NCBI GenBank assembly: GCA_019236735.1
Contig: JAFAIM010000044.1
Span: 1-64,000 of the forward strand
Source: Burkholderiaceae bacterium
GTDB lineage: Bacteria > Pseudomonadota > Gammaproteobacteria > Burkholderiales > Burkholderiaceae_F
DNA length: 64,000 bases
Reading direction: 5' to 3'
Below are positions 1 to 64,000 of the stretch, piece after piece. The translations under genes and the position numbers were made by a program. Every line of letters starts with the position of its first letter. Within the stretch, counting starts at the first letter, position 1. The notes under the pieces were generated by a model, which saw only the letters and a list, made by a program, of their open reading frames with translations, was not told the origin of the DNA and ran no database searches.

Positions 1-16
1 AGGGAAAGCGGCCACC

Positions 17-595
17 TCACTGCTCCGCCGGCGCGCGGCGCTTGCGGGCGAACGTCTTGCGGAACTTCTCCAGCTTCGGCCCGATCACGGCCATGCAGTA
101 GCCCTGCGTTGGGTTGTGCCGGAAATATTCCTGGTGATACGGCTCCGCCCGGTAGTAAGGAGCCGCCGGCAGCACCTGCGTGACGATGTCGCGGCCCCAG
201 GCCGAGCGCGCCTCCGCGATCACGTCCAGCGCAGTGCGCTGTTGCTCGTCGTCGTGCGTGAAGATCACCGAGCGGTACTGCGTGCCGATGTCGTTTCCCT
301 GCCGGTTCAGCGTGGTCGGATCGTGGATCGCGAAGAACACCTCGAGGATCTCGCGGTAGCTGATGTGCGCGGGGTCGAACTCGATCCGCACGACCTCCGC
401 GTGACCCGTGCTGCCCTCGCACACCTGGCGGTAGCTCGGATTGGCGACGCCGCCTCCGCTGTAGCCGGATTCGACGTCCACTACGCCTTCGAGCTCCTCG
501 TATACGGCCTCCAGGCACCAGAAACAGCCTCCGCCCAGGGTGGCGAACTCGTGTCCGGTACCGGGTTGGCTGCCAAGGGGTTTGCGAATCGACAT
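17..595 (-). CDS. msrA: Peptide-methionine (S)-S-oxide reductase MsrA
   Basis: GGGCFWCLEAVYEELEGV active-site motif and YHQEYF C-terminal motif. Confidence 0.95.
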   Translation of the reverse strand: MSIRKPLGSQPGTGHEFATLGGGCFWCLEAVYEELEGVVDVESGYSGGGVANPSYRQVCEGSTGHAEVVRIEFDPAHISYREILEVFFAIHDPTTLNRQGNDIGTQYRSVIFTHDDEQQRTALDVIAEARSAWGRDIVTQVLPAAPYYRAEPYHQEYFRHNPTQGYCMAVIGPKLEKFRKTFARKRRAPAEQ

Positions 596-619
596 GCTCG
601 GCTCCTGTCCGGTTCTTGC

Positions 620-1135
620 TCAGACTACTACGGGTCGATCGGGCGCTTCGTTGGAACGCGACTCGCCGGGGGCGAGCGGAAAGTGCTCAGCCAGCACAGC
701 TCCGATCGCCTCGATTGCGCCCACTGCGCCCTGCTCCAGATGCCCGTGGCGAAAGTGGTCGCGCGCTTCGTGGCAGATCGTGTGCCACGTCGAAACTGGC
801 ACCTTGTGCGCGATTCCGCGGTCGGCGACGAGATCGACGCTGCGGTCTGCCAGATTCACGTACAGCAACACGCCGTTGTTGTGCTCGGTATCCCAAACGC
901 GCAGCTTGGAAAACATCATCCAGGCGCGCTCGCGCGGCCTTGCATTGCGCCGCAGATACGACCAGGGCAACGCGGCTTCGATCGCGAAGCGGATCTCACC
1001 CCGGTGACCGGATTCGGCGCGATGGACCGCATCCGCAATGCGCTCGAGTGCGGCGTTCGGCAGCGCGCGCCGCAGTCGGTACGGACTGCTCAAAAGATGC
1101 CGTAACAGCCTGCGTGGGAACAGTCTCAGATGCAT
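620..1135 (-). CDS. TPM domain protein (YgcG-like, cytosolic)
   Basis: TPM-type sequence (AEsGHrGEIRFAIEAALP, NGVLLYVNLADRSVDLVADRGI); adjacent to a second TPM protein and LemA. Confidence 0.8.
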   Translation of the reverse strand: MHLRLFPRRLLRHLLSSPYRLRRALPNAALERIADAVHRAESGHRGEIRFAIEAALPWSYLRRNARPRERAWMMFSKLRVWDTEHNNGVLLYVNLADRSVDLVADRGIAHKVPVSTWHTICHEARDHFRHGHLEQGAVGAIEAIGAVLAEHFPLAPGESRSNEAPDRPVVV

Positions 1136-1137
1136 CG

Positions 1138-2073
1138 CTACCAGTTTCCTGATGCGCCGCCGCCGGAAAAATCTCCTCCGCCGCCGCTGCTGAAGCCGCC
1201 GCCACCGCCGAAACCACCGCCACCCCCGAAACCACCGCCACCGCCCCAGGACCCGGGAAAGTAGATCGCTCCCGGCCCGCCCACCGCGTGCCCGTACCGC
1301 CCGGCCGAACCGAACACGAAGCCGAGCAGAGTTGCCAGCACGCCGGCGATCAGCCCCAGCGCCACCGACGTCAACATCAGCCCCCCCAAAGCACCGGCAC
1401 CCGCTCCCGCCACGAGCGATCCGGCGGGCCCGAACGAACGACGCAGGCCAGCGCCCACGAACGCACCGAATATGACGAGTAGGAACATCGTGTGCAGAGA
1501 AGAAGTTCCTGGCGGCCGTACCGGCGAATGCGTGGGCGGTTGCGCTCCGAGGTGTTCGTCCCCGATCCTCGGCAGCAGATCATCCAAAGCCGCATTGAGC
1601 CCGGCGGCAAATTGCCCGGCGCGGAACCGCGGCGCCATGTCCTGCCGGATCACCTCGTTGGTGATGGCATCCGGAATTGCGCCTTCCAGCGAGCGCGCCA
1701 CTTCGATCCGAGAGTGGTGGTCGAGAGTCACTACGATCAGCAGGCCGTCGCCGATCCCGTGACGCCCGATCTTCCATGCCGACCCGACCCGGTTGACGAA
1801 ATCCTCGATCGGCTCGATGCCGGTGCTGGCCACGATCACAATCGCCACCTGAGCACCGTTGTCGGACTCGAAGCGCGCAAGGCGGCCCTCCAGCGCTGCG
1901 TGCTCGCTCGCGTTCAGCACTCCGGGTTGGTCGACCACCCGCGCCAGCTGCGGCACGGCCAGAAGGCCGTCGGGGCCCGACTGCGCGGTGCTCGGCGCCG
2001 CGGTCGCAAGCGGCGCTGCCAGCGCCAGCGCGAGCATCCAACCGGCCAGAGGCCGTATCCAGGTCGCCATCAT
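1138..2073 (-). CDS. TPM domain protein with signal peptide, TM segments and Gly-rich C-terminus (YgcG family)
   Basis: N-terminal signal, TPM domain (RVVDQPGVLNASEHAALEGRLARFE), terminal GGGGGFGGGGGF. Confidence 0.85.
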   Translation of the reverse strand: MMATWIRPLAGWMLALALAAPLATAAPSTAQSGPDGLLAVPQLARVVDQPGVLNASEHAALEGRLARFESDNGAQVAIVIVASTGIEPIEDFVNRVGSAWKIGRHGIGDGLLIVVTLDHHSRIEVARSLEGAIPDAITNEVIRQDMAPRFRAGQFAAGLNAALDDLLPRIGDEHLGAQPPTHSPVRPPGTSSLHTMFLLVIFGAFVGAGLRRSFGPAGSLVAGAGAGALGGLMLTSVALGLIAGVLATLLGFVFGSAGRYGHAVGGPGAIYFPGSWGGGGGFGGGGGFGGGGGFSSGGGGDFSGGGASGNW

Positions 2074-2094
2074 CGCCTGTTACTTGCCAGCCTG

Positions 2095-2685
2095 TTACTT
2101 GCCGAAGTCGACCTTCGGCGGCTCCTTGACCGCGGCTTCGTTCTCGACAGTGAACTGGGGCTTTTCCTTGTACCCCATCACCCTCGCAGTCAGGTTCTGC
2201 GGGATCTGACGGATATAGACGTTGTAGTCCTGCACCGCCTTGATGTATCGATTGCGCGCGATCGCGATCCGGTTCTCGGTCCCTTCGAGCTGCGCCAGCA
2301 AATCCTGGAAACCCTGGTTGGTTTTCAAGTTGGGATAATTCTCGCTTACCACCAGCAGGCGTGAGAGTGCCGAAGAAAGCTCGCCCTGGGCCTGTTGGAA
2401 TTTCTGCAGCGCCGCCGGGTCGTTGGCCAACTCCGGCGTCACCTGGATCGATGTGGCCTTGGCACGCGCCTCGATCACGCGAGTCAGAGTTCCCTGCTCA
2501 AAATTCGCCTCGCCTTTGACCGTGTTCACCAGGTTCGGGACCAGATCCGCGCGGCGCTGATATTGCGACAGCACCTCCGACCAGGCGGCCTTGACGGCCT
2601 CGTCCCGACTCTGGATTTCGTTGTAACCGCAACCGGCCAGCACAACGGTCACCGCCGCCGCCAGCATCAGGCGCCAACCACGCAT
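2095..2685 (-). CDS. LemA family protein
   Basis: Lipobox VLAGCGYN and LemA core (YQRRADLVPNLVNTVKGEANFE...); start placed at the ATG after a CCGAGGAGG RBS. Confidence 0.9.
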   Translation of the reverse strand: MRGWRLMLAAAVTVVLAGCGYNEIQSRDEAVKAAWSEVLSQYQRRADLVPNLVNTVKGEANFEQGTLTRVIEARAKATSIQVTPELANDPAALQKFQQAQGELSSALSRLLVVSENYPNLKTNQGFQDLLAQLEGTENRIAIARNRYIKAVQDYNVYIRQIPQNLTARVMGYKEKPQFTVENEAAVKEPPKVDFGK

Positions 2686-2912
2686 CGTCACCCTCCTCGG
2701 AGTGGATTGTTCGAGACCACGCGCGCCACTTACAAGCCGCCATATTGGGACGCGCGGTCCGTTTCGCAAGCCCATTTCGGCCCGATTCGGCCGCGATTCA
2801 AGCCCGATTGTCGGCGAAATCAGCCCAAAAAGGCGTGCTCCTCGGCGGCAAGCGCCCGCTCGGGGGCTGTCATCATCCTCCGGATGCCAGCTTTGCTGGG
2901 GCGGGCGGCGCA

Positions 2913-3323
2913 ATGACGTTCATCAAACCTTACCTGATCCGACTGTCGCACTGCGATCCGACCGGATTCGTTTTTCTTCCCAACTACTACTACATCTTCA
3001 ATGCACTCGTCGAAGATTGGTTCTACGAAGCATTGGAGGTGCCGTTCGATGCGTTCCTGATGGAGCGGCACCTGTCGCTGCCGACCGTGCGGCTGGAGAC
3101 GACGTTCAGCAAGCCGACGCGGATGGGCGAAACAGTCGATTTCTGGCTGACTGCGACACACATCGGCCGCACTTCGCTACGGCTGACGATGGGCTTGGAC
3201 AAAAACGGCGATCAGCGAGTTCGGATGAACCGCGTCAGCGTGTGCGTCGATCAACAAAGCGATAAGGCCGTCGCCATTCCGGACGACCTGCGCGAGAAGA
3301 TCAACGATTTCATGCGCGGCTGA
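2913..3323 (+). CDS. Acyl-CoA thioesterase, 4HBT (hot-dog) family
   Basis: IRLSHCDPTGFVFLPNYYYIFNALVEDWFYEAL hot-dog/4-hydroxybenzoyl-CoA thioesterase motif. Confidence 0.85.
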   Translation: MTFIKPYLIRLSHCDPTGFVFLPNYYYIFNALVEDWFYEALEVPFDAFLMERHLSLPTVRLETTFSKPTRMGETVDFWLTATHIGRTSLRLTMGLDKNGDQRVRMNRVSVCVDQQSDKAVAIPDDLREKINDFMRG

Positions 3324-3346
3324 AGCGCACGCCGGGAAACCAAGAG

Positions 3347-4438
3347 CTACGACCGGCTCTTGCGCAAGCGCGCAGCTTCCTGCTCGTAGGCGCGTGTGAA
3401 CGTCTGATTGAAAATTCGGCGCACCACGGCGTCGCTTCCGCTGGGTGAATCGCCATTGTCCTTGTCCGCGTTCGACGAGCCGCCCGCCGCGCGATGCATG
3501 CGACGGTACAGATCCCACAGCTTTGCCTTCCGGCGCATCGGCACGAATTCGTCGACCAGCAGCGAGCGCTCCAGCTTCGCCTCGACCGCCGCCGGCGACA
3601 GCCTAGCTTCGGCCTGCTCGACCGTAGCATCGACCGCGGTGCGCATTGCCGCGATACGGGCGGCCAAGTCGTCGACCATTTCACGCACGCGGGTCTGCGG
3701 CGTGTCGGTTCCGATTGCGCCCGGAGTGATCAGAGCCTTCAGAAGGCGCGTCTCCTCGGCGGCGGCGCGAACCGGATCGATCTGGCGCGACTGCCCCTTG
3801 CGGTCCGCAGGCTCATCGCGCAAGCGCATGCGCTGGGTGCTCAATAGGTGAACCCCTCCGAGCAGCGCACGCAGGAGCTGACCGACCATCTTCATGAATT
3901 CGGGCCCTGCCGCGGCCTGAGCATTCAAATCGATCCCGGCTCCCTCTTGGAAAGCTTCCCACAGGTCGAGGTCCGACGCCGGAAACTGGCGACCCAGTTC
4001 CTCGCGAGTGACGATCCGCGTCGAATCGTCTTCCAGCCCGACCGCTGCCTCCAGACCGTAGCGGTCACCCACCTCAGCGGCTGCGAATTCGGGCTCGCCG
4101 AAATCGACTGCCAGCGTGAAACGCCCAATTTTGACGCGGTCGCCTGCGCGCAGCGGCTCCTTGCCGCCGGCCGTCACGGCCTTGCCGTTGACGAGCGCCG
4201 CGTTGCGACTGCCCATTTCCTCCAGAAAGTACGTGTCACCGCTGCAAGTGATCTGCGCATGAAAGCGCGACACCGTGCGACTGGGATCCGGCAACGAAAG
4301 CCGGGCAGTTTCGGCGCGTCCGATCAACCCGCCTGTGGGGTCAAACCGGGCCTCCAGCCCCTGCCACTCGGCGTCGGCCGGCCCTTCGACGACTTTCAGG
4401 ATCAAGTCCACCGCTGCTTCCCGGTCGTTTCCCCGCAA
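3347..4438 (-). CDS. FHA domain protein, type VI secretion TagH-like
   Basis: N-terminal FHA (LIGRAETARLSLPDPSRTVSRFHAQI...SRNAALVNG); C-terminal region resembles T6SS-associated FHA proteins. Confidence 0.75.
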   Translation of the reverse strand: MRGNDREAAVDLILKVVEGPADAEWQGLEARFDPTGGLIGRAETARLSLPDPSRTVSRFHAQITCSGDTYFLEEMGSRNAALVNGKAVTAGGKEPLRAGDRVKIGRFTLAVDFGEPEFAAAEVGDRYGLEAAVGLEDDSTRIVTREELGRQFPASDLDLWEAFQEGAGIDLNAQAAAGPEFMKMVGQLLRALLGGVHLLSTQRMRLRDEPADRKGQSRQIDPVRAAAEETRLLKALITPGAIGTDTPQTRVREMVDDLAARIAAMRTAVDATVEQAEARLSPAAVEAKLERSLLVDEFVPMRRKAKLWDLYRRMHRAAGGSSNADKDNGDSPSGSDAVVRRIFNQTFTRAYEQEAARLRKSRS

Positions 4439-4595
4439 CTACCGCTCCAAAAACGAAAACAGCGGGTCGATCCGACCTCGATTTCACCGTTCGAACCGGA
4501 TTCCACGCTGCAACAGCCAAGTGTACGGTTTTTACCCTAAACGGCCTGCCAGCATTCTTCCGAATTGACGCCTTCGTCCGGAACTGGACAGGTAT

Positions 4596-5624
4596 TCAGT
4601 CGGCGTCGCCGAACCTGTCCTGCGGCGGTTGCGCGGCGCGCTCAAGACGGTCGTTCAGCGCGGCCCAGGCAGGGCCGGCGGGTGGTCTTTGCACCAGCAA
4701 GCGGTCGGCGCCGCTGGCGTCCATCTGATGCAACAGGTCGTACAGCTGGCGAGCGAACTCGTGCGGCGACTCCGGTGCAACCCACCACCATTGCACCTCC
4801 GCCAGCCTCGGTATCGACGCGAGCACGGCAACCCGCTTCGCCCCGAGCTCGCGCACGCGCGCAGGCAGGTGCGCGCCATTTACAAACTCGAGCGGCCGCC
4901 GCGGTGAGTAGTGCCGCGTGGCTCGGCCGGGAGCGCGTGGAACGTCGCCGTCTTCGAGAGACGGCACCTCAAGCGGTCGGCCGAGGGCCGTTTCGATTCG
5001 ATCGCGCTCGATCGATCCCGGCCGCAGCAGACGCGGAACCGGGCCGGTACAGTCGACGATCGCCGATTCGATCCCCAGCGTGCAGGGACCGCCGTCGACG
5101 ATCAGGTCGACCGCGCCGTCGGGCTTTTCTCCGAGGTCGGCCCGCACATGTTCGGCGCGGGTCGGACTGATGCGCCCGAAGCGGTTCGCGCTCGGCGCTG
5201 CGATCGCGCGAGCAAGATCCCCCGTCTGTCGACACAGCTCGTCGAGCAATGCGCGCGCCCACGGATGCGAGGGGCACCGAAGTCCGACCGATGACTGTCC
5301 ACCTGTAACGGCATCGTGCGCGCGCGGCGCGCGAGACACCACCAGCGTGAGCGGACCGGGCCAGAAACTCTCGGCCAGCGCGCGCGCCTGTGGAGCAAAC
5401 GCGCCCGCCCAGGCCTGCGCCGCTGCAATGTTCCTCACGTGCACGATGACAGGGTGCTCGCTCGGTCGTCCCTTCGCCGCAAAAATGGCCCCCACCGCCT
5501 CGACGTTGTCGGCGTCGGCGCCGAGTCCGTAGACGGTCTCGGTTGGAAAGGCGACCAGCTTGCCGGCACGCAGCAGCCGCGCCGCGTGCGCGACGATCTG
5601 GCCGTCGGGCGGCGCGCTGCTCAC
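4596..5624 (-). CDS. tsaC: L-threonylcarbamoyladenylate synthase (Sua5/YciO/YrdC family)
   Basis: AFPTETVYGLGADADN, KGRPSEHPVIVHV and Sua5 C-terminal domain; GTG start overlaps the purK stop. Confidence 0.92.
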   Translation of the reverse strand: MSSAPPDGQIVAHAARLLRAGKLVAFPTETVYGLGADADNVEAVGAIFAAKGRPSEHPVIVHVRNIAAAQAWAGAFAPQARALAESFWPGPLTLVVSRAPRAHDAVTGGQSSVGLRCPSHPWARALLDELCRQTGDLARAIAAPSANRFGRISPTRAEHVRADLGEKPDGAVDLIVDGGPCTLGIESAIVDCTGPVPRLLRPGSIERDRIETALGRPLEVPSLEDGDVPRAPGRATRHYSPRRPLEFVNGAHLPARVRELGAKRVAVLASIPRLAEVQWWWVAPESPHEFARQLYDLLHQMDASGADRLLVQRPPAGPAWAALNDRLERAAQPPQDRFGDAD

Positions 5625-6790
5625 CGCACCGGCTCCAGCCCGAGAGCGGCGCACGCTTCGTTGGCGCGCGCCAGAGCATCGTCCAGCGTCGTTCCCAGGA
5701 TCGTCACGTGGCCCATCTTGCGACCGGGCCGAGCTTCGAATTTGCCGTACAAGTGCAGGCAGGCGCCGCCGATCGCCGCCACCGCGTCCAGACGCGGCTG
5801 GCGCGGACGCCCCTGCTCAAACCAGAGGTCGCCCAGCAGATTGAGCATCACCGCCGGTGCAAGTTGTCGCGTGTCTCCCAGAGACAGCTCGGCCAGGATA
5901 CGGGCCTGCTGGTCGAACTGGCTCGTCACGCAGGCATCGATCGTGTAGTGCCCGCTGTTGTGCGGGCGAGGCGCCATTTCGTTGACCAGCAGCCCGCCGT
6001 CGGGCAGTACGAAAAATTCGACGCACAACACGCCGACATAGCCGAGGCGTTCTGCGATACGGACGGCGGCGTCGCGAGTACGGTTTGCAAGTGCCGTTGT
6101 TATCCGGGCCGGCACGATCGAAGCGGCCAGGATGCCGCCGCGATGCTGGTTCTCGGCGACCGGGAACGCGACTGAGCGCCCGTCGCGACCGCGGCAAACG
6201 ACCGCCGACACCTCGCATTGGAGCGGCAGCCACCTCTCTAATACGCAGGCGACTCGACCCAGGCGTTCCCACGCCTCGCGCACCGCTTCGGGACGATCGA
6301 CCCGCACCTGCCCTTTGCCGTCGTAACCCAGTTGCGCCGACTTGATCACGCCTGGCAGCAGCGCGGGGTCCACGCGAGCGAGGTCCGCCGCTTCCTCGAG
6401 CACCTGATACGGCGCCACCGCCAGCCCGCACTCCTGCGCAAAGCGCTTCTCGCGCCGCCGGTCCTGCGCCACTGCCGCGGCAGCAGCATCCGGACTGACC
6501 GCGCAATCGCGCGCCAGACGCTCCAGGCTGACGGCTGGAACGTTTTCGAATTCGGTCGTTACCGCTCGGCACAACGCTGCAAGCTGCGCCAATGCGCCGT
6601 CGTCCGTATAGTCGGCGCGTAGGTGGCGGTCGGCCACCGAGGCCGCTGGCCCAGTGTCGGCCGGGTCGAGGACGCACACCCGATAGCCGAGCGACTGCGC
6701 CGCCATGCAGAACATCCGGCCCAGCTGTCCTCCGCCCAGCACGCCGAGCCATTGACCCGGCAGGATCTGTCCGGACGAAGTCAAAGTCAC
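5621..6790 (-). CDS. purK: 5-(carboxyamino)imidazole ribonucleotide synthase
   Basis: [26 protein letters not shown]-grasp; [17 protein letters not shown]. Confidence 0.95.
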
Positions 6791-7287
6791 AGCGGCAGCG
6801 TCAGATTGCGCGCCTTCTCGCTCTGGGTGGCCCGATACTGCGCGAGCTGCCGGGCCAGCGCGGCATCCGAGCCGGCGAGCACCGATACGGCGAACAGCGC
6901 CGCGTTTGCCGCGCCGCCTTCGCCGATCGCGAAGGTCGCCACGGGCACCCCTTTGGGCATCTGAACGATCGACAGCAGACTGTCCTCGCCGCGCAAGTAT
7001 TTGGACGGAACCGGCACGCCGAGCACCGGCAACACCGACTTGGAGGCGAGCATTCCGGGGAGATGGGCCGCGCCGCCTGCGCCGGCGATGATCATCCGGA
7101 TCCCTCTTTCGCGCGCCGACTCGGCATACGCAAACATCTCGTCCGGGGTGCGGTGCGCCGAGATCACGCGCGCCTCAAACGCGATGCCGAACTCCTTTAG
7201 CAGCTCGCAGGCGTGCTGCATGGTCTCCCAGTCGGAGTCCGATCCCATCAGAACGCCGATGACCGGCTGTGCGCGAGAGGCACCCAT
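6787..7287 (-). CDS. purE: 5-(carboxyamino)imidazole ribonucleotide mutase
   Basis: [32 protein letters not shown]. Confidence 0.96.
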
Positions 7288-7327
7288 CGTCTTCGGCGGC
7301 CGCCCAGGCTCCCGGGGACAGCCGCAA

Positions 7328-8209
7328 TCAAAGGCGCATCGTATCAGTCAGCCGCTCCAGCGCCTCTCGATAGCGGAGCGCGGTCTGTTCGACGATGTGC
7401 GGCGGCAGTCGTGGCGGCGGGGGGGACTTGTTCCACGATTGCGCCTGCAGCCAGTCGCGAACGAACTGCTTGTCGAAGCTCGGCGGCGATTCACCGGGGC
7501 GATAGCGGTCGGCGGGCCAGAAGCGTGAGGAATCGGGCGTCAAGACCTCGTCCATCAGACGCAAGTTGCCCGACGAGTCCAACCCGAACTCGAACTTGGT
7601 GTCGGCGATCAGGATGCCGCGTCCCTGCGCGTATGCAAACGCCTCTTTGTACAGCGCCAGCGCGGCAGCGCGCACCTTGTGTGCGAGATCGGCTCCGAGC
7701 ATCTCGCACGCCTGCTCGAACGCGATATTCTGGTCGTGTTCGCCTAACTGCGCCTTCGTCGCCGGCGTAAAGATCGGCTCGGGCAGGCGCGCAGCCTGCT
7801 GCAGCGCTGGCGGCAGCGCGATCCCACACACACGGCCGCTCGCCTGGTAATCGGTCCATCCCGAGCCGATCAGGTAGCCGCGCACCACCGCCTCGATCGG
7901 CAGCGGTTGCAATCGCATCGCCACGACCGCGCGCCCTGCAACCTGTGGCACGTCGTCCGCCGACACGACGGACTGTGGCTCGACTCCGGTCAGATGGTTC
8001 GGGATCACGTGCGCAAGCCGCGCGAACCAGAAGTTCGAAAGCGCGTTCAGCACGTGGCCCTTGCCCGGGATCGGCTCCATCATCACAACGTCGAAAGCCG
8101 AGAGGCGATCGGTGGTGACGATCAACAGCCGGTCGGATCCGACCGCGTAGGTGTCGCGCACCTTGCCGCGGTAGACAAGCGGTAGTGAGCTCAGGCTCGA
8201 TTGCAGCAT
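7328..8209 (-). CDS. purC: Phosphoribosylaminoimidazole-succinocarboxamide synthase
   Basis: [49 protein letters not shown]. Confidence 0.96.
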
Positions 8210-8323
8210 CGAGAAGCTACTGTGCGGGTCGATTTGCGACCTCCGGTGCTCACTGTATTCCTCCATACAGTTCCGCTCCTCGGTCGCAACTCGACCCTGC
8301 TCGTGACGCTTCTCCACAACGTG

Positions 8324-9388
8324 TTAGTGGATCTGCTGAGTGAGCTCGCCAGACCGGTATCGCTGCGCCATCTTATCCAGCGCCAGCGGCTGGATCCGCG
8401 AAGCCTGCCCGGCGCACCCGAACTGCTGGTAGCGCTGCCGGCACACCAGCTTCGCCGCCTCGCGCGCAGGTTTCAGAAACTCGCGGGGATCGAACTTCGA
8501 AGGGTTCTCCGCAAGGAACTGGCGCACCGCCGCCGTCATCGCCAGTCGGATGTCCGTGTCGATGTTGACCTTGCGCACACCGTGGCGGATCGCCTCCTGG
8601 ATCTCTTCGACAGGCACGCCGTACGTCTCCTTCATCTGGCCGCCATGGCGGCGGATCTGCTCGAGCAGGTCCTGCGGAACGCTGGAGGAGCCGTGCATCA
8701 CCAGGTGCGTGTTCGGGATGCGGCGGTGGATCTGCTTGATGCGGTCGATCGCCAGGATGTCGCCGGTGGGTTTGCGCGTGAACTTGTAGGCGCCGTGCGA
8801 AGTGCCGATCGCGATCGCCAGCGCATCGAGCTGCGTGCGACGGACGAAATCGGCTGCCTGGTCCGGATCGGTCAGCAGCATCTCGCGCGTCATCTTGCTT
8901 TCTGCGCCGTGGCCGTCTTCCTTGTCGCCTCGCATCGTTTCCAGCGAGCCGAGGCAGCCGAGCTCGCCCTCGACGCTCACGCCGAGGCCGTGCGCCAGGT
9001 CGACCACTTTGCGGGTGACCTGCCAGTTGTAGTCGTAATCGGCGACGGTCTTGCCGTCTTCTTTCAAAGAGCCGTCCATCATGACCGACGAAAATCCCAG
9101 CCGGATCGCCGACTCGCACACACCGGGCGACTGGCCATGGTCCTGGTGCATCGCCACTGGAATCTGCGGATAGGACTCCACCGCGGCGTCGATCAGGTGC
9201 TTCAGGAATTTCTCTCCCGCGTATTTGCGAGCGCCTGCCGAGGCCTGCATGATCACCGGCGATTCGAGCTCGGCAGCGGCTTCCATAATGGCTTGAACCT
9301 GTTCCAGGTTGTTCACGTTGAACGCCGGCACGCCGTAGCCGTTTTCGGCGGCGTGATCCAGAAGCTGTCGCATCGATACCAGTGCCAT
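8324..9388 (-). CDS. fba: Class II fructose-bisphosphate aldolase
   Basis: [48 protein letters not shown]. Confidence 0.96.
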
Positions 9389-9433
9389 TTCGTTCTCCCT
9401 GCTCTGCCGCGCAATCACTAACGGTGTTGACCG

Positions 9434-10666
9434 CTATCCAATTTTAGATTGACCCGCGCGCGCCCGTTCCTGCAGCACGGCGACGGCCGGCAACGGACGG
9501 CCCTCGAGGAACTCGAGGAAAGCGCCGCCGCCTGTCGACATGTAGCTGATGCTCGGGGCGACGCCGAATTTCTCGATCGCGGCCAGCGTCTCGCCCCCGC
9601 CGGCAATCGAGTAGGCGCCGCGTGCCGTGGCACTCGCCACCGCCAGCGCGAGCTGATGCGTGCCCTGCGCGAAGGCGTCGAATTCGTACATTCCCAGCGG
9701 GCCGTTCCAAATGATCGTGGCGCCTTCGTCGATGACGTGCTCCAGCGCACGCGAGGTCGCCGGCCCCACATCCAGGATCATCTCGTCCGGACGGACATCG
9801 TCGGCGCGCCTCAAGGTGGCGAAAGCTTTGGCAGAGGCCTCGGTCGCCGTGACCACGTCCAACGGCAGCGGCAAGGTGGCGCCCTTGTCGGCGAGCGTGC
9901 GCAAGACCTTGGTGCACTCATGCACCAAATCCGGTTCCGCCAGCGATTTGCCGACGCGGAAGCCTTCGGCGAGCAAAAACGTGTTGGCGATCCCGCCGCC
10001 GACGATCAGCCGATCGACCTTGCGCGCGAGGTTGCCCAACAACCCCAGCTTGGTCGAGACCTTGGCGCCACCGATGATCGCAACAAGCGGGCGTTTGGGA
10101 TGCTCGAAGGCCCGGCCCAGCGCCTCCAGCTCCGCCGCCAAAAGCGGCCCGGCACACGCCAATGCAGCAAAACGCGCGATGCCGTGAGTGGTCGCTTCGG
10201 CGCGGTGCGCGGTGCCGAAAGCATCGTTGACGTACACGTCGCACAGCGACGCCAGCCGCCGCGACAACTCTTCGCTGTCCTGCCGCTCGCCGCGGTTGAT
10301 GCGGCAATTCTCCAGCAGCTTCAACTCGCCCGGGAAAATGGTCACGCCGTCGACCCAGTCGCGCGCCAGCGGAACCGCCCGCCCAAGCAGTTGCGCCATC
10401 CGGGCAGCAACTGGGGCCAGCGAATCCCTCGGCTTGGGCTCTCCCTCTACCGGACGCCCGAGGTGCGACGTCACCATCACTGCGGCGCCCGCATCCAACG
10501 CCATCCGGATCGCGGGCAGCGAAGCGCGGATTCGCGTGTCGTCCGTAATTGCACCGGCATCGTCGCACGGCACGTTCAAGTCCGAACGGATGAACACCCG
10601 CTTGCCGCGCAGCGCGCCACGCCGAGACAGTTCGTCGAGCGTCAGAATCATCGCAGGGCTTGACAA
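9434..10666 (-). CDS. pgk: Phosphoglycerate kinase
   Basis: [39 protein letters not shown]. Confidence 0.97.
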
Positions 10667-11057
10667 AGGCGAGAGGTTGGGCGTAAACCAATACCAGATT
10701 CAGCAACCGCAAAGGAGGAAACAGGCCAAGCCAGGCGAAACCGGCGCTGCACGCCCAACGCAGCTCTACCAGCTACGCACGCCCACCTTCTGGCGCAAAC
10801 AATGACGCCGGTTCGGAAGTGGTCGGTAAAAAGGCGTGTGTCGTACGCGTCCGCTGCCAGCTTGGAAACCGCAAGACGTCTGATGGTGCATTGAAAACGC
10901 ACTCTGAAGGCCGGGAGGCCTGCAGACGTACACGGCGATGCGACCTTCGGGCCGCGATGCCGCAGCAAGGGCAGCCCAGCTCGGCTGCCGCGGGGGCCGC
11001 CTTCCGGCGGCCTCTTGCTTTTGAATATCCCGCGTCGAACGATTCCGAAATCCAGCA

Positions 11058-12074
11058 TCAGCGCTCGCCGGCCTTCACCAGCGCGACCGTGACATCGAGC
11101 ATGCGGCTCGAAAATCCCCATTCGTTGTCGTACCAGCTGCTGACTTTCACCAAGCGCCCCGACACCTTGGTCAATGTTGCATCGAACACCGAAGAATGGG
11201 GGTCGTGGTTGAAGTCGACCGATACCAGCGGCTCGTCGGTGTACGCCAGGATGCCGCGCAGCGGACCCTCCGCAGCCGCTCGCATCAGGTCGTTGACCTC
11301 CCGCACCGAGGTGTCGCGTGCGGCGATGAACGACAGGTCGACGATCGACACGTTGATCGTCGGCACTCGGATCGCGTAGCCGTCCAAGCGCCCCGCCAAT
11401 TCCGGCATCACAAGCCCGACGGCGGCCGCTGCGCCGGTCTTGGTCGGGATCATCGATTGGGTGGCCGAGCGCGCCCGACGCAGGTCCTCGTGGTACACGT
11501 CGGTCAGCACTTGGTCGTTCGTGTACGAATGGATCGTCGTCATCAAGCCGTTCAGCACTCCAATCGCCTGGTGCAGCGGCTGCACCAGCGTCGCAAGGCA
11601 GTTGGTCGTGCACGAAGCGTTCGAGATCACCGTATGGTGCGCGCGCAGCGAGGCCTCGTTGACGCCCATCACGATCGTCGCATCGACGTCCTTGCCGCCG
11701 GGGGCCGAGATGATCACCTTCTTCGCACCCGCTTTCAGATGCGCGCCGGCCTTCTCTTTGCTGGTAAAAAGCCCGGTGCACTCGTGCACCACATCCACGC
11801 CCAGCGCGGACCAGGGCAGTTGCGCCGGGTCGCGCACCGAAAGGACGCGGATCCGGTCGCCGTTCACGACCAACGAATCGCCATCGACGGCGAGCGTTCC
11901 TCGGAAGCGGCCGTGCACGGTGTCGTGCCGCGTAAGGTGGGCGTTGATGTTCGCGTCTCCCAGGTCGTTGATCGCCACGATCTGGATGTCGTGCTTCTTG
12001 CCCCCTTCGTAGTGGGCGCGCAGCACGTTGCGGCCGATGCGGCCGTAGCCGTTGATGCCGACACGAATCGTCAT
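11058..12074 (-). CDS. gap: Type I glyceraldehyde-3-phosphate dehydrogenase
   Basis: [31 protein letters not shown] catalytic Cys motif; start overlaps tkt stop (ATGA). Confidence 0.97.
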
Positions 12075-14152
12075 TCCCTCTCTCCAGGCACTCGCCCGTG
12101 TTTCTGCGTTCCATGCCGACGGCGAGCGAGCGTCGCCGCGATGTCCGCGGCGTTCGCGGCCGTCAGCCCCAGATGCTCGTACACCGCGGCCCCGGGCGCG
12201 GACTCGCCGAAGCGATCCACGCCGAGCACGGCCCCTTCCGCTCTCACGTATTTCCACCAGAAGTCGGTCACTCCCGCCTCGATCGCCAGGCGTGGAACGC
12301 CTTCCGGCAGAACGCTCGACTTCCATTCCTGGCTCTGACGGTCGAACACCGTGGTCGAAGGCATCGAGACGACGCGCGCGGCGATTCCGCGCTCGGCGAG
12401 CAGCTGCTGCGCCTGCATCGCGATCGCAATCTCCGAGCCGGTGGCGATGACCACAACCTGCGCTCGTTGCGCGCCGCCGGCCGCCTCGCTGAAAACGTAA
12501 CCGCCGCGGCGAATCGCTGCCTCGTCGTTGGTTGCGCTCGTAGAACGCAGAAACGGCACGGACTGGCGCGACAGCAGCAAACTGCTGGGACCCTCGCTCC
12601 GCCCGATCGCGGCATCCCAGGCGATCAGCGTCTCGACCGTGTCGCATGGCCGCCAGACCTCCATGTTGGGGATCAGGCGCAGGCTGGCCGTGTGTTCGAC
12701 CGCCTGGTGCGTCGGTCCGTCCTCGCCCAGACCGATCGAATCGTGCGTGAACACGAAGATCGAGCGAATTTTCATCAGCGCCGCCATTCGCAGCGCATTG
12801 CGCGAATAGTCGGAGAACGTCAGGAACGTTCCCGAGAACGGAATCAGACTGCCGTGCAGCGCGATGCCGTTGGCGATCGCGCTCATGCCGAATTCGCGCA
12901 CGCCGTAGTTGATGTGGCGCCCGCGCACGAACTCGGTGTCGGTGCGCAAGGCCTGCGCCTTGCTCCAGCGCGTCAGGTTGCTGGCGGTCAGATCGGCCGA
13001 ACCGCCGATCAGCTCCGGAACCGCTTCAGCCAGCGTTTCCAGCGCAAGCTGCGAAGCCTTGCGCGTCGCGACGGACTCGCGCTTGCCCTGCGCGGCCATT
13101 ACCGCGTCGTGGACGATCCGGGCAAGCTCCGGCGGAAGATCGCCAGCGCAGCGGCGCCGGAATTCGGCCGCCTCGCGCGGATGCTTGGACGCGTACTGCT
13201 CGAGCCGTTCACGCCACTGGCGCTCGCGCTCGGCGCCGATGGCCCGCGCATCCCAGGCTCGTCGGACTTCGGCGGGGACGACGAACGCGCCATGATGCCA
13301 ACCGATCGCCTCGCGCGTCACCGTCACTTCGGCCTCGCCGAGCGCCTCGCCATGCGCTTTCTCGCTGCCGGCGCGGTTCGGCGAGCCTTTGCCGATCACC
13401 GTGCGCGCAATGATCAAACTGGGGCGTTCGGAGCGTTTGGCCTCGTCAATGGCCCGGTGCACGGCCACGGTGTCGTGGCCGTCGACCGGTCCGATGACGT
13501 TCCATTGGTATGCGCGGAAGCGGGCGGCCGTATCGTCGGCAAACCAATGGCGCACCTGGCCGTCGATCGAGATGCCGTTGTCGTCGTAAACGGTGATCAG
13601 TTTGTTGAGCTTCCAGGTTCCCGCGAGCGATGCCGCTTCGTGCGAGATCCCTTCCATTAAGCAGCCGTCGCCGACGAAGACGTAGGTGTGGTGGTCGACG
13701 ATGGGAAAGCCGGGGCGGTTGAACTCCGCTGCCAGAATTTTCTCGGCCAGCGCCATACCGACCGCGTTGGCGAGCCCCTGCCCCAACGGCCCTGTGGTGG
13801 TTTCCACCCCCGGCGTCACGCCCAACTCGGGATGCCCCGGGGTGCGGCTGTGCAATTGGCGAAAGTTGGCGAGCTCCTCGATCGGCAGGTCGTAACCGGT
13901 CAGATGCAGCAGCGCGTACTGAAGCATCGATCCGTGGCCGTTCGACAGAACGAACCGGTCCCGGTCGGGCCATTTCGGATCGGACGGGTTGTGGCGCAGG
14001 TGCCGCGTCCACAGCGCGTACGCGATCTCCGCCATCCCCATCGGCATCCCAGGATGGCCGCTGTTGGCCTTCTGAACCGCATCCATCGCGAGCGCGCGAA
14101 GGGCGTTGCACATGTCGCGTTCGAGAGCGACTGGCGGCAGGGGTGCGGTCAT
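12071..14152 (-). CDS. tkt: Transketolase
   Basis: [25 protein letters not shown], thiamine-binding [26 protein letters not shown]. Confidence 0.97.
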
Positions 14153-14466
14153 TGCGTTGGGTCCGAGGCGGTAAGGCGAAAGTCGGAACGTCGAACCCGA
14201 ATTCTAGCGAGCGGAGCCTTTCATTCGCGCGCGTTTTGTTCTACGATTGCGCCCGAAGTTTCGGTTCGGACAGCACGGAAGCAACGGGCAGCTCGCGCGG
14301 CGAAATGCGGCGCGGGCGCTTCTCCCCCGCCAGAGCCAATCGACGCAGCGACGAAAGCGCTGCACAGACCCGGCGCCGCGCACCAGCGAGCGGGTCCCGA
14401 ACCGGTGGGTTGCGGTGTCATAACCGTGATTCAGGTCGATTGGGCGGACCTGCAAGGGGGATGAAG

Positions 14467-15804
14467 ATGCAAGGCTTACACCTGACCGGTGACCTTTTCG
14501 ATTGCGGCTGCTCTGCCGCGTTCCTGACCGACCTACCGACGCTGGCGACGCTTTGCCGCCAGGCCACCGTCGATGCGGGCCTGACCGTGGTGGACGAAAA
14601 ATTCCACGTCTTTCGCGACCATCAGGGTGAGCCGGCCGGCATTACCGGCGCACTGCTCCTGGCCGAATCGCATCTGGCGGTGCACACCTGGCCGGAGCGC
14701 CAGGGTGTCACGCTGGACGTGTACGTGTGCAATTTCACCGGCGACAACTGCGCCAAGGCACAGCAGCTGTTCGACACGCTGCTGGTGGCGTTCCGGCCGC
14801 GCAGCCAGAGCGTGAACCGTATTTCGCGCGGCGACCTGGCGGCGTCGGTCCCGGCCGGGGGCGCCAGCCAGGGCACAGCAAGCGCGGCAGCCGACTCGCT
14901 GATTTTCGACTGGCTCAACGCCGATGCCGGCTACGGGTTCACCGCACGCGAGAGGCTGCAGACGCTGCAGTCGCCGTATCAGCGCATCGAGGTCTACGAC
15001 ACGCAGCAGTTCGGGCGGCTGTTCCGACTCGACGGGCGGCTGATGACATCCGAGGGCGAGGAGTTCTTCTACCACGAGTGCATGACGCACCCGGCGATGC
15101 TGGCGCATCCGAATCCGCAGTCGGTGCTGGTGATCGGCGGCGGCGATGGCGGATCGTGCGAGGAGATCTTCAAGCATCCGTCGGTGCAACGCGTCGTCAT
15201 GGCCGAGCTGGACGAGGCGGTGATCGATATTTCGAAACGGTACCTCGGCGCGATCCATCGGGGCGCATTCGACGATCCGCGCCTGGCGGTGCAGATCGGC
15301 GACGGCTTCGATTTCGTCCGGTCGACGAAGGAGCGCTTCGATCTGATCGTGCTCGATCTCACCGATCCCGACACGCCCGCATTCCACCTGTACTCGGAGC
15401 AGTTTTTCCGGATGTGCGCAGGCATTTTGAACCCGGGAGGAATGCTGACGCTGCATCTGGGCTCGCCGGTGTTCCAGCAGTCGACCGTTCGCAAGAACGC
15501 CGATGCGCTTCGGCACGTGTTTGCGCAGGTGCATCCGCTCGCGCTGTACATCCCGCTGTACGGTTCGCTGTGGTGTCTGGCAGTGGCCAGCGACACGGTC
15601 AATCCGCGCGCCGTCGCCACCCGGTCGATCGCTGCGCGAATGCGCGAACGCCGCATCGCGGACCTTCGCTACTACAACCCCGAGCTGCACGAGGCACTGT
15701 TCGTGCTGCCGAACTTCGTGCGCGACCTTACCGGCTGCGGCTCCGGCTCCGGCTCCGCGCAAGCGGCCGCGGGCGGATCGCGGGCGGCGCGCCTGGCCGC
15801 CTGA
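14467..15804 (+). CDS. S-adenosylmethionine decarboxylase-spermidine synthase fusion (SpeD-SpeE)
   Basis: N-terminal AdoMetDC (LHLTGDLFDCGCSA, LLLAESHLAVHTWPE) in frame with a full spermidine synthase domain (LVIGGGDGGSCEEIFKHPSV, DLIVLDLTDPD). RBS AAGGGGG upstream. Confidence 0.93.
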   Translation: MQGLHLTGDLFDCGCSAAFLTDLPTLATLCRQATVDAGLTVVDEKFHVFRDHQGEPAGITGALLLAESHLAVHTWPERQGVTLDVYVCNFTGDNCAKAQQLFDTLLVAFRPRSQSVNRISRGDLAASVPAGGASQGTASAAADSLIFDWLNADAGYGFTARERLQTLQSPYQRIEVYDTQQFGRLFRLDGRLMTSEGEEFFYHECMTHPAMLAHPNPQSVLVIGGGDGGSCEEIFKHPSVQRVVMAELDEAVIDISKRYLGAIHRGAFDDPRLAVQIGDGFDFVRSTKERFDLIVLDLTDPDTPAFHLYSEQFFRMCAGILNPGGMLTLHLGSPVFQQSTVRKNADALRHVFAQVHPLALYIPLYGSLWCLAVASDTVNPRAVATRSIAARMRERRIADLRYYNPELHEALFVLPNFVRDLTGCGSGSGSAQAAAGGSRAARLAA

Positions 15805-15873
15805 CAGAGATTCGCGGCCTGTAACGGTCAGGCGCACGCCCTTCCCCGGCGAATTGACCGCTGCAGGCGACTG

Positions 15874-16677
15874 GTGCCGGCGCCGAGGTTTTTCGTCGAG
15901 GAGCCCCTGAAGGCGCCGGCGCGAATCGCGTTGCCCGCCGCAACGGCGCACCACGCATGCAGGGTCCTGCGGCTGCGCACCGGCGATGCAATCGTGCTGT
16001 TCGACGGCCACGGCGGGGAATATCGGGCGCGAATCGAGACAGCCAAGGAAGCGGGAAAAGGCGGTGCGTTGGCAGACGCCGCGTTCGCCGAAGTGCTTGA
16101 ATTCGATCCGGTGGAACGCGAAGCCTTGGTGCAGCTGACGCTGATCCAGGCACTCGCCGCCTCCGACAAGCTCGACTGGGTGGTCCAGAAGGCGGTCGAG
16201 ATCGGCGTGGCTCGCGTGATCCTGACCGCGACCGTGCGTAGCACGGTAGAGCTCGACGAGGCGCGCGGCGCGCGCCGGCTGCGGCGCTGGCGCGAGCTGG
16301 CGATCGCCGCGTGCTGTCAGTGCGGTCGCAACCGCGTGCCGATCATCGACGTCGCCGCTTCGCTGGCCGATGCGCTGGCGCTGGCGGGCGAAGCGGATCT
16401 CCGCTGGCTGATGGAGCCGGGCGCCACACAGAGCTTTGCGCAGGCGCCGTGCGCGCCGCACCGCGCGGCGCTTGCGGTCGGTCCGGAAGGCGGTTTCGAA
16501 CCCTCCGAGCTGCAACTGGCACGGCAGGCAGGCTACGTCGGCGTCTCGCTGGGACCGCGCATCCTGCGCACGGAAACCGCAGGACTCGCCGGGGCGGCTG
16601 TCTGGCTTGCGCTGAACGGGGAATTCGGCAGGGAAAGCCCGAGTAGCGAAACAGCCCTTGTATCGCCTGCGGTTTGA
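15874..16677 (+). CDS. rsmE: 16S rRNA (uracil(1498)-N(3))-methyltransferase
   Basis: HHACRVLRLRTGDAI, KAVEIGV, VGPEGGFEPSEL, SLGPRILRTETA. Confidence 0.95.
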   Translation: MPAPRFFVEEPLKAPARIALPAATAHHACRVLRLRTGDAIVLFDGHGGEYRARIETAKEAGKGGALADAAFAEVLEFDPVEREALVQLTLIQALAASDKLDWVVQKAVEIGVARVILTATVRSTVELDEARGARRLRRWRELAIAACCQCGRNRVPIIDVAASLADALALAGEADLRWLMEPGATQSFAQAPCAPHRAALAVGPEGGFEPSELQLARQAGYVGVSLGPRILRTETAGLAGAAVWLALNGEFGRESPSSETALVSPAV

Positions 16678-16899
16678 GGTCTCAATCTGCGACCTCACGG
16701 GGAGGCCTCTGCAAAACTTGCCGCGACCCCAAGCGATTGAGCAGCCGACCGTTACCGTCGCCTGACGGCCAGGTGCGGCCGGTCGAGCCCGCCATCAGAA
16801 TTTCTGCCAGAGCGGCCGTAGGAACGGCCGCTTCCGAACAACAAATGGCGAAACTTTCCCGTTTACGGCGGACCTCCCCAAGTTCACGGTATCTAGTGC

Positions 16900-17535
16900 T
16901 CAGCGTAGCCCGGCCACCAGGTGCGTCCACTGCTTCTCCATCTCCAGACTATCGAGCGGTTCGTGATGGGTCATCCACCATCTGAGTAGCGTCATCAGGG
17001 TACTGGCAAGGTGCTGAGCGAGGATGGCAGCTGGAATCGAACCTGCGGCACCGGCGCGCAACTCACCAACGCGCTCTTCAAACACTTCAGCGAAGTTGTT
17101 TTGAATGACGGTCATGATGAACTCGCTCCTACACGCCTTCGATAGTGAGTCGAACAGGCCTCGCATTTCACGCACGTGCTCGAGGAGCTGGCGCACCGGG
17201 AAGCTATAACATCGATCTGTGTCCCAACACAGCTCCCGTCCTAGTGCTCTGGCAAACGCCACTGTGTGGCGGATGAAGATGTCGTCCTTATCCCTGAAGT
17301 GCGCATAAAACGTCGAGCGGCCAATGTCAGCTCGATCACAGATGTCTTGGATGCTGACCTCGTCGTACGCGCGCCCGAGCATGAGCGAAATCAATGCGCT
17401 GCCGACTGCATCTCGGGTACGCAGAGAGCGGGCATCATCGGAAGGTCCAGGGATGGGAAGGTAATTCGGCACAAATGCCCCCTGATTGTCCGGAATCTTG
17501 GTGCTGGCTGATAGTGCCGCGTCCAAGCGTGGCAT
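16900..17535 (-). CDS. TetR/AcrR family transcriptional regulator
   Basis: TetR HTH (VSIQDICDRADIGRSTFYAHFRDKDDIF); divergent from a membrane protein gene. Confidence 0.88.
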   Translation of the reverse strand: MPRLDAALSASTKIPDNQGAFVPNYLPIPGPSDDARSLRTRDAVGSALISLMLGRAYDEVSIQDICDRADIGRSTFYAHFRDKDDIFIRHTVAFARALGRELCWDTDRCYSFPVRQLLEHVREMRGLFDSLSKACRSEFIMTVIQNNFAEVFEERVGELRAGAAGSIPAAILAQHLASTLMTLLRWWMTHHEPLDSLEMEKQWTHLVAGLR

Positions 17536-17564
17536 ATCTTCGATCTCTTTGCACGGGGGCCGGT

Positions 17565-18224
17565 ATGCAGTCGAATCGTCTCTATGGATACGCGCTGATC
17601 GTCGGCGCTGTATTACTGCTGACTGTGGGTGCCACCCACCCCACAGGCGCCAAGCTCTTTGAGTCTCGCGAATCCTTTGAGCATGTCGCTCTCGTCGATC
17701 GTTTTGCGCACAGCGCAGGCATTGCTGGACTCTGGTTAACCGTGGTCGGCTTCGCCGGATTTTCCCGTTTCCTCGGAGCGGAGAGACCAACTGTAGCCGT
17801 GGCGTTCATCACAATCACCATTGCTACCGGGGCGGGGCTTGTCGCGCCGGCAATCGACGGGTTCGTCGTCCCGCAACTTGGTGATCGATGGTTTGTCGCG
17901 GATGAAGCGACTCGGAGCACCCTCAGGCTGTTAATGCAGTACTGCGTCATGATCGCAAGCGCGCTTACGCGCGTCTACTTTGTATTTGCCTCGGCGGCGA
18001 TATTGCTCTATTCAAGTGAGTTGTGGCGGACTCAAAACAACAGAGGGTTGGCCCGGCTCGGCGCGTTCGTTGCGCTCGCCGCGATCGCAACGGCGGTCGG
18101 CGGGCCGTCGATGGTCAGCGTGCACGAGCTGTTAGCGCTGGTAGTTGGACAGGCAATATGGATGATCTGGGCAGGAACTATCTTGCTGAAGAAGCTCTCA
18201 CAGCGCGCCGCCGACACTCCCTAA
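17565..18224 (+). CDS. Integral membrane protein of unknown function
   Basis: About six hydrophobic segments; 29 bp from the TetR start on the opposite strand. Confidence 0.7.
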   Translation: MQSNRLYGYALIVGAVLLLTVGATHPTGAKLFESRESFEHVALVDRFAHSAGIAGLWLTVVGFAGFSRFLGAERPTVAVAFITITIATGAGLVAPAIDGFVVPQLGDRWFVADEATRSTLRLLMQYCVMIASALTRVYFVFASAAILLYSSELWRTQNNRGLARLGAFVALAAIATAVGGPSMVSVHELLALVVGQAIWMIWAGTILLKKLSQRAADTP

Positions 18225-18420
18225 AAGGACCATTCTTGGGAATGTCGACCCAATTGGCCCGCGAATGTCCGCTGCGCCCGGTTTTGACCGGCAGGTAAGG
18301 GGGAAATCCGATGACCGGATGGGGTCGTCCGCAGCCGATGGGGGGTCGGTTTGCTCCGTTCGCCGCCATGTTTGCGATCAAACGGTTTGCGACATTGCGC
18401 GACCGAGATTGGCGGCGGCG

Positions 18421-18942
18421 TCATACCGGGAAGAGTTCGGCCACCGTCTTCATCGGTAGAAACAGGCGGCCTGGCTGGCGCGCCAGCAGCATGAAATCAA
18501 AATGCTGGTAGAAGCTCACAGCCGACGCATCCTTGGCGTCGACGACAACGGCCATTGCGGCGATGTCGGCGGCCGGCTGGAGGCTACGACAGAGGGCATC
18601 CATCAGAAGGAATTCCCCGATTCCTCGCCCCTTGCAACTTTGGTCGACAGCCAAGCGGCCGAGCAAGATCACCGGCAGTTGCGGGTAGCGCGGCAGCGTC
18701 TTTGCGAGCGTGTCGGGTAGCTCGTCAGCCATGACGGCGGACGCCGAGAGAGTGTAGTAGCCGAGGAAGCGGTTCGCCGGCGGCTCGATCAGCACAAAAG
18801 GTGCCGCGACGCGCTTTTCCGCGTCCTGCCGCGCCTGCTGCTTCAGATAGCGATCCAGCGGTTCATTGCCGCAGGCAAACACACTGCGGTCGTGACTCTT
18901 GCGGAGGGGCTCGATGCGATACGGCGCCGCCGGATTGGCCAA
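18421..18942 (-). CDS. GNAT N-acetyltransferase, TacT-like toxin
   Basis: ILLGRLAVDQSCKGRGIGEFLLMDAL acetyl-CoA-binding motif; directly downstream of a DUF1778 gene. Confidence 0.88.
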   Translation of the reverse strand: MANPAAPYRIEPLRKSHDRSVFACGNEPLDRYLKQQARQDAEKRVAAPFVLIEPPANRFLGYYTLSASAVMADELPDTLAKTLPRYPQLPVILLGRLAVDQSCKGRGIGEFLLMDALCRSLQPAADIAAMAVVVDAKDASAVSFYQHFDFMLLARQPGRLFLPMKTVAELFPV

Positions 18943-19242
18943 TCATGACCCCATGCGCCGACGATACTTGGCGGCGGCCCTGCGCAGCCGCGCGCCTGGA
19001 GGCGGCGGATTCAGCAGGACGGTCACGAACGTAATCTGCTCTTCGCGGGTCAGCTTGATCGTCTCGTGGGCCTGGATCACCTTGGAAGCTGCTTCCTCGG
19101 CGCTCGCCACGACGAAGTCGCTTAGCGTACGACCCGAGAGAGTCGCGGCACGCTGCAACAGCGCCTTCTGAGCGCCTGTCACACGGGCCTCCAGGCGCGC
19201 CACTCGCCCCTTGCCATGGGCTTCGGTGCTTTCGGTTGCCAT
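18943..19242 (-). CDS. DUF1778 family antitoxin (TacA-like)
   Basis: RLEARVTGAQKALLQRAATLSGRTLSDFVVASAEEAA RHH-type N-terminus; abuts the GNAT toxin. Confidence 0.88.
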   Translation of the reverse strand: MATESTEAHGKGRVARLEARVTGAQKALLQRAATLSGRTLSDFVVASAEEAASKVIQAHETIKLTREEQITFVTVLLNPPPPGARLRRAAAKYRRRMGS

Positions 19243-19364
19243 CATCAGGCATCCCATCCGGTCATTTCGCAACGGAGTGTACGGCAAATGTCCGTACGGA
19301 GCAAGGGTCGTCATCAATCTGAGTATCGCTTTCTTTGTGCAAGATACTGACGCATCAGGCTGAC

Positions 19365-20084
19365 CTACTCGTTGTTGCGGGCGATCAGTTCGGGTCGCTG
19401 CGCAGCCAGCCACGATCGGAAGTGCTCTGGGTCTAGGAAACGCGGCAGGCGCGCGCTGCGCTGCAGCCAGCCGTCGTTGACCGACAGGCCGCCCCAGGCT
19501 TCGATCAGATCCTGGCGCAGCCGGTAGGCACCGTTGCGCCACTCGCCAATCGAAAGGCAACGGCGCAGTCGGCCCGATGCACCCGGCTTGCCGATTACCA
19601 CGATGTCGTCCGCTTCCGGTGCGAGGCGGCGGCGCGTGTGGGCGTTACAGTCGCGCTGCGCAGTCGGAAGATCCCTGGCGTATGCGATCTGCTCGACCGC
19701 AAACAGCCCGATCAGGGCATACACGAGCCTCGAGCTGCCATGCACATCGAGGAGCGAGGCGTAGAAGACGATCCAGTCGCCAGCCCCGACCGTTGAACGC
19801 AATTGCTTCGCACGCTGCCTCTCGTCGCCGTACGTGAGCTGTTCAAAATCCGGATCCAGATGCATGCGCCGACGCTCCAGGTGCCGCGGAAGCCGCTGGC
19901 CGAATCGCTGCAGCGGTTGCGCAAGCGCCATGTAGCGCCGCTCGTAGCCCGCGTAAACCGGGCGGCGTTCCGGGATCGGCACGTAGACGAACGCGCCCGT
20001 GCCGGCGTCGACCACGCCGTTCCAGCGCCCGCCTTCGGCGGATCGATCTGCGCCGACGCGAACCAGCAAGGCATTCATCTGCAA
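19365..20084 (-). CDS. Probable Nmad3-like (nucleotide modification associated domain 3) protein
   Basis: NALLVRVGADRS...GAFVYVPIPE N-terminus, HLDPDFEQLTYGD and GDWIVFYASL blocks typical of this family; assigned from memory. Confidence 0.5.
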   Translation of the reverse strand: MQMNALLVRVGADRSAEGGRWNGVVDAGTGAFVYVPIPERRPVYAGYERRYMALAQPLQRFGQRLPRHLERRRMHLDPDFEQLTYGDERQRAKQLRSTVGAGDWIVFYASLLDVHGSSRLVYALIGLFAVEQIAYARDLPTAQRDCNAHTRRRLAPEADDIVVIGKPGASGRLRRCLSIGEWRNGAYRLRQDLIEAWGGLSVNDGWLQRSARLPRFLDPEHFRSWLAAQRPELIARNNE

Positions 20085-20161
20085 TCGCGCGGGACTATCA
20101 TCCTAGCGCTCGGACTCATACGGAAATTTCGATCGGGGACCAGTAGCGCGTTCACGAGCCA

Positions 20162-21217
20162 ATGAGCCATTCACCGCTGGTGGCAGCCGAGCGGCTGGTG
20201 TCGCTCGGCACGCGCATTTACTCGGCAATCGGAGTGCCGCAGCACGACGCGAACGTCCTCGCAAACAGTCTGGTGCAGGCGGATTTGTGGGGGCACCAGT
20301 CGCACGGCGTCATGCGACTGTCGTGGTATGCAGCGCGAATCCGCTCGGGCGTGATGCAGGCCCGCACCCAAGCCGAAACCGTCGTGGACGCGGGCGCTCT
20401 CGCGCTGATCGACGGACACGACGGGATCGGACAGGTGCTCGCGAGCTTGGCGGCGCGCGAGGCGATCGATCGCGCAAAGAAGCACGGCGTGGGCGTGGTG
20501 GGACTTCGAAATTCCAACCACTTCGGCACGGCCATGTACTACACGCTCATGGGCGCCCGCGCGGGCTGCGTTGCGTTTCTGTCGACCAACGCCAGTGCAG
20601 CGATGCCGCCATGGGGCGGCAAAAAAAAGGCGGTCGGCACCAATCCCTGGTCGATCGCGGCGCCCGCCGGCAAGTACGCGCCGATGGTCCTCGATATTGC
20701 CAACACTGCGGTGGCGCGCGGCAAGATCTACCTGGCCCGGCAAAAGGGAATACCGATTCCGCTGGGCTGGGCGCTCGACGCCGCCGGAGAGGCGACCACG
20801 GACCCCGACCGGGCAATCGACGGAATCATTTTGCCGATGGCCGAACACAAGGGATACGCGATCGCAATGATGATGGACGTACTGTCCGGAGTTCTCACCG
20901 GCAGCGCCTTCGGGACTGCCGTCAACGGCCCGTACCAGTTCGACCGGCGCAGCGGCAGCGGCCACCTGCTGATCGCGCTCGATATCGAGGCGTTTCAACC
21001 GCTGAGCGAGTTTCACGAGCGGATGGAACAGCTGATCCGGCAAGTCAAAGCCGTGCCACTGGCAAAAGGGTTCGAGGAGGTGTTCTACCCGGGCGAGCTG
21101 GAAGCGCGCAATGAAGCCAGAAACCTCGAACAGGGTCTGCAGTTGCCGCAGGACACGCTGGCGGATCTGCGCAAGGAAGCTGCGGCCGCAGGACTTGCGT
21201 CCGAGGCGATCTTCTGA
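20162..21217 (+). CDS. Ldh family (malate/L-lactate dehydrogenase type 2) oxidoreductase
   Basis: DLWGHQSHGVMRLSWY, GVGVVGLRNSNHFG, GTNPWSIAAPA. Confidence 0.92.
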   Translation: MSHSPLVAAERLVSLGTRIYSAIGVPQHDANVLANSLVQADLWGHQSHGVMRLSWYAARIRSGVMQARTQAETVVDAGALALIDGHDGIGQVLASLAAREAIDRAKKHGVGVVGLRNSNHFGTAMYYTLMGARAGCVAFLSTNASAAMPPWGGKKKAVGTNPWSIAAPAGKYAPMVLDIANTAVARGKIYLARQKGIPIPLGWALDAAGEATTDPDRAIDGIILPMAEHKGYAIAMMMDVLSGVLTGSAFGTAVNGPYQFDRRSGSGHLLIALDIEAFQPLSEFHERMEQLIRQVKAVPLAKGFEEVFYPGELEARNEARNLEQGLQLPQDTLADLRKEAAAAGLASEAIF

Positions 21218-21220
21218 CTC

Positions 21221-21448
21221 TTAGCGATGCGCCCGCAAATGAGCGCGTCCGGCGTCGGTCACTCCCACCTGAGCGACTCCGCCGGCTGGTTTCAGGTGCT
21301 CCAGGTAGCCCCGCGAGTTGGCCTCCTCCCAGACCGGCAAGCGTGGACAAGATGTACGCCATGCCTCTATGACTTCTTGATAGGGGCGCGGGCGCGGGCC
21401 GATCCACTCGAGCAGATCCAGAATCAGCGTTTCCACCGGATCATTCAC
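21221..21448 (-). CDS. Conserved small hypothetical protein (possible winged-helix)
   Basis: 75-aa ORF with good internal coding character (LILDLLEWIGPRPRPYQEVIEAWRTSCPRLPVWEEAN). Confidence 0.6.
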   Translation of the reverse strand: MNDPVETLILDLLEWIGPRPRPYQEVIEAWRTSCPRLPVWEEANSRGYLEHLKPAGGVAQVGVTDAGRAHLRAHR

Positions 21449-21462
21449 TTCCCGCCTCCTGG

Positions 21463-22737
21463 CTACAAAACGACCACGCGCGGAGACTGGCTCGGGCTCG
21501 ATTCACGTCTCTCGGTGAGGAAGGCCATCACCTCGTCGCGTCGCGCCATCGTGTCGCCGAAGCCGAGGTCGATCAGCGCGCGCGTATACGCAGACTCGAA
21601 CAACAGATAGCTCGCGAGCGAGGCGCCGCCGCCGCGATGCGTTCCGAGCACCTGCAACAGCGCGCGAACCGGCGCGGGCAGCGCGTCCACGTAATGCGTT
21701 GCTACCCCATCCAGCCGCTCGCTGGGCGAGATCACGAGAGTTTCGATCGGGCGCAGGCCGATTGCGCGGCGCTCCTGTATCGAAAGCGAGGTTGCGATCT
21801 GGTTCATCTTTTCCAGCCGTTCGATGTCGGAAGCGAGCGAATCCAGGAAGATGCTGTTCATCGCGTGCCCGGCGACCTGCGCCAGCGTCGGATAGGCCGC
21901 GCCGTCGACACCCGGCAGCAAGCCGGGGTGTCCGATCTGGCCGACGCCGACGACCAGGACGCGCTCCGCGCCCAGGTGGATCGCGGGGCTGATCGGGCTC
22001 AACTGCCGCATCGAGCCATCGCCGAACTGCTCGACGCCGCCCACTCCTGCCTGCGCCAGGTCGAGTGCGACCGCCGGAAAGATGAACGGGATCGCGCTCG
22101 ATGCCAGCAGATGCTCGTACTGAATCGCGCAGTGCACGTAGCGGCGCTGCATCTTGTTGGGGATCTCGTAGTCGTTGAGCGCCTGGTAGAAGGTCACATG
22201 CCGGCCGGAGCTGTAGCTGGAGGCGCCAAGCGCGAGCGCCCGCAGGTGGCCGTGTTCGAGTCCGCGCTGTACGCGTTCCAGTTCGATCATCCGCGTCAGC
22301 AGCTCGCGCAGCGGCGCGTTGTCGAGCAGCGACCGCGGCCGTACCCGCATCGAGCGGCGCACCATCCAGCCGATCGACATCAGCGTCATCCAGCGCGCCC
22401 CGGTGCGCACGACGCCGATCAGGTCCGAGCGGTACACCTGCTCGGCACCGAAGTTTTCCCAGATGTGCACCATCTGGGCCACCGCCTCTTGAAAGTTGTC
22501 GGCGCGGCACGCGAGCGCGGTCGCATTGATCGCCCCGGCCGACGTTCCCACCAGGATGGGAAACGGGTTATGGCCCTGGGCGATGCTCGGGTCGAGCCCG
22601 CGCCGCGCATCCCGCAGCAGCGCCGCCACCGCTTTCAACACTCCAACCTGATAAGCGGCGCGGGCGCCGCCGCCGGTGAGGATCAGCGCGGCCGGCGAGG
22701 TGCGCAGCCGCACGCGGTCGTGCACGCGATCTTGCAT
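21463..22737 (-). CDS. Patatin-like phospholipase family protein
   Basis: LILTGGGARAAYQVGVLKAV oxyanion motif, GTSAGA nucleophile elbow, DGSMRQLSPISPAIHLGA. Confidence 0.9.
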   Translation of the reverse strand: MQDRVHDRVRLRTSPAALILTGGGARAAYQVGVLKAVAALLRDARRGLDPSIAQGHNPFPILVGTSAGAINATALACRADNFQEAVAQMVHIWENFGAEQVYRSDLIGVVRTGARWMTLMSIGWMVRRSMRVRPRSLLDNAPLRELLTRMIELERVQRGLEHGHLRALALGASSYSSGRHVTFYQALNDYEIPNKMQRRYVHCAIQYEHLLASSAIPFIFPAVALDLAQAGVGGVEQFGDGSMRQLSPISPAIHLGAERVLVVGVGQIGHPGLLPGVDGAAYPTLAQVAGHAMNSIFLDSLASDIERLEKMNQIATSLSIQERRAIGLRPIETLVISPSERLDGVATHYVDALPAPVRALLQVLGTHRGGGASLASYLLFESAYTRALIDLGFGDTMARRDEVMAFLTERRESSPSQSPRVVVL

Positions 22738-22753
22738 CGCAGCGCGGACCGGC

Positions 22754-25135
22754 CTAGCCCTGCCCCTTTCCCGAAGCCGGGGAGGAGGAGGTGCCGGTGT
22801 TGACTGGGCTCGCCGCGGCGGAGGTCGATCCGACGGCATAGGCCGCCTGCGCCTCGAGCACCACCAGCGCGGTCATATTGACGATGCGGCGCACGGTCGA
22901 AGACGGCGTGAGCACGTGCGCCGGTCGTGCGCACCCGAGCAAAATCGGACCGATCGCGACGTTGTTGCCCGAGATCGTCTTGAGCAGGTTGTACGCGATG
23001 TTGGCGGCGTCCAGTCCGGGACAGATCAGCAGGTTGGCATCGCCGACCAACGTCGAAAACGGCATCAAGGACTGGCGGATCGTAGCGTCGACCGCACAGT
23101 CCGCGTGCATCTCGCCGTCGACCGGAAACCAGGCGTCGCCGGCGCGGATCAGTGCGAGCGCCTCACGCATCTTGACCGCGCTGGGCGCGTCGCTGGTGCC
23201 GAAGTTCGAATGCGAGATCAGCGCGGCGCGCGGCGATATCCCGAGTCGCTGCAGCTGTTCGGCCGCCATCATCGTGATTTCGGCAATCTCCTCAGCGGTC
23301 GGATCCAGGTTCACATGGGTGTCGGCCAGCGCGATCAATCGATCCTGCAGGATCAGGATGTTCATCGCCGCGTACACGTTGGCGCCGGGGCGACGCCCGA
23401 GCACGAGATCGATGTATTGCAGGTGCAGAGAGGCGGTGCCGAAGGTGCCGCAGATCATTCCGTGGGCCTCTCCCTTGTACACCAGCATCGAGGCGATCAG
23501 CGTGTGCCGGCGCCGCATCTCCACGCGCGCATAGTGTTCGCTCACGCCGCGCCGCGCCGCCAGCCGGTGATAGGTCTGCCAGTAGTCGCGGTAGCGCTCG
23601 TCGTGCTCTGGATTGACGATGTCGAAGTCGGCGCCGGGGCGCATCCGCAGCGCGAAGCGCTCCAGGCGCCGTTCGATCACCGCAGTACGTCCGACCAGGA
23701 TCGGGTATGCCAGAGCCTCGTCGATCACAACCTGCGCCGCGCGCATCACCCGCTCCTCCTCGCCTTCCGCGAACACGACGCGCATCGCGCGGCCCGCTGC
23801 CCGGGCTTTCTTGGCGGCGGCGAAGATCGGCTTCATGAACGTGCCCGAGTGGTACACGAATTGCTGCAGTTGCTCGCGGTACGCGTTGCGGTCGGTGAGC
23901 GGACGACTGGCAACTCCGCTTTCCATCGCGGCCTCGGCCACTGCAGGCGCGATCCGCAGCATCAGTCGTGGATCAAACGGGCGGGGAATCAGGTAATCGG
24001 GTCCGAACGCCGGTTGCATTGCGCCATAGGCGCTTGCTGCCACGTCGCTGCCCTCCTCGCGCGCGAGTTGGGCGATCGCGTGCACGGCAGCGATCTCCAT
24101 TTTGCGTGTGATCGAGGTGGCCCCGACATCGAGCGCGCCGCGGAAGATGAACGGGAAGCACAGCACGTTGTTGACTTGATTCGGGTAGTCCGACCGGCCC
24201 GTGGCAATGACGGCGTCGTCGCGCACCGAGCGCACCTGCTCGGGCAGGATCTCGGGCGTCGGATTCGCCAGCGCGAGCACGAGCGGCCGCCGTGCCATGT
24301 TGGCGACGTGCTGCGGCGACAGCACGCCTCCCGCCGACAAGCCCAAGAAGATGTCGGCGCCGCCGATCACGTCGGAGAGGGTGCGAGCGGTGGTGCGTTG
24401 CGCGTAGCGCGCCTTCTCGGCGTCCATCAGAACGGTGCGCCCCTCGTACACGACGCCTTCGATGTCGGTCACGAAGATGTTCGCGCGCGGCAGTCCCAGT
24501 TCGACCAGAAGATCGAGGCAGGCCAACGCCGCAGCGCCCGCGCCGCTGCACACGAGCTTGACGGCGGTCAGCTCCTTGCCGACGACCTCCAGTCCGTTCA
24601 GCACGGCCGCTCCCACGATGATCGCGGTGCCATGCTGATCATCGTGAAACACGGGGATCTTCATGCGCTCGCGCAGGCGACGCTCGATCACGAAGCACTC
24701 GGGCGCCTTGATGTCCTCCAGGTTGATTCCGCCGAAACTCGGTTCCAGCGAGGCGATGATCTCGATCAGTCGATCGGGATCGCGCTCGGCAACTTCGAGA
24801 TCGAACACATCGATGCCTGCGAACTTCTTGAACAGGACCGCCTTGCCTTCCATCACCGGCTTGGCCGCGAGCGGGCCGATCGCGCCGAGTCCGAGCACAG
24901 CGGTGCCATTGGTGATGACCGCTACCAGGTTGCCGCGCGCCGTGTAGCGCGCCGCTTGCGACGGGTTCTCTGCAATCGCCTCGCAGGCGGCAGCCACACC
25001 AGGGGTATACGCAAGCGCGAGGTCACGCTGGTTGGTCAGTTGCTTGGTGGCAGTGACCGCGATCTTCCCGGGCCTGGGAAACTCGTGATAGTCCAGCGCA
25101 GCACGGCTCAGATCGGTTTTTTGTCGCTCTTCCAT
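22754..25135 (-). CDS. maeB: NADP-dependent malic enzyme (malic enzyme-phosphotransacetylase type)
   Basis: [40 protein letters not shown], and a C-terminal PTA-like domain. Confidence 0.95.
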
Positions 25136-25347
25136 AGAACCTTTTCGCGCCTCCTGGGAATTATCTGCTCAACAACGGCCAGCCTCGGTATGGTCCCCGG
25201 GTTGCGGTAAGGTGACTGCTGTCTTTGGGGTCGCTTGGAAACCCGGGTTCGGTAGCAAGTGCGGTGTTCCCGCCCCGTATCGATGGGAGATAAATGCGAC
25301 AAGACATGTTGTTCATGCACATTTTTCAGGTTTGTCCAGGGCGCCGC

Positions 25348-25377
25348 TTGACTTTGCATATAGCGTGAGAGTACACT
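25348..25377 (+). promoter_or_regulatory. Predicted sigma70 promoter for the hairpin RNA
   Basis: TTGACT (25348-25353), 18-bp spacer, TACACT (25372-25377). Confidence 0.55.
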
Positions 25378-25383
25378 CCCTCC

Positions 25384-25496
25384 AAGCTCTCTTAAGCCTG
25401 TCGCAAAGGCCTGAGCGCGTACATTCCCAACTCGGTGCCTCTCCTCCCTCCCTCCTCAACCGAATTTGGGTACGCTCAGGTGACAGGCTTTTTTTT
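25384..25496 (+). ncRNA. Candidate standalone small RNA with C-rich apical loop and intrinsic terminator
   Basis: Nested complementarity: AAGCCTGTC/GACAGGCTT, CCTGAGCG(CG)TAC/GTACGCTCAGG, CCCAA..CGGT/ACCG..TTGGG; apical GCCTCTCCTCCCTCCCTCCTCA; closing stem followed by T8. Confidence 0.6.
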
Positions 25497-25582
25497 GCCC
25501 GTGTAAAATGCGAAAGCGTGCGCTTACACTCAGCAGCCTGATCTGATACTACAGCTCGTCGCCTTTCTATTGCCTGTCGGAA

Positions 25583-26803
25583 GTGGCTGAGGCTCTAAGA
25601 CAGCAAGCAGCGCTTGCGCAGCGCTGCGAATCCATCGCTCCGTTTTTCGTCATGGAGCTGGTCAAAGAGGCCGAGCAGCTCGAGCGAAGCGGCCGCTCGA
25701 TCATGCACTTGAGCATCGGAGAGCCCGACTTCACCGCCCCGCCTGCGGTCGTGGGGGCTGCGCAGGCAGCGCTGCAGCAAGGACGCTCGCGCTATACGCC
25801 TGCGGTCGGCACGCTCGAGCTGCGGCGGGCGATCAGCGCTTTTTACCAGCAACGCTTCGGCGTGGACGTCGAACCCGAACGCATCGTCGTAACCGCAGGG
25901 GCTTCGGGTGCGCTGGTGCTGCTGCTGTCGGCGCTGCTCGACACCGGCGATGAGCTGCTGCTGCCGGATCCTTCCTATCCATGCAATCGGCACATCGCCT
26001 CGACGTTGGGCGCGCGCTGGCGGCTTCTCGCGTGCGGTCCGCACGATCGTTTCCAGTTGACCGCAGAGGCAGTGGAGGCAGCGTGGTCGGCGCGCACGCG
26101 CGGTGTGCTGATCGGTTCACCTTCGAATCCGACCGGAACGACGATCAACGCCGGCAATCTCGCCGCACTGTGCGACCGCGTGTTCGCGCGCGGCGGCTTC
26201 GTGCTGGTCGACGAGATCTACCAGGGGCTGACCTACGACCATGCGGCAAACACTGCGCTGTCACTCGATCCACGCATCGCCGTCATCAACAGCTTCTCGA
26301 AGTACTTCGGGATGACGGGCTGGCGGTTGGGATGGATCGTCGCGCCGCGCGAATGGATCGGCACGCTGGAGAGACTTTCGCAAAACCTGTACCTGTGCGC
26401 ACCGGCGATCGCGCAGCACGCCGCGCTCGCTTGTTTCGAGCCGGAGAGCCTCGCCGTGTGCGAGCAGCAGCGTGAGGAGTTGCGCCTGCGGCGCGACTAC
26501 CTCGTCCCGGCGCTGCGGGGGCTTGGATTCGGGATCCCGGTCGTACCCGATGGCGCCTTTTACATCTATGCCGACATTGGCGGCGTCGCGCACGATCTGG
26601 CGGATCGCAGAGGAGGGAGCACGCAATTCGCGCGCCGACTATTGAACGAGGCCGGCGTGTGCCTGGTGCCGGGCAAAGACTTTGGCGACTTCGAGTCAGA
26701 ACGCTACGTGCGGATTTCCTACGCCACCTCGATGCAGCATCTGCAAGAGGCGGTCCGGCGAACCGGCGCTTGGCTCGGTTCGTGCGGTCAGGCTAGGTGC
26801 TAG
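25583..26803 (+). CDS. Pyridoxal phosphate-dependent aminotransferase (class I/II)
   Basis: IMHLSIGEPDFTAPP, GSPSNPTGTTI, SFSKYFGMTGWRLGW. Confidence 0.95.
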   Translation: MAEALRQQAALAQRCESIAPFFVMELVKEAEQLERSGRSIMHLSIGEPDFTAPPAVVGAAQAALQQGRSRYTPAVGTLELRRAISAFYQQRFGVDVEPERIVVTAGASGALVLLLSALLDTGDELLLPDPSYPCNRHIASTLGARWRLLACGPHDRFQLTAEAVEAAWSARTRGVLIGSPSNPTGTTINAGNLAALCDRVFARGGFVLVDEIYQGLTYDHAANTALSLDPRIAVINSFSKYFGMTGWRLGWIVAPREWIGTLERLSQNLYLCAPAIAQHAALACFEPESLAVCEQQREELRLRRDYLVPALRGLGFGIPVVPDGAFYIYADIGGVAHDLADRRGGSTQFARRLLNEAGVCLVPGKDFGDFESERYVRISYATSMQHLQEAVRRTGAWLGSCGQARC

Positions 26804-26828
26804 CTTCCGCTGCGGCCCGGACTGTGGA

Positions 26829-27689
26829 TCAGGAAGAGGACGCTACCGCGTTCGCCGGCGCGGACTGCGCGTTACCCACCGCGCGGCTGTCGGCACGCGC
26901 GCCGGTGGCCCCGCTCGCAAGCGCAGCGGTGACGTTGCCAGCGGCGGCCATCTTCAAGCGCGCCATTTCGGCCATCACGCGCCCCGCGTAACCGCCATCT
27001 CCCTGCAGGTTTCCCGCGCCCACGTACAACTGCAGGCCGCGTTCGACGGAGCCGCCACGACGGATCGAATCGCTCAGGATGGCTGAGCCGACGCGAATGT
27101 TGGCGACCGGTTCGAGCGCAGTGAACTGGTCGCCGTCGAGCTCGAAGCGAGTCGAGTGCACGCTCGTCATCACCTGCATCAGACCTTGGGCGCCGACGGG
27201 ACTCTCGGCGAACGGATTCAAGCTCGACTCGACCGCCATCACGGCAAGGATCAACAGAGGATCGAGCTGCGATTCGCGGCCGGCTTCTCGCGCCGCCAGA
27301 ACCAGCGGCCGCACCGCCTCGTCGGCAACGTGGTAGCGCCGCGACAAGTACTGCGCGACCGACGCTTCGGCCGGCTCCAAGTGGACCCACCGCACCGTGC
27401 CCGTCAACGCCTCGTGCGCCGTCGCGGCAACTGCTTCGTCCGTGTCCGGCTGCGACAGCGAGCGCAAGCGGGCGGCCTGCGCTTCCGGCACAAACCAGCC
27501 GCGTACGAACCCAACGGTCGAGTCGCGCAGCGTCGGCATCGTGGCGATCGTCACCGCCGAAACGACGACGAGCGCGCCCACGGCTTCGGACAATCGCCGT
27601 AACATGCCCAGACCGTTTCCGGCCAGATCCGCTGCAGCTTCCAGCCAGTCAATTCCCTGGCGGACCCTGCTGCCAATGGAGTTGCGCAT
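26829..27689 (-). CDS. Transglycosylase SLT domain protein
   Basis: LILAVMAVESSLNPFAESPVGAQGLMQVMTSVH, NIRVGSAIL, YVGAGN. Confidence 0.88.
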   Translation of the reverse strand: MRNSIGSRVRQGIDWLEAAADLAGNGLGMLRRLSEAVGALVVVSAVTIATMPTLRDSTVGFVRGWFVPEAQAARLRSLSQPDTDEAVAATAHEALTGTVRWVHLEPAEASVAQYLSRRYHVADEAVRPLVLAAREAGRESQLDPLLILAVMAVESSLNPFAESPVGAQGLMQVMTSVHSTRFELDGDQFTALEPVANIRVGSAILSDSIRRGGSVERGLQLYVGAGNLQGDGGYAGRVMAEMARLKMAAAGNVTAALASGATGARADSRAVGNAQSAPANAVASSS

Positions 27690-28185
27690 AGACGCCTCCT
27701 GGAGTGCCAGCACCCATATTCAAAAGCGGGCGCTAGCTTACATTTGGATCGGAAGCCGGCCAGCCACCTGGTGCGCCGCCTTCCAACGAACCTTCGGCCC
27801 CGAACTCGCCGGGCCGACCTTGCTCGATCGGCTGGGGCCCTTTATGGCCCCGCACCTTCAGGCGGTTTCGCCTGAGTCGCTGCATCGGTCGCCTCTTCCC
27901 GGGACCAGACGCGTCCGCCAACCGAGACCCGACAGAGAATGGGAACGTTCGGGTCGATTCTATCGACTAGCCATTATCCGTCAATCGAGACCCCTTTATT
28001 GCATCGCAATATAGAGCTCCCGTCAAGTACCACATTCGGCTTCGGATAACTTTGGGAAAGGATTGCGGCGACTAGTAGAATTAACATTCATAATCAAATT
28101 GATAAGGAACATCATTGCATTGTTTTGCTCGCACTTCCTTATTTCTAAAATCGTTGCTGCGGTACAACATAAGGGCGGAAATACA

Positions 28186-29703
28186 GTGTTGCGATACGGG
28201 GATTTGAGGGATTTCCTGCATCAGTTGGAGGGGATTGGGCAGCTCGTCAAGGTGGGGCGGGAGGTCTCGCCCGACCTGGAAATGACTGAAATCAGCCGCC
28301 GGGTGCTAGCCCGCGCCGGTCCGGCCTTGTTGTTCGACCGCCCGCGGGGAGCCTCGATCCCCGTCCTGACCAACCTTTTTGGGACGCCCGAGAGGGTCGC
28401 GCTGGCGATGGGGAGCGAGCGCCGCCAGGGGCTTCGCGAGGTGGGCGAGCTTCTGGCCGCGCTCCGGGAGCCGGAAGCCCCCAGCGGCCTGCGCGACGCG
28501 TTGAGCAAGGTGGGCCAGCTTAAGGCGGCGCTATGGGACATGACGCCCCGCACCGTTCGCTCGGGCGCATGCCAGCAGGTGGTGTGGGAAGGGTCGGACG
28601 TGGACTTGAGCCGCCTTCCGATCCAAACCTGCTGGCCGGGCGACGTCGCCCCCTTGATCACCTGGGGCATCGTCGTCACGCGCGGGCCGCATCGGAAGCG
28701 GCAAAACCTCGGGATCTACCGGCAGCAGGTGCTAGGCCCCAACAAAGTCGCGATGCGATGGCTAGCCCATCGTGGCGGCGCGCTGGATTTCCGAGACCAC
28801 CGGTTGGCACGGCCGGGCCAGCCGTTCCCGATCGCGGTGGCGCTGGGAGCGGACCCGGCCACCGTACTGGGTGCCGTCACGCCGGTGCCCGACCAGCTGT
28901 CCGAGTATCAGTTCGCCGGGCTGCTGCGCGGCTCCCGCACCGAGATCACTGGTTGCATCGGCTGCGAGCTCGATGTGCCGGCCTCGAGCGAGATCGTGCT
29001 GGAGGGCGCGATTTTGCCCGACGAATCCAATCGGGACGGGCAAATCAGCGCAGCGAACGCCGGCTACGAAACCGCGCTCGAAGGCCCGTTCGGAGACCAT
29101 ACCGGCTACTACAACGAAGTCGAGCGCTTCCCCGTGTTCACGATCGAGCGGATCACGATGCGTCGCGATCCGATCTATCACTCGACCTACACTGGCCGGC
29201 CCCCGGATGAGCCAGCGGTTCTCGGAGTAGCGCTGAATGAGGTGTTCGTGCCGATCCTGCAGCGCGTATTTCCCGAGATCGTCGACTTCTACCTGCCTCC
29301 GGAGGGATGCAGCTATCGGATCGCGGTGATCACGATGCGCAAGCAGTATCCTGGGCACGCCAAGCGAGTGATGTTCGGGGTGTGGAGTTTTCTGCGTCAG
29401 TTCATGTACACGAAGATGCTGGTGGTGACCGATCCGGACGTAGACGCACGAAACTGGAGCGACGTGATCTGGGCGATGACCACCCGCGTGGACCCGGCGC
29501 GCGACACCGTCATCGTGGAGAACACGCCGATCGACTACCTGGATTTCGCCAGCCCCACCCCTGGGCTCGGCAGCAAAATGGGGATCGATGCGACTCACAA
29601 AGTCGCCGGCGAGACCTCGCGCCAATGGGGGCGGCCGATCGAGATGGACGCAGCTGTCACCGCGCGTGTGGACGCGATGTGGAGCGAGCTGGGGCTGACA
29701 TGA
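28186..29703 (+). CDS. ubiD: UbiD family decarboxylase
   Basis: [22 protein letters not shown], full UbiD-type sequence ([32 protein letters not shown]); GTG/TTG start after GGGCGG. Confidence 0.92.
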
Positions 29704-29918
29704 CCGTCGAGCGCAAGCCGATTCGCCGCGCCGGAATCCGATCGGCCGGTTACGACGCCTCCGCGCGGATTCTCGAAATCGAGTTCGACAGCGGATCCGT
29801 CGTTCAGCACAGCGGGGTGGGCGCCGAAATCGCGCGCCGGCTTCTTTCAAGCTCGGCGCCGGGCAGCTATTACAAGGACAACATCGAGGAGGAGTACCCG
29901 AGTCGGCGAATCAAATGA
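29700..29918 (+). CDS. KTSC domain protein
   Basis: [24 protein letters not shown]...[21 protein letters not shown] overlap with the ubiD stop. Confidence 0.8.
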
Positions 29919-29972
29919 GCAGTCCGCAATCGGTCCTCATCGGGATTGGGCAGAAACCTCCGGGCGGCAAAT

Positions 29973-30533
29973 TCACGATGTGCGCCACATCCGCCCCAGC
30001 GTTCCGTCCTTGTCGATCAACTGGTGCTTCAAAGCCGCCACCACGTGCACCCCGACGAGGGTTGCCAGCGTCCAGGCCAGGGTGGCGTGTACGTTGAGCA
30101 GCGCTTCGGCTAGCGCCTTGTCCTTCGGAACAAAGTCCGGCAGCGGGATCAGTCCCAGATAGACCGTGCGGAAACCCAGAGCGGAGCTGTGCGCCCAGCC
30201 GAACAGCGGCACGATGAAGAACATCACATACAGCGCGCGGTGCCCCCAGAGCGCCGCACGTTGCTGCCATGCCGGCATCGACCGCGGAAACGACGGCGGC
30301 CGGTGCGATAGGCGCCAGAGAAGGCGTAGCAACGACATCCACAGGATCGTGAAGCCGATCCACTTGTGGTAGTTGATCCCGCGCACCCGCGCCGGCGTGG
30401 GCGGCAGATCGGACATCGACAGCCCCACTACGAAACCGGCGATGATGGCGAGCGCGAGGAACCAGTGCAGAAACACCGCCACCGGTGTGTAGCGGCCAGC
30501 TGGCGCGACGGATGAAGCCGGAATCGGAGTCAT
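29973..30533 (-). CDS. Cytochrome b561 family protein
   Basis: RYTPVAVFLHWFLALAIIAGFVVGL, NYHKWIGFTIL, LNVHATLAWTL. Confidence 0.92.
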   Translation of the reverse strand: MTPIPASSVAPAGRYTPVAVFLHWFLALAIIAGFVVGLSMSDLPPTPARVRGINYHKWIGFTILWMSLLRLLWRLSHRPPSFPRSMPAWQQRAALWGHRALYVMFFIVPLFGWAHSSALGFRTVYLGLIPLPDFVPKDKALAEALLNVHATLAWTLATLVGVHVVAALKHQLIDKDGTLGRMWRTS

Positions 30534-30582
30534 GTGCGAGTTCGAACGGTCAGAGTTGAGGGCCGGTTGACCGGAGCGCTTG

Positions 30583-31293
30583 TCACGGAATCTGCGCGTC
30601 CGGCAGCTCGCGCAGGATCGAGTCGGTGCGCTGAACCAGGAACGGCGCATCGCGGTGGCGATCGAACAGCCGCGGCGCCGGCAGCATCGCTGCCATCGTG
30701 GCGGCCTCGTCCGCCGACAGCGATCCGGCGTCCACTCCGAAGTAGTGGCGGGCTGCGGCCTGCGCGCCAAAAACGCCGTCGCCCCATTCGACGATGTTCA
30801 AGTACACCTCCAGGATCCGCCTCTTGCTCCAAAACGCCTCGACCATCCAGGTGATCAGAAGTTCCTGCGCCTTGCGAAGGTAGCTGCGTCGCGACGACAG
30901 GAACAGATTCTTGGCAAGCTGCTGCGAGATCGTCGAGCCGCCGTGGATGTGCCTCCCGCCCTTGAGATTCCGCTCGTAGGCTTTTTCGACAGCCTCCCAG
31001 TCGACCCCTTCGTGGCTCAAAAAGCGCGCGTCTTCCGCAGCAACCACGGCGCGCTTCAGATTCGATGAGATGTGGCCGTACGGCACCCATTGGTTCTGCA
31101 GCCGCATCGCAGGGTGGCGCCGATCCAGCCTCTGCTGCGCCTGCTGCATGAACGCGGTGTGCGCCGGATTGTTCCACTTCCAGTAGACGATCCACCCAAG
31201 GTACCAAGCCTGCAGCGCCGCAAACGCCGCCAAAGCGAGCAGAAGGCCCCGCCCAAGCCACAGGCGCAGGCCGGGTTCGTTCGATCGCCACAC
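30583..31293 (-). CDS. mtgA: Monofunctional biosynthetic peptidoglycan transglycosylase
   Basis: AAEDARFLSHEGVDWEAVEKAYERN, HGGSTISQQLAKNLFLS, EVYLNIVEWGDGVFG; GTG start. Confidence 0.94.
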   Translation of the reverse strand: MWRSNEPGLRLWLGRGLLLALAAFAALQAWYLGWIVYWKWNNPAHTAFMQQAQQRLDRRHPAMRLQNQWVPYGHISSNLKRAVVAAEDARFLSHEGVDWEAVEKAYERNLKGGRHIHGGSTISQQLAKNLFLSSRRSYLRKAQELLITWMVEAFWSKRRILEVYLNIVEWGDGVFGAQAAARHYFGVDAGSLSADEAATMAAMLPAPRLFDRHRDAPFLVQRTDSILRELPDAQIP

Positions 31294-31310
31294 GTGGCTA
31301 GGACACGGCT

Positions 31311-32135
31311 TTAGGCGCTGGCGCGCGACTGTTCCAGAATCCGACGCAGTTCCCGATACACGGGCGCTGTCTCGGGCCGCACGCCGCGCCAGAACAGGAA
31401 CGACTCGGCCGCCTGTTCGATCAGCATTCCCAGACCGTCGGACACCGAGTGGGCGCCCCCGCCGTGCGCCAGCCGCATGAACGCGGTCGCCTCCGGCGCG
31501 TACACCAGGTCGTAGGCGACCGTACAGTCGTCGAAAGTCTCCGGATCGATGGGTGGAGCGTCCTGGTTCAGGCTGCTCGAAGTTCCGTTCACGATCATGT
31601 CGAAGTGCTCGGCCGGGATTTCGTCGAGGCGAATCGCCTCGACCCCGAACTCGTCGGCCAGCTCCTGAGCGCGATTGTGCGTGCGGTTGGCAACCGCGAT
31701 CCACTTCGGTCGCTCCTCCAGCAGCGAGGCGATCAACCCGCGAACACCGCCGCCCGCCCCCAGCACCAGGATCGCGGCGTTGGACACCTTGAACCCGAGG
31801 CGGTGCTTGATGTCGCGCACGAAGCCGATGCCGTCGGTGTTGTCGCCGTAAATCGTGTCCCCATCGAACTTCAGCGTATTGACCGCGCCGGCCAGACGCG
31901 CCCGCGACGTCAGCGAATCGGCCAGCTTGGCGGCGTCGAGCTTGAACGGGATCGTCACATTCAGTCCCAGGTAGCCGGTATCGCGCAGCCCGAGCGCGAA
32001 CTCCTCGAAGCCGTCGAGCGGCCCTTCCAGCCGTTCGTAGCTGATCGCCTGTTGCGTGGCCTGGGCGAACAGCCGGTGGATGTCCGGCGAGCGGCTGTGT
32101 CCGATCGGATTGCCGACGACCGCGTAGCGGTCCAT
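31311..32135 (-). CDS. aroE: Shikimate dehydrogenase
   Basis: VVGNPIGHSRSPDIHRLFA, GLNVTIPFK, GDNTDGIGF, LGAGGGVRGLI. Confidence 0.96.
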   Translation of the reverse strand: MDRYAVVGNPIGHSRSPDIHRLFAQATQQAISYERLEGPLDGFEEFALGLRDTGYLGLNVTIPFKLDAAKLADSLTSRARLAGAVNTLKFDGDTIYGDNTDGIGFVRDIKHRLGFKVSNAAILVLGAGGGVRGLIASLLEERPKWIAVANRTHNRAQELADEFGVEAIRLDEIPAEHFDMIVNGTSSSLNQDAPPIDPETFDDCTVAYDLVYAPEATAFMRLAHGGGAHSVSDGLGMLIEQAAESFLFWRGVRPETAPVYRELRRILEQSRASA

Positions 32136-32204
32136 CTTGTCCACCGTCAACGTCCCGAGGGGCCGGTCGGACGCAGACCGGCGATCAATTTCCAACCCAG
32201 GAGA

Positions 32205-33068
32205 TTAGCTCCCGCGCGCAGCCGTGCCGCCGGTGGTGGTGCCAAACTGGTCGTGGGTAAACATCCACGTCCGTGTGATCTCGAGCACATCGGTGTCGCG
32301 CGCGATCTCGGGCGGAAACGGCGGGTATGGGGCAGCAAGCTTAACAATTCGGCGGGCGGCGCGGTCCAAAATCGGCGACCCGGAGGAGCGCTCGATTACG
32401 GCATCGATTAAGGCGCCGGTACGGTCGATCACCACCGTCACCTGCAGCGATCCGTAGACGCGGCCGCGCGCCTCCTCCGGATAGTTCTCGTTGCCGATTT
32501 TCTCCACGCGCGTGCGCCATTGCTCGAAGTAGCGCGCGAAACGGTACTCCGCGGTGCTCGGCATGAAATGCTGCCGGCGCGGCCGCTTCTGATAATCGGA
32601 AATCTCCTTCGAGATCTCCGCCTCCATCCGAGCGACCTGCTGCCGCTCCTGCTGCTCGTGCGCAGCATCGTCCGTCCGCTCGTGCTGCTCGACCACATAG
32701 GTGACCGAGTTCATCTTGTTCACCATTGCGAGCAGCTGGCGCTGCTCCTGCTCCAGGCGCTCGACCTTCTTGCGCTCCAGCTCGATCGTATTGCCGTTGC
32801 GATCCTGCGACAGGTTCGGGAACGGCGAGGAACGGCGGCCTTCCTCATCGGTGCCCCCGCCCTCGAGGTTGGCCTGCGCCAACGCCTGCGGTTTGGTAGG
32901 GCTGTCCGGACTTTTCGCGTTGACCAGCACGATCTCGAGCGGAGGATCCGACTGGCGCGTGCGCAAAAGTTCCGGGTCGACGAAGCGAACCGCCAGCACC
33001 AGCGCATGCACGCCGGTCGAAGCCATCAATGCCGCCATCAGAACACGATCACCGAACCAGGATTCCAT
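32205..33068 (-). CDS. TonB family energy transducer-like protein
   Basis: Single N-terminal TM, charged coiled coil, C-terminal TonB domain (NENYPEEARGRVYGSLQVTVVIDRTGALIDAVIERSSG). Confidence 0.85.
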   Translation of the reverse strand: MESWFGDRVLMAALMASTGVHALVLAVRFVDPELLRTRQSDPPLEIVLVNAKSPDSPTKPQALAQANLEGGGTDEEGRRSSPFPNLSQDRNGNTIELERKKVERLEQEQRQLLAMVNKMNSVTYVVEQHERTDDAAHEQQERQQVARMEAEISKEISDYQKRPRRQHFMPSTAEYRFARYFEQWRTRVEKIGNENYPEEARGRVYGSLQVTVVIDRTGALIDAVIERSSGSPILDRAARRIVKLAAPYPPFPPEIARDTDVLEITRTWMFTHDQFGTTTGGTAARGS

Positions 33069-33155
33069 TTACGCCTTTGCCACTCACAAGAGCGCGCTGT
33101 CGCCAAGGCGGCCTCCCCACCGCCGCGAACGCGCGCCCGAAGTCTGCACGGTCTT

Positions 33156-35168
33156 TCAGACGGCCGCTTCGGCCGAGCCGTCCCGCGAATCCGCCGCAGG
33201 CGCAGGCCCTACTTCGGCCGCCAGCGCGAAACGGGCCGGATCGAGCACCGCATCGTCTTCCTCGAGCAGCTGCTCGCCCGAGGCATCTTGCACCCGCTCC
33301 TCCCGTATCCGCAGCAGCCGCACATCGACGGAAAGATCCAGCAGGTCATGCCCGAGTATCTCCAGCTCGACGCACTGACCTCGCGCCAGCGGCGGCGCGC
33401 CCGGTACCCTTACAACCAGCGGTAGGCCATCCAGGCGTACCAGGTCCGGCCGCAGCGCCGTTGCCAGGCTGCGCCGTACCGCTCTCTGTTCGAGCCAGCG
33501 CAGGCACCAATACCGCTCCATCGCCTGCTGGAACTCGTCGTATGCCGTGTATGCGGCCTCGAAAGCAGGGACAACCGCGAACAACTGCGCGTCGCTGCGC
33601 CCGTACGCGGGCGCCCGTCCGCGTACAGCGGCCAGCAACTGACGCTGGTTGACCAGATCGACGTAACGGCGCAGCGGCGAGCTGGACCAGGCGTACTGCG
33701 CAACGCCGATGCCGTCGTGCGCCGCAGCGGAGGTGGACATTCGCACGCGTCCGGCCGATTGCGAGCGGTACACACCGGCCATCCCCAGCTCGGACAACCA
33801 ACCACCCCAGTGGGAATTGGCGTAGATCATCAGCTCGGAAACGATCCGATCGAGCGGATCGTCGCGACGCCTCGGCCGAATCGTCACGGTGGCGTGCTCG
33901 CCTTCGCCCTGCAGCTCGAATGCGTAATCGATGCGGCCGGTCGACTCGGGACGGCCTCGCACCACCTCGCGCTGTCTGCGAAGCGCACCGGCCAAGCGCC
34001 AAAGCGTTGCCAGCTCGGCACCGAAAGGCAAATCCGATCCGACCGGATCGGCGAGCGCCTGCTCCGTGACACTCGCTCCCAGCTCGTCATGGCGCAGGTT
34101 GGCCCGGACCCTGATCCGTTCCAGAACGCTGACGGTGCGCTCTACGCACACACCGTCCGGGTCCAGATCCAAGTACAGCGAAAGCGTTGGAACCGCGCGT
34201 CCCTGATCGAGCGAGAAAGCCTCGATCCAGGACTGCGGCAGCATCGTGATCTTGATTCCAGGAGCGTATACGGTCGACATGCGCGAGCGGGCAAGCAGAT
34301 CGAGCGGGTGATCGCGCTCGATCGCGACGGCCGGAGCCGCGATGTGGATGCCGACACGCACTCGCCCATCGGAGTTGCGCGAAACGGAAAACGCATCGTC
34401 GATTTCGGTGGTGGAGCTGTCGTCGATCGAGAACGCTTCGACCTGAGCGAGCTGCAGCGTCTCGTCGTGCGGGGCCGGATGCGGTGGCTGTGGCGAGAAG
34501 TCGGTGCCCTGCGCAAAGCACCGTGCCAGGAAGCTTTCTACGTGCCAGTCGTAGGGCGATGCGATGGCACCTCGCGCGAGCAGCAGCCGCGGCGCGGTGG
34601 TTTTCAGTTCGCGCGCGGCTTGCTCGACCGCTTTGAACTCGGGCGAGTTGCGGTCGGCCCGCAGCAGCAGGCGGGCGCCCTGGGCGCTGATCGCCTGCGG
34701 AACGCCCCCGGCCAGCAGCTCGGCCAGATAGGCCGCACGCAGCTCCTCCTGCGCGCGCCGCCGGGCCACGGCCGCCAGCGCCGCGCGCAGCACGTCGGGC
34801 GGCGCCGGGCGAAAGCGGCCCCGCCCCTTGCGGTGGAAATACACCGGGGCCGAATGCAGCCGCAGCAAAATCGCTGCGGACTGAACGGGAGCGGGGTCGC
34901 GACCGAAGTACTCGCGAGCGAGCTCCTCGAAGCCGAACTCCTGCTGAGGTGCGCACTGCCAGAGAAAATCCAGATCGATCGCGTCGGCTTCGCGGCGAGC
35001 TTGCTCGAGCAGCTGCGCGCCGGCCGGGCGTTCGTACTGCAGCAGCACGTGGCCGGCTTTGACTTTCGCGCGCCGCCCGCCAGGCAGTTCGACTTGGAAC
35101 GAGGCTTGCGCCGACGACAGCACGGCGCCGACCTTCAGATCTCCCTCGTCTTCGAACAGCAGGTGCAT
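33156..35168 (-). CDS. RNase II/R family exoribonuclease
   Basis: RNB domain (SIDDSSTTEIDDAFSV, RVGIHIAAPA, YAPGIKITMLP, YAWSSSPLRRYVDLVNQRQL). Confidence 0.92.
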   Translation of the reverse strand: MHLLFEDEGDLKVGAVLSSAQASFQVELPGGRRAKVKAGHVLLQYERPAGAQLLEQARREADAIDLDFLWQCAPQQEFGFEELAREYFGRDPAPVQSAAILLRLHSAPVYFHRKGRGRFRPAPPDVLRAALAAVARRRAQEELRAAYLAELLAGGVPQAISAQGARLLLRADRNSPEFKAVEQAARELKTTAPRLLLARGAIASPYDWHVESFLARCFAQGTDFSPQPPHPAPHDETLQLAQVEAFSIDDSSTTEIDDAFSVSRNSDGRVRVGIHIAAPAVAIERDHPLDLLARSRMSTVYAPGIKITMLPQSWIEAFSLDQGRAVPTLSLYLDLDPDGVCVERTVSVLERIRVRANLRHDELGASVTEQALADPVGSDLPFGAELATLWRLAGALRRQREVVRGRPESTGRIDYAFELQGEGEHATVTIRPRRRDDPLDRIVSELMIYANSHWGGWLSELGMAGVYRSQSAGRVRMSTSAAAHDGIGVAQYAWSSSPLRRYVDLVNQRQLLAAVRGRAPAYGRSDAQLFAVVPAFEAAYTAYDEFQQAMERYWCLRWLEQRAVRRSLATALRPDLVRLDGLPLVVRVPGAPPLARGQCVELEILGHDLLDLSVDVRLLRIREERVQDASGEQLLEEDDAVLDPARFALAAEVGPAPAADSRDGSAEAAV

Positions 35169-35185
35169 CGTCCGTGATCTCGTTC

Positions 35186-35365
35186 CGGGCCGGAGAGGGT
35201 TCGGGCAGCGCGTCCGCTCGCGTTACGCCCTTCGCCATCACGGGGGGCGGAGGCGGGGTTTCGCGAACCGCAAGGTTCGCGCCGCCGAAGCCGGCGCGCC
35301 TTGCAAGGTGCGCCGTCCCGGGCGCCCGACCTCGCTCCCGCGCAGCCCGAACCCTCTCCGGCCCG
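35186..35365. repeat. Long inverted repeat element (27-bp arms, one mismatch) with two internal hairpins
   Basis: Arm CGGGCCGGAGAGGGTTCGGGCAGCGCG (35186-35212) vs reverse complement at 35339-35365; internal CGCGAACC-GCAA-GGTTCGCG and GGCGCGCCTTG-CAAGGTGCGCC. Confidence 0.8.
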
Positions 35366-35383
35366 TGACGACTGCGCTTCGCC

Positions 35384-36124
35384 TCAGACGGTCAAGCCGC
35401 CGGCCACCTCGATCACGGCGCCGTTGATATAGCTCGCTTCGTCGGATGCCAGGAACGCGTATACGTTCGCCACCTCTTCGGGGCGGCCGAGGCGTTTCAT
35501 TGGCACGCGCTCCGTCAGCTGGCTGAGCACGCGCTGCGGGATCGTCTCCAGGATCGGAGTTGCGATGAATCCCGGGCACACCGCATTGCAGCGGATACCC
35601 TTGGGGCCGAGCTCGCGCGCCCAGGTTTTTACGAAGCCGATCACACCGAACTTGCTCGCCGCATAGTTGGTCTGTCCGAAGTTGCCGTATAGGCCGACCA
35701 CGCTGGAGGCGTTCAGGATCACGCCCGAGCCCTGCTCGAGCATCGCGGCCAACACCGCTTTGCTGCTGTTGTAGGTCCCTTTCAGGTTAACGTCGATCAC
35801 GCGGTCGAACTGCTCGTCGGTCATGTTCTGGATGCGTGCATCCAGCGTGATGCCGGCGTTGTTCACCAGAATGTCGACGCGACCGAAGCGCTCGCGCAGC
35901 TGGCCGACCATTTCATCGAGCTGTTCGCGGCGCGTCACATCGACGGAAAAGGTCTCGACGATCTCGCCGTTTGGCTTCAGGCTCGAGCGGGCCGCCTGCA
36001 GCGCATCGAGCGAAAGATCCGCCAGCGCAACCGCCGCTCCCTCCTCCAGAAATTTACGGGCGGTCGCGTAACCGATCCCCTGCGCAGCCCCTGTGATCAC
36101 TGCCACCTTGCCTTTGAGTTTCAT
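35384..36124 (-). CDS. fabG: SDR family 3-oxoacyl-ACP/acetoacetyl-CoA reductase
   Basis: [23 protein letters not shown]-x3-K ([11 protein letters not shown]), [11 protein letters not shown]. Confidence 0.9.
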
Positions 36125-36190
36125 CGCCTCGCCTTGTTTTCTCAGTGCCTGCTTCGGTGCCCGTTGTGCTGCCAGTCGAACTCGAAAAAA

Positions 36191-37627
36191 TCAAGCGCCG
36201 GCGCCCGCCGCCAGCGCGCCAGCGGCGCTTGCGCTTCGCTGCGGCGCCAACCGGTCCAAGATGCGCCGCGGCATGCCGCCGAAGCCCCCGTTGCTCATCA
36301 CCACCACATGGTCGTCGGGGTGGACCGCCTCAGCGACGCAGGCGGCCAGCACATCCAGATCCTCCGCGACCACCGCGCCATCGAGCTCGCGCAGCGCCTC
36401 GGCGGCATCCCAGCCGACTGCGCGCTGCCCTGCGCGCGGCGCGTAGCAGAACACCCGGTCGGCCAGCTTCAGACTCTGCACCAGCGCAGACCGCATCGAA
36501 CCCAACCGCATCGTGTTCGAGCGCGGCTCGAACACGGCGAGCAGGCGCGCCCCCGGCGCGATCGCCGCGCTGCGCCGCAGGCCGCGCAGCGTGGCCTCGA
36601 TCGCGGTCGGGTGATGCGCGAAATCGTCGTAGACGGTCACGCCTGCGGCGCGCCCGACGACTTCGAGCCGGCGCCGCACGCCAGAGAACGTGCGCAATGC
36701 TTCCAATGCCCGCGGCGGAGCCACCCCGGCGGCCGCGGCCGCGGCGATCGCCGCGAGCGCATTGCAACGGTTGTATTCGCCGGGAAGCGGCAAGCGCAGC
36801 CTGCCGTGCACGGTCGAGCCGTCCAGCACGTCGAATTCGTGAGCACCCGCCTCATCGATGCGCGCCGCGTGCCAGCCGTCCGGCGTATGGAAGCGCTCAA
36901 CGGCTGTCCAGCAGCCGCGCTCCAATACGCGCGCCAGCGCGGCGTCGGCACCGTTGACGATCAGCCGCCCGCTCGCACGGATGCAGCGCACCAGGTGGTG
37001 GAACTGCGTCTCGATGGCAGCGAGGTCGGCAAAGATGTCGGCGTGGTCGAACTCCAGGTTGTTCAGGACCGCAATGCGCGGAAAAAAGTGCACGAACTTG
37101 CTGCGCTTGTCGAAAAATGCGGTGTCGTATTCGTCGGCTTCGATCACGAAGGCGGTGCCGGTTCCCACGCTTCCCATCCTGGCCGTGCATCCGAAATCGA
37201 GCGGCACGCCACCGATCAAGAATCCCGGTGCCGCGCCGGCGCATTCCAGGATCCACGCCAGCATCGAGGCGGTTGTCGTCTTACCGTGAGTTCCGGCCAC
37301 GGCGAGGACGTCGCGTCCTGCGAGTATGTTGTGGCGAAGCCAGCCCGGACCCGAAGTGAACTCGGCTCCGCTGTCCAAAATGGCCTCCATCAGCGGATTG
37401 CCGCGCTTCACCACGTTGCCCACCACGAAACAGTCGGGGCGCAGCGCGATCTGGTCGGCCGCATATCCCTCGATCGGATCGATTCCGGCAAGCCGCAGCT
37501 GCTCGCTCATTGGTGGATACACTGCGGTGTCGCAGCCCGTGACGCGATGCCCGCTCGCTTTCGCCAGCTGGGCAAGTCCCCCCATGAACGTGCCGCCGAT
37601 GCCGAGAATGTGCAGGTGCATGTCCAA
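36191..37627 (-). CDS. mpl: UDP-N-acetylmuramate:L-alanyl-gamma-D-glutamyl-meso-diaminopimelate ligase
   Basis: HILGIGGTFMGGLAQLAKASGHRVTGCD, AVAGTHGKTTTASML, YDDFAHHPTAIEATL. Confidence 0.95.
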   Translation of the reverse strand: MDMHLHILGIGGTFMGGLAQLAKASGHRVTGCDTAVYPPMSEQLRLAGIDPIEGYAADQIALRPDCFVVGNVVKRGNPLMEAILDSGAEFTSGPGWLRHNILAGRDVLAVAGTHGKTTTASMLAWILECAGAAPGFLIGGVPLDFGCTARMGSVGTGTAFVIEADEYDTAFFDKRSKFVHFFPRIAVLNNLEFDHADIFADLAAIETQFHHLVRCIRASGRLIVNGADAALARVLERGCWTAVERFHTPDGWHAARIDEAGAHEFDVLDGSTVHGRLRLPLPGEYNRCNALAAIAAAAAAGVAPPRALEALRTFSGVRRRLEVVGRAAGVTVYDDFAHHPTAIEATLRGLRRSAAIAPGARLLAVFEPRSNTMRLGSMRSALVQSLKLADRVFCYAPRAGQRAVGWDAAEALRELDGAVVAEDLDVLAACVAEAVHPDDHVVVMSNGGFGGMPRRILDRLAPQRSASAAGALAAGAGA

Positions 37628-37777
37628 CTTGGCCGAAGTGGCCGACTTTGAAATGGTGCGGTGCGGGAATGTAGCATTGTCCGAGCTGCGCCAATACGTC
37701 CTGGATCAACAGGGAAGCCCGACAATCCGGTTGCACGACCGGCGCCGGGGACCGCCGCTCGCGAGGAGTCCGTTGCG

Positions 37778-38488
37778 ATGAACGACGATGCACTACGCGG
37801 CCCGCCCAGACGCGACGACCTGAAGACGGCGATTGCTGCGGCGGCGGCCCGCCGGATCGCCGAGGAAGGGTGCGACTACGCAAGCGCCAAGCGACGTGCG
37901 GTGCGCGACGTGTTGGGTGAGGCAGTCGGAACGCACGGGGCGATGCCGGACAATCTGCTGGTGGAGTCCGAATTGCGGCGTTACCTGCGCCTGTTCGCAG
38001 CCGATAGCCAGCCTGCCCAACTGGCTGCGTTGCGGCGGTTGGCACTGCAGTGGATGCGACGGCTGGAGCGCTTCAACCCGCATCTGGTCGGTGCCGTCCT
38101 CAACGGCACCGCCACCGGCCATTCCGGCATTCACCTGAACTTGTACGCCGACAGTGCCAAGGAGGTAGAGATCTTCCTGCTCGACCAGGCGGTGGCGTTC
38201 GACGCGCGCGATGCCGGTCCGAACAGCGACACGATAGAGGAGGTACTGGAATTGCTTCTGCCGGCCCCGCGCGACGGCGTTCTCGAAGGGGCGATCGGAA
38301 TCACGCTGAACGTAATGGACCCGATCGCGCTACGCGTGGCGCCGGCCAGCCGTCCTCGGGATCCGGACCTGCACCCGGTGGAGCGAGCCGGGCGGGCAAG
38401 CGTCGAGATGGTCGAGCGCCTGCTCGCCGAAACACCCGAACCTGGCGACGGGGCCCACGCTGCCCGCGCTGCCGACAGCGACTCCTGA
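37778..38488 (+). CDS. Conserved hypothetical protein of the betaproteobacterial mpl-neighbour type
   Basis: Well-formed ORF; FNPHLVGAVLNGTATGHSGIHLNLYADSAKEVEIFLL resembles a nucleotidyltransferase-like conserved family. Confidence 0.7.
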   Translation: MNDDALRGPPRRDDLKTAIAAAAARRIAEEGCDYASAKRRAVRDVLGEAVGTHGAMPDNLLVESELRRYLRLFAADSQPAQLAALRRLALQWMRRLERFNPHLVGAVLNGTATGHSGIHLNLYADSAKEVEIFLLDQAVAFDARDAGPNSDTIEEVLELLLPAPRDGVLEGAIGITLNVMDPIALRVAPASRPRDPDLHPVERAGRASVEMVERLLAETPEPGDGAHAARAADSDS

Positions 38489-38520
38489 GACAGATTGCTG
38501 CCGCCTGCCGCCGGCCGACG

Positions 38521-38547
38521 CAGCCAACGCAGCCAACGCAGCCAACG
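38521..38547 (+). repeat. Tandem repeat, three copies of 9-bp CAGCCAACG, abutting a start codon
   Basis: CAGCCAACG x3 directly followed by ATG at 38548. Confidence 0.9.
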
Positions 38548-39099
38548 ATGAGTCACGCGGTTTCCCGAAAGACGCTTGCCTGGGCCGCGCTCGCGCTGAG
38601 CGTCGCGATCGCGCTCTCGGTCGGGGCGATTATGAGCTGGCGACGCCCTGCCCCGAAACCTGAGCAGGCCGAGGCAGTGCCGTGGCTCTACGCGCTGACG
38701 CTGCCGGACGCCGACGGGGTGCCGCGACCCTTGAAGACGTGGCAGGGCAAGCTGCTGGTGGTGAACTTCTGGGCTACCTGGTGCGCCCCGTGCATCGAGG
38801 AGATGCCGCAGTTGCAGAAATTCTCGGACGAGTTCGAAGCGCGCAACGTGGCCGTAATCGGGATTGGGGTCGACGAGCCCGATCGGATCCGCGAGTTTGC
38901 ACGCCAACACGGCCTGCGAATCGCGCTGCTGGCGGCGGGATTCGACGGCATGCAGCTGGCCACCCGCCTGGGCAACCCCGAGCCCGTGCTGCCGTACACT
39001 GCGCTGATCTCGCCGGCCGGCCGGCTGGTTGAGGAACACTCGGGACGGCTCGAGCCAGGCGAACTGCGGCGCTGGGTCGGCCGCCAGGGAACGATGTAG
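38548..39099 (+). CDS. TlpA family thiol:disulfide oxidoreductase
   Basis: Signal anchor and LLVVNFWATWCAPCIEEMPQLQKF (WCAPC). Confidence 0.93.
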   Translation: MSHAVSRKTLAWAALALSVAIALSVGAIMSWRRPAPKPEQAEAVPWLYALTLPDADGVPRPLKTWQGKLLVVNFWATWCAPCIEEMPQLQKFSDEFEARNVAVIGIGVDEPDRIREFARQHGLRIALLAAGFDGMQLATRLGNPEPVLPYTALISPAGRLVEEHSGRLEPGELRRWVGRQGTM

Positions 39100-39247
39100 C
39101 ACCGTGTCGCGGTTGTTGCTGCGCAAAACCGCACACTGGACAAGCGGCGGTGAATTGTAGACAATCGCCCGCTTCATTCTAATAACTGACGCCTTCTGCC
39201 TTCTTCTTTAGAAAGGACGGCAAGCAGGCGCCACTCTTCCAATAGCC

Positions 39248-39709
39248 GTGGCACGTTCCGTTCTGGTCGTTAACGGACCCAACTTGAATCTGCTCGGAAC
39301 GCGCGAGCCGTCCGTATACGGAACGCAAACGCTGGCGGACATCGAGCGCGACCTTGGGCGGCATGCAGCCGTACTTGGCGTGAGCGTGCGAACGTTCCAG
39401 AGCAACCACGAGGGGGAGCTGATCACGCGGGTGCAGCAAGCGCGAGGCGACGGGACCGATTTCATCATCGTCAACGCAGGCGGTTTTACGCACAGCAGCG
39501 TGGCGCTGCGCGATGCGCTGGCGTCGGTAGCGATTCCTTTTATAGAGGTACACATCTCCAACCTGCACAAGCGGGAGCGATTCCGCCATCGCTCGCTGCT
39601 GGCCGACCTGGCGGTCGGATCGATCGTGGGGCTGGGCGTAGCCGGCTACCGTCTAGCGCTCGAATTTGCCGCCGGTTACGGCGAAGCGCAGCCGACGCCT
39701 GCCGCCTGA
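39248..39709 (+). CDS. aroQ: Type II 3-dehydroquinate dehydratase
   Basis: [51 protein letters not shown] start. Confidence 0.96.
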
Positions 39710-39745
39710 TCCGGAAGCGTGGAACGGTCGGACAAGTCGGGAAAA

Positions 39746-40216
39746 ATGGACCTGAGAAAACTCAAGACGCTGATCGACCTGGTCGCCGAGTCCGGGATCG
39801 CCGAACTCGAGGTCACGGAAGGCGAGGACAAGGTGCGCATCGTGAAGCAGCCCGGCGCAAGCATCGCGCCTGCCCCGCTGCTGGCGCACGCAGCGCCGGT
39901 TCAGCCCGCTGTGGCAGCTTCGCACGCGTCGCCGGCGCCTGCCGCGGCTACTGCTGCGACTGCCGTTCCAGAGGAACCGAAGGGGCACGTGGTCAAGTCG
40001 CCGATGGTGGGAACTTTTTACCGCGCGTCGGGGCCGGGGGCAAAGCCGTTCGTGGAGATGGGACAAGCAGTCAAGCCGGGTGACACGCTGTGCATCATCG
40101 AGGCGATGAAGCTGCTCAACGAGATCGAGGCCGAAGTGGCCGGCAGCGTCAAGGAGATCCTGGCCGAAAATGGCCAGGCTGTCGAATACGGCCAGGCGCT
40201 CTTCGTGATCGGGTAG
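39746..40216 (+). CDS. accB: Acetyl-CoA carboxylase biotin carboxyl carrier protein
   Basis: Biotinyl motif [15 protein letters not shown]. Confidence 0.97.
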
Positions 40217-40229
40217 CCGGACCTCGTTG

Positions 40230-41588
40230 ATGTTCGGAAAGATCCTGATCGCCAATCGCGGCGAAATCGCACTGCGCGTCCAAAGGGCCTGCCGCGAGCT
40301 CGGCATCCGAACGGTCGTGGTCCACTCCGAGGCCGACACGGACGCCAAGTACGTCAAGCTCGCCGACGAGTCGGTGTGCATCGGGCCGGCTCCGGCACGC
40401 GACAGTTACCTGAATATCCCGGCGATTATCAGCGCGGCCGAGGTCACGGACGCCGAAGCGATCCACCCCGGCTACGGCTTCCTCTCCGAAAACGCGGATT
40501 TCGCCGAGCGCTGCGAGCGCAGCGGCTTCGTTTTCATCGGGCCGCGCCCGGAATCGATCCGCTTGATGGGCGACAAGATCACGGCCAAGCAAGCGATGGT
40601 CGAAGCAGGCGTGCCAACGGTTCCGGGTTCCGAGGGCCCGCTGCCGGAGGAGCCGCGCGATATCGTCAAGATCGCGCGTTCCATCGGCTACCCCGTGATC
40701 GTCAAGGCCGCAGGCGGCGGTGGCGGGCGCGGCATGCGCAGCGTGCACACGGAGGCAGCCCTGCTCGCGGCGGTCGCGCTGACCCGGCAGGAGGCGCAGA
40801 GCGCGTTCGGCAACCCGGCCGTATACCTGGAAAAGTATCTGGAGAACCCGCGCCACATCGAGATCCAGGTGCTGGCCGACCAGAACAAGAATGCGGTCTG
40901 GTTGGGCGATCGCGACTGCTCGATGCAGCGGCGCCATCAGAAGGTGCTGGAGGAGGCGCCTGCGCCGGGGATCCCGCGCAGACTGATCGAACGAGTCGGC
41001 GAACGCTGCGCCGAGGCGTGCCGCAAAATCGACTACCGGGGCGCGGGCACGTTCGAATTCCTGCACGAAGGCGGGGAGTTTTACTTCATCGAGATGAATA
41101 CACGCGTGCAGGTCGAGCACCCGGTCACCGAGATGGTCACGGGGGTCGATATCGTGCAGCAGCAGATCCGCATCGCGGCTGGGCAGAAGCTGGTGCTGAA
41201 GCAGCGCGACGTGATCCCTCGCGGCCACGCGATCGAGTGCCGCATCAATGCCGAGGATCCGTTCAAGTTCACTCCCAGCCCGGGGCGCATCACCGCCTGG
41301 CACACACCCGGCGGCCCCGGAGTGCGGGTCGACTCTCATGCCTACGCCGGATATTTCGTCCCACCCCACTATGATTCGATGATCGGAAAGGTCATCTGCT
41401 TCGGCGAGAATCGCAGCCAGGCGATCGCGCGCATGCGAATTGCTTTGTCCGAGATGGTCGTCGAGGGAATCCAGACGAACATCCCACTGCATCGCGAGCT
41501 CATGCTCGATGAGAAGTTCATCCAGGGCGGCACCAGCATTCACTACCTTGAGAACCGACTCGCGGCCATCCGCGCGCCCCGATCCTGA
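40230..41588 (+). CDS. accC: Acetyl-CoA carboxylase biotin carboxylase subunit
   Basis: [53 protein letters not shown]. Confidence 0.98.
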
Positions 41589-41613
41589 CGCCGATCCGGC
41601 GCAAGCAGGGCTG

Positions 41614-42525
41614 ATGGAGTTCGAGGTGCTAGCGGACGCGCGGTCGGCCGAGGAGCTGTCCGAAGCGCTGTTGCAGGCCGGGGCGCTGGCGGTCAGCATC
41701 GAGGACGCCGAGCCGGTATCGGGCGATCGACCAGAGTCCGTTTCGGTGTATGCGCAGGCACCGGGCGAGTTTTCCGGGCTCTGGCCTGTGAACCGACTGC
41801 GCGTGCTGCTTGCACCCCACATCTACCCCGATCGACTGCTCGCGCAGGCGTGCGGCGCCGGCCAGGCGGGTCCGACCATCGTCGCGATGCGGCGAATCGG
41901 CGAAGCGGACTGGGTGCAGGCGAGCCAGAGCCAGTTTGTGCCGATCCGGATCGGGGGCCTGTGGATCGTGCCGTCCTGGGCTGAACCCCCGGACCCGTCC
42001 GCGCTGAACCTGCGGCTGGATCCCGGTATGGCATTCGGCACCGGATCGCATCCGACGACGAGCCTTTGCCTGCAGTGGCTGCAACAGAACGTGCGGCCGG
42101 GCGATCGCGTGCTCGACTACGGATGCGGGTCGGGCATTCTGGCGATCGCGGCGGCCAAGCTCGGCGCCGGATCGGTTTCCGGAGTCGATATCGACCCACT
42201 CGCGCTACAAGCGGCCAGCGAGAACTCCCGGCGCAACGGCGTGCAGGCCGATTACACTGATCCCGCGTCGCTGGACGGTTGCGGCCTTTTCGGCCGTTTC
42301 GATATCGTGGTCGCCAACATCCTTGCCAATCCGCTCATCCAACTGGCGCCCTCCCTATTGCGGCTGCTCGGACAGACAGGCTCGATCGCGCTAGCCGGAT
42401 TGCTCGCGTGGCAAGCCGATGAGCTCGCCGCCGCGTATCGCCGCGCCGATCCCCGCCTGCATCTGGACGTGTGGGGCCGGGACGGCGACTGGGTGTGTGT
42501 CGCCGGCGGCCGCACGGTCGGCTGA
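41614..42525 (+). CDS. prmA: Ribosomal protein L11 methyltransferase
   Basis: LDPGMAFGTGSHPTTSLCLQWL, LDYGCGSGILAIAAAKLGA, VVANILANPLI. Confidence 0.95.
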   Translation: MEFEVLADARSAEELSEALLQAGALAVSIEDAEPVSGDRPESVSVYAQAPGEFSGLWPVNRLRVLLAPHIYPDRLLAQACGAGQAGPTIVAMRRIGEADWVQASQSQFVPIRIGGLWIVPSWAEPPDPSALNLRLDPGMAFGTGSHPTTSLCLQWLQQNVRPGDRVLDYGCGSGILAIAAAKLGAGSVSGVDIDPLALQAASENSRRNGVQADYTDPASLDGCGLFGRFDIVVANILANPLIQLAPSLLRLLGQTGSIALAGLLAWQADELAAAYRRADPRLHLDVWGRDGDWVCVAGGRTVG

Positions 42526-42527
42526 AA

Positions 42528-43640
42528 ATGGCACTTGCCGCCCGCTGCCCGCACTGCCGAGCGATGTTCCGCGTAGTGGCGGATCAGTTGAAGCTGCGCG
42601 GCGGATTGGTCCGCTGCGGCGAGTGCCGCAAGGTGTTCGATGCGATCAGTGGCCTGAGTTACGTCGACGACGTGGCGCTCGCGAAAGAGCGGGCGCAAGC
42701 GACGTTCGCGGGCGCGGCGCACGCGGGGCGTTCGGTCGCGTTGGCCGCCTCGAGCACGCCGACGCGCACGGCCGCCGCCGGTCCGATCGGCGGCGGCGGT
42801 GCTCCCAGCGGGCAGCCTGCGCACAGCACGCCACAGCGCGAGCGAACCCGCCAGGAAGCGCAACCGATGACGCCGGCCGTACGCGCGGGGCACGCCACAG
42901 CGCGAGCCGCCCGTCCGCCGCAGGCGGAGGCGAAACCCGCCGCCGGGCGGGAGGTGCGCGACGAGTTGGCCGTGCCGACCCTATTCGGCCCTGAGCCTGG
43001 GCACGAACTGGTCTACCCGCCCTTCGATGCGCGTTTCGGCGATCAGCACACTCGTGCAGGCGTCCCCGACCAGGAAGAAGCCGATCACGCAGATGACGAT
43101 CAGGAATCACAGGCAGCCTCGTTCCTGCCAGCGGCGGAGTCCTGGGACGAACGGCGGCTGCGCTGGGCCTTCACAGGCGCCTGCGTGCCGCTGGCGCTGA
43201 TCGGCCTGCTGCAGTTCATCCTGACGCTGCGGGGTCCGCTGCTCGAGCTATCTCCGTCGCTGCGCCCGGCGCTGGCAAGCGCCTGCAGCGCGTTCGGCTG
43301 CACTGCCGGCTGGCCTGCGCATGCGGAACTGTTGACGATCGTCGCCTCAGAGCTCGAGGTGATCCCCGGAACCGACGTGATCGAGCTGGATGCGGCGATC
43401 CGCAGCCGCGCCGAATTCGTGATGGCGCTGCCGGCAATCGAGGTCACGTTGACCGATGCGCAGAATCGGGCCATCGCGCGCAAGGTCTTCATGCCGGCCG
43501 ATTACCTGGCGTCGAGCGGAGAGCCGTCCTCCCGAATCGATGAAGGGCTGGCGCCCGGATCGGACCTGTCGGTGCGCCTGGTGTTCGAAGCGCGCGGACT
43601 GAGCGCAGCGGGCTTCGTGCTGTACCCGTTTTATGCGTGA
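42528..43640 (+). CDS. Zinc-ribbon / DUF3426 domain protein
   Basis: ARCPHCRAMFRVVADQLKLRGGLVRCGECRKVFDA; DUF3426-like C-terminus after a TM segment. Confidence 0.88.
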   Translation: MALAARCPHCRAMFRVVADQLKLRGGLVRCGECRKVFDAISGLSYVDDVALAKERAQATFAGAAHAGRSVALAASSTPTRTAAAGPIGGGGAPSGQPAHSTPQRERTRQEAQPMTPAVRAGHATARAARPPQAEAKPAAGREVRDELAVPTLFGPEPGHELVYPPFDARFGDQHTRAGVPDQEEADHADDDQESQAASFLPAAESWDERRLRWAFTGACVPLALIGLLQFILTLRGPLLELSPSLRPALASACSAFGCTAGWPAHAELLTIVASELEVIPGTDVIELDAAIRSRAEFVMALPAIEVTLTDAQNRAIARKVFMPADYLASSGEPSSRIDEGLAPGSDLSVRLVFEARGLSAAGFVLYPFYA

Positions 43641-43661
43641 CGCCAGCGCCCTCGGAGTGCC

Positions 43662-44594
43662 ATGTCCACTCTGATCTGCGGCTCGTTCGCCTACGACTCG
43701 ATCATGTTGTTCGAGGGCCGCTTCAAGGATCACATTTTGCCGGACCAGGTGCACATATTGAACGTGTCCTTCCTGGTTCCTACGCTGCGCAGGGATTTCG
43801 GTGGCTGCGCCGGCAACATCGCCTACAACCTGGCGCTGCTCAAAGGCTCCCCGCTACCGGTGGGAACGGTGGGCGACGATGCGCAGCCGTATCTGGACCA
43901 CCTGGATCGGCTGGGAATCGATCGCCGTTTCGTGCGGCAGATCCCCGACACGCTGACGGCGCAGGCGTTCATCACAACGGACCTGGAGGACAACCAGATC
44001 ACGGCGTTCCATCCGGGTGCGATGTCGTACTCGCACGTGAATCGGATCGACCCGGTAGGCCTCAAACTGGCCATTTTGGGACCGGACGGCCGCGACGGGA
44101 TGCTGCAGCACGCCCAACAGATGGGCGAAGCGGGTCTGCCGTTTATCTTCGATCCCGGCCAAGGTATGCCGATGTTCGAGGCATCCGAGTTGCAATGGTT
44201 TATCGAGCGATCTCGCTACCTGGCGCTCAACGACTACGAAGCCCGCTTGTTGGTCGCGAAAACCGGTTCGGACCTGGAATCGCTGGCTCAGCGGCTGGAG
44301 GCCGTGATCGTTACGCTGGGAAGCCAGGGCTCGCGCATTCACGTGGGCGGCAAGATCGTGCAGATTCCCGTGGCGCCTGCGCGGACGCTGCGCGATCCGA
44401 CCGGCTGCGGTGACGCCTATCGGGCCGGATTGCTGTACGGCATCGCGAACGGCATGGACTGGCCGACCACCGGGCGGCTGGCGGCAGTGATGGGGGCGCT
44501 CAAGATCGAGCACCCCGGCGGACAGCGTCACCATCCGTCCCGCACCCAGATCGAGGAGCGCTTTGTCGAGGCGTTTTCCTATCGTCCCTGGTAA
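43662..44594 (+). CDS. PfkB family carbohydrate/adenosine kinase
   Basis: GGCAGNIAYNLALLKGSPLPVGTVGDD and DPTGCGDAYRAGLLYGIANG. Confidence 0.92.
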   Translation: MSTLICGSFAYDSIMLFEGRFKDHILPDQVHILNVSFLVPTLRRDFGGCAGNIAYNLALLKGSPLPVGTVGDDAQPYLDHLDRLGIDRRFVRQIPDTLTAQAFITTDLEDNQITAFHPGAMSYSHVNRIDPVGLKLAILGPDGRDGMLQHAQQMGEAGLPFIFDPGQGMPMFEASELQWFIERSRYLALNDYEARLLVAKTGSDLESLAQRLEAVIVTLGSQGSRIHVGGKIVQIPVAPARTLRDPTGCGDAYRAGLLYGIANGMDWPTTGRLAAVMGALKIEHPGGQRHHPSRTQIEERFVEAFSYRPW

Positions 44595-44706
44595 GCGGCG
44601 GCGGCTGCAGCAGCAGCCATTTACCGCCTCAACAGCTGCAGCGGCCGACTCAAGAAGGAATTTGAGTGCGGCGCGCTCGTGATCGAAACCAGAACGGTGA
44701 ATTTTC

Positions 44707-45249
44707 TCAGAGGCTCGCCCAGTCGAGGATCAAGAGCAGGATTTGAACCACGACTAAGAAAGCGATCGGCGACAGATCGAAGCCGCCCATTAGCGGCAGC
44801 ACGCGACGGAACGGCGCCAGCAAGGGCCTCGTTAACAGGTCGAAAGTAGGAAACAGCGGAGCATGCGGATTGATCAGACTGAGCAGCACGTAAATGAAGA
44901 TCAGGACCGTCAGCATGTACAGCGACCAATGCAGCACGAGTCCAAGCACCTGAGCCACCAGCAGCGGCCAGTCCAGCGCGGCGCCGATACCGGTGAGGCG
45001 CTTCAAAAGAAGGAAGGCCAGCGCCACAATCACCGCCGCCAAAACGCACGGCCAGTCGACCCGTCCACGCCCCGGCAGCAGCACCCGAAACGGCTTGACG
45101 AGCCACTCGGTCAAGGCCCAGGAGAATTGAAACAGCGGGTTGCGACCACCGATCCGAGCCCAGGAAAGGTACACGCGCAAGAGCAGCGCACCCCCGAGCA
45201 GTGCCGCCAAGGTGTTCAGCAACAGGTGGACGATTCCGAGCAGCAGCAT
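44707..45249 (-). CDS. YggT family membrane protein
   Basis: Two YggT repeats (LLRVYLSWARI..NPLFQF / IYVLLSLINPHAPLFPTFDLLTRPLLAPFRRVLP). Confidence 0.9.
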   Translation of the reverse strand: MLLLGIVHLLLNTLAALLGGALLLRVYLSWARIGGRNPLFQFSWALTEWLVKPFRVLLPGRGRVDWPCVLAAVIVALAFLLLKRLTGIGAALDWPLLVAQVLGLVLHWSLYMLTVLIFIYVLLSLINPHAPLFPTFDLLTRPLLAPFRRVLPLMGGFDLSPIAFLVVVQILLLILDWASL

Positions 45250-45312
45250 CGGAGGCAGGAGGCCAGCAGGAGGCCAGCGGGATAGGCCGATTGTAGCGGT
45301 CGAGCTTGAGGC

Positions 45313-45339
45313 AAAAAAAAGAGGCGCCAGAGGCGCCTC
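45313..45339 (-). terminator. Rho-independent terminator of the histone-like gene
   Basis: Minus strand: GAGGCGCC-TCT-GGCGCCTC followed by TTTTTTTT. Confidence 0.9.
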
Positions 45340-45358
45340 GAGTTCTGAGGCGAGACCC

Positions 45359-45706
45359 TTACGGCCGGCTTCCCGTGGGGAAAGGCCAAGCCGCTGCCGG
45401 ATTCAGCGCGGTCTTGGCACCCGGCGCCGCAGTCGCTGCCGGGGCTGCCGGAGCGGTCGGCGCTGCGGGAGCCGCCGGCTTGGGAGCCGGCGCCTTCCGC
45501 GCAGCGCGTTTCGCTGCCTTTTTGGGCTTCTTAGCTACTTTTTTTTTAACCGCTTTCCTGGCCGACTTTTTGCCGGCCTTCTTGGCGGTCCTTCGTCCCG
45601 ATCTTTTCTTAGCGGCCTTCTTTGCTGATCTCTTCTTAGAGGACTTCTTGCCGGCCTTCTTGGCCGATTTCTTCGCCGCCTTCTTCGCCTTCTTCTTCGT
45701 TGCCAT
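45359..45706 (-). CDS. Histone H1-like Lys/Ala-rich DNA-binding protein
   Basis: MATKKKAKKAAKKSAKKAGKKSSKKRSAKK repeats with Ala/Pro tail. Confidence 0.88.
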   Translation of the reverse strand: MATKKKAKKAAKKSAKKAGKKSSKKRSAKKAAKKRSGRRTAKKAGKKSARKAVKKKVAKKPKKAAKRAARKAPAPKPAAPAAPTAPAAPAATAAPGAKTALNPAAAWPFPTGSRP

Positions 45707-46288
45707 GATGATCTCCTGTTTAATCACGTAAGGATGGTAGGAAGACAAACCCGGCCGCCAAGTTTCGGTGGGCCGGGCGATTCATCGGCGCATGCGGAGG
45801 CAATGTCGCCGCGGCATGCCCAGAAATGCGTTTGCAATAGCGCATATCCGAGCCAAGCGCGGAACGGTCAGTGCGCTGACCGCTGACGCTGATGAATTCG
45901 GCGCGAGGCGCGCGCCGCAAGGGGCGCACGCGAAGGACGAGGCGCACGGCCTGCGTCCGGAATTCGGGGGAAGCGTGATCGCAGGACCCGGACGTTCCGG
46001 GATCCGCGGGTTCCTGATGACTGGCAGCGAACCGTGTAGTACGACTACTGTGACTGTCCGAGTTCAATTCAGTGATCGATCACTTGATCGAGCAACCAAA
46101 CAGATCGCACTGTAACTCTGAATCGCGCAACATCGCAAGAGTTTTTTGCAAACTTTCGCGTGCATTGCGCGTGCAAACGACGAAGCAGCAAGCGGCGCGC
46201 AACCCGAATCGCGCGAATCGAACCGCCAATTGCGGCCAGTTCGTCCGATCGGCATCCCGTGCGAAACCGATTGCACGCTTTCACACGC

Positions 46289-47425
46289 TCACTCCCAGCT
46301 CAGCGCGCCACCGGTTTGATACTCGATCACGCGCGTCTCGAAGAAGTTGCGCTCCTTTTTTAAATCGATCATCTCGCTCATCCACGGGAAGGGATTGTCG
46401 GCGGACTCGAACAGCGGCTCCACGCCGATCTGCTGGGCGCGCCGATTCGCGATGTAGCGCAGGTAGCTCTTGAACATCGGGGCGTTTAATCCGAGCACGC
46501 CGGTCGGCATCGTGTCTTCCGCGTAGCGGTATTCCAGCTCCACCGCTTGGCCGAACAGCTCCCGCACGTCGGCGCGGAACTGGGGGCTCCATAGGTGCGG
46601 ATTCTCCAGCTTGATCTGGTTGATCAGGTCGATTCCGAAATTGCAGTGCATCGACTCGTCGCGCAGGATGTACTGGTACTGCTCCGCGGCGCCGGTCATC
46701 TTGTTCTGGCGCCCCAAAGCCAGGATCTGGGTGAAGCCGACGTAGAAGAACAGCCCCTCCATTAGGCAGGCGAACACGATTAGCGAGCGCAGCAGTGCCT
46801 GGTCGGCCTCGGCGGTTCCGGTGCGGAAGGCCGGGTCGGTCAGCGTGTCGATAAAGGGGATCAGGAACTCGTCCTTGGCCCGGATCGAGGACACCTCGTG
46901 GTAGGCGTTGAACACCTCCGCCTCATCCAGGCCGAGCGATTCGACGATGTACTGGTAGGCGTGGGTGTGAATCGCCTCCTCGAAGGCCTGCCGCAGCAGA
47001 AACTGGCGGCACTCCGGCGCAGTGATGTGGCGGTACGTACCGAGCACGATGTTGTTGGCCGCCAGTGAATCGGCGGTGACGAAGAACCCGAGGTTGCGCC
47101 GGACGATGCGCCGCTCGTCCTCGGTCAGCCCGCGCGGGTCTTTCCACAGCGCTATATCGCGCGCCATGTTGACCTCCTGCGGCATCCAGTGGTTGGCGCA
47201 GGCGGACAGGTACTTGTCCCACGCCCACTTGTACTTCAGGGGCACCAGCTGGTTGACGTCGGTATGGCCGTTGATGATCCGCTTGTCTTCCGCCCGCACC
47301 CGGCCGGCCGGCGCTGCGGTGCGCTCGGCCGCCAGGTCGGTCGCCCCGGTGGCAGCCACGGCCGCCAAGCCAGGGGCAAGCCGGACGGCCGGCGCGGCCC
47401 CGCTCGACTCGTTCCACGAAAGCAT
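46289..47425 (-). CDS. nrdB: Class Ia ribonucleoside-diphosphate reductase beta subunit
   Basis: [50 protein letters not shown]. Confidence 0.95.
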
Positions 47426-47464
47426 CGCTCGTTGCTCCTGCAATGACAGCTTGCGGATTGCGCC

Positions 47465-50356
47465 CTACTGGCAGGCTTCGCAGTCGGAGAAGCCCGCCTG
47501 CCCCGGTTTCAAGGAGCACACCTGCCCCTCGCTCTCGCCTTCGCCGGATGCGGCCGGTACCGCGTTCAACTGACCGGCGCGCGTGGTGGCCTTTTCCGCG
47601 TGGGTGGCCCCCATCGTTCGCAAGTAGTAGGTCGTTTTCAGACCGCGCACCCAGGCAAGGCGGTACACCTCGTCGAGCTGCCGCCCGGAAGAGCCGCTCA
47701 TATATATATTGAGCGACTGCGCCTGGTCGATCCATTTCTGGCGGCGGGCGGCGCACTCAACCAGCCACTTGGCGTCGACTTCGAACGCAGTGGCGAAGAG
47801 CTGGCGCAAATCGGCCGGAACCCGGTCGATCTTGGCCAGGCTGCCGTCGAAATACTTCAGGTCCGCCACCATCACCTCGTCCCAGACTCCGAGCGCTTTC
47901 AGGCGCCGCACCAGGTACTCGTTGACGACCGTGAATTCACCGGACAAATTGGACTTGACGAACACGTTCTGGAACGTCGGCTCGATGCTGGCGGAGACCC
48001 CCACGATGTTCGAGATGGTCGCCGTCGGCGCGATCGCCACGCAGTTGGAATTGCGCATTCCGTAGCGGCGGATCCGGTCCCGCAGGCCTTCCCAGTCCAG
48101 CGTGGCCGAGGTGTCGACCTCGACGCTGCCGCCGCGCTCCTGCGCGAGCAGATCGAGGGTGTCTTGCGGCAGGATGCCGCGGTCCCACAGCGATCCAGCG
48201 AACGAGGAATAGCGCCCGCGCTCGGCCGCGAGCTCGGTGGACGCCCAGTAGGCGTGGAAGCAGACCGCCTCCTGGCTCCGATCGGCGAATTCGACCGCTT
48301 CGGCCGATGCGTATGGGATCCCGATCTGGTGCAGGCAGTCCTGGAACCCCATTACCCCCAGACCGACCGGGCGGTGCCGCAGGTTGGCATTGCGCGCCTT
48401 GCCGACCGCGTAGTAGTTGATGTCGATCACGTTGTCCAGCATCCGCATCGCGGTGCTGACCGTATGGCGCAGCTTCTCGTGGTCGAGCCCGACCGTTCCG
48501 TCCGGCCTGCGAAGCATGTGGGCGGGCAGGTTGACCGAGCCCAGGTTGCACACCGCGATTTCGTCGGAGCCGGTGTTGAGCGTGATCTCGGTGCAAAGAT
48601 TGGAGCTGTGAACGACGCCCACGTGCTGCTGGGGCGAGCGCAGGTTGCAGGCATCCTTGAACGTGATCCACGGATGGCCCGTCTCGAACAGCATGCTGAG
48701 CATCTTGCGCCACAGCTGCCGCGCCGGCAGGGTGCGATGCACCCTGAGCTCGCCGCGTGCCGCCTTGCGCTCGAGCTCCTCGTATGCCTGTTCGAACGCG
48801 CGTCCGGTCAAGTCGTGCAGGCCCGCGCAGTCGCTCGGCGACAGCAAGGTCCATTCGGCGTCCTGCTCGACCCGCTTCATGAACAGGTCCGGGATCCAGT
48901 TGGCCGTGTTCATGTCGTGCGTACGGCGGCGGTCATCACCGGTGTTCTTGCGCAGTTCCAGGAACTCCTCGATGTCCAGGTGCCAGATCTCCAGGTAACA
49001 GCACACGGCGCCTTTGCGCTTGCCGCCCTGGTTGACCGCGACCGCGGTGTCGTTGACGACCTTCAGGAATGGCACCACCCCCTGCGACTTGCCGTTGGTG
49101 CCGCGGATGTGGGAACCGAGCGCACGCACTGGCGTCCAGTCGTTTCCGAGGCCTCCGGCGTACTTGGCGAGCAGCGCGTTCTCCTTGATCGCCTCGTAGA
49201 TCGAATCCAGATCGTCCGCCACCGTCGTCAGGTAGCACGAGGACAGCTGCGGATGGGTGGTGCCGGAGTTGAACAGCGTCGGCGTCGAGCACATGAAATC
49301 GAAGCGCGACAGCACCTCGTAGAACTCGATCGCTCTGGTCTCGCGGTCGATCTCGTTCAGCGCCAGCCCCATCGCGACGCGCATGAAAAAGATCTGCGGC
49401 AACTCGAAGCGGCGCCCATCGTGGTGCAAGAAGTAGCGGTCGTACAGCGTCTGCAGGCCCAGATAGGTGAATTGCAGGTCGCGCTCCGGGCGCAGGGCGC
49501 GCGCCAGGCGCGGCAGATCGAACCCGGCCAAGCGTTCATCCAAACGGCCGACATCGATCCCGAGGCGGATCGACGCCGGGAATGCCTCGGCATAACGGAT
49601 CGCCATCGCGGTTTGGTCGGCCTCTTCGCCCAGCACCTCGCGGCGGATTGCGTGCAGCAGCAGGCGTGCGCTCAGGCGGCCGTAGTCGGGATCGGTCTCG
49701 ATCAGGGCGCGAGCCGCCAGGATCGCCGACTTGTGTACCTCGGCCAGCGGCACGCCGTCGTACAGGTTCTTGGCCGTCTCCGCGAGAACGGCCTCGGCCG
49801 ACACGGCCGGATCCAGTCCCTCGCAAGCAGCCTGTACCAAGGAGCGCAAAGCAGCCCGGTCCAGCGGGAAGCGGCGCTCGCCATCGATCACGGTCGGTTC
49901 GGCAACGGGCGAGGACTGTTCGTCGCGCCGCTGAGCCCGCTGCTGCGCGCGGCTGTCGCGATACAGGACATAGGCGCGCGCCACGTCGTGCGCGCCCGCG
50001 CGCATCAATGACAACTCGACCTGGTCCTGGATGTCCTCGATGTGGAAGGTGCCGCCAGCCGGCTGGCGCCGCACCAAGGCGGCCACCACCGACGTCGTCA
50101 GGCCCTCGACCTGCTCGCGCATGGCCGCCGAGGCAGCTCCCTGGCCGCCACGTACCGCGAGAAAGGCCTTCGTCATCGCCACGACGATTTTGTTCGGCTC
50201 GAAGCCGACCACGGCTCCGTTGCGGCGAATCACCTTGAATTCGGCCAATGAAGAAGCCAGCGGCCGTTCCAGCCGTCCCTCGGTGCTGACCCCAGGCGCG
50301 ACGCCCTGATACCGCACGACAGGCGACGACTGCCCTGGCTGTGAGAAAAGCTGCAT
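47465..50356 (-). CDS. nrdA: Class Ia ribonucleoside-diphosphate reductase alpha subunit (ATP cone)
   Basis: ATP-cone (KVIRRNGAVVGFEPNKIVVAMTKAFLAV), STPTLFNSGT, NLCTEI, C-terminal SDCEACQ. Confidence 0.96.
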   Translation of the reverse strand: MQLFSQPGQSSPVVRYQGVAPGVSTEGRLERPLASSLAEFKVIRRNGAVVGFEPNKIVVAMTKAFLAVRGGQGAASAAMREQVEGLTTSVVAALVRRQPAGGTFHIEDIQDQVELSLMRAGAHDVARAYVLYRDSRAQQRAQRRDEQSSPVAEPTVIDGERRFPLDRAALRSLVQAACEGLDPAVSAEAVLAETAKNLYDGVPLAEVHKSAILAARALIETDPDYGRLSARLLLHAIRREVLGEEADQTAMAIRYAEAFPASIRLGIDVGRLDERLAGFDLPRLARALRPERDLQFTYLGLQTLYDRYFLHHDGRRFELPQIFFMRVAMGLALNEIDRETRAIEFYEVLSRFDFMCSTPTLFNSGTTHPQLSSCYLTTVADDLDSIYEAIKENALLAKYAGGLGNDWTPVRALGSHIRGTNGKSQGVVPFLKVVNDTAVAVNQGGKRKGAVCCYLEIWHLDIEEFLELRKNTGDDRRRTHDMNTANWIPDLFMKRVEQDAEWTLLSPSDCAGLHDLTGRAFEQAYEELERKAARGELRVHRTLPARQLWRKMLSMLFETGHPWITFKDACNLRSPQQHVGVVHSSNLCTEITLNTGSDEIAVCNLGSVNLPAHMLRRPDGTVGLDHEKLRHTVSTAMRMLDNVIDINYYAVGKARNANLRHRPVGLGVMGFQDCLHQIGIPYASAEAVEFADRSQEAVCFHAYWASTELAAERGRYSSFAGSLWDRGILPQDTLDLLAQERGGSVEVDTSATLDWEGLRDRIRRYGMRNSNCVAIAPTATISNIVGVSASIEPTFQNVFVKSNLSGEFTVVNEYLVRRLKALGVWDEVMVADLKYFDGSLAKIDRVPADLRQLFATAFEVDAKWLVECAARRQKWIDQAQSLNIYMSGSSGRQLDEVYRLAWVRGLKTTYYLRTMGATHAEKATTRAGQLNAVPAASGEGESEGQVCSLKPGQAGFSDCEACQ

Positions 50357-50514
50357 GTCAAATCCCCTTGCGCGACGCGCCGCACGGCGGCGCGATCCGA
50401 ATCGGTGAAAGTGGCGACACCACAAGCGGTGGGAAGCGGCCCGCCCCAACCGGCTTCGCCTGCGCCGCCTGCGGCGAACTGCGCCGCCAGCGGAGCGCGG
50501 CAGCAGCCGCTAAT

Positions 50515-50557
50515 ACAATATGTTGTGGTACCAACCGTATCTCGTACAAATTGTTGT
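50515..50557. promoter_or_regulatory. Two putative NrdR boxes upstream of nrdA
   Basis: ACAATATGTTGT (50515-50526) and ACAAATTGTTGT (50546-50557), centre-to-centre 31 bp. Confidence 0.65.
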
Positions 50558-50830
50558 ATGAGGATAGGAGAGGTCGGCCTGCGGGGCAAGCGGAGAATTT
50601 CGTGCAGTGCGCAATGCAGGGGAATTCCGTAATCCGACCAGCTACTTGCTCACCAGACCGCGTATCGGGCAGTCAGGCTCGTGGCCGTTGGCCCGGCGGG
50701 CCAACGACTACGATCCGGTAGGCCGGCCGGCCGACGGTCACAATGGCCCGGCAGTCCAACGGCTACTCACCTGCGCGACCCGGCCGGCCCGCGGCTACAA
50801 ATCACGCCCGGTTAGCAGGCAGCTATACGA

Positions 50831-51412
50831 TCAGGGCAGGACGCCCGGGACGAACGCGGACGGACCGACGCCGAGCGCACGTGCGAAACGCGGCCAGTCG
50901 AACGCGGCGCCGGGGTCGGTTTTGCGCGGCGCCGACACGTCGCTGTGGCCGCGAACCGCGCGCAGCGGATACGCGGTGAACAATGCGCGTGCCAGCGGCG
51001 CCAGCACCTCGTACTGCGCGTCGGTGTAAGCGAGCGAGTCGGTCCCTTCCAGTTCAATCCCGAGCGAGAAGTCGTTGCAGCGAGACCGTCCTTCGAACAC
51101 CGATTCCCCCGCGTGCCAAGCGCGGTCGGCGCAGCTGACGAACTGGGTCAGCTGCCCGCCGCGCGCGATCAGGAAATGGGCCGAAACGCGCAGGTCTTTT
51201 AACGTGCCGAAATAGGAATGGGCTTCGTGGTCGAGGCGGTTCGTGAACAGTCGCTCGATGTGGCCGGTGCCGAACTCGCCCGGCGGCAGACTGATGTTGT
51301 GGATCACCAGAAGCTCGATTCGCTCCGCCTCCGGGCGCGAGTCGTGGTTCGGTGATGGCAGGCGCAGCGCCTGCGCTACCCAGCCGGAGGTATCGATCGC
51401 GAAGCTGTCCAT
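50831..51412 (-). CDS. ampD: 1,6-anhydro-N-acetylmuramyl-L-alanine amidase
   Basis: SPNHDSRPEAERIELLVIHNISLPPGEFG, VSAHFLIARGGQLTQFV, RAVRGHSDVSAPRKTDPG. Confidence 0.94.
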   Translation of the reverse strand: MDSFAIDTSGWVAQALRLPSPNHDSRPEAERIELLVIHNISLPPGEFGTGHIERLFTNRLDHEAHSYFGTLKDLRVSAHFLIARGGQLTQFVSCADRAWHAGESVFEGRSRCNDFSLGIELEGTDSLAYTDAQYEVLAPLARALFTAYPLRAVRGHSDVSAPRKTDPGAAFDWPRFARALGVGPSAFVPGVLP

Positions 51413-51440
51413 TCCCCGAGCCGGTCCGCCGCTCAGGACA

Positions 51441-52973
51441 CTATCGGAGTCCGAGACGGCGCATTCGGTAGCGCATCTGGCGGAACGAGATCCCCAACAA
51501 CTGAGCGGCGGCGGTACGGTTGTGGCCGGTGCGCGCGAGCGCCGCCAAAATGGCATCGCGCTCCACCACCGCCAGGTATTCCTCCAGGTCGCTCGGCACC
51601 CCCTGGTCGAGCTCGGGTCCAACCGCGGGTGCGCCCTCCTGTACCGCGGTCTGGCTCGGCGACGTTGATTGCGCGCTAGGTTGCGCGGCGGCGAGTAGAG
51701 GCGGCGCGGTGACGGCTGTTTCGGTCGTGGGCGCCTCGGGCGCCACGTCCGGAAGCTGCAGATCCTGCGCTTGCAGCTCCTGGCCCGAAGCCAGCGCCAT
51801 CGCGCGCTCTAAGATGTTCTCGAGCTCGCGCACGTTGCCGGGGAACGCGTGGCACTGCAGCGCGTGCAGCGCCGGCGCGGACAGGCGCACGGCAGCCAGC
51901 CCCGAGCGTTCTGCGATTCGGTGCAGGATCGCGTCGGCGATGGCGGAGATATCGCCGACCCGTTCGCGCAAACTCGGCACCCGCAGCTCGATCACGTTGA
52001 GCCGGTAGAAGAGGTCCTGCCGAAAGCGGCCAGCGGCGATCAGCTTCTGCAAGTCCTGATGGGTGGCGCATACGATGCGCACGTCGACCGGATCCTCACC
52101 GGTCGCACCGACCTTGCGTACGCGGCGCTCCTGGATCGCGCGAAGCAGCTTGACCTGCATTCCGAGCGGCAACTCGGCGACCTCGTCCAGGAACAGCGTG
52201 CCGCCGCCAGCGGCCTGGAAAAATCCGTCCCGGTCCCGATCGGCACCGGTGAAGGCGCCGCGCCGGTATCCGAAGAACTCCGCCTCCACCAGGCTTTCGG
52301 TGATCGCACCGCAATTTACCGCGATGAAGGGCATATCGCGGCGAGTGGACGACTCGTGGATGGCTCGCGCCACCAACTCCTTGCCGGTACCGGATTCACC
52401 GAAGATCGACACCGGTGCCATGCTCTGGCCCAGGCGAACGATCATCGCGCGGAGTTGGACGATCGTGTCCGAATCACCGATCAGGCGAGCCAGCGCACCT
52501 TGCGCGGCCGGCTCGTCCTGCTCCAACGCCTTGTCGCCGCCAGCAGCACCGCGCAGAGCGGAGCGCACCAGCAGGCGCAATTGGTCCAGGTCGACCGGCT
52601 TGGTGAGGTAGTCGAACGCGCCGGCTTTCAGGGCGGCCACTGCGTTCTCGGCGCTGGCGAACGCAGTGATCACGGCAACGCGCGGACCGCCGAGCGAATG
52701 CACCTCTCGCAACAGGTCCAGGCCGGAGCCGTCCGGCAGCCGCATGTCGGTGAGGCAAAGCGAATAGGACCGGCTCGCCATCAGCTCGCGCGCACGCGCC
52801 AGCGATTCGGCACCGTCGGCGTCGAGCCCCATCCGCACCAAGGTCAAAGACACCAGGTCGCGCAGATCGGCCTCGTCGTCGACCACCAGCACGGCCGGAA
52901 CGCGGGACCCGGCGGCGCCGACACGCGGCGCTGTTTCGGAAACCGAGCTTCGAACCGGATTCGCCGGATTCAT
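51441..52973 (-). CDS. pilR: Sigma54-dependent response regulator, PilR-like
   Basis: REC (VLVVDDEADLRDLV), AAA+ (GESGTGKELVARAIHE, GAFTGAD), Fis-type HTH (HNRTAAAQLLGISFRQMRYRMRRLGL). Confidence 0.9.
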   Translation of the reverse strand: MNPANPVRSSVSETAPRVGAAGSRVPAVLVVDDEADLRDLVSLTLVRMGLDADGAESLARARELMASRSYSLCLTDMRLPDGSGLDLLREVHSLGGPRVAVITAFASAENAVAALKAGAFDYLTKPVDLDQLRLLVRSALRGAAGGDKALEQDEPAAQGALARLIGDSDTIVQLRAMIVRLGQSMAPVSIFGESGTGKELVARAIHESSTRRDMPFIAVNCGAITESLVEAEFFGYRRGAFTGADRDRDGFFQAAGGGTLFLDEVAELPLGMQVKLLRAIQERRVRKVGATGEDPVDVRIVCATHQDLQKLIAAGRFRQDLFYRLNVIELRVPSLRERVGDISAIADAILHRIAERSGLAAVRLSAPALHALQCHAFPGNVRELENILERAMALASGQELQAQDLQLPDVAPEAPTTETAVTAPPLLAAAQPSAQSTSPSQTAVQEGAPAVGPELDQGVPSDLEEYLAVVERDAILAALARTGHNRTAAAQLLGISFRQMRYRMRRLGLR

Positions 52974-54793
52974 GTGGTCGGCAGTGTATCCATGAAATCG
53001 ACGTTCTCGGCGCCGTACGTCTCAGGCGGTGCAAAACGCAAGCAGAACCCGAAGCGCGGCGGCGCCGGTGGCTCCTCCCAACCCGCATACGTCAGATCGA
53101 AGCCGTTGGCCATACAGAACTCGCGCGCCAGGTACAGCCCGAGCCCAGTGCCACTGGAATGCGTCGTGAAGAACGGCTCGAACATCGATTCACGGTTCGC
53201 CGCTGCGGCGCCAGGGCCGTCGTCGAAGACCCACAGACACGCCGGCGTGCCGTCTGGGCCGGGTGGCTCGATCCGGATCTCGATGCTGCCCGGACCGCCG
53301 GTGCAGTAGCGCAGAGCATTGTCGACCAGGTTAAACAGGACCTGCCGAAGGTGATTGCGCTCGAAGCGCACCGATTGCCCGGGTTGGGCGACGATCCGGA
53401 TCGCATCCGGCGGCAGTGACCGGTCGCGCACGAACTCGCCGAGCCATTCGGAGCAGAACTCGCTCAAGTCGAATTCATCGGCAAGCGGCGAATCGCGCCG
53501 CGCGGCGCGCAGCACGTCTTCGACCAGCCGGTTCAGGCGCCGCGTGTTTTCGCGCACGATCGAAGCGAGCCGTTGATGCAGCGGATCGCGCACGTCCTCG
53601 GACAGCAGCTGGCCGGCCTGGCTGATCGCTGCCAGCGGATTGCGGATTTCGTGCGCGATCGAGGCGGTCAGCCTCCCCATCGCCGCCAGCTTCAGGCGTT
53701 GCGCCCGCTCCTCGACCGACTGCAGATCCTCCATGAAGATTACGTATTCGTCCGATGGCTGGGTCGCCGGCCGGGCAAACCGTACGCGCAGGCGCCGCTG
53801 ACCGGAAGCCTGCCGAACGGCACCGGCAACGATCACCACGTCTGCTTGCGCCACCGTCCCCAACTCGATCGAAGCCAGCCAGTTCAGAAACGCGTGCGCC
53901 AGCTCGCGCCCCGATTCGAACTCGAGCAGGCGGCGCCCGGTCAGCTGGGCTTCCGGGTCGAATCCCAGCAGCACGCGCGCCGACCGATTATTGGCCCGCA
54001 CCAGAGTGGCGGCGTCGGCCACGATGACCCCCTGCTCCATCTGAGAGATCACCAGCCGATTGATCTGAAGCTGGCTGCGAAGCTCGCGCCCGCGCATCCG
54101 TACCAGCTGTTCTTGGTGCGACAGCCGTGTCGACAGCAGCCAGAGCAGCGCCGTCATCCCGAACAGAGCCGCTCCGGCAAGGCCGGCCTGAAATACCTCC
54201 GCCCCGCCCGGCTCGGTTCCGAAAGCGCGCGAGACCTCGTTGCCCAGCAGCAGGAGCACTGCGATCGAACACACGAAGAACGCGCCTGCGCTCGGAAGCA
54301 TCAGCGAAGCTTCCGCAAGCGGCAGCAAGTAGAAGATGAACACGCCGCTGCGAGCACCGCCTCCCAGCACGACCAGCGTCGAGATGAACGTCAGATCGAC
54401 GACCTGGTGCGCCCAGATCTGCAACGCGAAATGCGTGCGCCGCAGCAGCGTCCACGCGAGCAGGGCATCGGCCAGCGCGAAATAGGTTCCCAGCAGGCTC
54501 AGTATGCGCGCCGGATCGGCGCCGAGCGCGCGGCCGATCATCGGCGCGCCGAAAACCATCACGGCCAGCAGCAGCGCGGTCGATACAAGCACGCGCACCA
54601 GCGCGAACGTCTGCAGCATCGGCCACGCAGGTTCCGCAGCAGCGTCCGCACGCGGCTGCAGACGGTTCATCAGCGCTTGCGCCCGCTCCGCCGCCGCATG
54701 GCTCTCGGAGCCCGCCGTGCCCGGCGCGACCGCGGTCGGCGCGCCTTCGGCCGAATCGCCGCGGGCGCTCGATTCGGTCACTTCGGCAGTCAC
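52970..54793 (-). CDS. pilS: Sensor histidine kinase, PilS-like
   Basis: Six-TM N-terminus, PAS, H-box (ASIAHEIRNPLAAISQAGQLL), overlaps pilR. Confidence 0.9.
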   Translation of the reverse strand: MTAEVTESSARGDSAEGAPTAVAPGTAGSESHAAAERAQALMNRLQPRADAAAEPAWPMLQTFALVRVLVSTALLLAVMVFGAPMIGRALGADPARILSLLGTYFALADALLAWTLLRRTHFALQIWAHQVVDLTFISTLVVLGGGARSGVFIFYLLPLAEASLMLPSAGAFFVCSIAVLLLLGNEVSRAFGTEPGGAEVFQAGLAGAALFGMTALLWLLSTRLSHQEQLVRMRGRELRSQLQINRLVISQMEQGVIVADAATLVRANNRSARVLLGFDPEAQLTGRRLLEFESGRELAHAFLNWLASIELGTVAQADVVIVAGAVRQASGQRRLRVRFARPATQPSDEYVIFMEDLQSVEERAQRLKLAAMGRLTASIAHEIRNPLAAISQAGQLLSEDVRDPLHQRLASIVRENTRRLNRLVEDVLRAARRDSPLADEFDLSEFCSEWLGEFVRDRSLPPDAIRIVAQPGQSVRFERNHLRQVLFNLVDNALRYCTGGPGSIEIRIEPPGPDGTPACLWVFDDGPGAAAANRESMFEPFFTTHSSGTGLGLYLAREFCMANGFDLTYAGWEEPPAPPRFGFCLRFAPPETYGAENVDFMDTLPTT

Positions 54794-55005
54794 TGACTCT
54801 CCAGGTGTTCGCGGCTGCAGTACCACAGGCCGGCGCGAGCGAACGCTTCGGACTGCGGCAAGTTCAAACCGCATACCTCACAGCGCACGATCGACTCGGA
54901 CGGACGGGCGCCGGTGCCCGGTCGGGGCAGGTTCGCCCGCAACCAGCCGCGCGCCACTGCAAGTGCGAACAATGCGAGCAGGACGAAGACGAGCAGCCGC
55001 GCCAT
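54790..55005 (-). CDS. PP0621 family short membrane protein
   Basis: N-terminal TM plus CEVCGLNLPQSEAFARAGLWYCSREHL zinc-binding-like motif; overlaps pilS GTG. Confidence 0.8.
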   Translation of the reverse strand: MARLLVFVLLALFALAVARGWLRANLPRPGTGARPSESIVRCEVCGLNLPQSEAFARAGLWYCSREHLESQ

Positions 55006-55031
55006 TTGGTCCCAGGGGCGCAGGGTGCGGC

Positions 55032-55892
55032 TCAGCCGTACCTGCGCAGCAACACCTCCACGACAAAACGGCTGCCCACATATGCGAGCAGCAGCATCAC
55101 GAATCCGACAAACGTCCAGCGCAACGCGATTCGCCCGCGCCAGCCGAATACCGCGCGGCCGGTCAGAAGCCCTCCAAACACGACCCAGGACAGCAGCGCG
55201 AACGTGATCTTGTGCGCGGTCGTATGGTCGAACCGCAGCGGCTGGCCGAACAACTCCTCCGAAAACACCGCCCCGGAGGCAAGGGTCGCGCTCAGCAGCA
55301 CGAAGCCCACGGCGATCTGGCGAAACAGAAGCGACTCGAGCGCCAGCAACGGCGGCAGTCGCGCGTACAAGCGTGCAAGCCCCTGGCCCGGAGCGACCGA
55401 GGGCTGGTGCAGATGGCGATCGACCGAGGCCATCAGCAGCGCGTGCAGCGCTGCCACCGTCAGGATGCTGTACGACAAGATCGCCACGCTCAGGTGCAGC
55501 TTGAGCGCGAGTGAGGAGCCCTCCGAGGCGAGCGAAATTCCGGGAAAGAACGGCGGCAGGATCACGGTGATCGCCGAGACGGGCGCAACCAGTAGGTACA
55601 AACCGCGCAGCGGGACGAAGAAGCCCTCGACCCACAGCAGGATCCCGCTGATCAGCATCGTGGCCGACAACGCATGGGCGAAGCCGAAGCGCAGCCCTCC
55701 GATGCCGAACATCGAATACCCCAGCGCGACCGCATGCCCGACCAGAGCCGGCAGCATCAGCCCAGTCACCAGTCCGAAGCGCCGATCGTCGGACGTTTCG
55801 GACTTCAGCTGAAGCCAGCTCAGGGCCGCGATCACCAGGTACAGCAGCGCCGTGCAGAAACCGGCAAGACCGTAGAATTCGGGGCCCGTCAT
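55032..55892 (-). CDS. Cytochrome c assembly (CcsA/HemX-like) inner membrane protein
   Basis: Eight-TM-like profile with LHLSVAILSYSILTVAALHALLMA and FDHTTAHKITFALLSWVVFGGLL. Confidence 0.85.
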   Translation of the reverse strand: MTGPEFYGLAGFCTALLYLVIAALSWLQLKSETSDDRRFGLVTGLMLPALVGHAVALGYSMFGIGGLRFGFAHALSATMLISGILLWVEGFFVPLRGLYLLVAPVSAITVILPPFFPGISLASEGSSLALKLHLSVAILSYSILTVAALHALLMASVDRHLHQPSVAPGQGLARLYARLPPLLALESLLFRQIAVGFVLLSATLASGAVFSEELFGQPLRFDHTTAHKITFALLSWVVFGGLLTGRAVFGWRGRIALRWTFVGFVMLLLAYVGSRFVVEVLLRRYG

Positions 55893-55961
55893 GAAGCGAT
55901 TCTTATACCACGCGGCCGATTCGGGCAGATCCGGTGTTCCGAGTCGGGCGCGCGCCGAACC

Positions 55962-57350
55962 ATGCTGGAGCAATTGACCGAACGGCTGGCGCGCATCGCC
56001 AAGCAGATGCGCGGCCAGGCGCGCCTGACCGAATCGAACACGCAGGAAATGCTGCGCGAGATCCGGCTGGCGCTGTTGGAGGCCGATGTGGCGCTGCCGG
56101 TCGTGCGCGACTTCGTCGCGCGCGTCCAGTCGCAGGCGCTCGGACAGGACGTTGCCGCAAGCCTGACGCCGGGGCAGGCGCTGGTCGGGATCGTGCACCG
56201 CGAGTTGGCTCGCCTGATGGGAGCCGACCTGCCGGCCGGCGAGCGCGAACTGAGCCTGGCCGTGCAGCCGCCGGCGGTGGTACTGCTGGCCGGCCTGCAG
56301 GGGTCTGGCAAGACGACCACGTGCGGCAAACTGGCGCGGATGTTGATCGACGAGCGCCGCAAAAAGGTGCTCACCGTATCGACCGACGTGTACCGGCCGG
56401 CAGCGATCGAGCAGCTGCGAGCGGTCAGTGCCGCTGCCGGCGCCGAATTTTTCCCGACCGATCCGTCCCAGCCTCCGCTGCAGATCGCGCGCGATGCTTT
56501 GACCTTCGCGCGCCGGCACTTCGCGGACGTGCTGCTGGTCGACAGCGCTGGGCGAACCAGCGTCGACGAAGCGATGATGGAGGAGATCGCCCAGCTGCAC
56601 GCCGAACTCGCTCCCGTCGAAACCCTGTTCGTCGCCGACGCAATGCTCGGCCAGGACGCGGTCAACACCGCGCGAGCGTTTGCGCAGCGCTTACCGTTGA
56701 CCGGGATCGTGCTCACGAAACTCGACGGCGACGCCCGCGGCGGCGCGGCTCTGTCGGTCAGCCACGCCACCGGCAAGCCGATCAAGTTCGCCGGCGTAGG
56801 CGAGAAGCTTGCCGCGCTGGAGCGTTTCGACCCGGAGCGGATGGCCGGGCGCGTGCTCGGGATGGGCGACATCGTCGCGCTGGTCGAGGACGTCCAGAAG
56901 TCGATCGACACCGACGCGGCCGAGCGGCTGGCGCGCAGGATCCGCTCGGGCGCGCGCTTCGACCTGAACGATTTTCGCGAGCAGGTCGTGCAGATGCAGC
57001 GGATCGGCGGAATCGGCAATCTGCTCGACAAGCTGCCCGCACAGTTCGCGAAAGCGGCTGCCGGGGTCGACAACTCGCAGGCGGACCGCCAGGTGCGTCG
57101 CCTGGAGGGGATCATCAATTCGATGACGGCGAAAGAGCGCGCGCGCCCCGAACTGATCAAAGCCTCGCGCAAACGGCGCATCGCTGCGGGCTCCGGAGTG
57201 CCGGTGCAGGAAGTCAACCGCCTCCTGGCCCAGTTCGAGCAGATGCAGGCGATGATGAAACAGATGCAGAAGGGCGGCGTCGGCAAGATGATGCGCGCGC
57301 TGGGTGCGCTTACCGGCGGGCGCGGCGTCCCGGGAGGTCCGCGCAAGTAG
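55962..57350 (+). CDS. ffh: Signal recognition particle protein Ffh
   Basis: GLQGSGKTTTCGKLA, DTAGR-equivalent VDSAGRTSVDE, TKLDGDARGGAALS, Met-rich M domain. Confidence 0.97.
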   Translation: MLEQLTERLARIAKQMRGQARLTESNTQEMLREIRLALLEADVALPVVRDFVARVQSQALGQDVAASLTPGQALVGIVHRELARLMGADLPAGERELSLAVQPPAVVLLAGLQGSGKTTTCGKLARMLIDERRKKVLTVSTDVYRPAAIEQLRAVSAAAGAEFFPTDPSQPPLQIARDALTFARRHFADVLLVDSAGRTSVDEAMMEEIAQLHAELAPVETLFVADAMLGQDAVNTARAFAQRLPLTGIVLTKLDGDARGGAALSVSHATGKPIKFAGVGEKLAALERFDPERMAGRVLGMGDIVALVEDVQKSIDTDAAERLARRIRSGARFDLNDFREQVVQMQRIGGIGNLLDKLPAQFAKAAAGVDNSQADRQVRRLEGIINSMTAKERARPELIKASRKRRIAAGSGVPVQEVNRLLAQFEQMQAMMKQMQKGGVGKMMRALGALTGGRGVPGGPRK

Positions 57351-57411
57351 GACTTTGCTCATCATTGGGAGAATCGAAGCAGCGCTCGCTGCTCAGCGGC
57401 GCTGCTGCGAG

Positions 57412-58110
57412 TCAATCGTCGAGCTTGGGGCGAGGGACGTAGTTCCAGTTGTGGCGCCACGCCGACAGCACCGCCTGCGGGTACTCGGGGCGGCCGACGC
57501 TGCCGTTGTAGCGGCCAAGAGCGCGATACAGATCGCCATTTTCCGCATCCAGGTAGTAGCGCAGGATCACGCAGCCATAGCGCAGGTTCGTTCGCATGTC
57601 GAACAGGCGCCGTTCATCGTGGTCGCCGATCAGCCCGGCCCAGAACGGCATCACTTGCATGTAGCCTCGCGCCCCGGCAGCCGAGACCGCGTAGCGGCGA
57701 AACGCGCTCTCGACCTGGATCAACCCCAGCACCATCTGGCGGTCCAGCCCGGCACGGATGCACTCGTAGTCCAAGGTCCGTAGCAGGTCCACGCGAGTGC
57801 GGTAGTCCGGTACGCGAGGTTCCAATCGCGTCGACATCTCGGCCATCCAGTCGACGAAAGCGATCCGATCCTCGACATGGTCGAAGATGCGCTGCGGCGG
57901 GGCGGTGTCTGCAATGCGGGCGGCGAGCGCGCTGCGGATCGAGTCGGCAAGCGCTTCGTACTGCTGGGCGCCCGCGCGCGCCGCTCGCCCTGCCAGAGCC
58001 CACGGCAGCACGAGAACGGCGCCCAGTAACGCACGCCGCCGATTGCGCCTCGATTTACCGGGAAATGCGCTCGCGCAGGAACGACAGGACATCTGCCACC
58101 GGGATCGCAC
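57412..58110 (-). CDS. Lytic transglycosylase SLT domain protein
   Basis: [49 protein letters not shown]. Confidence 0.88.
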
Positions 58111-59809
58111 TTGCAGCCAGGTCGCGCCGCGCTGCGTATTCGATGGAGCCGGACTTCAAACCGCGCTCGCCGACGGTAATCCGGTGCGGAATTCCGATCA
58201 GCTCCGCGTCGGCAAACATCGCACCAGGGCGCTCGCCACGGTCGTCCAGCAACGCCTCGATCCCAGCCTCCGTCAACCGCTCGAGCAGTCGGTCGGCGTG
58301 CTCGCGCACGGGTTCGGACTGGCGATAGTTGACCGGGCAGATCACGACCTCGAACGGCGCGATCGGGTCGGGCCAGATGATGCCGCGCTCGTCGTGGTTC
58401 TGTTCGATTGCCGCGCCCAACAGGCGCGTGACACCGATGCCGTAGCAACCCATCTCGATCGGGCGCGACTGACCGAGCTCGTCCAGATAGTTCGCACCCA
58501 GCTTCTCAGAATACAGCGTACCCAGATAAAACACGTGCCCGACCTCGATCCCTCTTTGGATCTGCAGCCGACCCTTGCCGTCGGGGGACGGGTCGCCCTC
58601 CACCACGTTGCGGATGTCGGCAACCAACTCCGGCTCGGGCAGATCGCGTCCCCAGTTCACGCCGGCAAGGTGGCTGTCGGCCTCATTAGCGCCGCAGATG
58701 AAATCGCTCATCAAGGCGACGGTGCGGTCAGCGATCACGCGGATGGGCCGGAGTGGCGCAACAGGCCCCAGATAGCCGGGAGGGCATCCGAAGTGCGAAA
58801 CGATCTCGGCTTCGCTCGCCAGGCGCCAGCCGCCAGCAAGCCCCGGCAGCTTGCCAGCTTTGATTTCGTTCAATTCGTGGTCGCCCCGCACCAGCAGCAT
58901 CCAGATTTGCGGCTGCGACGTCGAACCCTGCGCGCCGCCGCCCTGCGGGTCCCCCGCGACCAGCACGACCGCCTTGACCGTTCGCTCCAGCGCAACAGCC
59001 AGATGCTGAGCGACTTCGGGACAGCGCGCCATTCCCGGCGTCGCGACCTGGCGCAGCGGCTCGGCCGGCGCGGCGCGCGAGGCCAGCAGCGGCAACGCCT
59101 CCGCCAGCTCGATGTTGGCGGCGTAGTCGCTGCCGGGACACCAGGCGATCTGGTCCTCGCCGGTTTCAGCGATCACCTGGAATTCGTGCGAGCGCGTCCC
59201 GCCGATGGCGCCGGTGTCGGCGGCGACTGCGCGAAACCGCAGTCCCATCCGAGAGAAGATGCGCCGATAGGCTTCGTACATAGCCTCGTAGCTGCGACCG
59301 GCGCCTTCGAGGTCGCGGTCGAAGGAATATGCGTCCTTCATTGTGAATTCGCGGCCGCGCATCAGGCCGAAGCGCGGGCGGCGCTCGTCCCGGAACTTGG
59401 TCTGGATGTGATAAAAATTGAGCGGCAGCTGGCGGTAGCTGCGCACCTCCTGACGCACGATATCGGTCACCACCTCCTCGGAGGTCGGTTGCAGCACGAA
59501 ATCGCGATCGTGGCGGTCCTTCAGCCGCAACAGCTCCGGCCCGTACTTGTACCACCGCCCCGACTGCATCCACAGCTCGGCGGGCTGCACCACCGGCATC
59601 AGCAGCTCGATCGCGCCAGCGCGGTTCATCTCCTCGCGGATGATGGCCTCGATCTTGCGTATCGAGCGCAGGCCCATCGGCATATACGTGTAGATGCCGG
59701 CCGCGAGCTTCTTGATCATTCCCGTGCGCAGCATCAGCTGTTGGCTGATGACGTCGGCGTCGGCAGGCGCCTCTTTCAGGGTCGAAACGAAGAAGCGCGT
59801 GGCTCTCAT
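58055..59809 (-). CDS. proS: Prolyl-tRNA synthetase
   Basis: [59 protein letters not shown], editing domain. Confidence 0.97.
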
Positions 59810-59872
59810 TCGGTGTTTCCGGTCTAAAGGGATTCGCCGATAAGTCGGCCGATCGGACCCTACCGCCCCTTT

Positions 59873-59900
59873 TTGAGCCGCGCCGCGCGGCTCATATAAT
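59873..59900 (+). promoter_or_regulatory. Putative sigma70 promoter of rppH with an inverted repeat in the spacer
   Basis: TTGAGC (59873-59878), 16-bp spacer, TATAAT (59895-59900); GAGCCGC-GCCGC-GCGGCTC at 59875-59893. Confidence 0.6.
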
Positions 59901-59932
59901 CGGCGGCAGATGATATAGCTTCAGGTGATGGC

Positions 59933-60424
59933 ATGCTGGACAAGGACGGTTACCGCCCGAATGTCGGCATCATCCTGCTCAACGACCACAACAAGGTATT
60001 CTGGGGCAAACGCACGAAGCAGCACTCCTGGCAGTTCCCGCAAGGGGGGATCAAGCATGGCGAGACCCCCGAGCAGGCGATGTACCGCGAGCTGTACGAA
60101 GAGATCGGACTAGCTCCGGAACAAGTGCGGATCGTGGCGCGCACGCGGGAGTGGATGCGCTACGAAGTGCCCGAGCAGTGGATCCGGCGCGATCTGCGCG
60201 GCAATTACCGCGGACAGAAGCAGATCTGGTTTTTGCTGCGGCTGGTCGGGCGCGAGTGCGACGTGTGTCTGCGCCGAAGCGACAAGCCCGAGTTCGATGC
60301 CTGGCGCTGGCACGACTACTGGATCCCGCAGGACGCGGTGATCGAGTTCAAACGCGGCGTCTACCAACAGGCGCTGAACGAACTGGCGCACTACGTGTTC
60401 CGGGTTGAGGCGCGCAAGGCCTGA
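59933..60424 (+). CDS. rppH: RNA pyrophosphohydrolase (Nudix)
   Basis: [22 protein letters not shown], Nudix box [23 protein letters not shown]. Confidence 0.95.
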
Positions 60425-60536
60425 AGCGCGGACGCAGCAGCTGCCCGTCCCGCACGGGCCGCGCCGCTACAAAGCGGGCGCCCGAAAAGCCGTGCATTCC
60501 AACAGCCAGTGGCGATCCTGTCGAGGCCTGGACAGG

Positions 60537-60839
60537 CTAGTGCACTAACAGCTTGGTGATGGCGGCAAACATTCCCACGGACGCGAAGATCGATCCGACG
60601 CACCAGCGAACCACATCGGTCTTGCTCTCGGCGATCCGCGTCAGGACCTCCCCTCGCGTGCGCTCCAGATCCGCCCGCAGGTCTCCCCGCAGGGCAGCGA
60701 GGTCTCCGCGTGTAGCCAGTTGCTCGGCATGCAAGCTGTATCGGGAGTCGATCTGGCGATTGATCGACTCGACAACCGCGCGAGCCTTGTCGTCCGGAAC
60801 ACCGGCCGAGCGGAAGGCTTCGAATACTTCAAGTTCCAT
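60537..60839 (-). CDS. DUF1640/CCDC90-like coiled-coil protein with C-terminal TM
   Basis: FRSAGVPDDKARAVVESI, RGDLAALRGDLRADLERTRGEV, C-terminal hydrophobic helix. Confidence 0.7.
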   Translation of the reverse strand: MELEVFEAFRSAGVPDDKARAVVESINRQIDSRYSLHAEQLATRGDLAALRGDLRADLERTRGEVLTRIAESKTDVVRWCVGSIFASVGMFAAITKLLVH

Positions 60840-61216
60840 TGTGCCGTCGAGTCTAACTGACTACGACCTCTCTTATAAACACCTTCGGCAGTAGCACCGC
60901 ACTCCGCTCGTCATAGGCTGCAATCCGGCGAGGCGCGAACCTCCGGCGAAGGTTCCGCAGAGCAGGCACATCCCGGCGCACACGACCCCTTCCGGAAGTC
61001 GGGGATCGCAATCTCGCCGCCGAAGAACCGACATTGGAAATGAAACTTGAAATTCCGTCGCCGTGTGCATAGATGCCTTGAATTAGCGGTCTCATCAAAC
61101 ACTCCGTGGGGATGGCCGCTGGTCCCCCGTGGCAATCAAGGATCCCGCCGTTCCCATCGATCGCAACGCGGGCCCGAGCCGCAGTCGTCTTCGGCAAATG
61201 TCTCGAGGTAGCCGGC

Positions 61217-61429
61217 TCACTTGCCGACCATCACGTCCGACGCCTTGATTACCGCCCAGGCCTCGTCGCCCACCTTCAGACCGAGATCGTCGACCGCCTC
61301 GTTGGTGATCGAGGACGTGATCACGACACCAGCACCGATCTCGATGCGGACATGCGCTGTCGTCTGGCCTTTGTGCACTTCGACGATCTTGCCTTTGATC
61401 TGGTTGCGGGCGCTGAGCTTCTTCAACAT
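61217..61429 (-). CDS. Molybdopterin/molybdate-binding Mop (TOBE) protein
   Basis: SARNQIKGKIVEVHKGQTTAHVRIEIGAGVVITSSITNEAVDDLGLKVGDEAWAVIKASDVMV. Confidence 0.93.
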   Translation of the reverse strand: MLKKLSARNQIKGKIVEVHKGQTTAHVRIEIGAGVVITSSITNEAVDDLGLKVGDEAWAVIKASDVMVGK

Positions 61430-61464
61430 GGCGTTTCCTCTGCGGTGGAATGACTGGAGGTGAT

Positions 61465-62004
61465 TTACCGGGACAGGGCAGCTGGCATCGGGACGATCGT
61501 GAGTCGCACGTGAGGCGCGACCGCTCCGCTAAGCTGCAAAATCAGGTCCTCGCCGCTGGGTAACCAGTAGAGCACGATCTTGTGCGGAGTGTGGCAGCCC
61601 CGCCGACCTTGAAAATCTTCAGCAGCGACAAGGTGATTGTCCGCGACCACGTCGATCCAAGAGGACTGATCGAGCGAGATGCGGTATTCACCCGTCGTTG
61701 AAAGGCGCAGGCGCGCAAGGCCGGCGGATGCACCCTCGATGGGCGTCGTCTTGCCGGGCGCCACTTGGAACTTCACTTCTTGCTGGGGCGGGGTTGCCAA
61801 CTCGTAGAGCCGGTCCGGAATCAGCAAAGGAGCGGACGCCACATCTGTGCCAGCCGTCACTGCCTCGGCCGCCGTGGCGAAGAGCACCCGCTCGCGAGTG
61901 ACGTCCCATTTGAATCCGGCACAAGCGTCATCGGCCGCCAGCGCCGCGCGCGCACCCGCGAAGAGGGTCAGGAAAATCAAGCCCCGCGAAGATCTGTTGG
62001 ACAT
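61465..62004 (-). CDS. Hypothetical secreted protein
   Basis: Signal peptide (LIFLTLFAGARAALA|AD), well-formed ORF, divergent from a modE-like fragment. Confidence 0.65.
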   Translation of the reverse strand: MSNRSSRGLIFLTLFAGARAALAADDACAGFKWDVTRERVLFATAAEAVTAGTDVASAPLLIPDRLYELATPPQQEVKFQVAPGKTTPIEGASAGLARLRLSTTGEYRISLDQSSWIDVVADNHLVAAEDFQGRRGCHTPHKIVLYWLPSGEDLILQLSGAVAPHVRLTIVPMPAALSR

Positions 62005-62119
62005 GACTGCATCCGCACTCGGCCGGGTGCTTCGTCTGACGCGCGATCGCGGCGGCAGAATGTTCACCAGCGCACCTGTGTAGACTCGGAAGCGACGCAC
62101 AACGCTGAAAAGAGAAACC

Positions 62120-62278
62120 ATGGCTGGATCTCAGCGTCGTCGATCGAAGGTCGTTGCCCCGAAGGCGCGCAGATCGGGTACGGCAGCGCCGATCGTACGA
62201 TTCCGGATGCGGATCATGACCGGCGACGTCATCGCGGCAGCAACGTACTCTACTGCTGACTTTCCCTCGCTGCGCTAA
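62120..62278 (+). pseudogene. Truncated ModE-like (COG2005) regulator
   Basis: MAGSQRRRSKVVAPKARRSGTAAPIVRFRMRIMTGDVIAA matches the start of ModE wHTH proteins; reading then ends with unrelated TYSTADFPSLR*. Confidence 0.55.
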
Positions 62279-62658
62279 GAACCGGAGCCGTACGGCCGGG
62301 TGATGATCTCGAGGAGGTTCCCCGCGGGGTCCTCGAAGTAGGCGCCGCGGCCTCCGTCGTGGCGGTTGATCTCGCCTTTCTGCCGCCGCGCGGGGTCGGC
62401 CCAGTAGTTGAGACGGCGGCTGCGCACGCGGCCGAAGATCTCGTCGAACTCGCGCTCGCTCACGAGGAACGCGTAGTGCTGCACCTGGATCTCCCCGTCG
62501 GTCTGGAGGAAGGCAAGCGTCACCTCGTTCGCCGTCTCGACGTCTAGGAACGGGCCGAACGGCACGGGCGCGGCAAGGCCGAAGATCTCCGAGTAAAACG
62601 CGGCCGACGCGCGCTTGTCCTTCGCGTGGACGATGGTGTGGTTGAGCTTGACGGTCAT
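62275..62658 (-). CDS. VOC family (glyoxalase/bleomycin resistance) protein
   Basis: LNHTIVHAKDKRASAAFYSEIFGL...YFEDPAGNLLEIITRP. Confidence 0.92.
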   Translation of the reverse strand: MTVKLNHTIVHAKDKRASAAFYSEIFGLAAPVPFGPFLDVETANEVTLAFLQTDGEIQVQHYAFLVSEREFDEIFGRVRSRRLNYWADPARRQKGEINRHDGGRGAYFEDPAGNLLEIITRPYGSGS

Positions 62659-62668
62659 GGCGGTGAGC

Positions 62669-63703
62669 TCACGCGCGGCGACGGATGGCCTTTTGCATCG
62701 GCTCGTCGACCAGCCGCTCGATGAACCAGTTGGGATAGACGGGCGGCAGGGTCGTCGCCTGGTCGAGGGCGCCGAGGTCGTCGGGCGACAGCTCGAGCTT
62801 CAGCGCACCGAGGTTGTCGTCGAGCTGCGCGGCTTTGGTGGCACCGAGCAGGATACTGCTGACCACCGGGCGCGAAAGGAGCCAGGCAAGGGCAACCTGC
62901 GCGACGCTGCCGCCGGCACGCTTCGCGATGCCACGCATCTGCTCGACCAGTCGGAAGCCGTGTTCCTTGTCGAAGGGCAGGAGGTCGAACCCGGAGTAGC
63001 GGTTGTCGGGATCGCTCAGGCTCGCGCGCGTGTACTTGCCGCTGAGGAATCCCGAGTGCAAAGGGCTCCACACCGTGAGGCCGAGCTCGTACCGGTTCAT
63101 CATCGGAACAATGTCGCGCTCGACGTCGCGGGCGAGGAGCGAGTAGTTCATCTGTCCGTGCGTGAACGGCGCCCACCCGTTCGCTCTCTGCAGCTCTAGG
63201 GCGGCGGCGGCCTTCCAGGCGGACCAATTCGAGAAGCCGAGATAGCGGACCTTGCCCGCGCGCACGACGAGGTCGAGCGCCTGCAGCGTCTCCTCGAGCG
63301 GGGTATACGGGTCTTCCTTGTGCACGATGTAGACGTCGATCCAGTCGGTTCCGAGCCGCCGCAGGCTCTGATCGACCGACCACAGAATGTGGCGGCGCGA
63401 CAGGCCGGCCTGCGTCAGGGCCGGACCGGTGCGAAAACCGACCTTGGTGGCGAGGACGACGTCGTTGCGCCGGCTCTTCAGCGCGCGGCCGAGCAGGGTC
63501 TCCGACTCGCCGCCCGCGTAGGCGTCGGAGGTGTCGTAGAAGTTGATCCCGGCGTCGAGGCATTTGCCGACGAGCTCGTCGGCGAGCTGCGCGCCAACCT
63601 TGTAAACCGCGCCGATGTCCTTGTTGCCCTCCGTGAACGTCATGGCGCCGAAGGCCATGCGCGAGACGGCGAGGCCAGTGCTGCCGAGCGTGGCGTACTG
63701 CAT
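62669..63703 (-). CDS. Aldo/keto reductase
   Basis: MQYATLGSTGLAVSRMAFGAMTF, INFYDTSDAYAGGESE, YLGFSNWSAWKAA. Confidence 0.94.
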   Translation of the reverse strand: MQYATLGSTGLAVSRMAFGAMTFTEGNKDIGAVYKVGAQLADELVGKCLDAGINFYDTSDAYAGGESETLLGRALKSRRNDVVLATKVGFRTGPALTQAGLSRRHILWSVDQSLRRLGTDWIDVYIVHKEDPYTPLEETLQALDLVVRAGKVRYLGFSNWSAWKAAAALELQRANGWAPFTHGQMNYSLLARDVERDIVPMMNRYELGLTVWSPLHSGFLSGKYTRASLSDPDNRYSGFDLLPFDKEHGFRLVEQMRGIAKRAGGSVAQVALAWLLSRPVVSSILLGATKAAQLDDNLGALKLELSPDDLGALDQATTLPPVYPNWFIERLVDEPMQKAIRRRA

Positions 63704-63730
63704 CGGGGACTCCTGCAGTGGACTGCCCCT

Positions 63731-63761
63731 ACTATAAGACCTCAACTTGGCTTGAGGTCAA
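63731..63761 (-). promoter_or_regulatory. SoxR-type operator in a 19-bp-spaced promoter for the aldo/keto reductase
   Basis: Minus strand TTGACC-19 bp-TATAGT; the spacer overlaps the palindrome ACCTCAACTTGGCTTGAGGT (63739-63758). Confidence 0.8.
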
Positions 63762-63763
63762 GC

Positions 63764-64000
63764 ATGGACGTCGACGGGCTCCTAACGGTGGGCGAGCTGA
63801 CAAGGCGCAGCGGGCTGCCGGTGGCGGCGCTGCATTTCTACGAGGCGAAAGGCCTGATCCGCAACTCGCGCACGGCGGGAAACAAGCGCCGCTACCAGTC
63901 ACTGAGCCCCTCTGGAAGTGCTTGCCGCTCTGGGTCGTACCTTTGTCGGAAGATGGCACAGATCGGAGGGTTCATCATGGCCCCCAACTCGCGCGAAATT
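63764..64000 (+). pseudogene. SoxR-like MerR regulator, interrupted after the DNA-binding domain
   Basis: MDVDGLLTVGELTRRSGLPVAALHFYEAKGLIRNSRTAGNKRRYQ is SoxR-like; the following SLSPSGSACRSGSYLCRKM is not. Runs to the window edge. Confidence 0.65.

Follow-up and report, generated by a model that had tools for sequence, protein, structure and literature searches.

CcsR1-4 present CCUCCUCCC in their loops, are induced by singlet oxygen and share their transcript with a DUF1127 gene, expressed from RpoH-type promoters. These singlet-oxygen-induced small RNAs (sRNAs) of Rhodobacter sphaeroides tune glutathione and pyruvate dehydrogenase and, as part of the photo-oxidative stress response, reduce central metabolism (PMC7074977). 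The alphaproteobacterial alpha-r14/NfeR1/cuckoo RNAs, which are under LsrB/NtrC control, consist of three hairpins with CCUCCUCCC on each; their exposed CUCC-repeat anti-Shine-Dalgarno (anti-SD) loops are conserved while the stems vary, and NfeR1 represses mRNAs at ribosome-binding sites through CCUCCUCCC (PMC10746234). In Burkholderiales, members of RF02278, the Betaproteobacteria toxic small RNA family (ncS27/bdhR of Burkholderia cenocepacia and S17 of Bordetella pertussis), are known or predicted repressors that act on mRNAs at ribosome-binding sites, and the predicted regulon is broad (PMC5688073, PMC11722255).

CarH/LitR photoreceptors, with regulons described in Myxococcus (crt), Thermus and Pseudomonas (PplR/PmlR), are known for protein-coding targets, for example carotenoid, photolyase and folate genes. 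Pterin and folate genes are among these targets, and Pseudomonas folE belongs to the light-induced LitR genes (PMC9758184). In published CarH operators, 11-bp repeats nnnnTnnACAn stand in tandem and one of them contains the -35 element, so that RNA polymerase is blocked in the dark; the Wx9EH motif is crucial for CarH photoreceptor activity and ExHxxG is the B12-binding motif (PMC9304148). A search of the open-access literature found no sRNA under CarH/LitR control.

The window analysed here is a stretch of 64,000 nucleotides from a Burkholderiaceae bacterium. It contains an sRNA gene with the following features.

25348 to 25353, forward strand: -35 element TTGACT, with TTGAC invariant across 17 loci
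25372 to 25377, forward strand: -10 element TACACT, located by promoter scan
25384 to 25496, forward strand: sRNA gene, comprising a pyrimidine-rich 5' tail of about 10 nt, rod, apical loop and terminator; start placed from the promoter
25394 to 25402, forward strand: 5' side of stem A, pairing with 25482-25490; 100% of cells paired in 17 sequences, two-sided changes in 4 pairs
25409 to 25417, forward strand: 5' side of stem B, pairing with 25473-25481; two-sided changes in 5 pairs
25426 to 25436, forward strand: upper stems CCCAA and UCGGU (25426-25430/25466-25470 and 25432-25436/25459-25463), from fold and covariation
25437 to 25458, forward strand: apical loop GCCUCUCCUCCCUCCCUCCUCA, 22 nt, anti-SD-like; mean column conservation 0.88
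25482 to 25496, forward strand: terminator 3' arm and U8 (25489-25496), from sequence and fold

The original prediction, a TTGACT-18-TACACT promoter followed by three nested complementary blocks forming a rod, an apical loop and a U8 run, was borne out in every element, and with a promoter and a terminator of its own the sRNA is an independent gene. The -35 and -10 elements are separated by 18 bp; two promoter-like sites were present compared to 0.2 expected from shuffled sequences. The predicted fold of the 113-nt RNA has a minimum free energy of -39.4 kcal/mol (z = -4.0), equalled by none of 200 shuffled sequences, and leaves loop GCCUCUCCUCCCUCCCUCCUCA entirely unpaired. The U-run is common to all relatives and is broken in G007. 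As proposed, the RNA is not 6S RNA: it is a single rod without a large central bubble and has no Rfam 6S match.

BLAST searches of 61 genomes revealed nine relatives, all from the same GTDB family. A covariance model derived from them detected the sRNA in 17 of 67 family genomes, with the window copy scoring 106 bits (E 2.7e-23). Each genome contains one copy, except for a weak second match in G003 (L028, G003:C32, 1501-1600, reverse strand, 31 bits), which lacks the C-rich loop and is possibly a paralogue or an unrelated terminator. In an order-wide sample of 399 genomes the sRNA was found in its own family only (5 of 13 sampled genomes) and none of the 386 genomes from other families had it; since only a few candidates were scored in each genome, remote or weak relatives could have escaped this search. 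When 84,980 species were scanned for the exact pattern, eleven proteobacterial MAG contigs came up, mostly from Burkholderiales and including peat-soil MAGs. An Actinomadura contig from the same scan was judged a chance match.

The stems covary in relatives. In an alignment of 17 distinct sequences fitted to the structure, 93% of cells were paired and two-sided compensatory changes were found in 13 of 27 pairs; the unfitted alignment A1 carries the same signal (9 pairs). The covariation score was 0.290, whereas shuffles gave 0.200 +/- 0.011 and slid partners no more than 0.11. Conservation of the C-rich loop (0.88 vs 0.55 for the remaining unpaired columns) was likewise observed; the loop is conserved though unpaired, with length changes among relatives coming in CUCC-like units. 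Stem cells contain 44 G-U/U-G combinations vs 6 C-A, and the forward strand is therefore the transcribed one. An RNA from the opposite strand, with a GGAGG loop that might act as a CsrA sponge, was ruled out by the G-U counts, the U-run and the promoter. We consider the sRNA almost certainly genuine.

No Rfam family matched in the window at gathering thresholds, so the family is new to Rfam, as anticipated. Under permissive thresholds the sole match at the sRNA locus was Enterococcus-1, at 22.5 bits against a cut-off of 71.4 and on the opposite strand; this identity was rejected as chance-level. What emerges is an sRNA family not described before, found in a single family of environmental Burkholderiales, whose stems clearly covary and whose loop is anti-SD-like.

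The likeness to cuckoo RNAs in the original prediction stands for the idea of the loop and fails for the architecture, since one rod with a single apical C-rich loop replaces three hairpins bearing CCUCCUCCC and there is no relation in Rfam. The sRNA shares with RF02278 its occurrence in Burkholderiales, a terminator at the end and an unpaired, CU-rich segment that is complementary to ribosome-binding sites. However, RF02278 RNAs are double hairpins of about 64 nt, multicopy in Burkholderia, whereas the fold and the covariation here both give one 103-nt rod, normally in single copy. The RF02278 covariance model produced no match at the sRNA locus even at E 10, and membership was rejected, with weak copies only elsewhere in the genome. 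Because RF02278 anti-SD RNAs such as ncS27/bdhR and S17 were already known, the betaproteobacterial context pointed out in the original prediction is not new by itself. The two sub-threshold RF02278-like matches in the window's genome (G000:C18:30116-30179, reverse strand, and G000:C75:8804-8859, forward strand) raise the possibility of a second anti-SD RNA family there.

Alignment of the regions upstream of the sRNA revealed a palindrome TTTGWCC-NN-GACAAA ending 1-3 nt ahead of TTGAC. In the form TTTGTC-N3-GACAAA it abuts the -35 element in 16/17 sRNA loci. The original prediction overlooked this CarH-type operator of the relatives, which supplies a candidate regulator and signal. Two related sites are present in the window.

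25331 to 25345, forward strand: CarH-type palindrome in degenerate form, TTTGTCCAGGGCGCC, at the aligned position of the operator of the other loci; its left half is perfect, the right one has decayed; score 2.8, p 0.06
25309 to 25323, forward strand: second, weak operator-like site, TTGTTCATGCACATT, lying 22 bp upstream of the main one; score 3.9 (p 0.04 against controls)

The TTGTTCATGCACATT copy is the top-scoring site of the window promoter, yet not significant. TTGTTCA is shared by G001, G075 and G076.

A family-wide search for the palindrome showed that in six genomes it immediately precedes a MerR-type gene. The product of this gene contains MerR_1, B12-binding_2 and B12-binding domains, its best structural relatives are the CarH structures 3whp and 5c8d (E 3e-25), and the class I photoreceptor motifs RxWERRY, Wx9EH and D/ExHxxG are present, with Wx9EH and ExHxxG intact. 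We refer to it as CarH/LitR-type (gene carH) and not as CarH proper because it falls below the NCBIfam CarH equivalog cut-off of 400 bits (117 bits for the G031 copy). The palindrome lies upstream of carH in 16 of 17 readable family carH loci, and the 3-nt spacing to TTGAC recurs at the carH sites of six genomes. The strict palindrome has a single occurrence in the window's genome, shortly upstream of the carH open frame: contig C23 (L117, G000:C23) contains the carH-type gene at 1462-2424, folE2 at 273-1070 on the opposite strand and, ahead of carH, the perfect palindrome ATTGTCGTAGACAAT. The divergent neighbour of carH is folE2 in most genomes. The palindrome had first been read as a LysR (T-N11-A) or a GntR site; both readings were dropped once the site turned up at carH.

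A weight matrix trained on carH promoters alone scored 14.3-25.6 at 16 of the 17 sRNA promoters, whereas none of 40,000 clean control windows scored above 13.1; G001, the nearest relative of the window, scored 15.0. The GACA half-site is offset from the -35 TTGAC by 11 bp in 11/17 promoters, by 10 bp in 5 and by 9 bp in 1; 11 bp is the repeat length of the operators published for CarH (PMC9304148). Only 9/17 sRNA promoters preserve the T of the TnnACA half-site described there. The B12-type MerR regulator and the autoregulatory site resemble known CarH/LitR regulons; the site itself, TTGTC-N3-GACAA, differs from the Pseudomonas class II operator TGTACA-N12-TGTACA.

Across 67 genomes, 16 contain both the RNA and carH, 1 the RNA only, 2 carH only and 48 neither; the association (Fisher 2e-12 by genome, 0.002 by genus) follows clades, with phylogeny not removed. 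In relatives, then, the same site stands at the sRNA and at carH in the same genomes, while the sRNA site of the window is degenerate. CarH quite probably controls the sRNA in most relatives. As the operator of the window is half-decayed, light control of the sRNA may have weakened or disappeared in that species, where we put CarH control at somewhat less than an even chance; the claim of a CarH link concerns the family, not the species of the window specifically.

The palindrome was also found ahead of gpx-folE2 in G003 and ahead of folE2 in G026. The latter locus (L095, G026:C270) has operator-like sites at 1437 and 1501, 64 bp apart; this genome is incomplete (61%), and searches of it yielded no carH and no copy of the RNA. 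A third strict palindrome of G012 (L105, G012:C259, about 1501) lies some 90 bp upstream of a gene identified by eye as encoding a TRAP-type solute-binding-protein-like product, possibly a further CarH target.

We propose, with a probability of roughly 0.6, that the RNA is a CarH-repressed, light-released, trans-acting anti-SD sRNA. The terminator-ended transcript would display a (CUCC)n loop on its long rod, and the loop would pair, presumably with the help of Hfq, with G-rich, GGAGG-type ribosome-binding sites and lower translation of a set of mRNAs. The sRNA promoter in most relatives would serve as the operator of the CarH/LitR-type light sensor, which depends on vitamin B12 (AdoCbl). In the dark, CarH bound to the palindrome and the -35 element would keep the sRNA off; upon illumination CarH would be released and the sRNA made alongside carH and folE2.

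The family comes with a concrete, testable candidate regulator and signal. A riboregulator in the CarH regulon would tie light directly to broad translational control in non-phototrophs and would parallel the Rhodobacter photo-oxidative sRNAs. By analogy with CcsR1-4 (PMC7074977), a part in photo-oxidative stress is suggested; compared to those RNAs, the sRNA described here has a gene to itself, equipped with a sigma70-like promoter and a CarH-type operator. Tentatively, and at slightly under even odds, this would be the first sRNA under direct control of a B12 photoreceptor, dampening metabolic-gene translation in photo-oxidative stress as an independently evolved counterpart of CcsR. The operator motif can be used to map CarH regulons in uncultured Burkholderiales.

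The alternative that survives best, unlikely in our view, keeps the anti-SD sRNA and assigns the palindrome to another regulator, or makes CarH an activator, the signal not being light. The only ties between CarH and the RNA are the shared site and the co-occurrence, a site centre near -46 would also fit an activator, and G003 carries both site and RNA, with no carH match in the search of family genomes. Against this, the site recurs in different genera at carH itself and has almost no other occurrence in the window's genome, and the 11-bp register with the -35 element, seen in 11 of the 17 sRNA promoters, is the layout published for repression by CarH (PMC9304148).

The proposed repression of mRNAs depends on the loop, which had been predicted to act as an anti-SD element. 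That part of the prediction which concerns the loop itself stood: it is complementary to GGAGG in several registers, and its unpaired CCUCC-type seed is conserved in relatives (0.88) and exposed in the folds. No target was found among long loop matches of the form GAGGAGGGA-N-ATG, which numbered 16 in 13 genomes with no recurrent gene, and the GAGGAGGGA-N-ATG match of the window's genome was not at a real start. The gene maeB was rejected as a cis-adjacent target, the duplex energy of the loop with its translation initiation region being no better than with shuffled loops. Hfq is encoded; ProQ was looked for and not found.

Rho, a cold-shock protein or Hfq could plausibly bind an unpaired pyrimidine tract of 22 nt, and the RNA could act as a sponge for such a protein and not on mRNA, a reading with which the lack of a conserved mRNA target in the long-match search agrees. 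We regard it as distinctly improbable, given that the betaproteobacterial RNAs known to contain unpaired CU-rich stretches act, or are predicted to act, on ribosome-binding sites (PMC5688073, PMC11722255). Anti-SD pairing is the likely mode of action of the loop.

The sRNA lies between two protein-coding genes.

22754 to 25135, reverse strand: maeB, malic enzyme-PTA fusion (Pfam malic, Malic_M, PTA_PTB); divergent neighbour at every sRNA locus
25583 to 26803, forward strand: class I/II aminotransferase (Pfam Aminotran_1_2); downstream of the sRNA in most loci, not adjacent in genus g4

Standing terminator-ended on the same strand about 90 nt upstream of the aminotransferase, the RNA could in principle be a cis element, either a leader or attenuator of that gene or a bidirectional terminator. 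This very improbable reading is largely refuted by synteny: all genus g4 loci keep the RNA, its promoter and maeB with no aminotransferase downstream, so the sRNA is not an aminotransferase leader, and G011 and G014 lack the RNA although maeB and the aminotransferase are paired there. A short coding gene (a 109-aa open frame, 25212-25541, overlaps the sRNA) or a chance hairpin can be practically dismissed, given the strong covariation and a frame that is not conserved among relatives, whose loop lengths differ by non-multiples of three and so break any frame. A GATAAT element conserved upstream of maeB in most relatives, located in the window at about 25160-25165 on the reverse strand, is probably the maeB -10 element.
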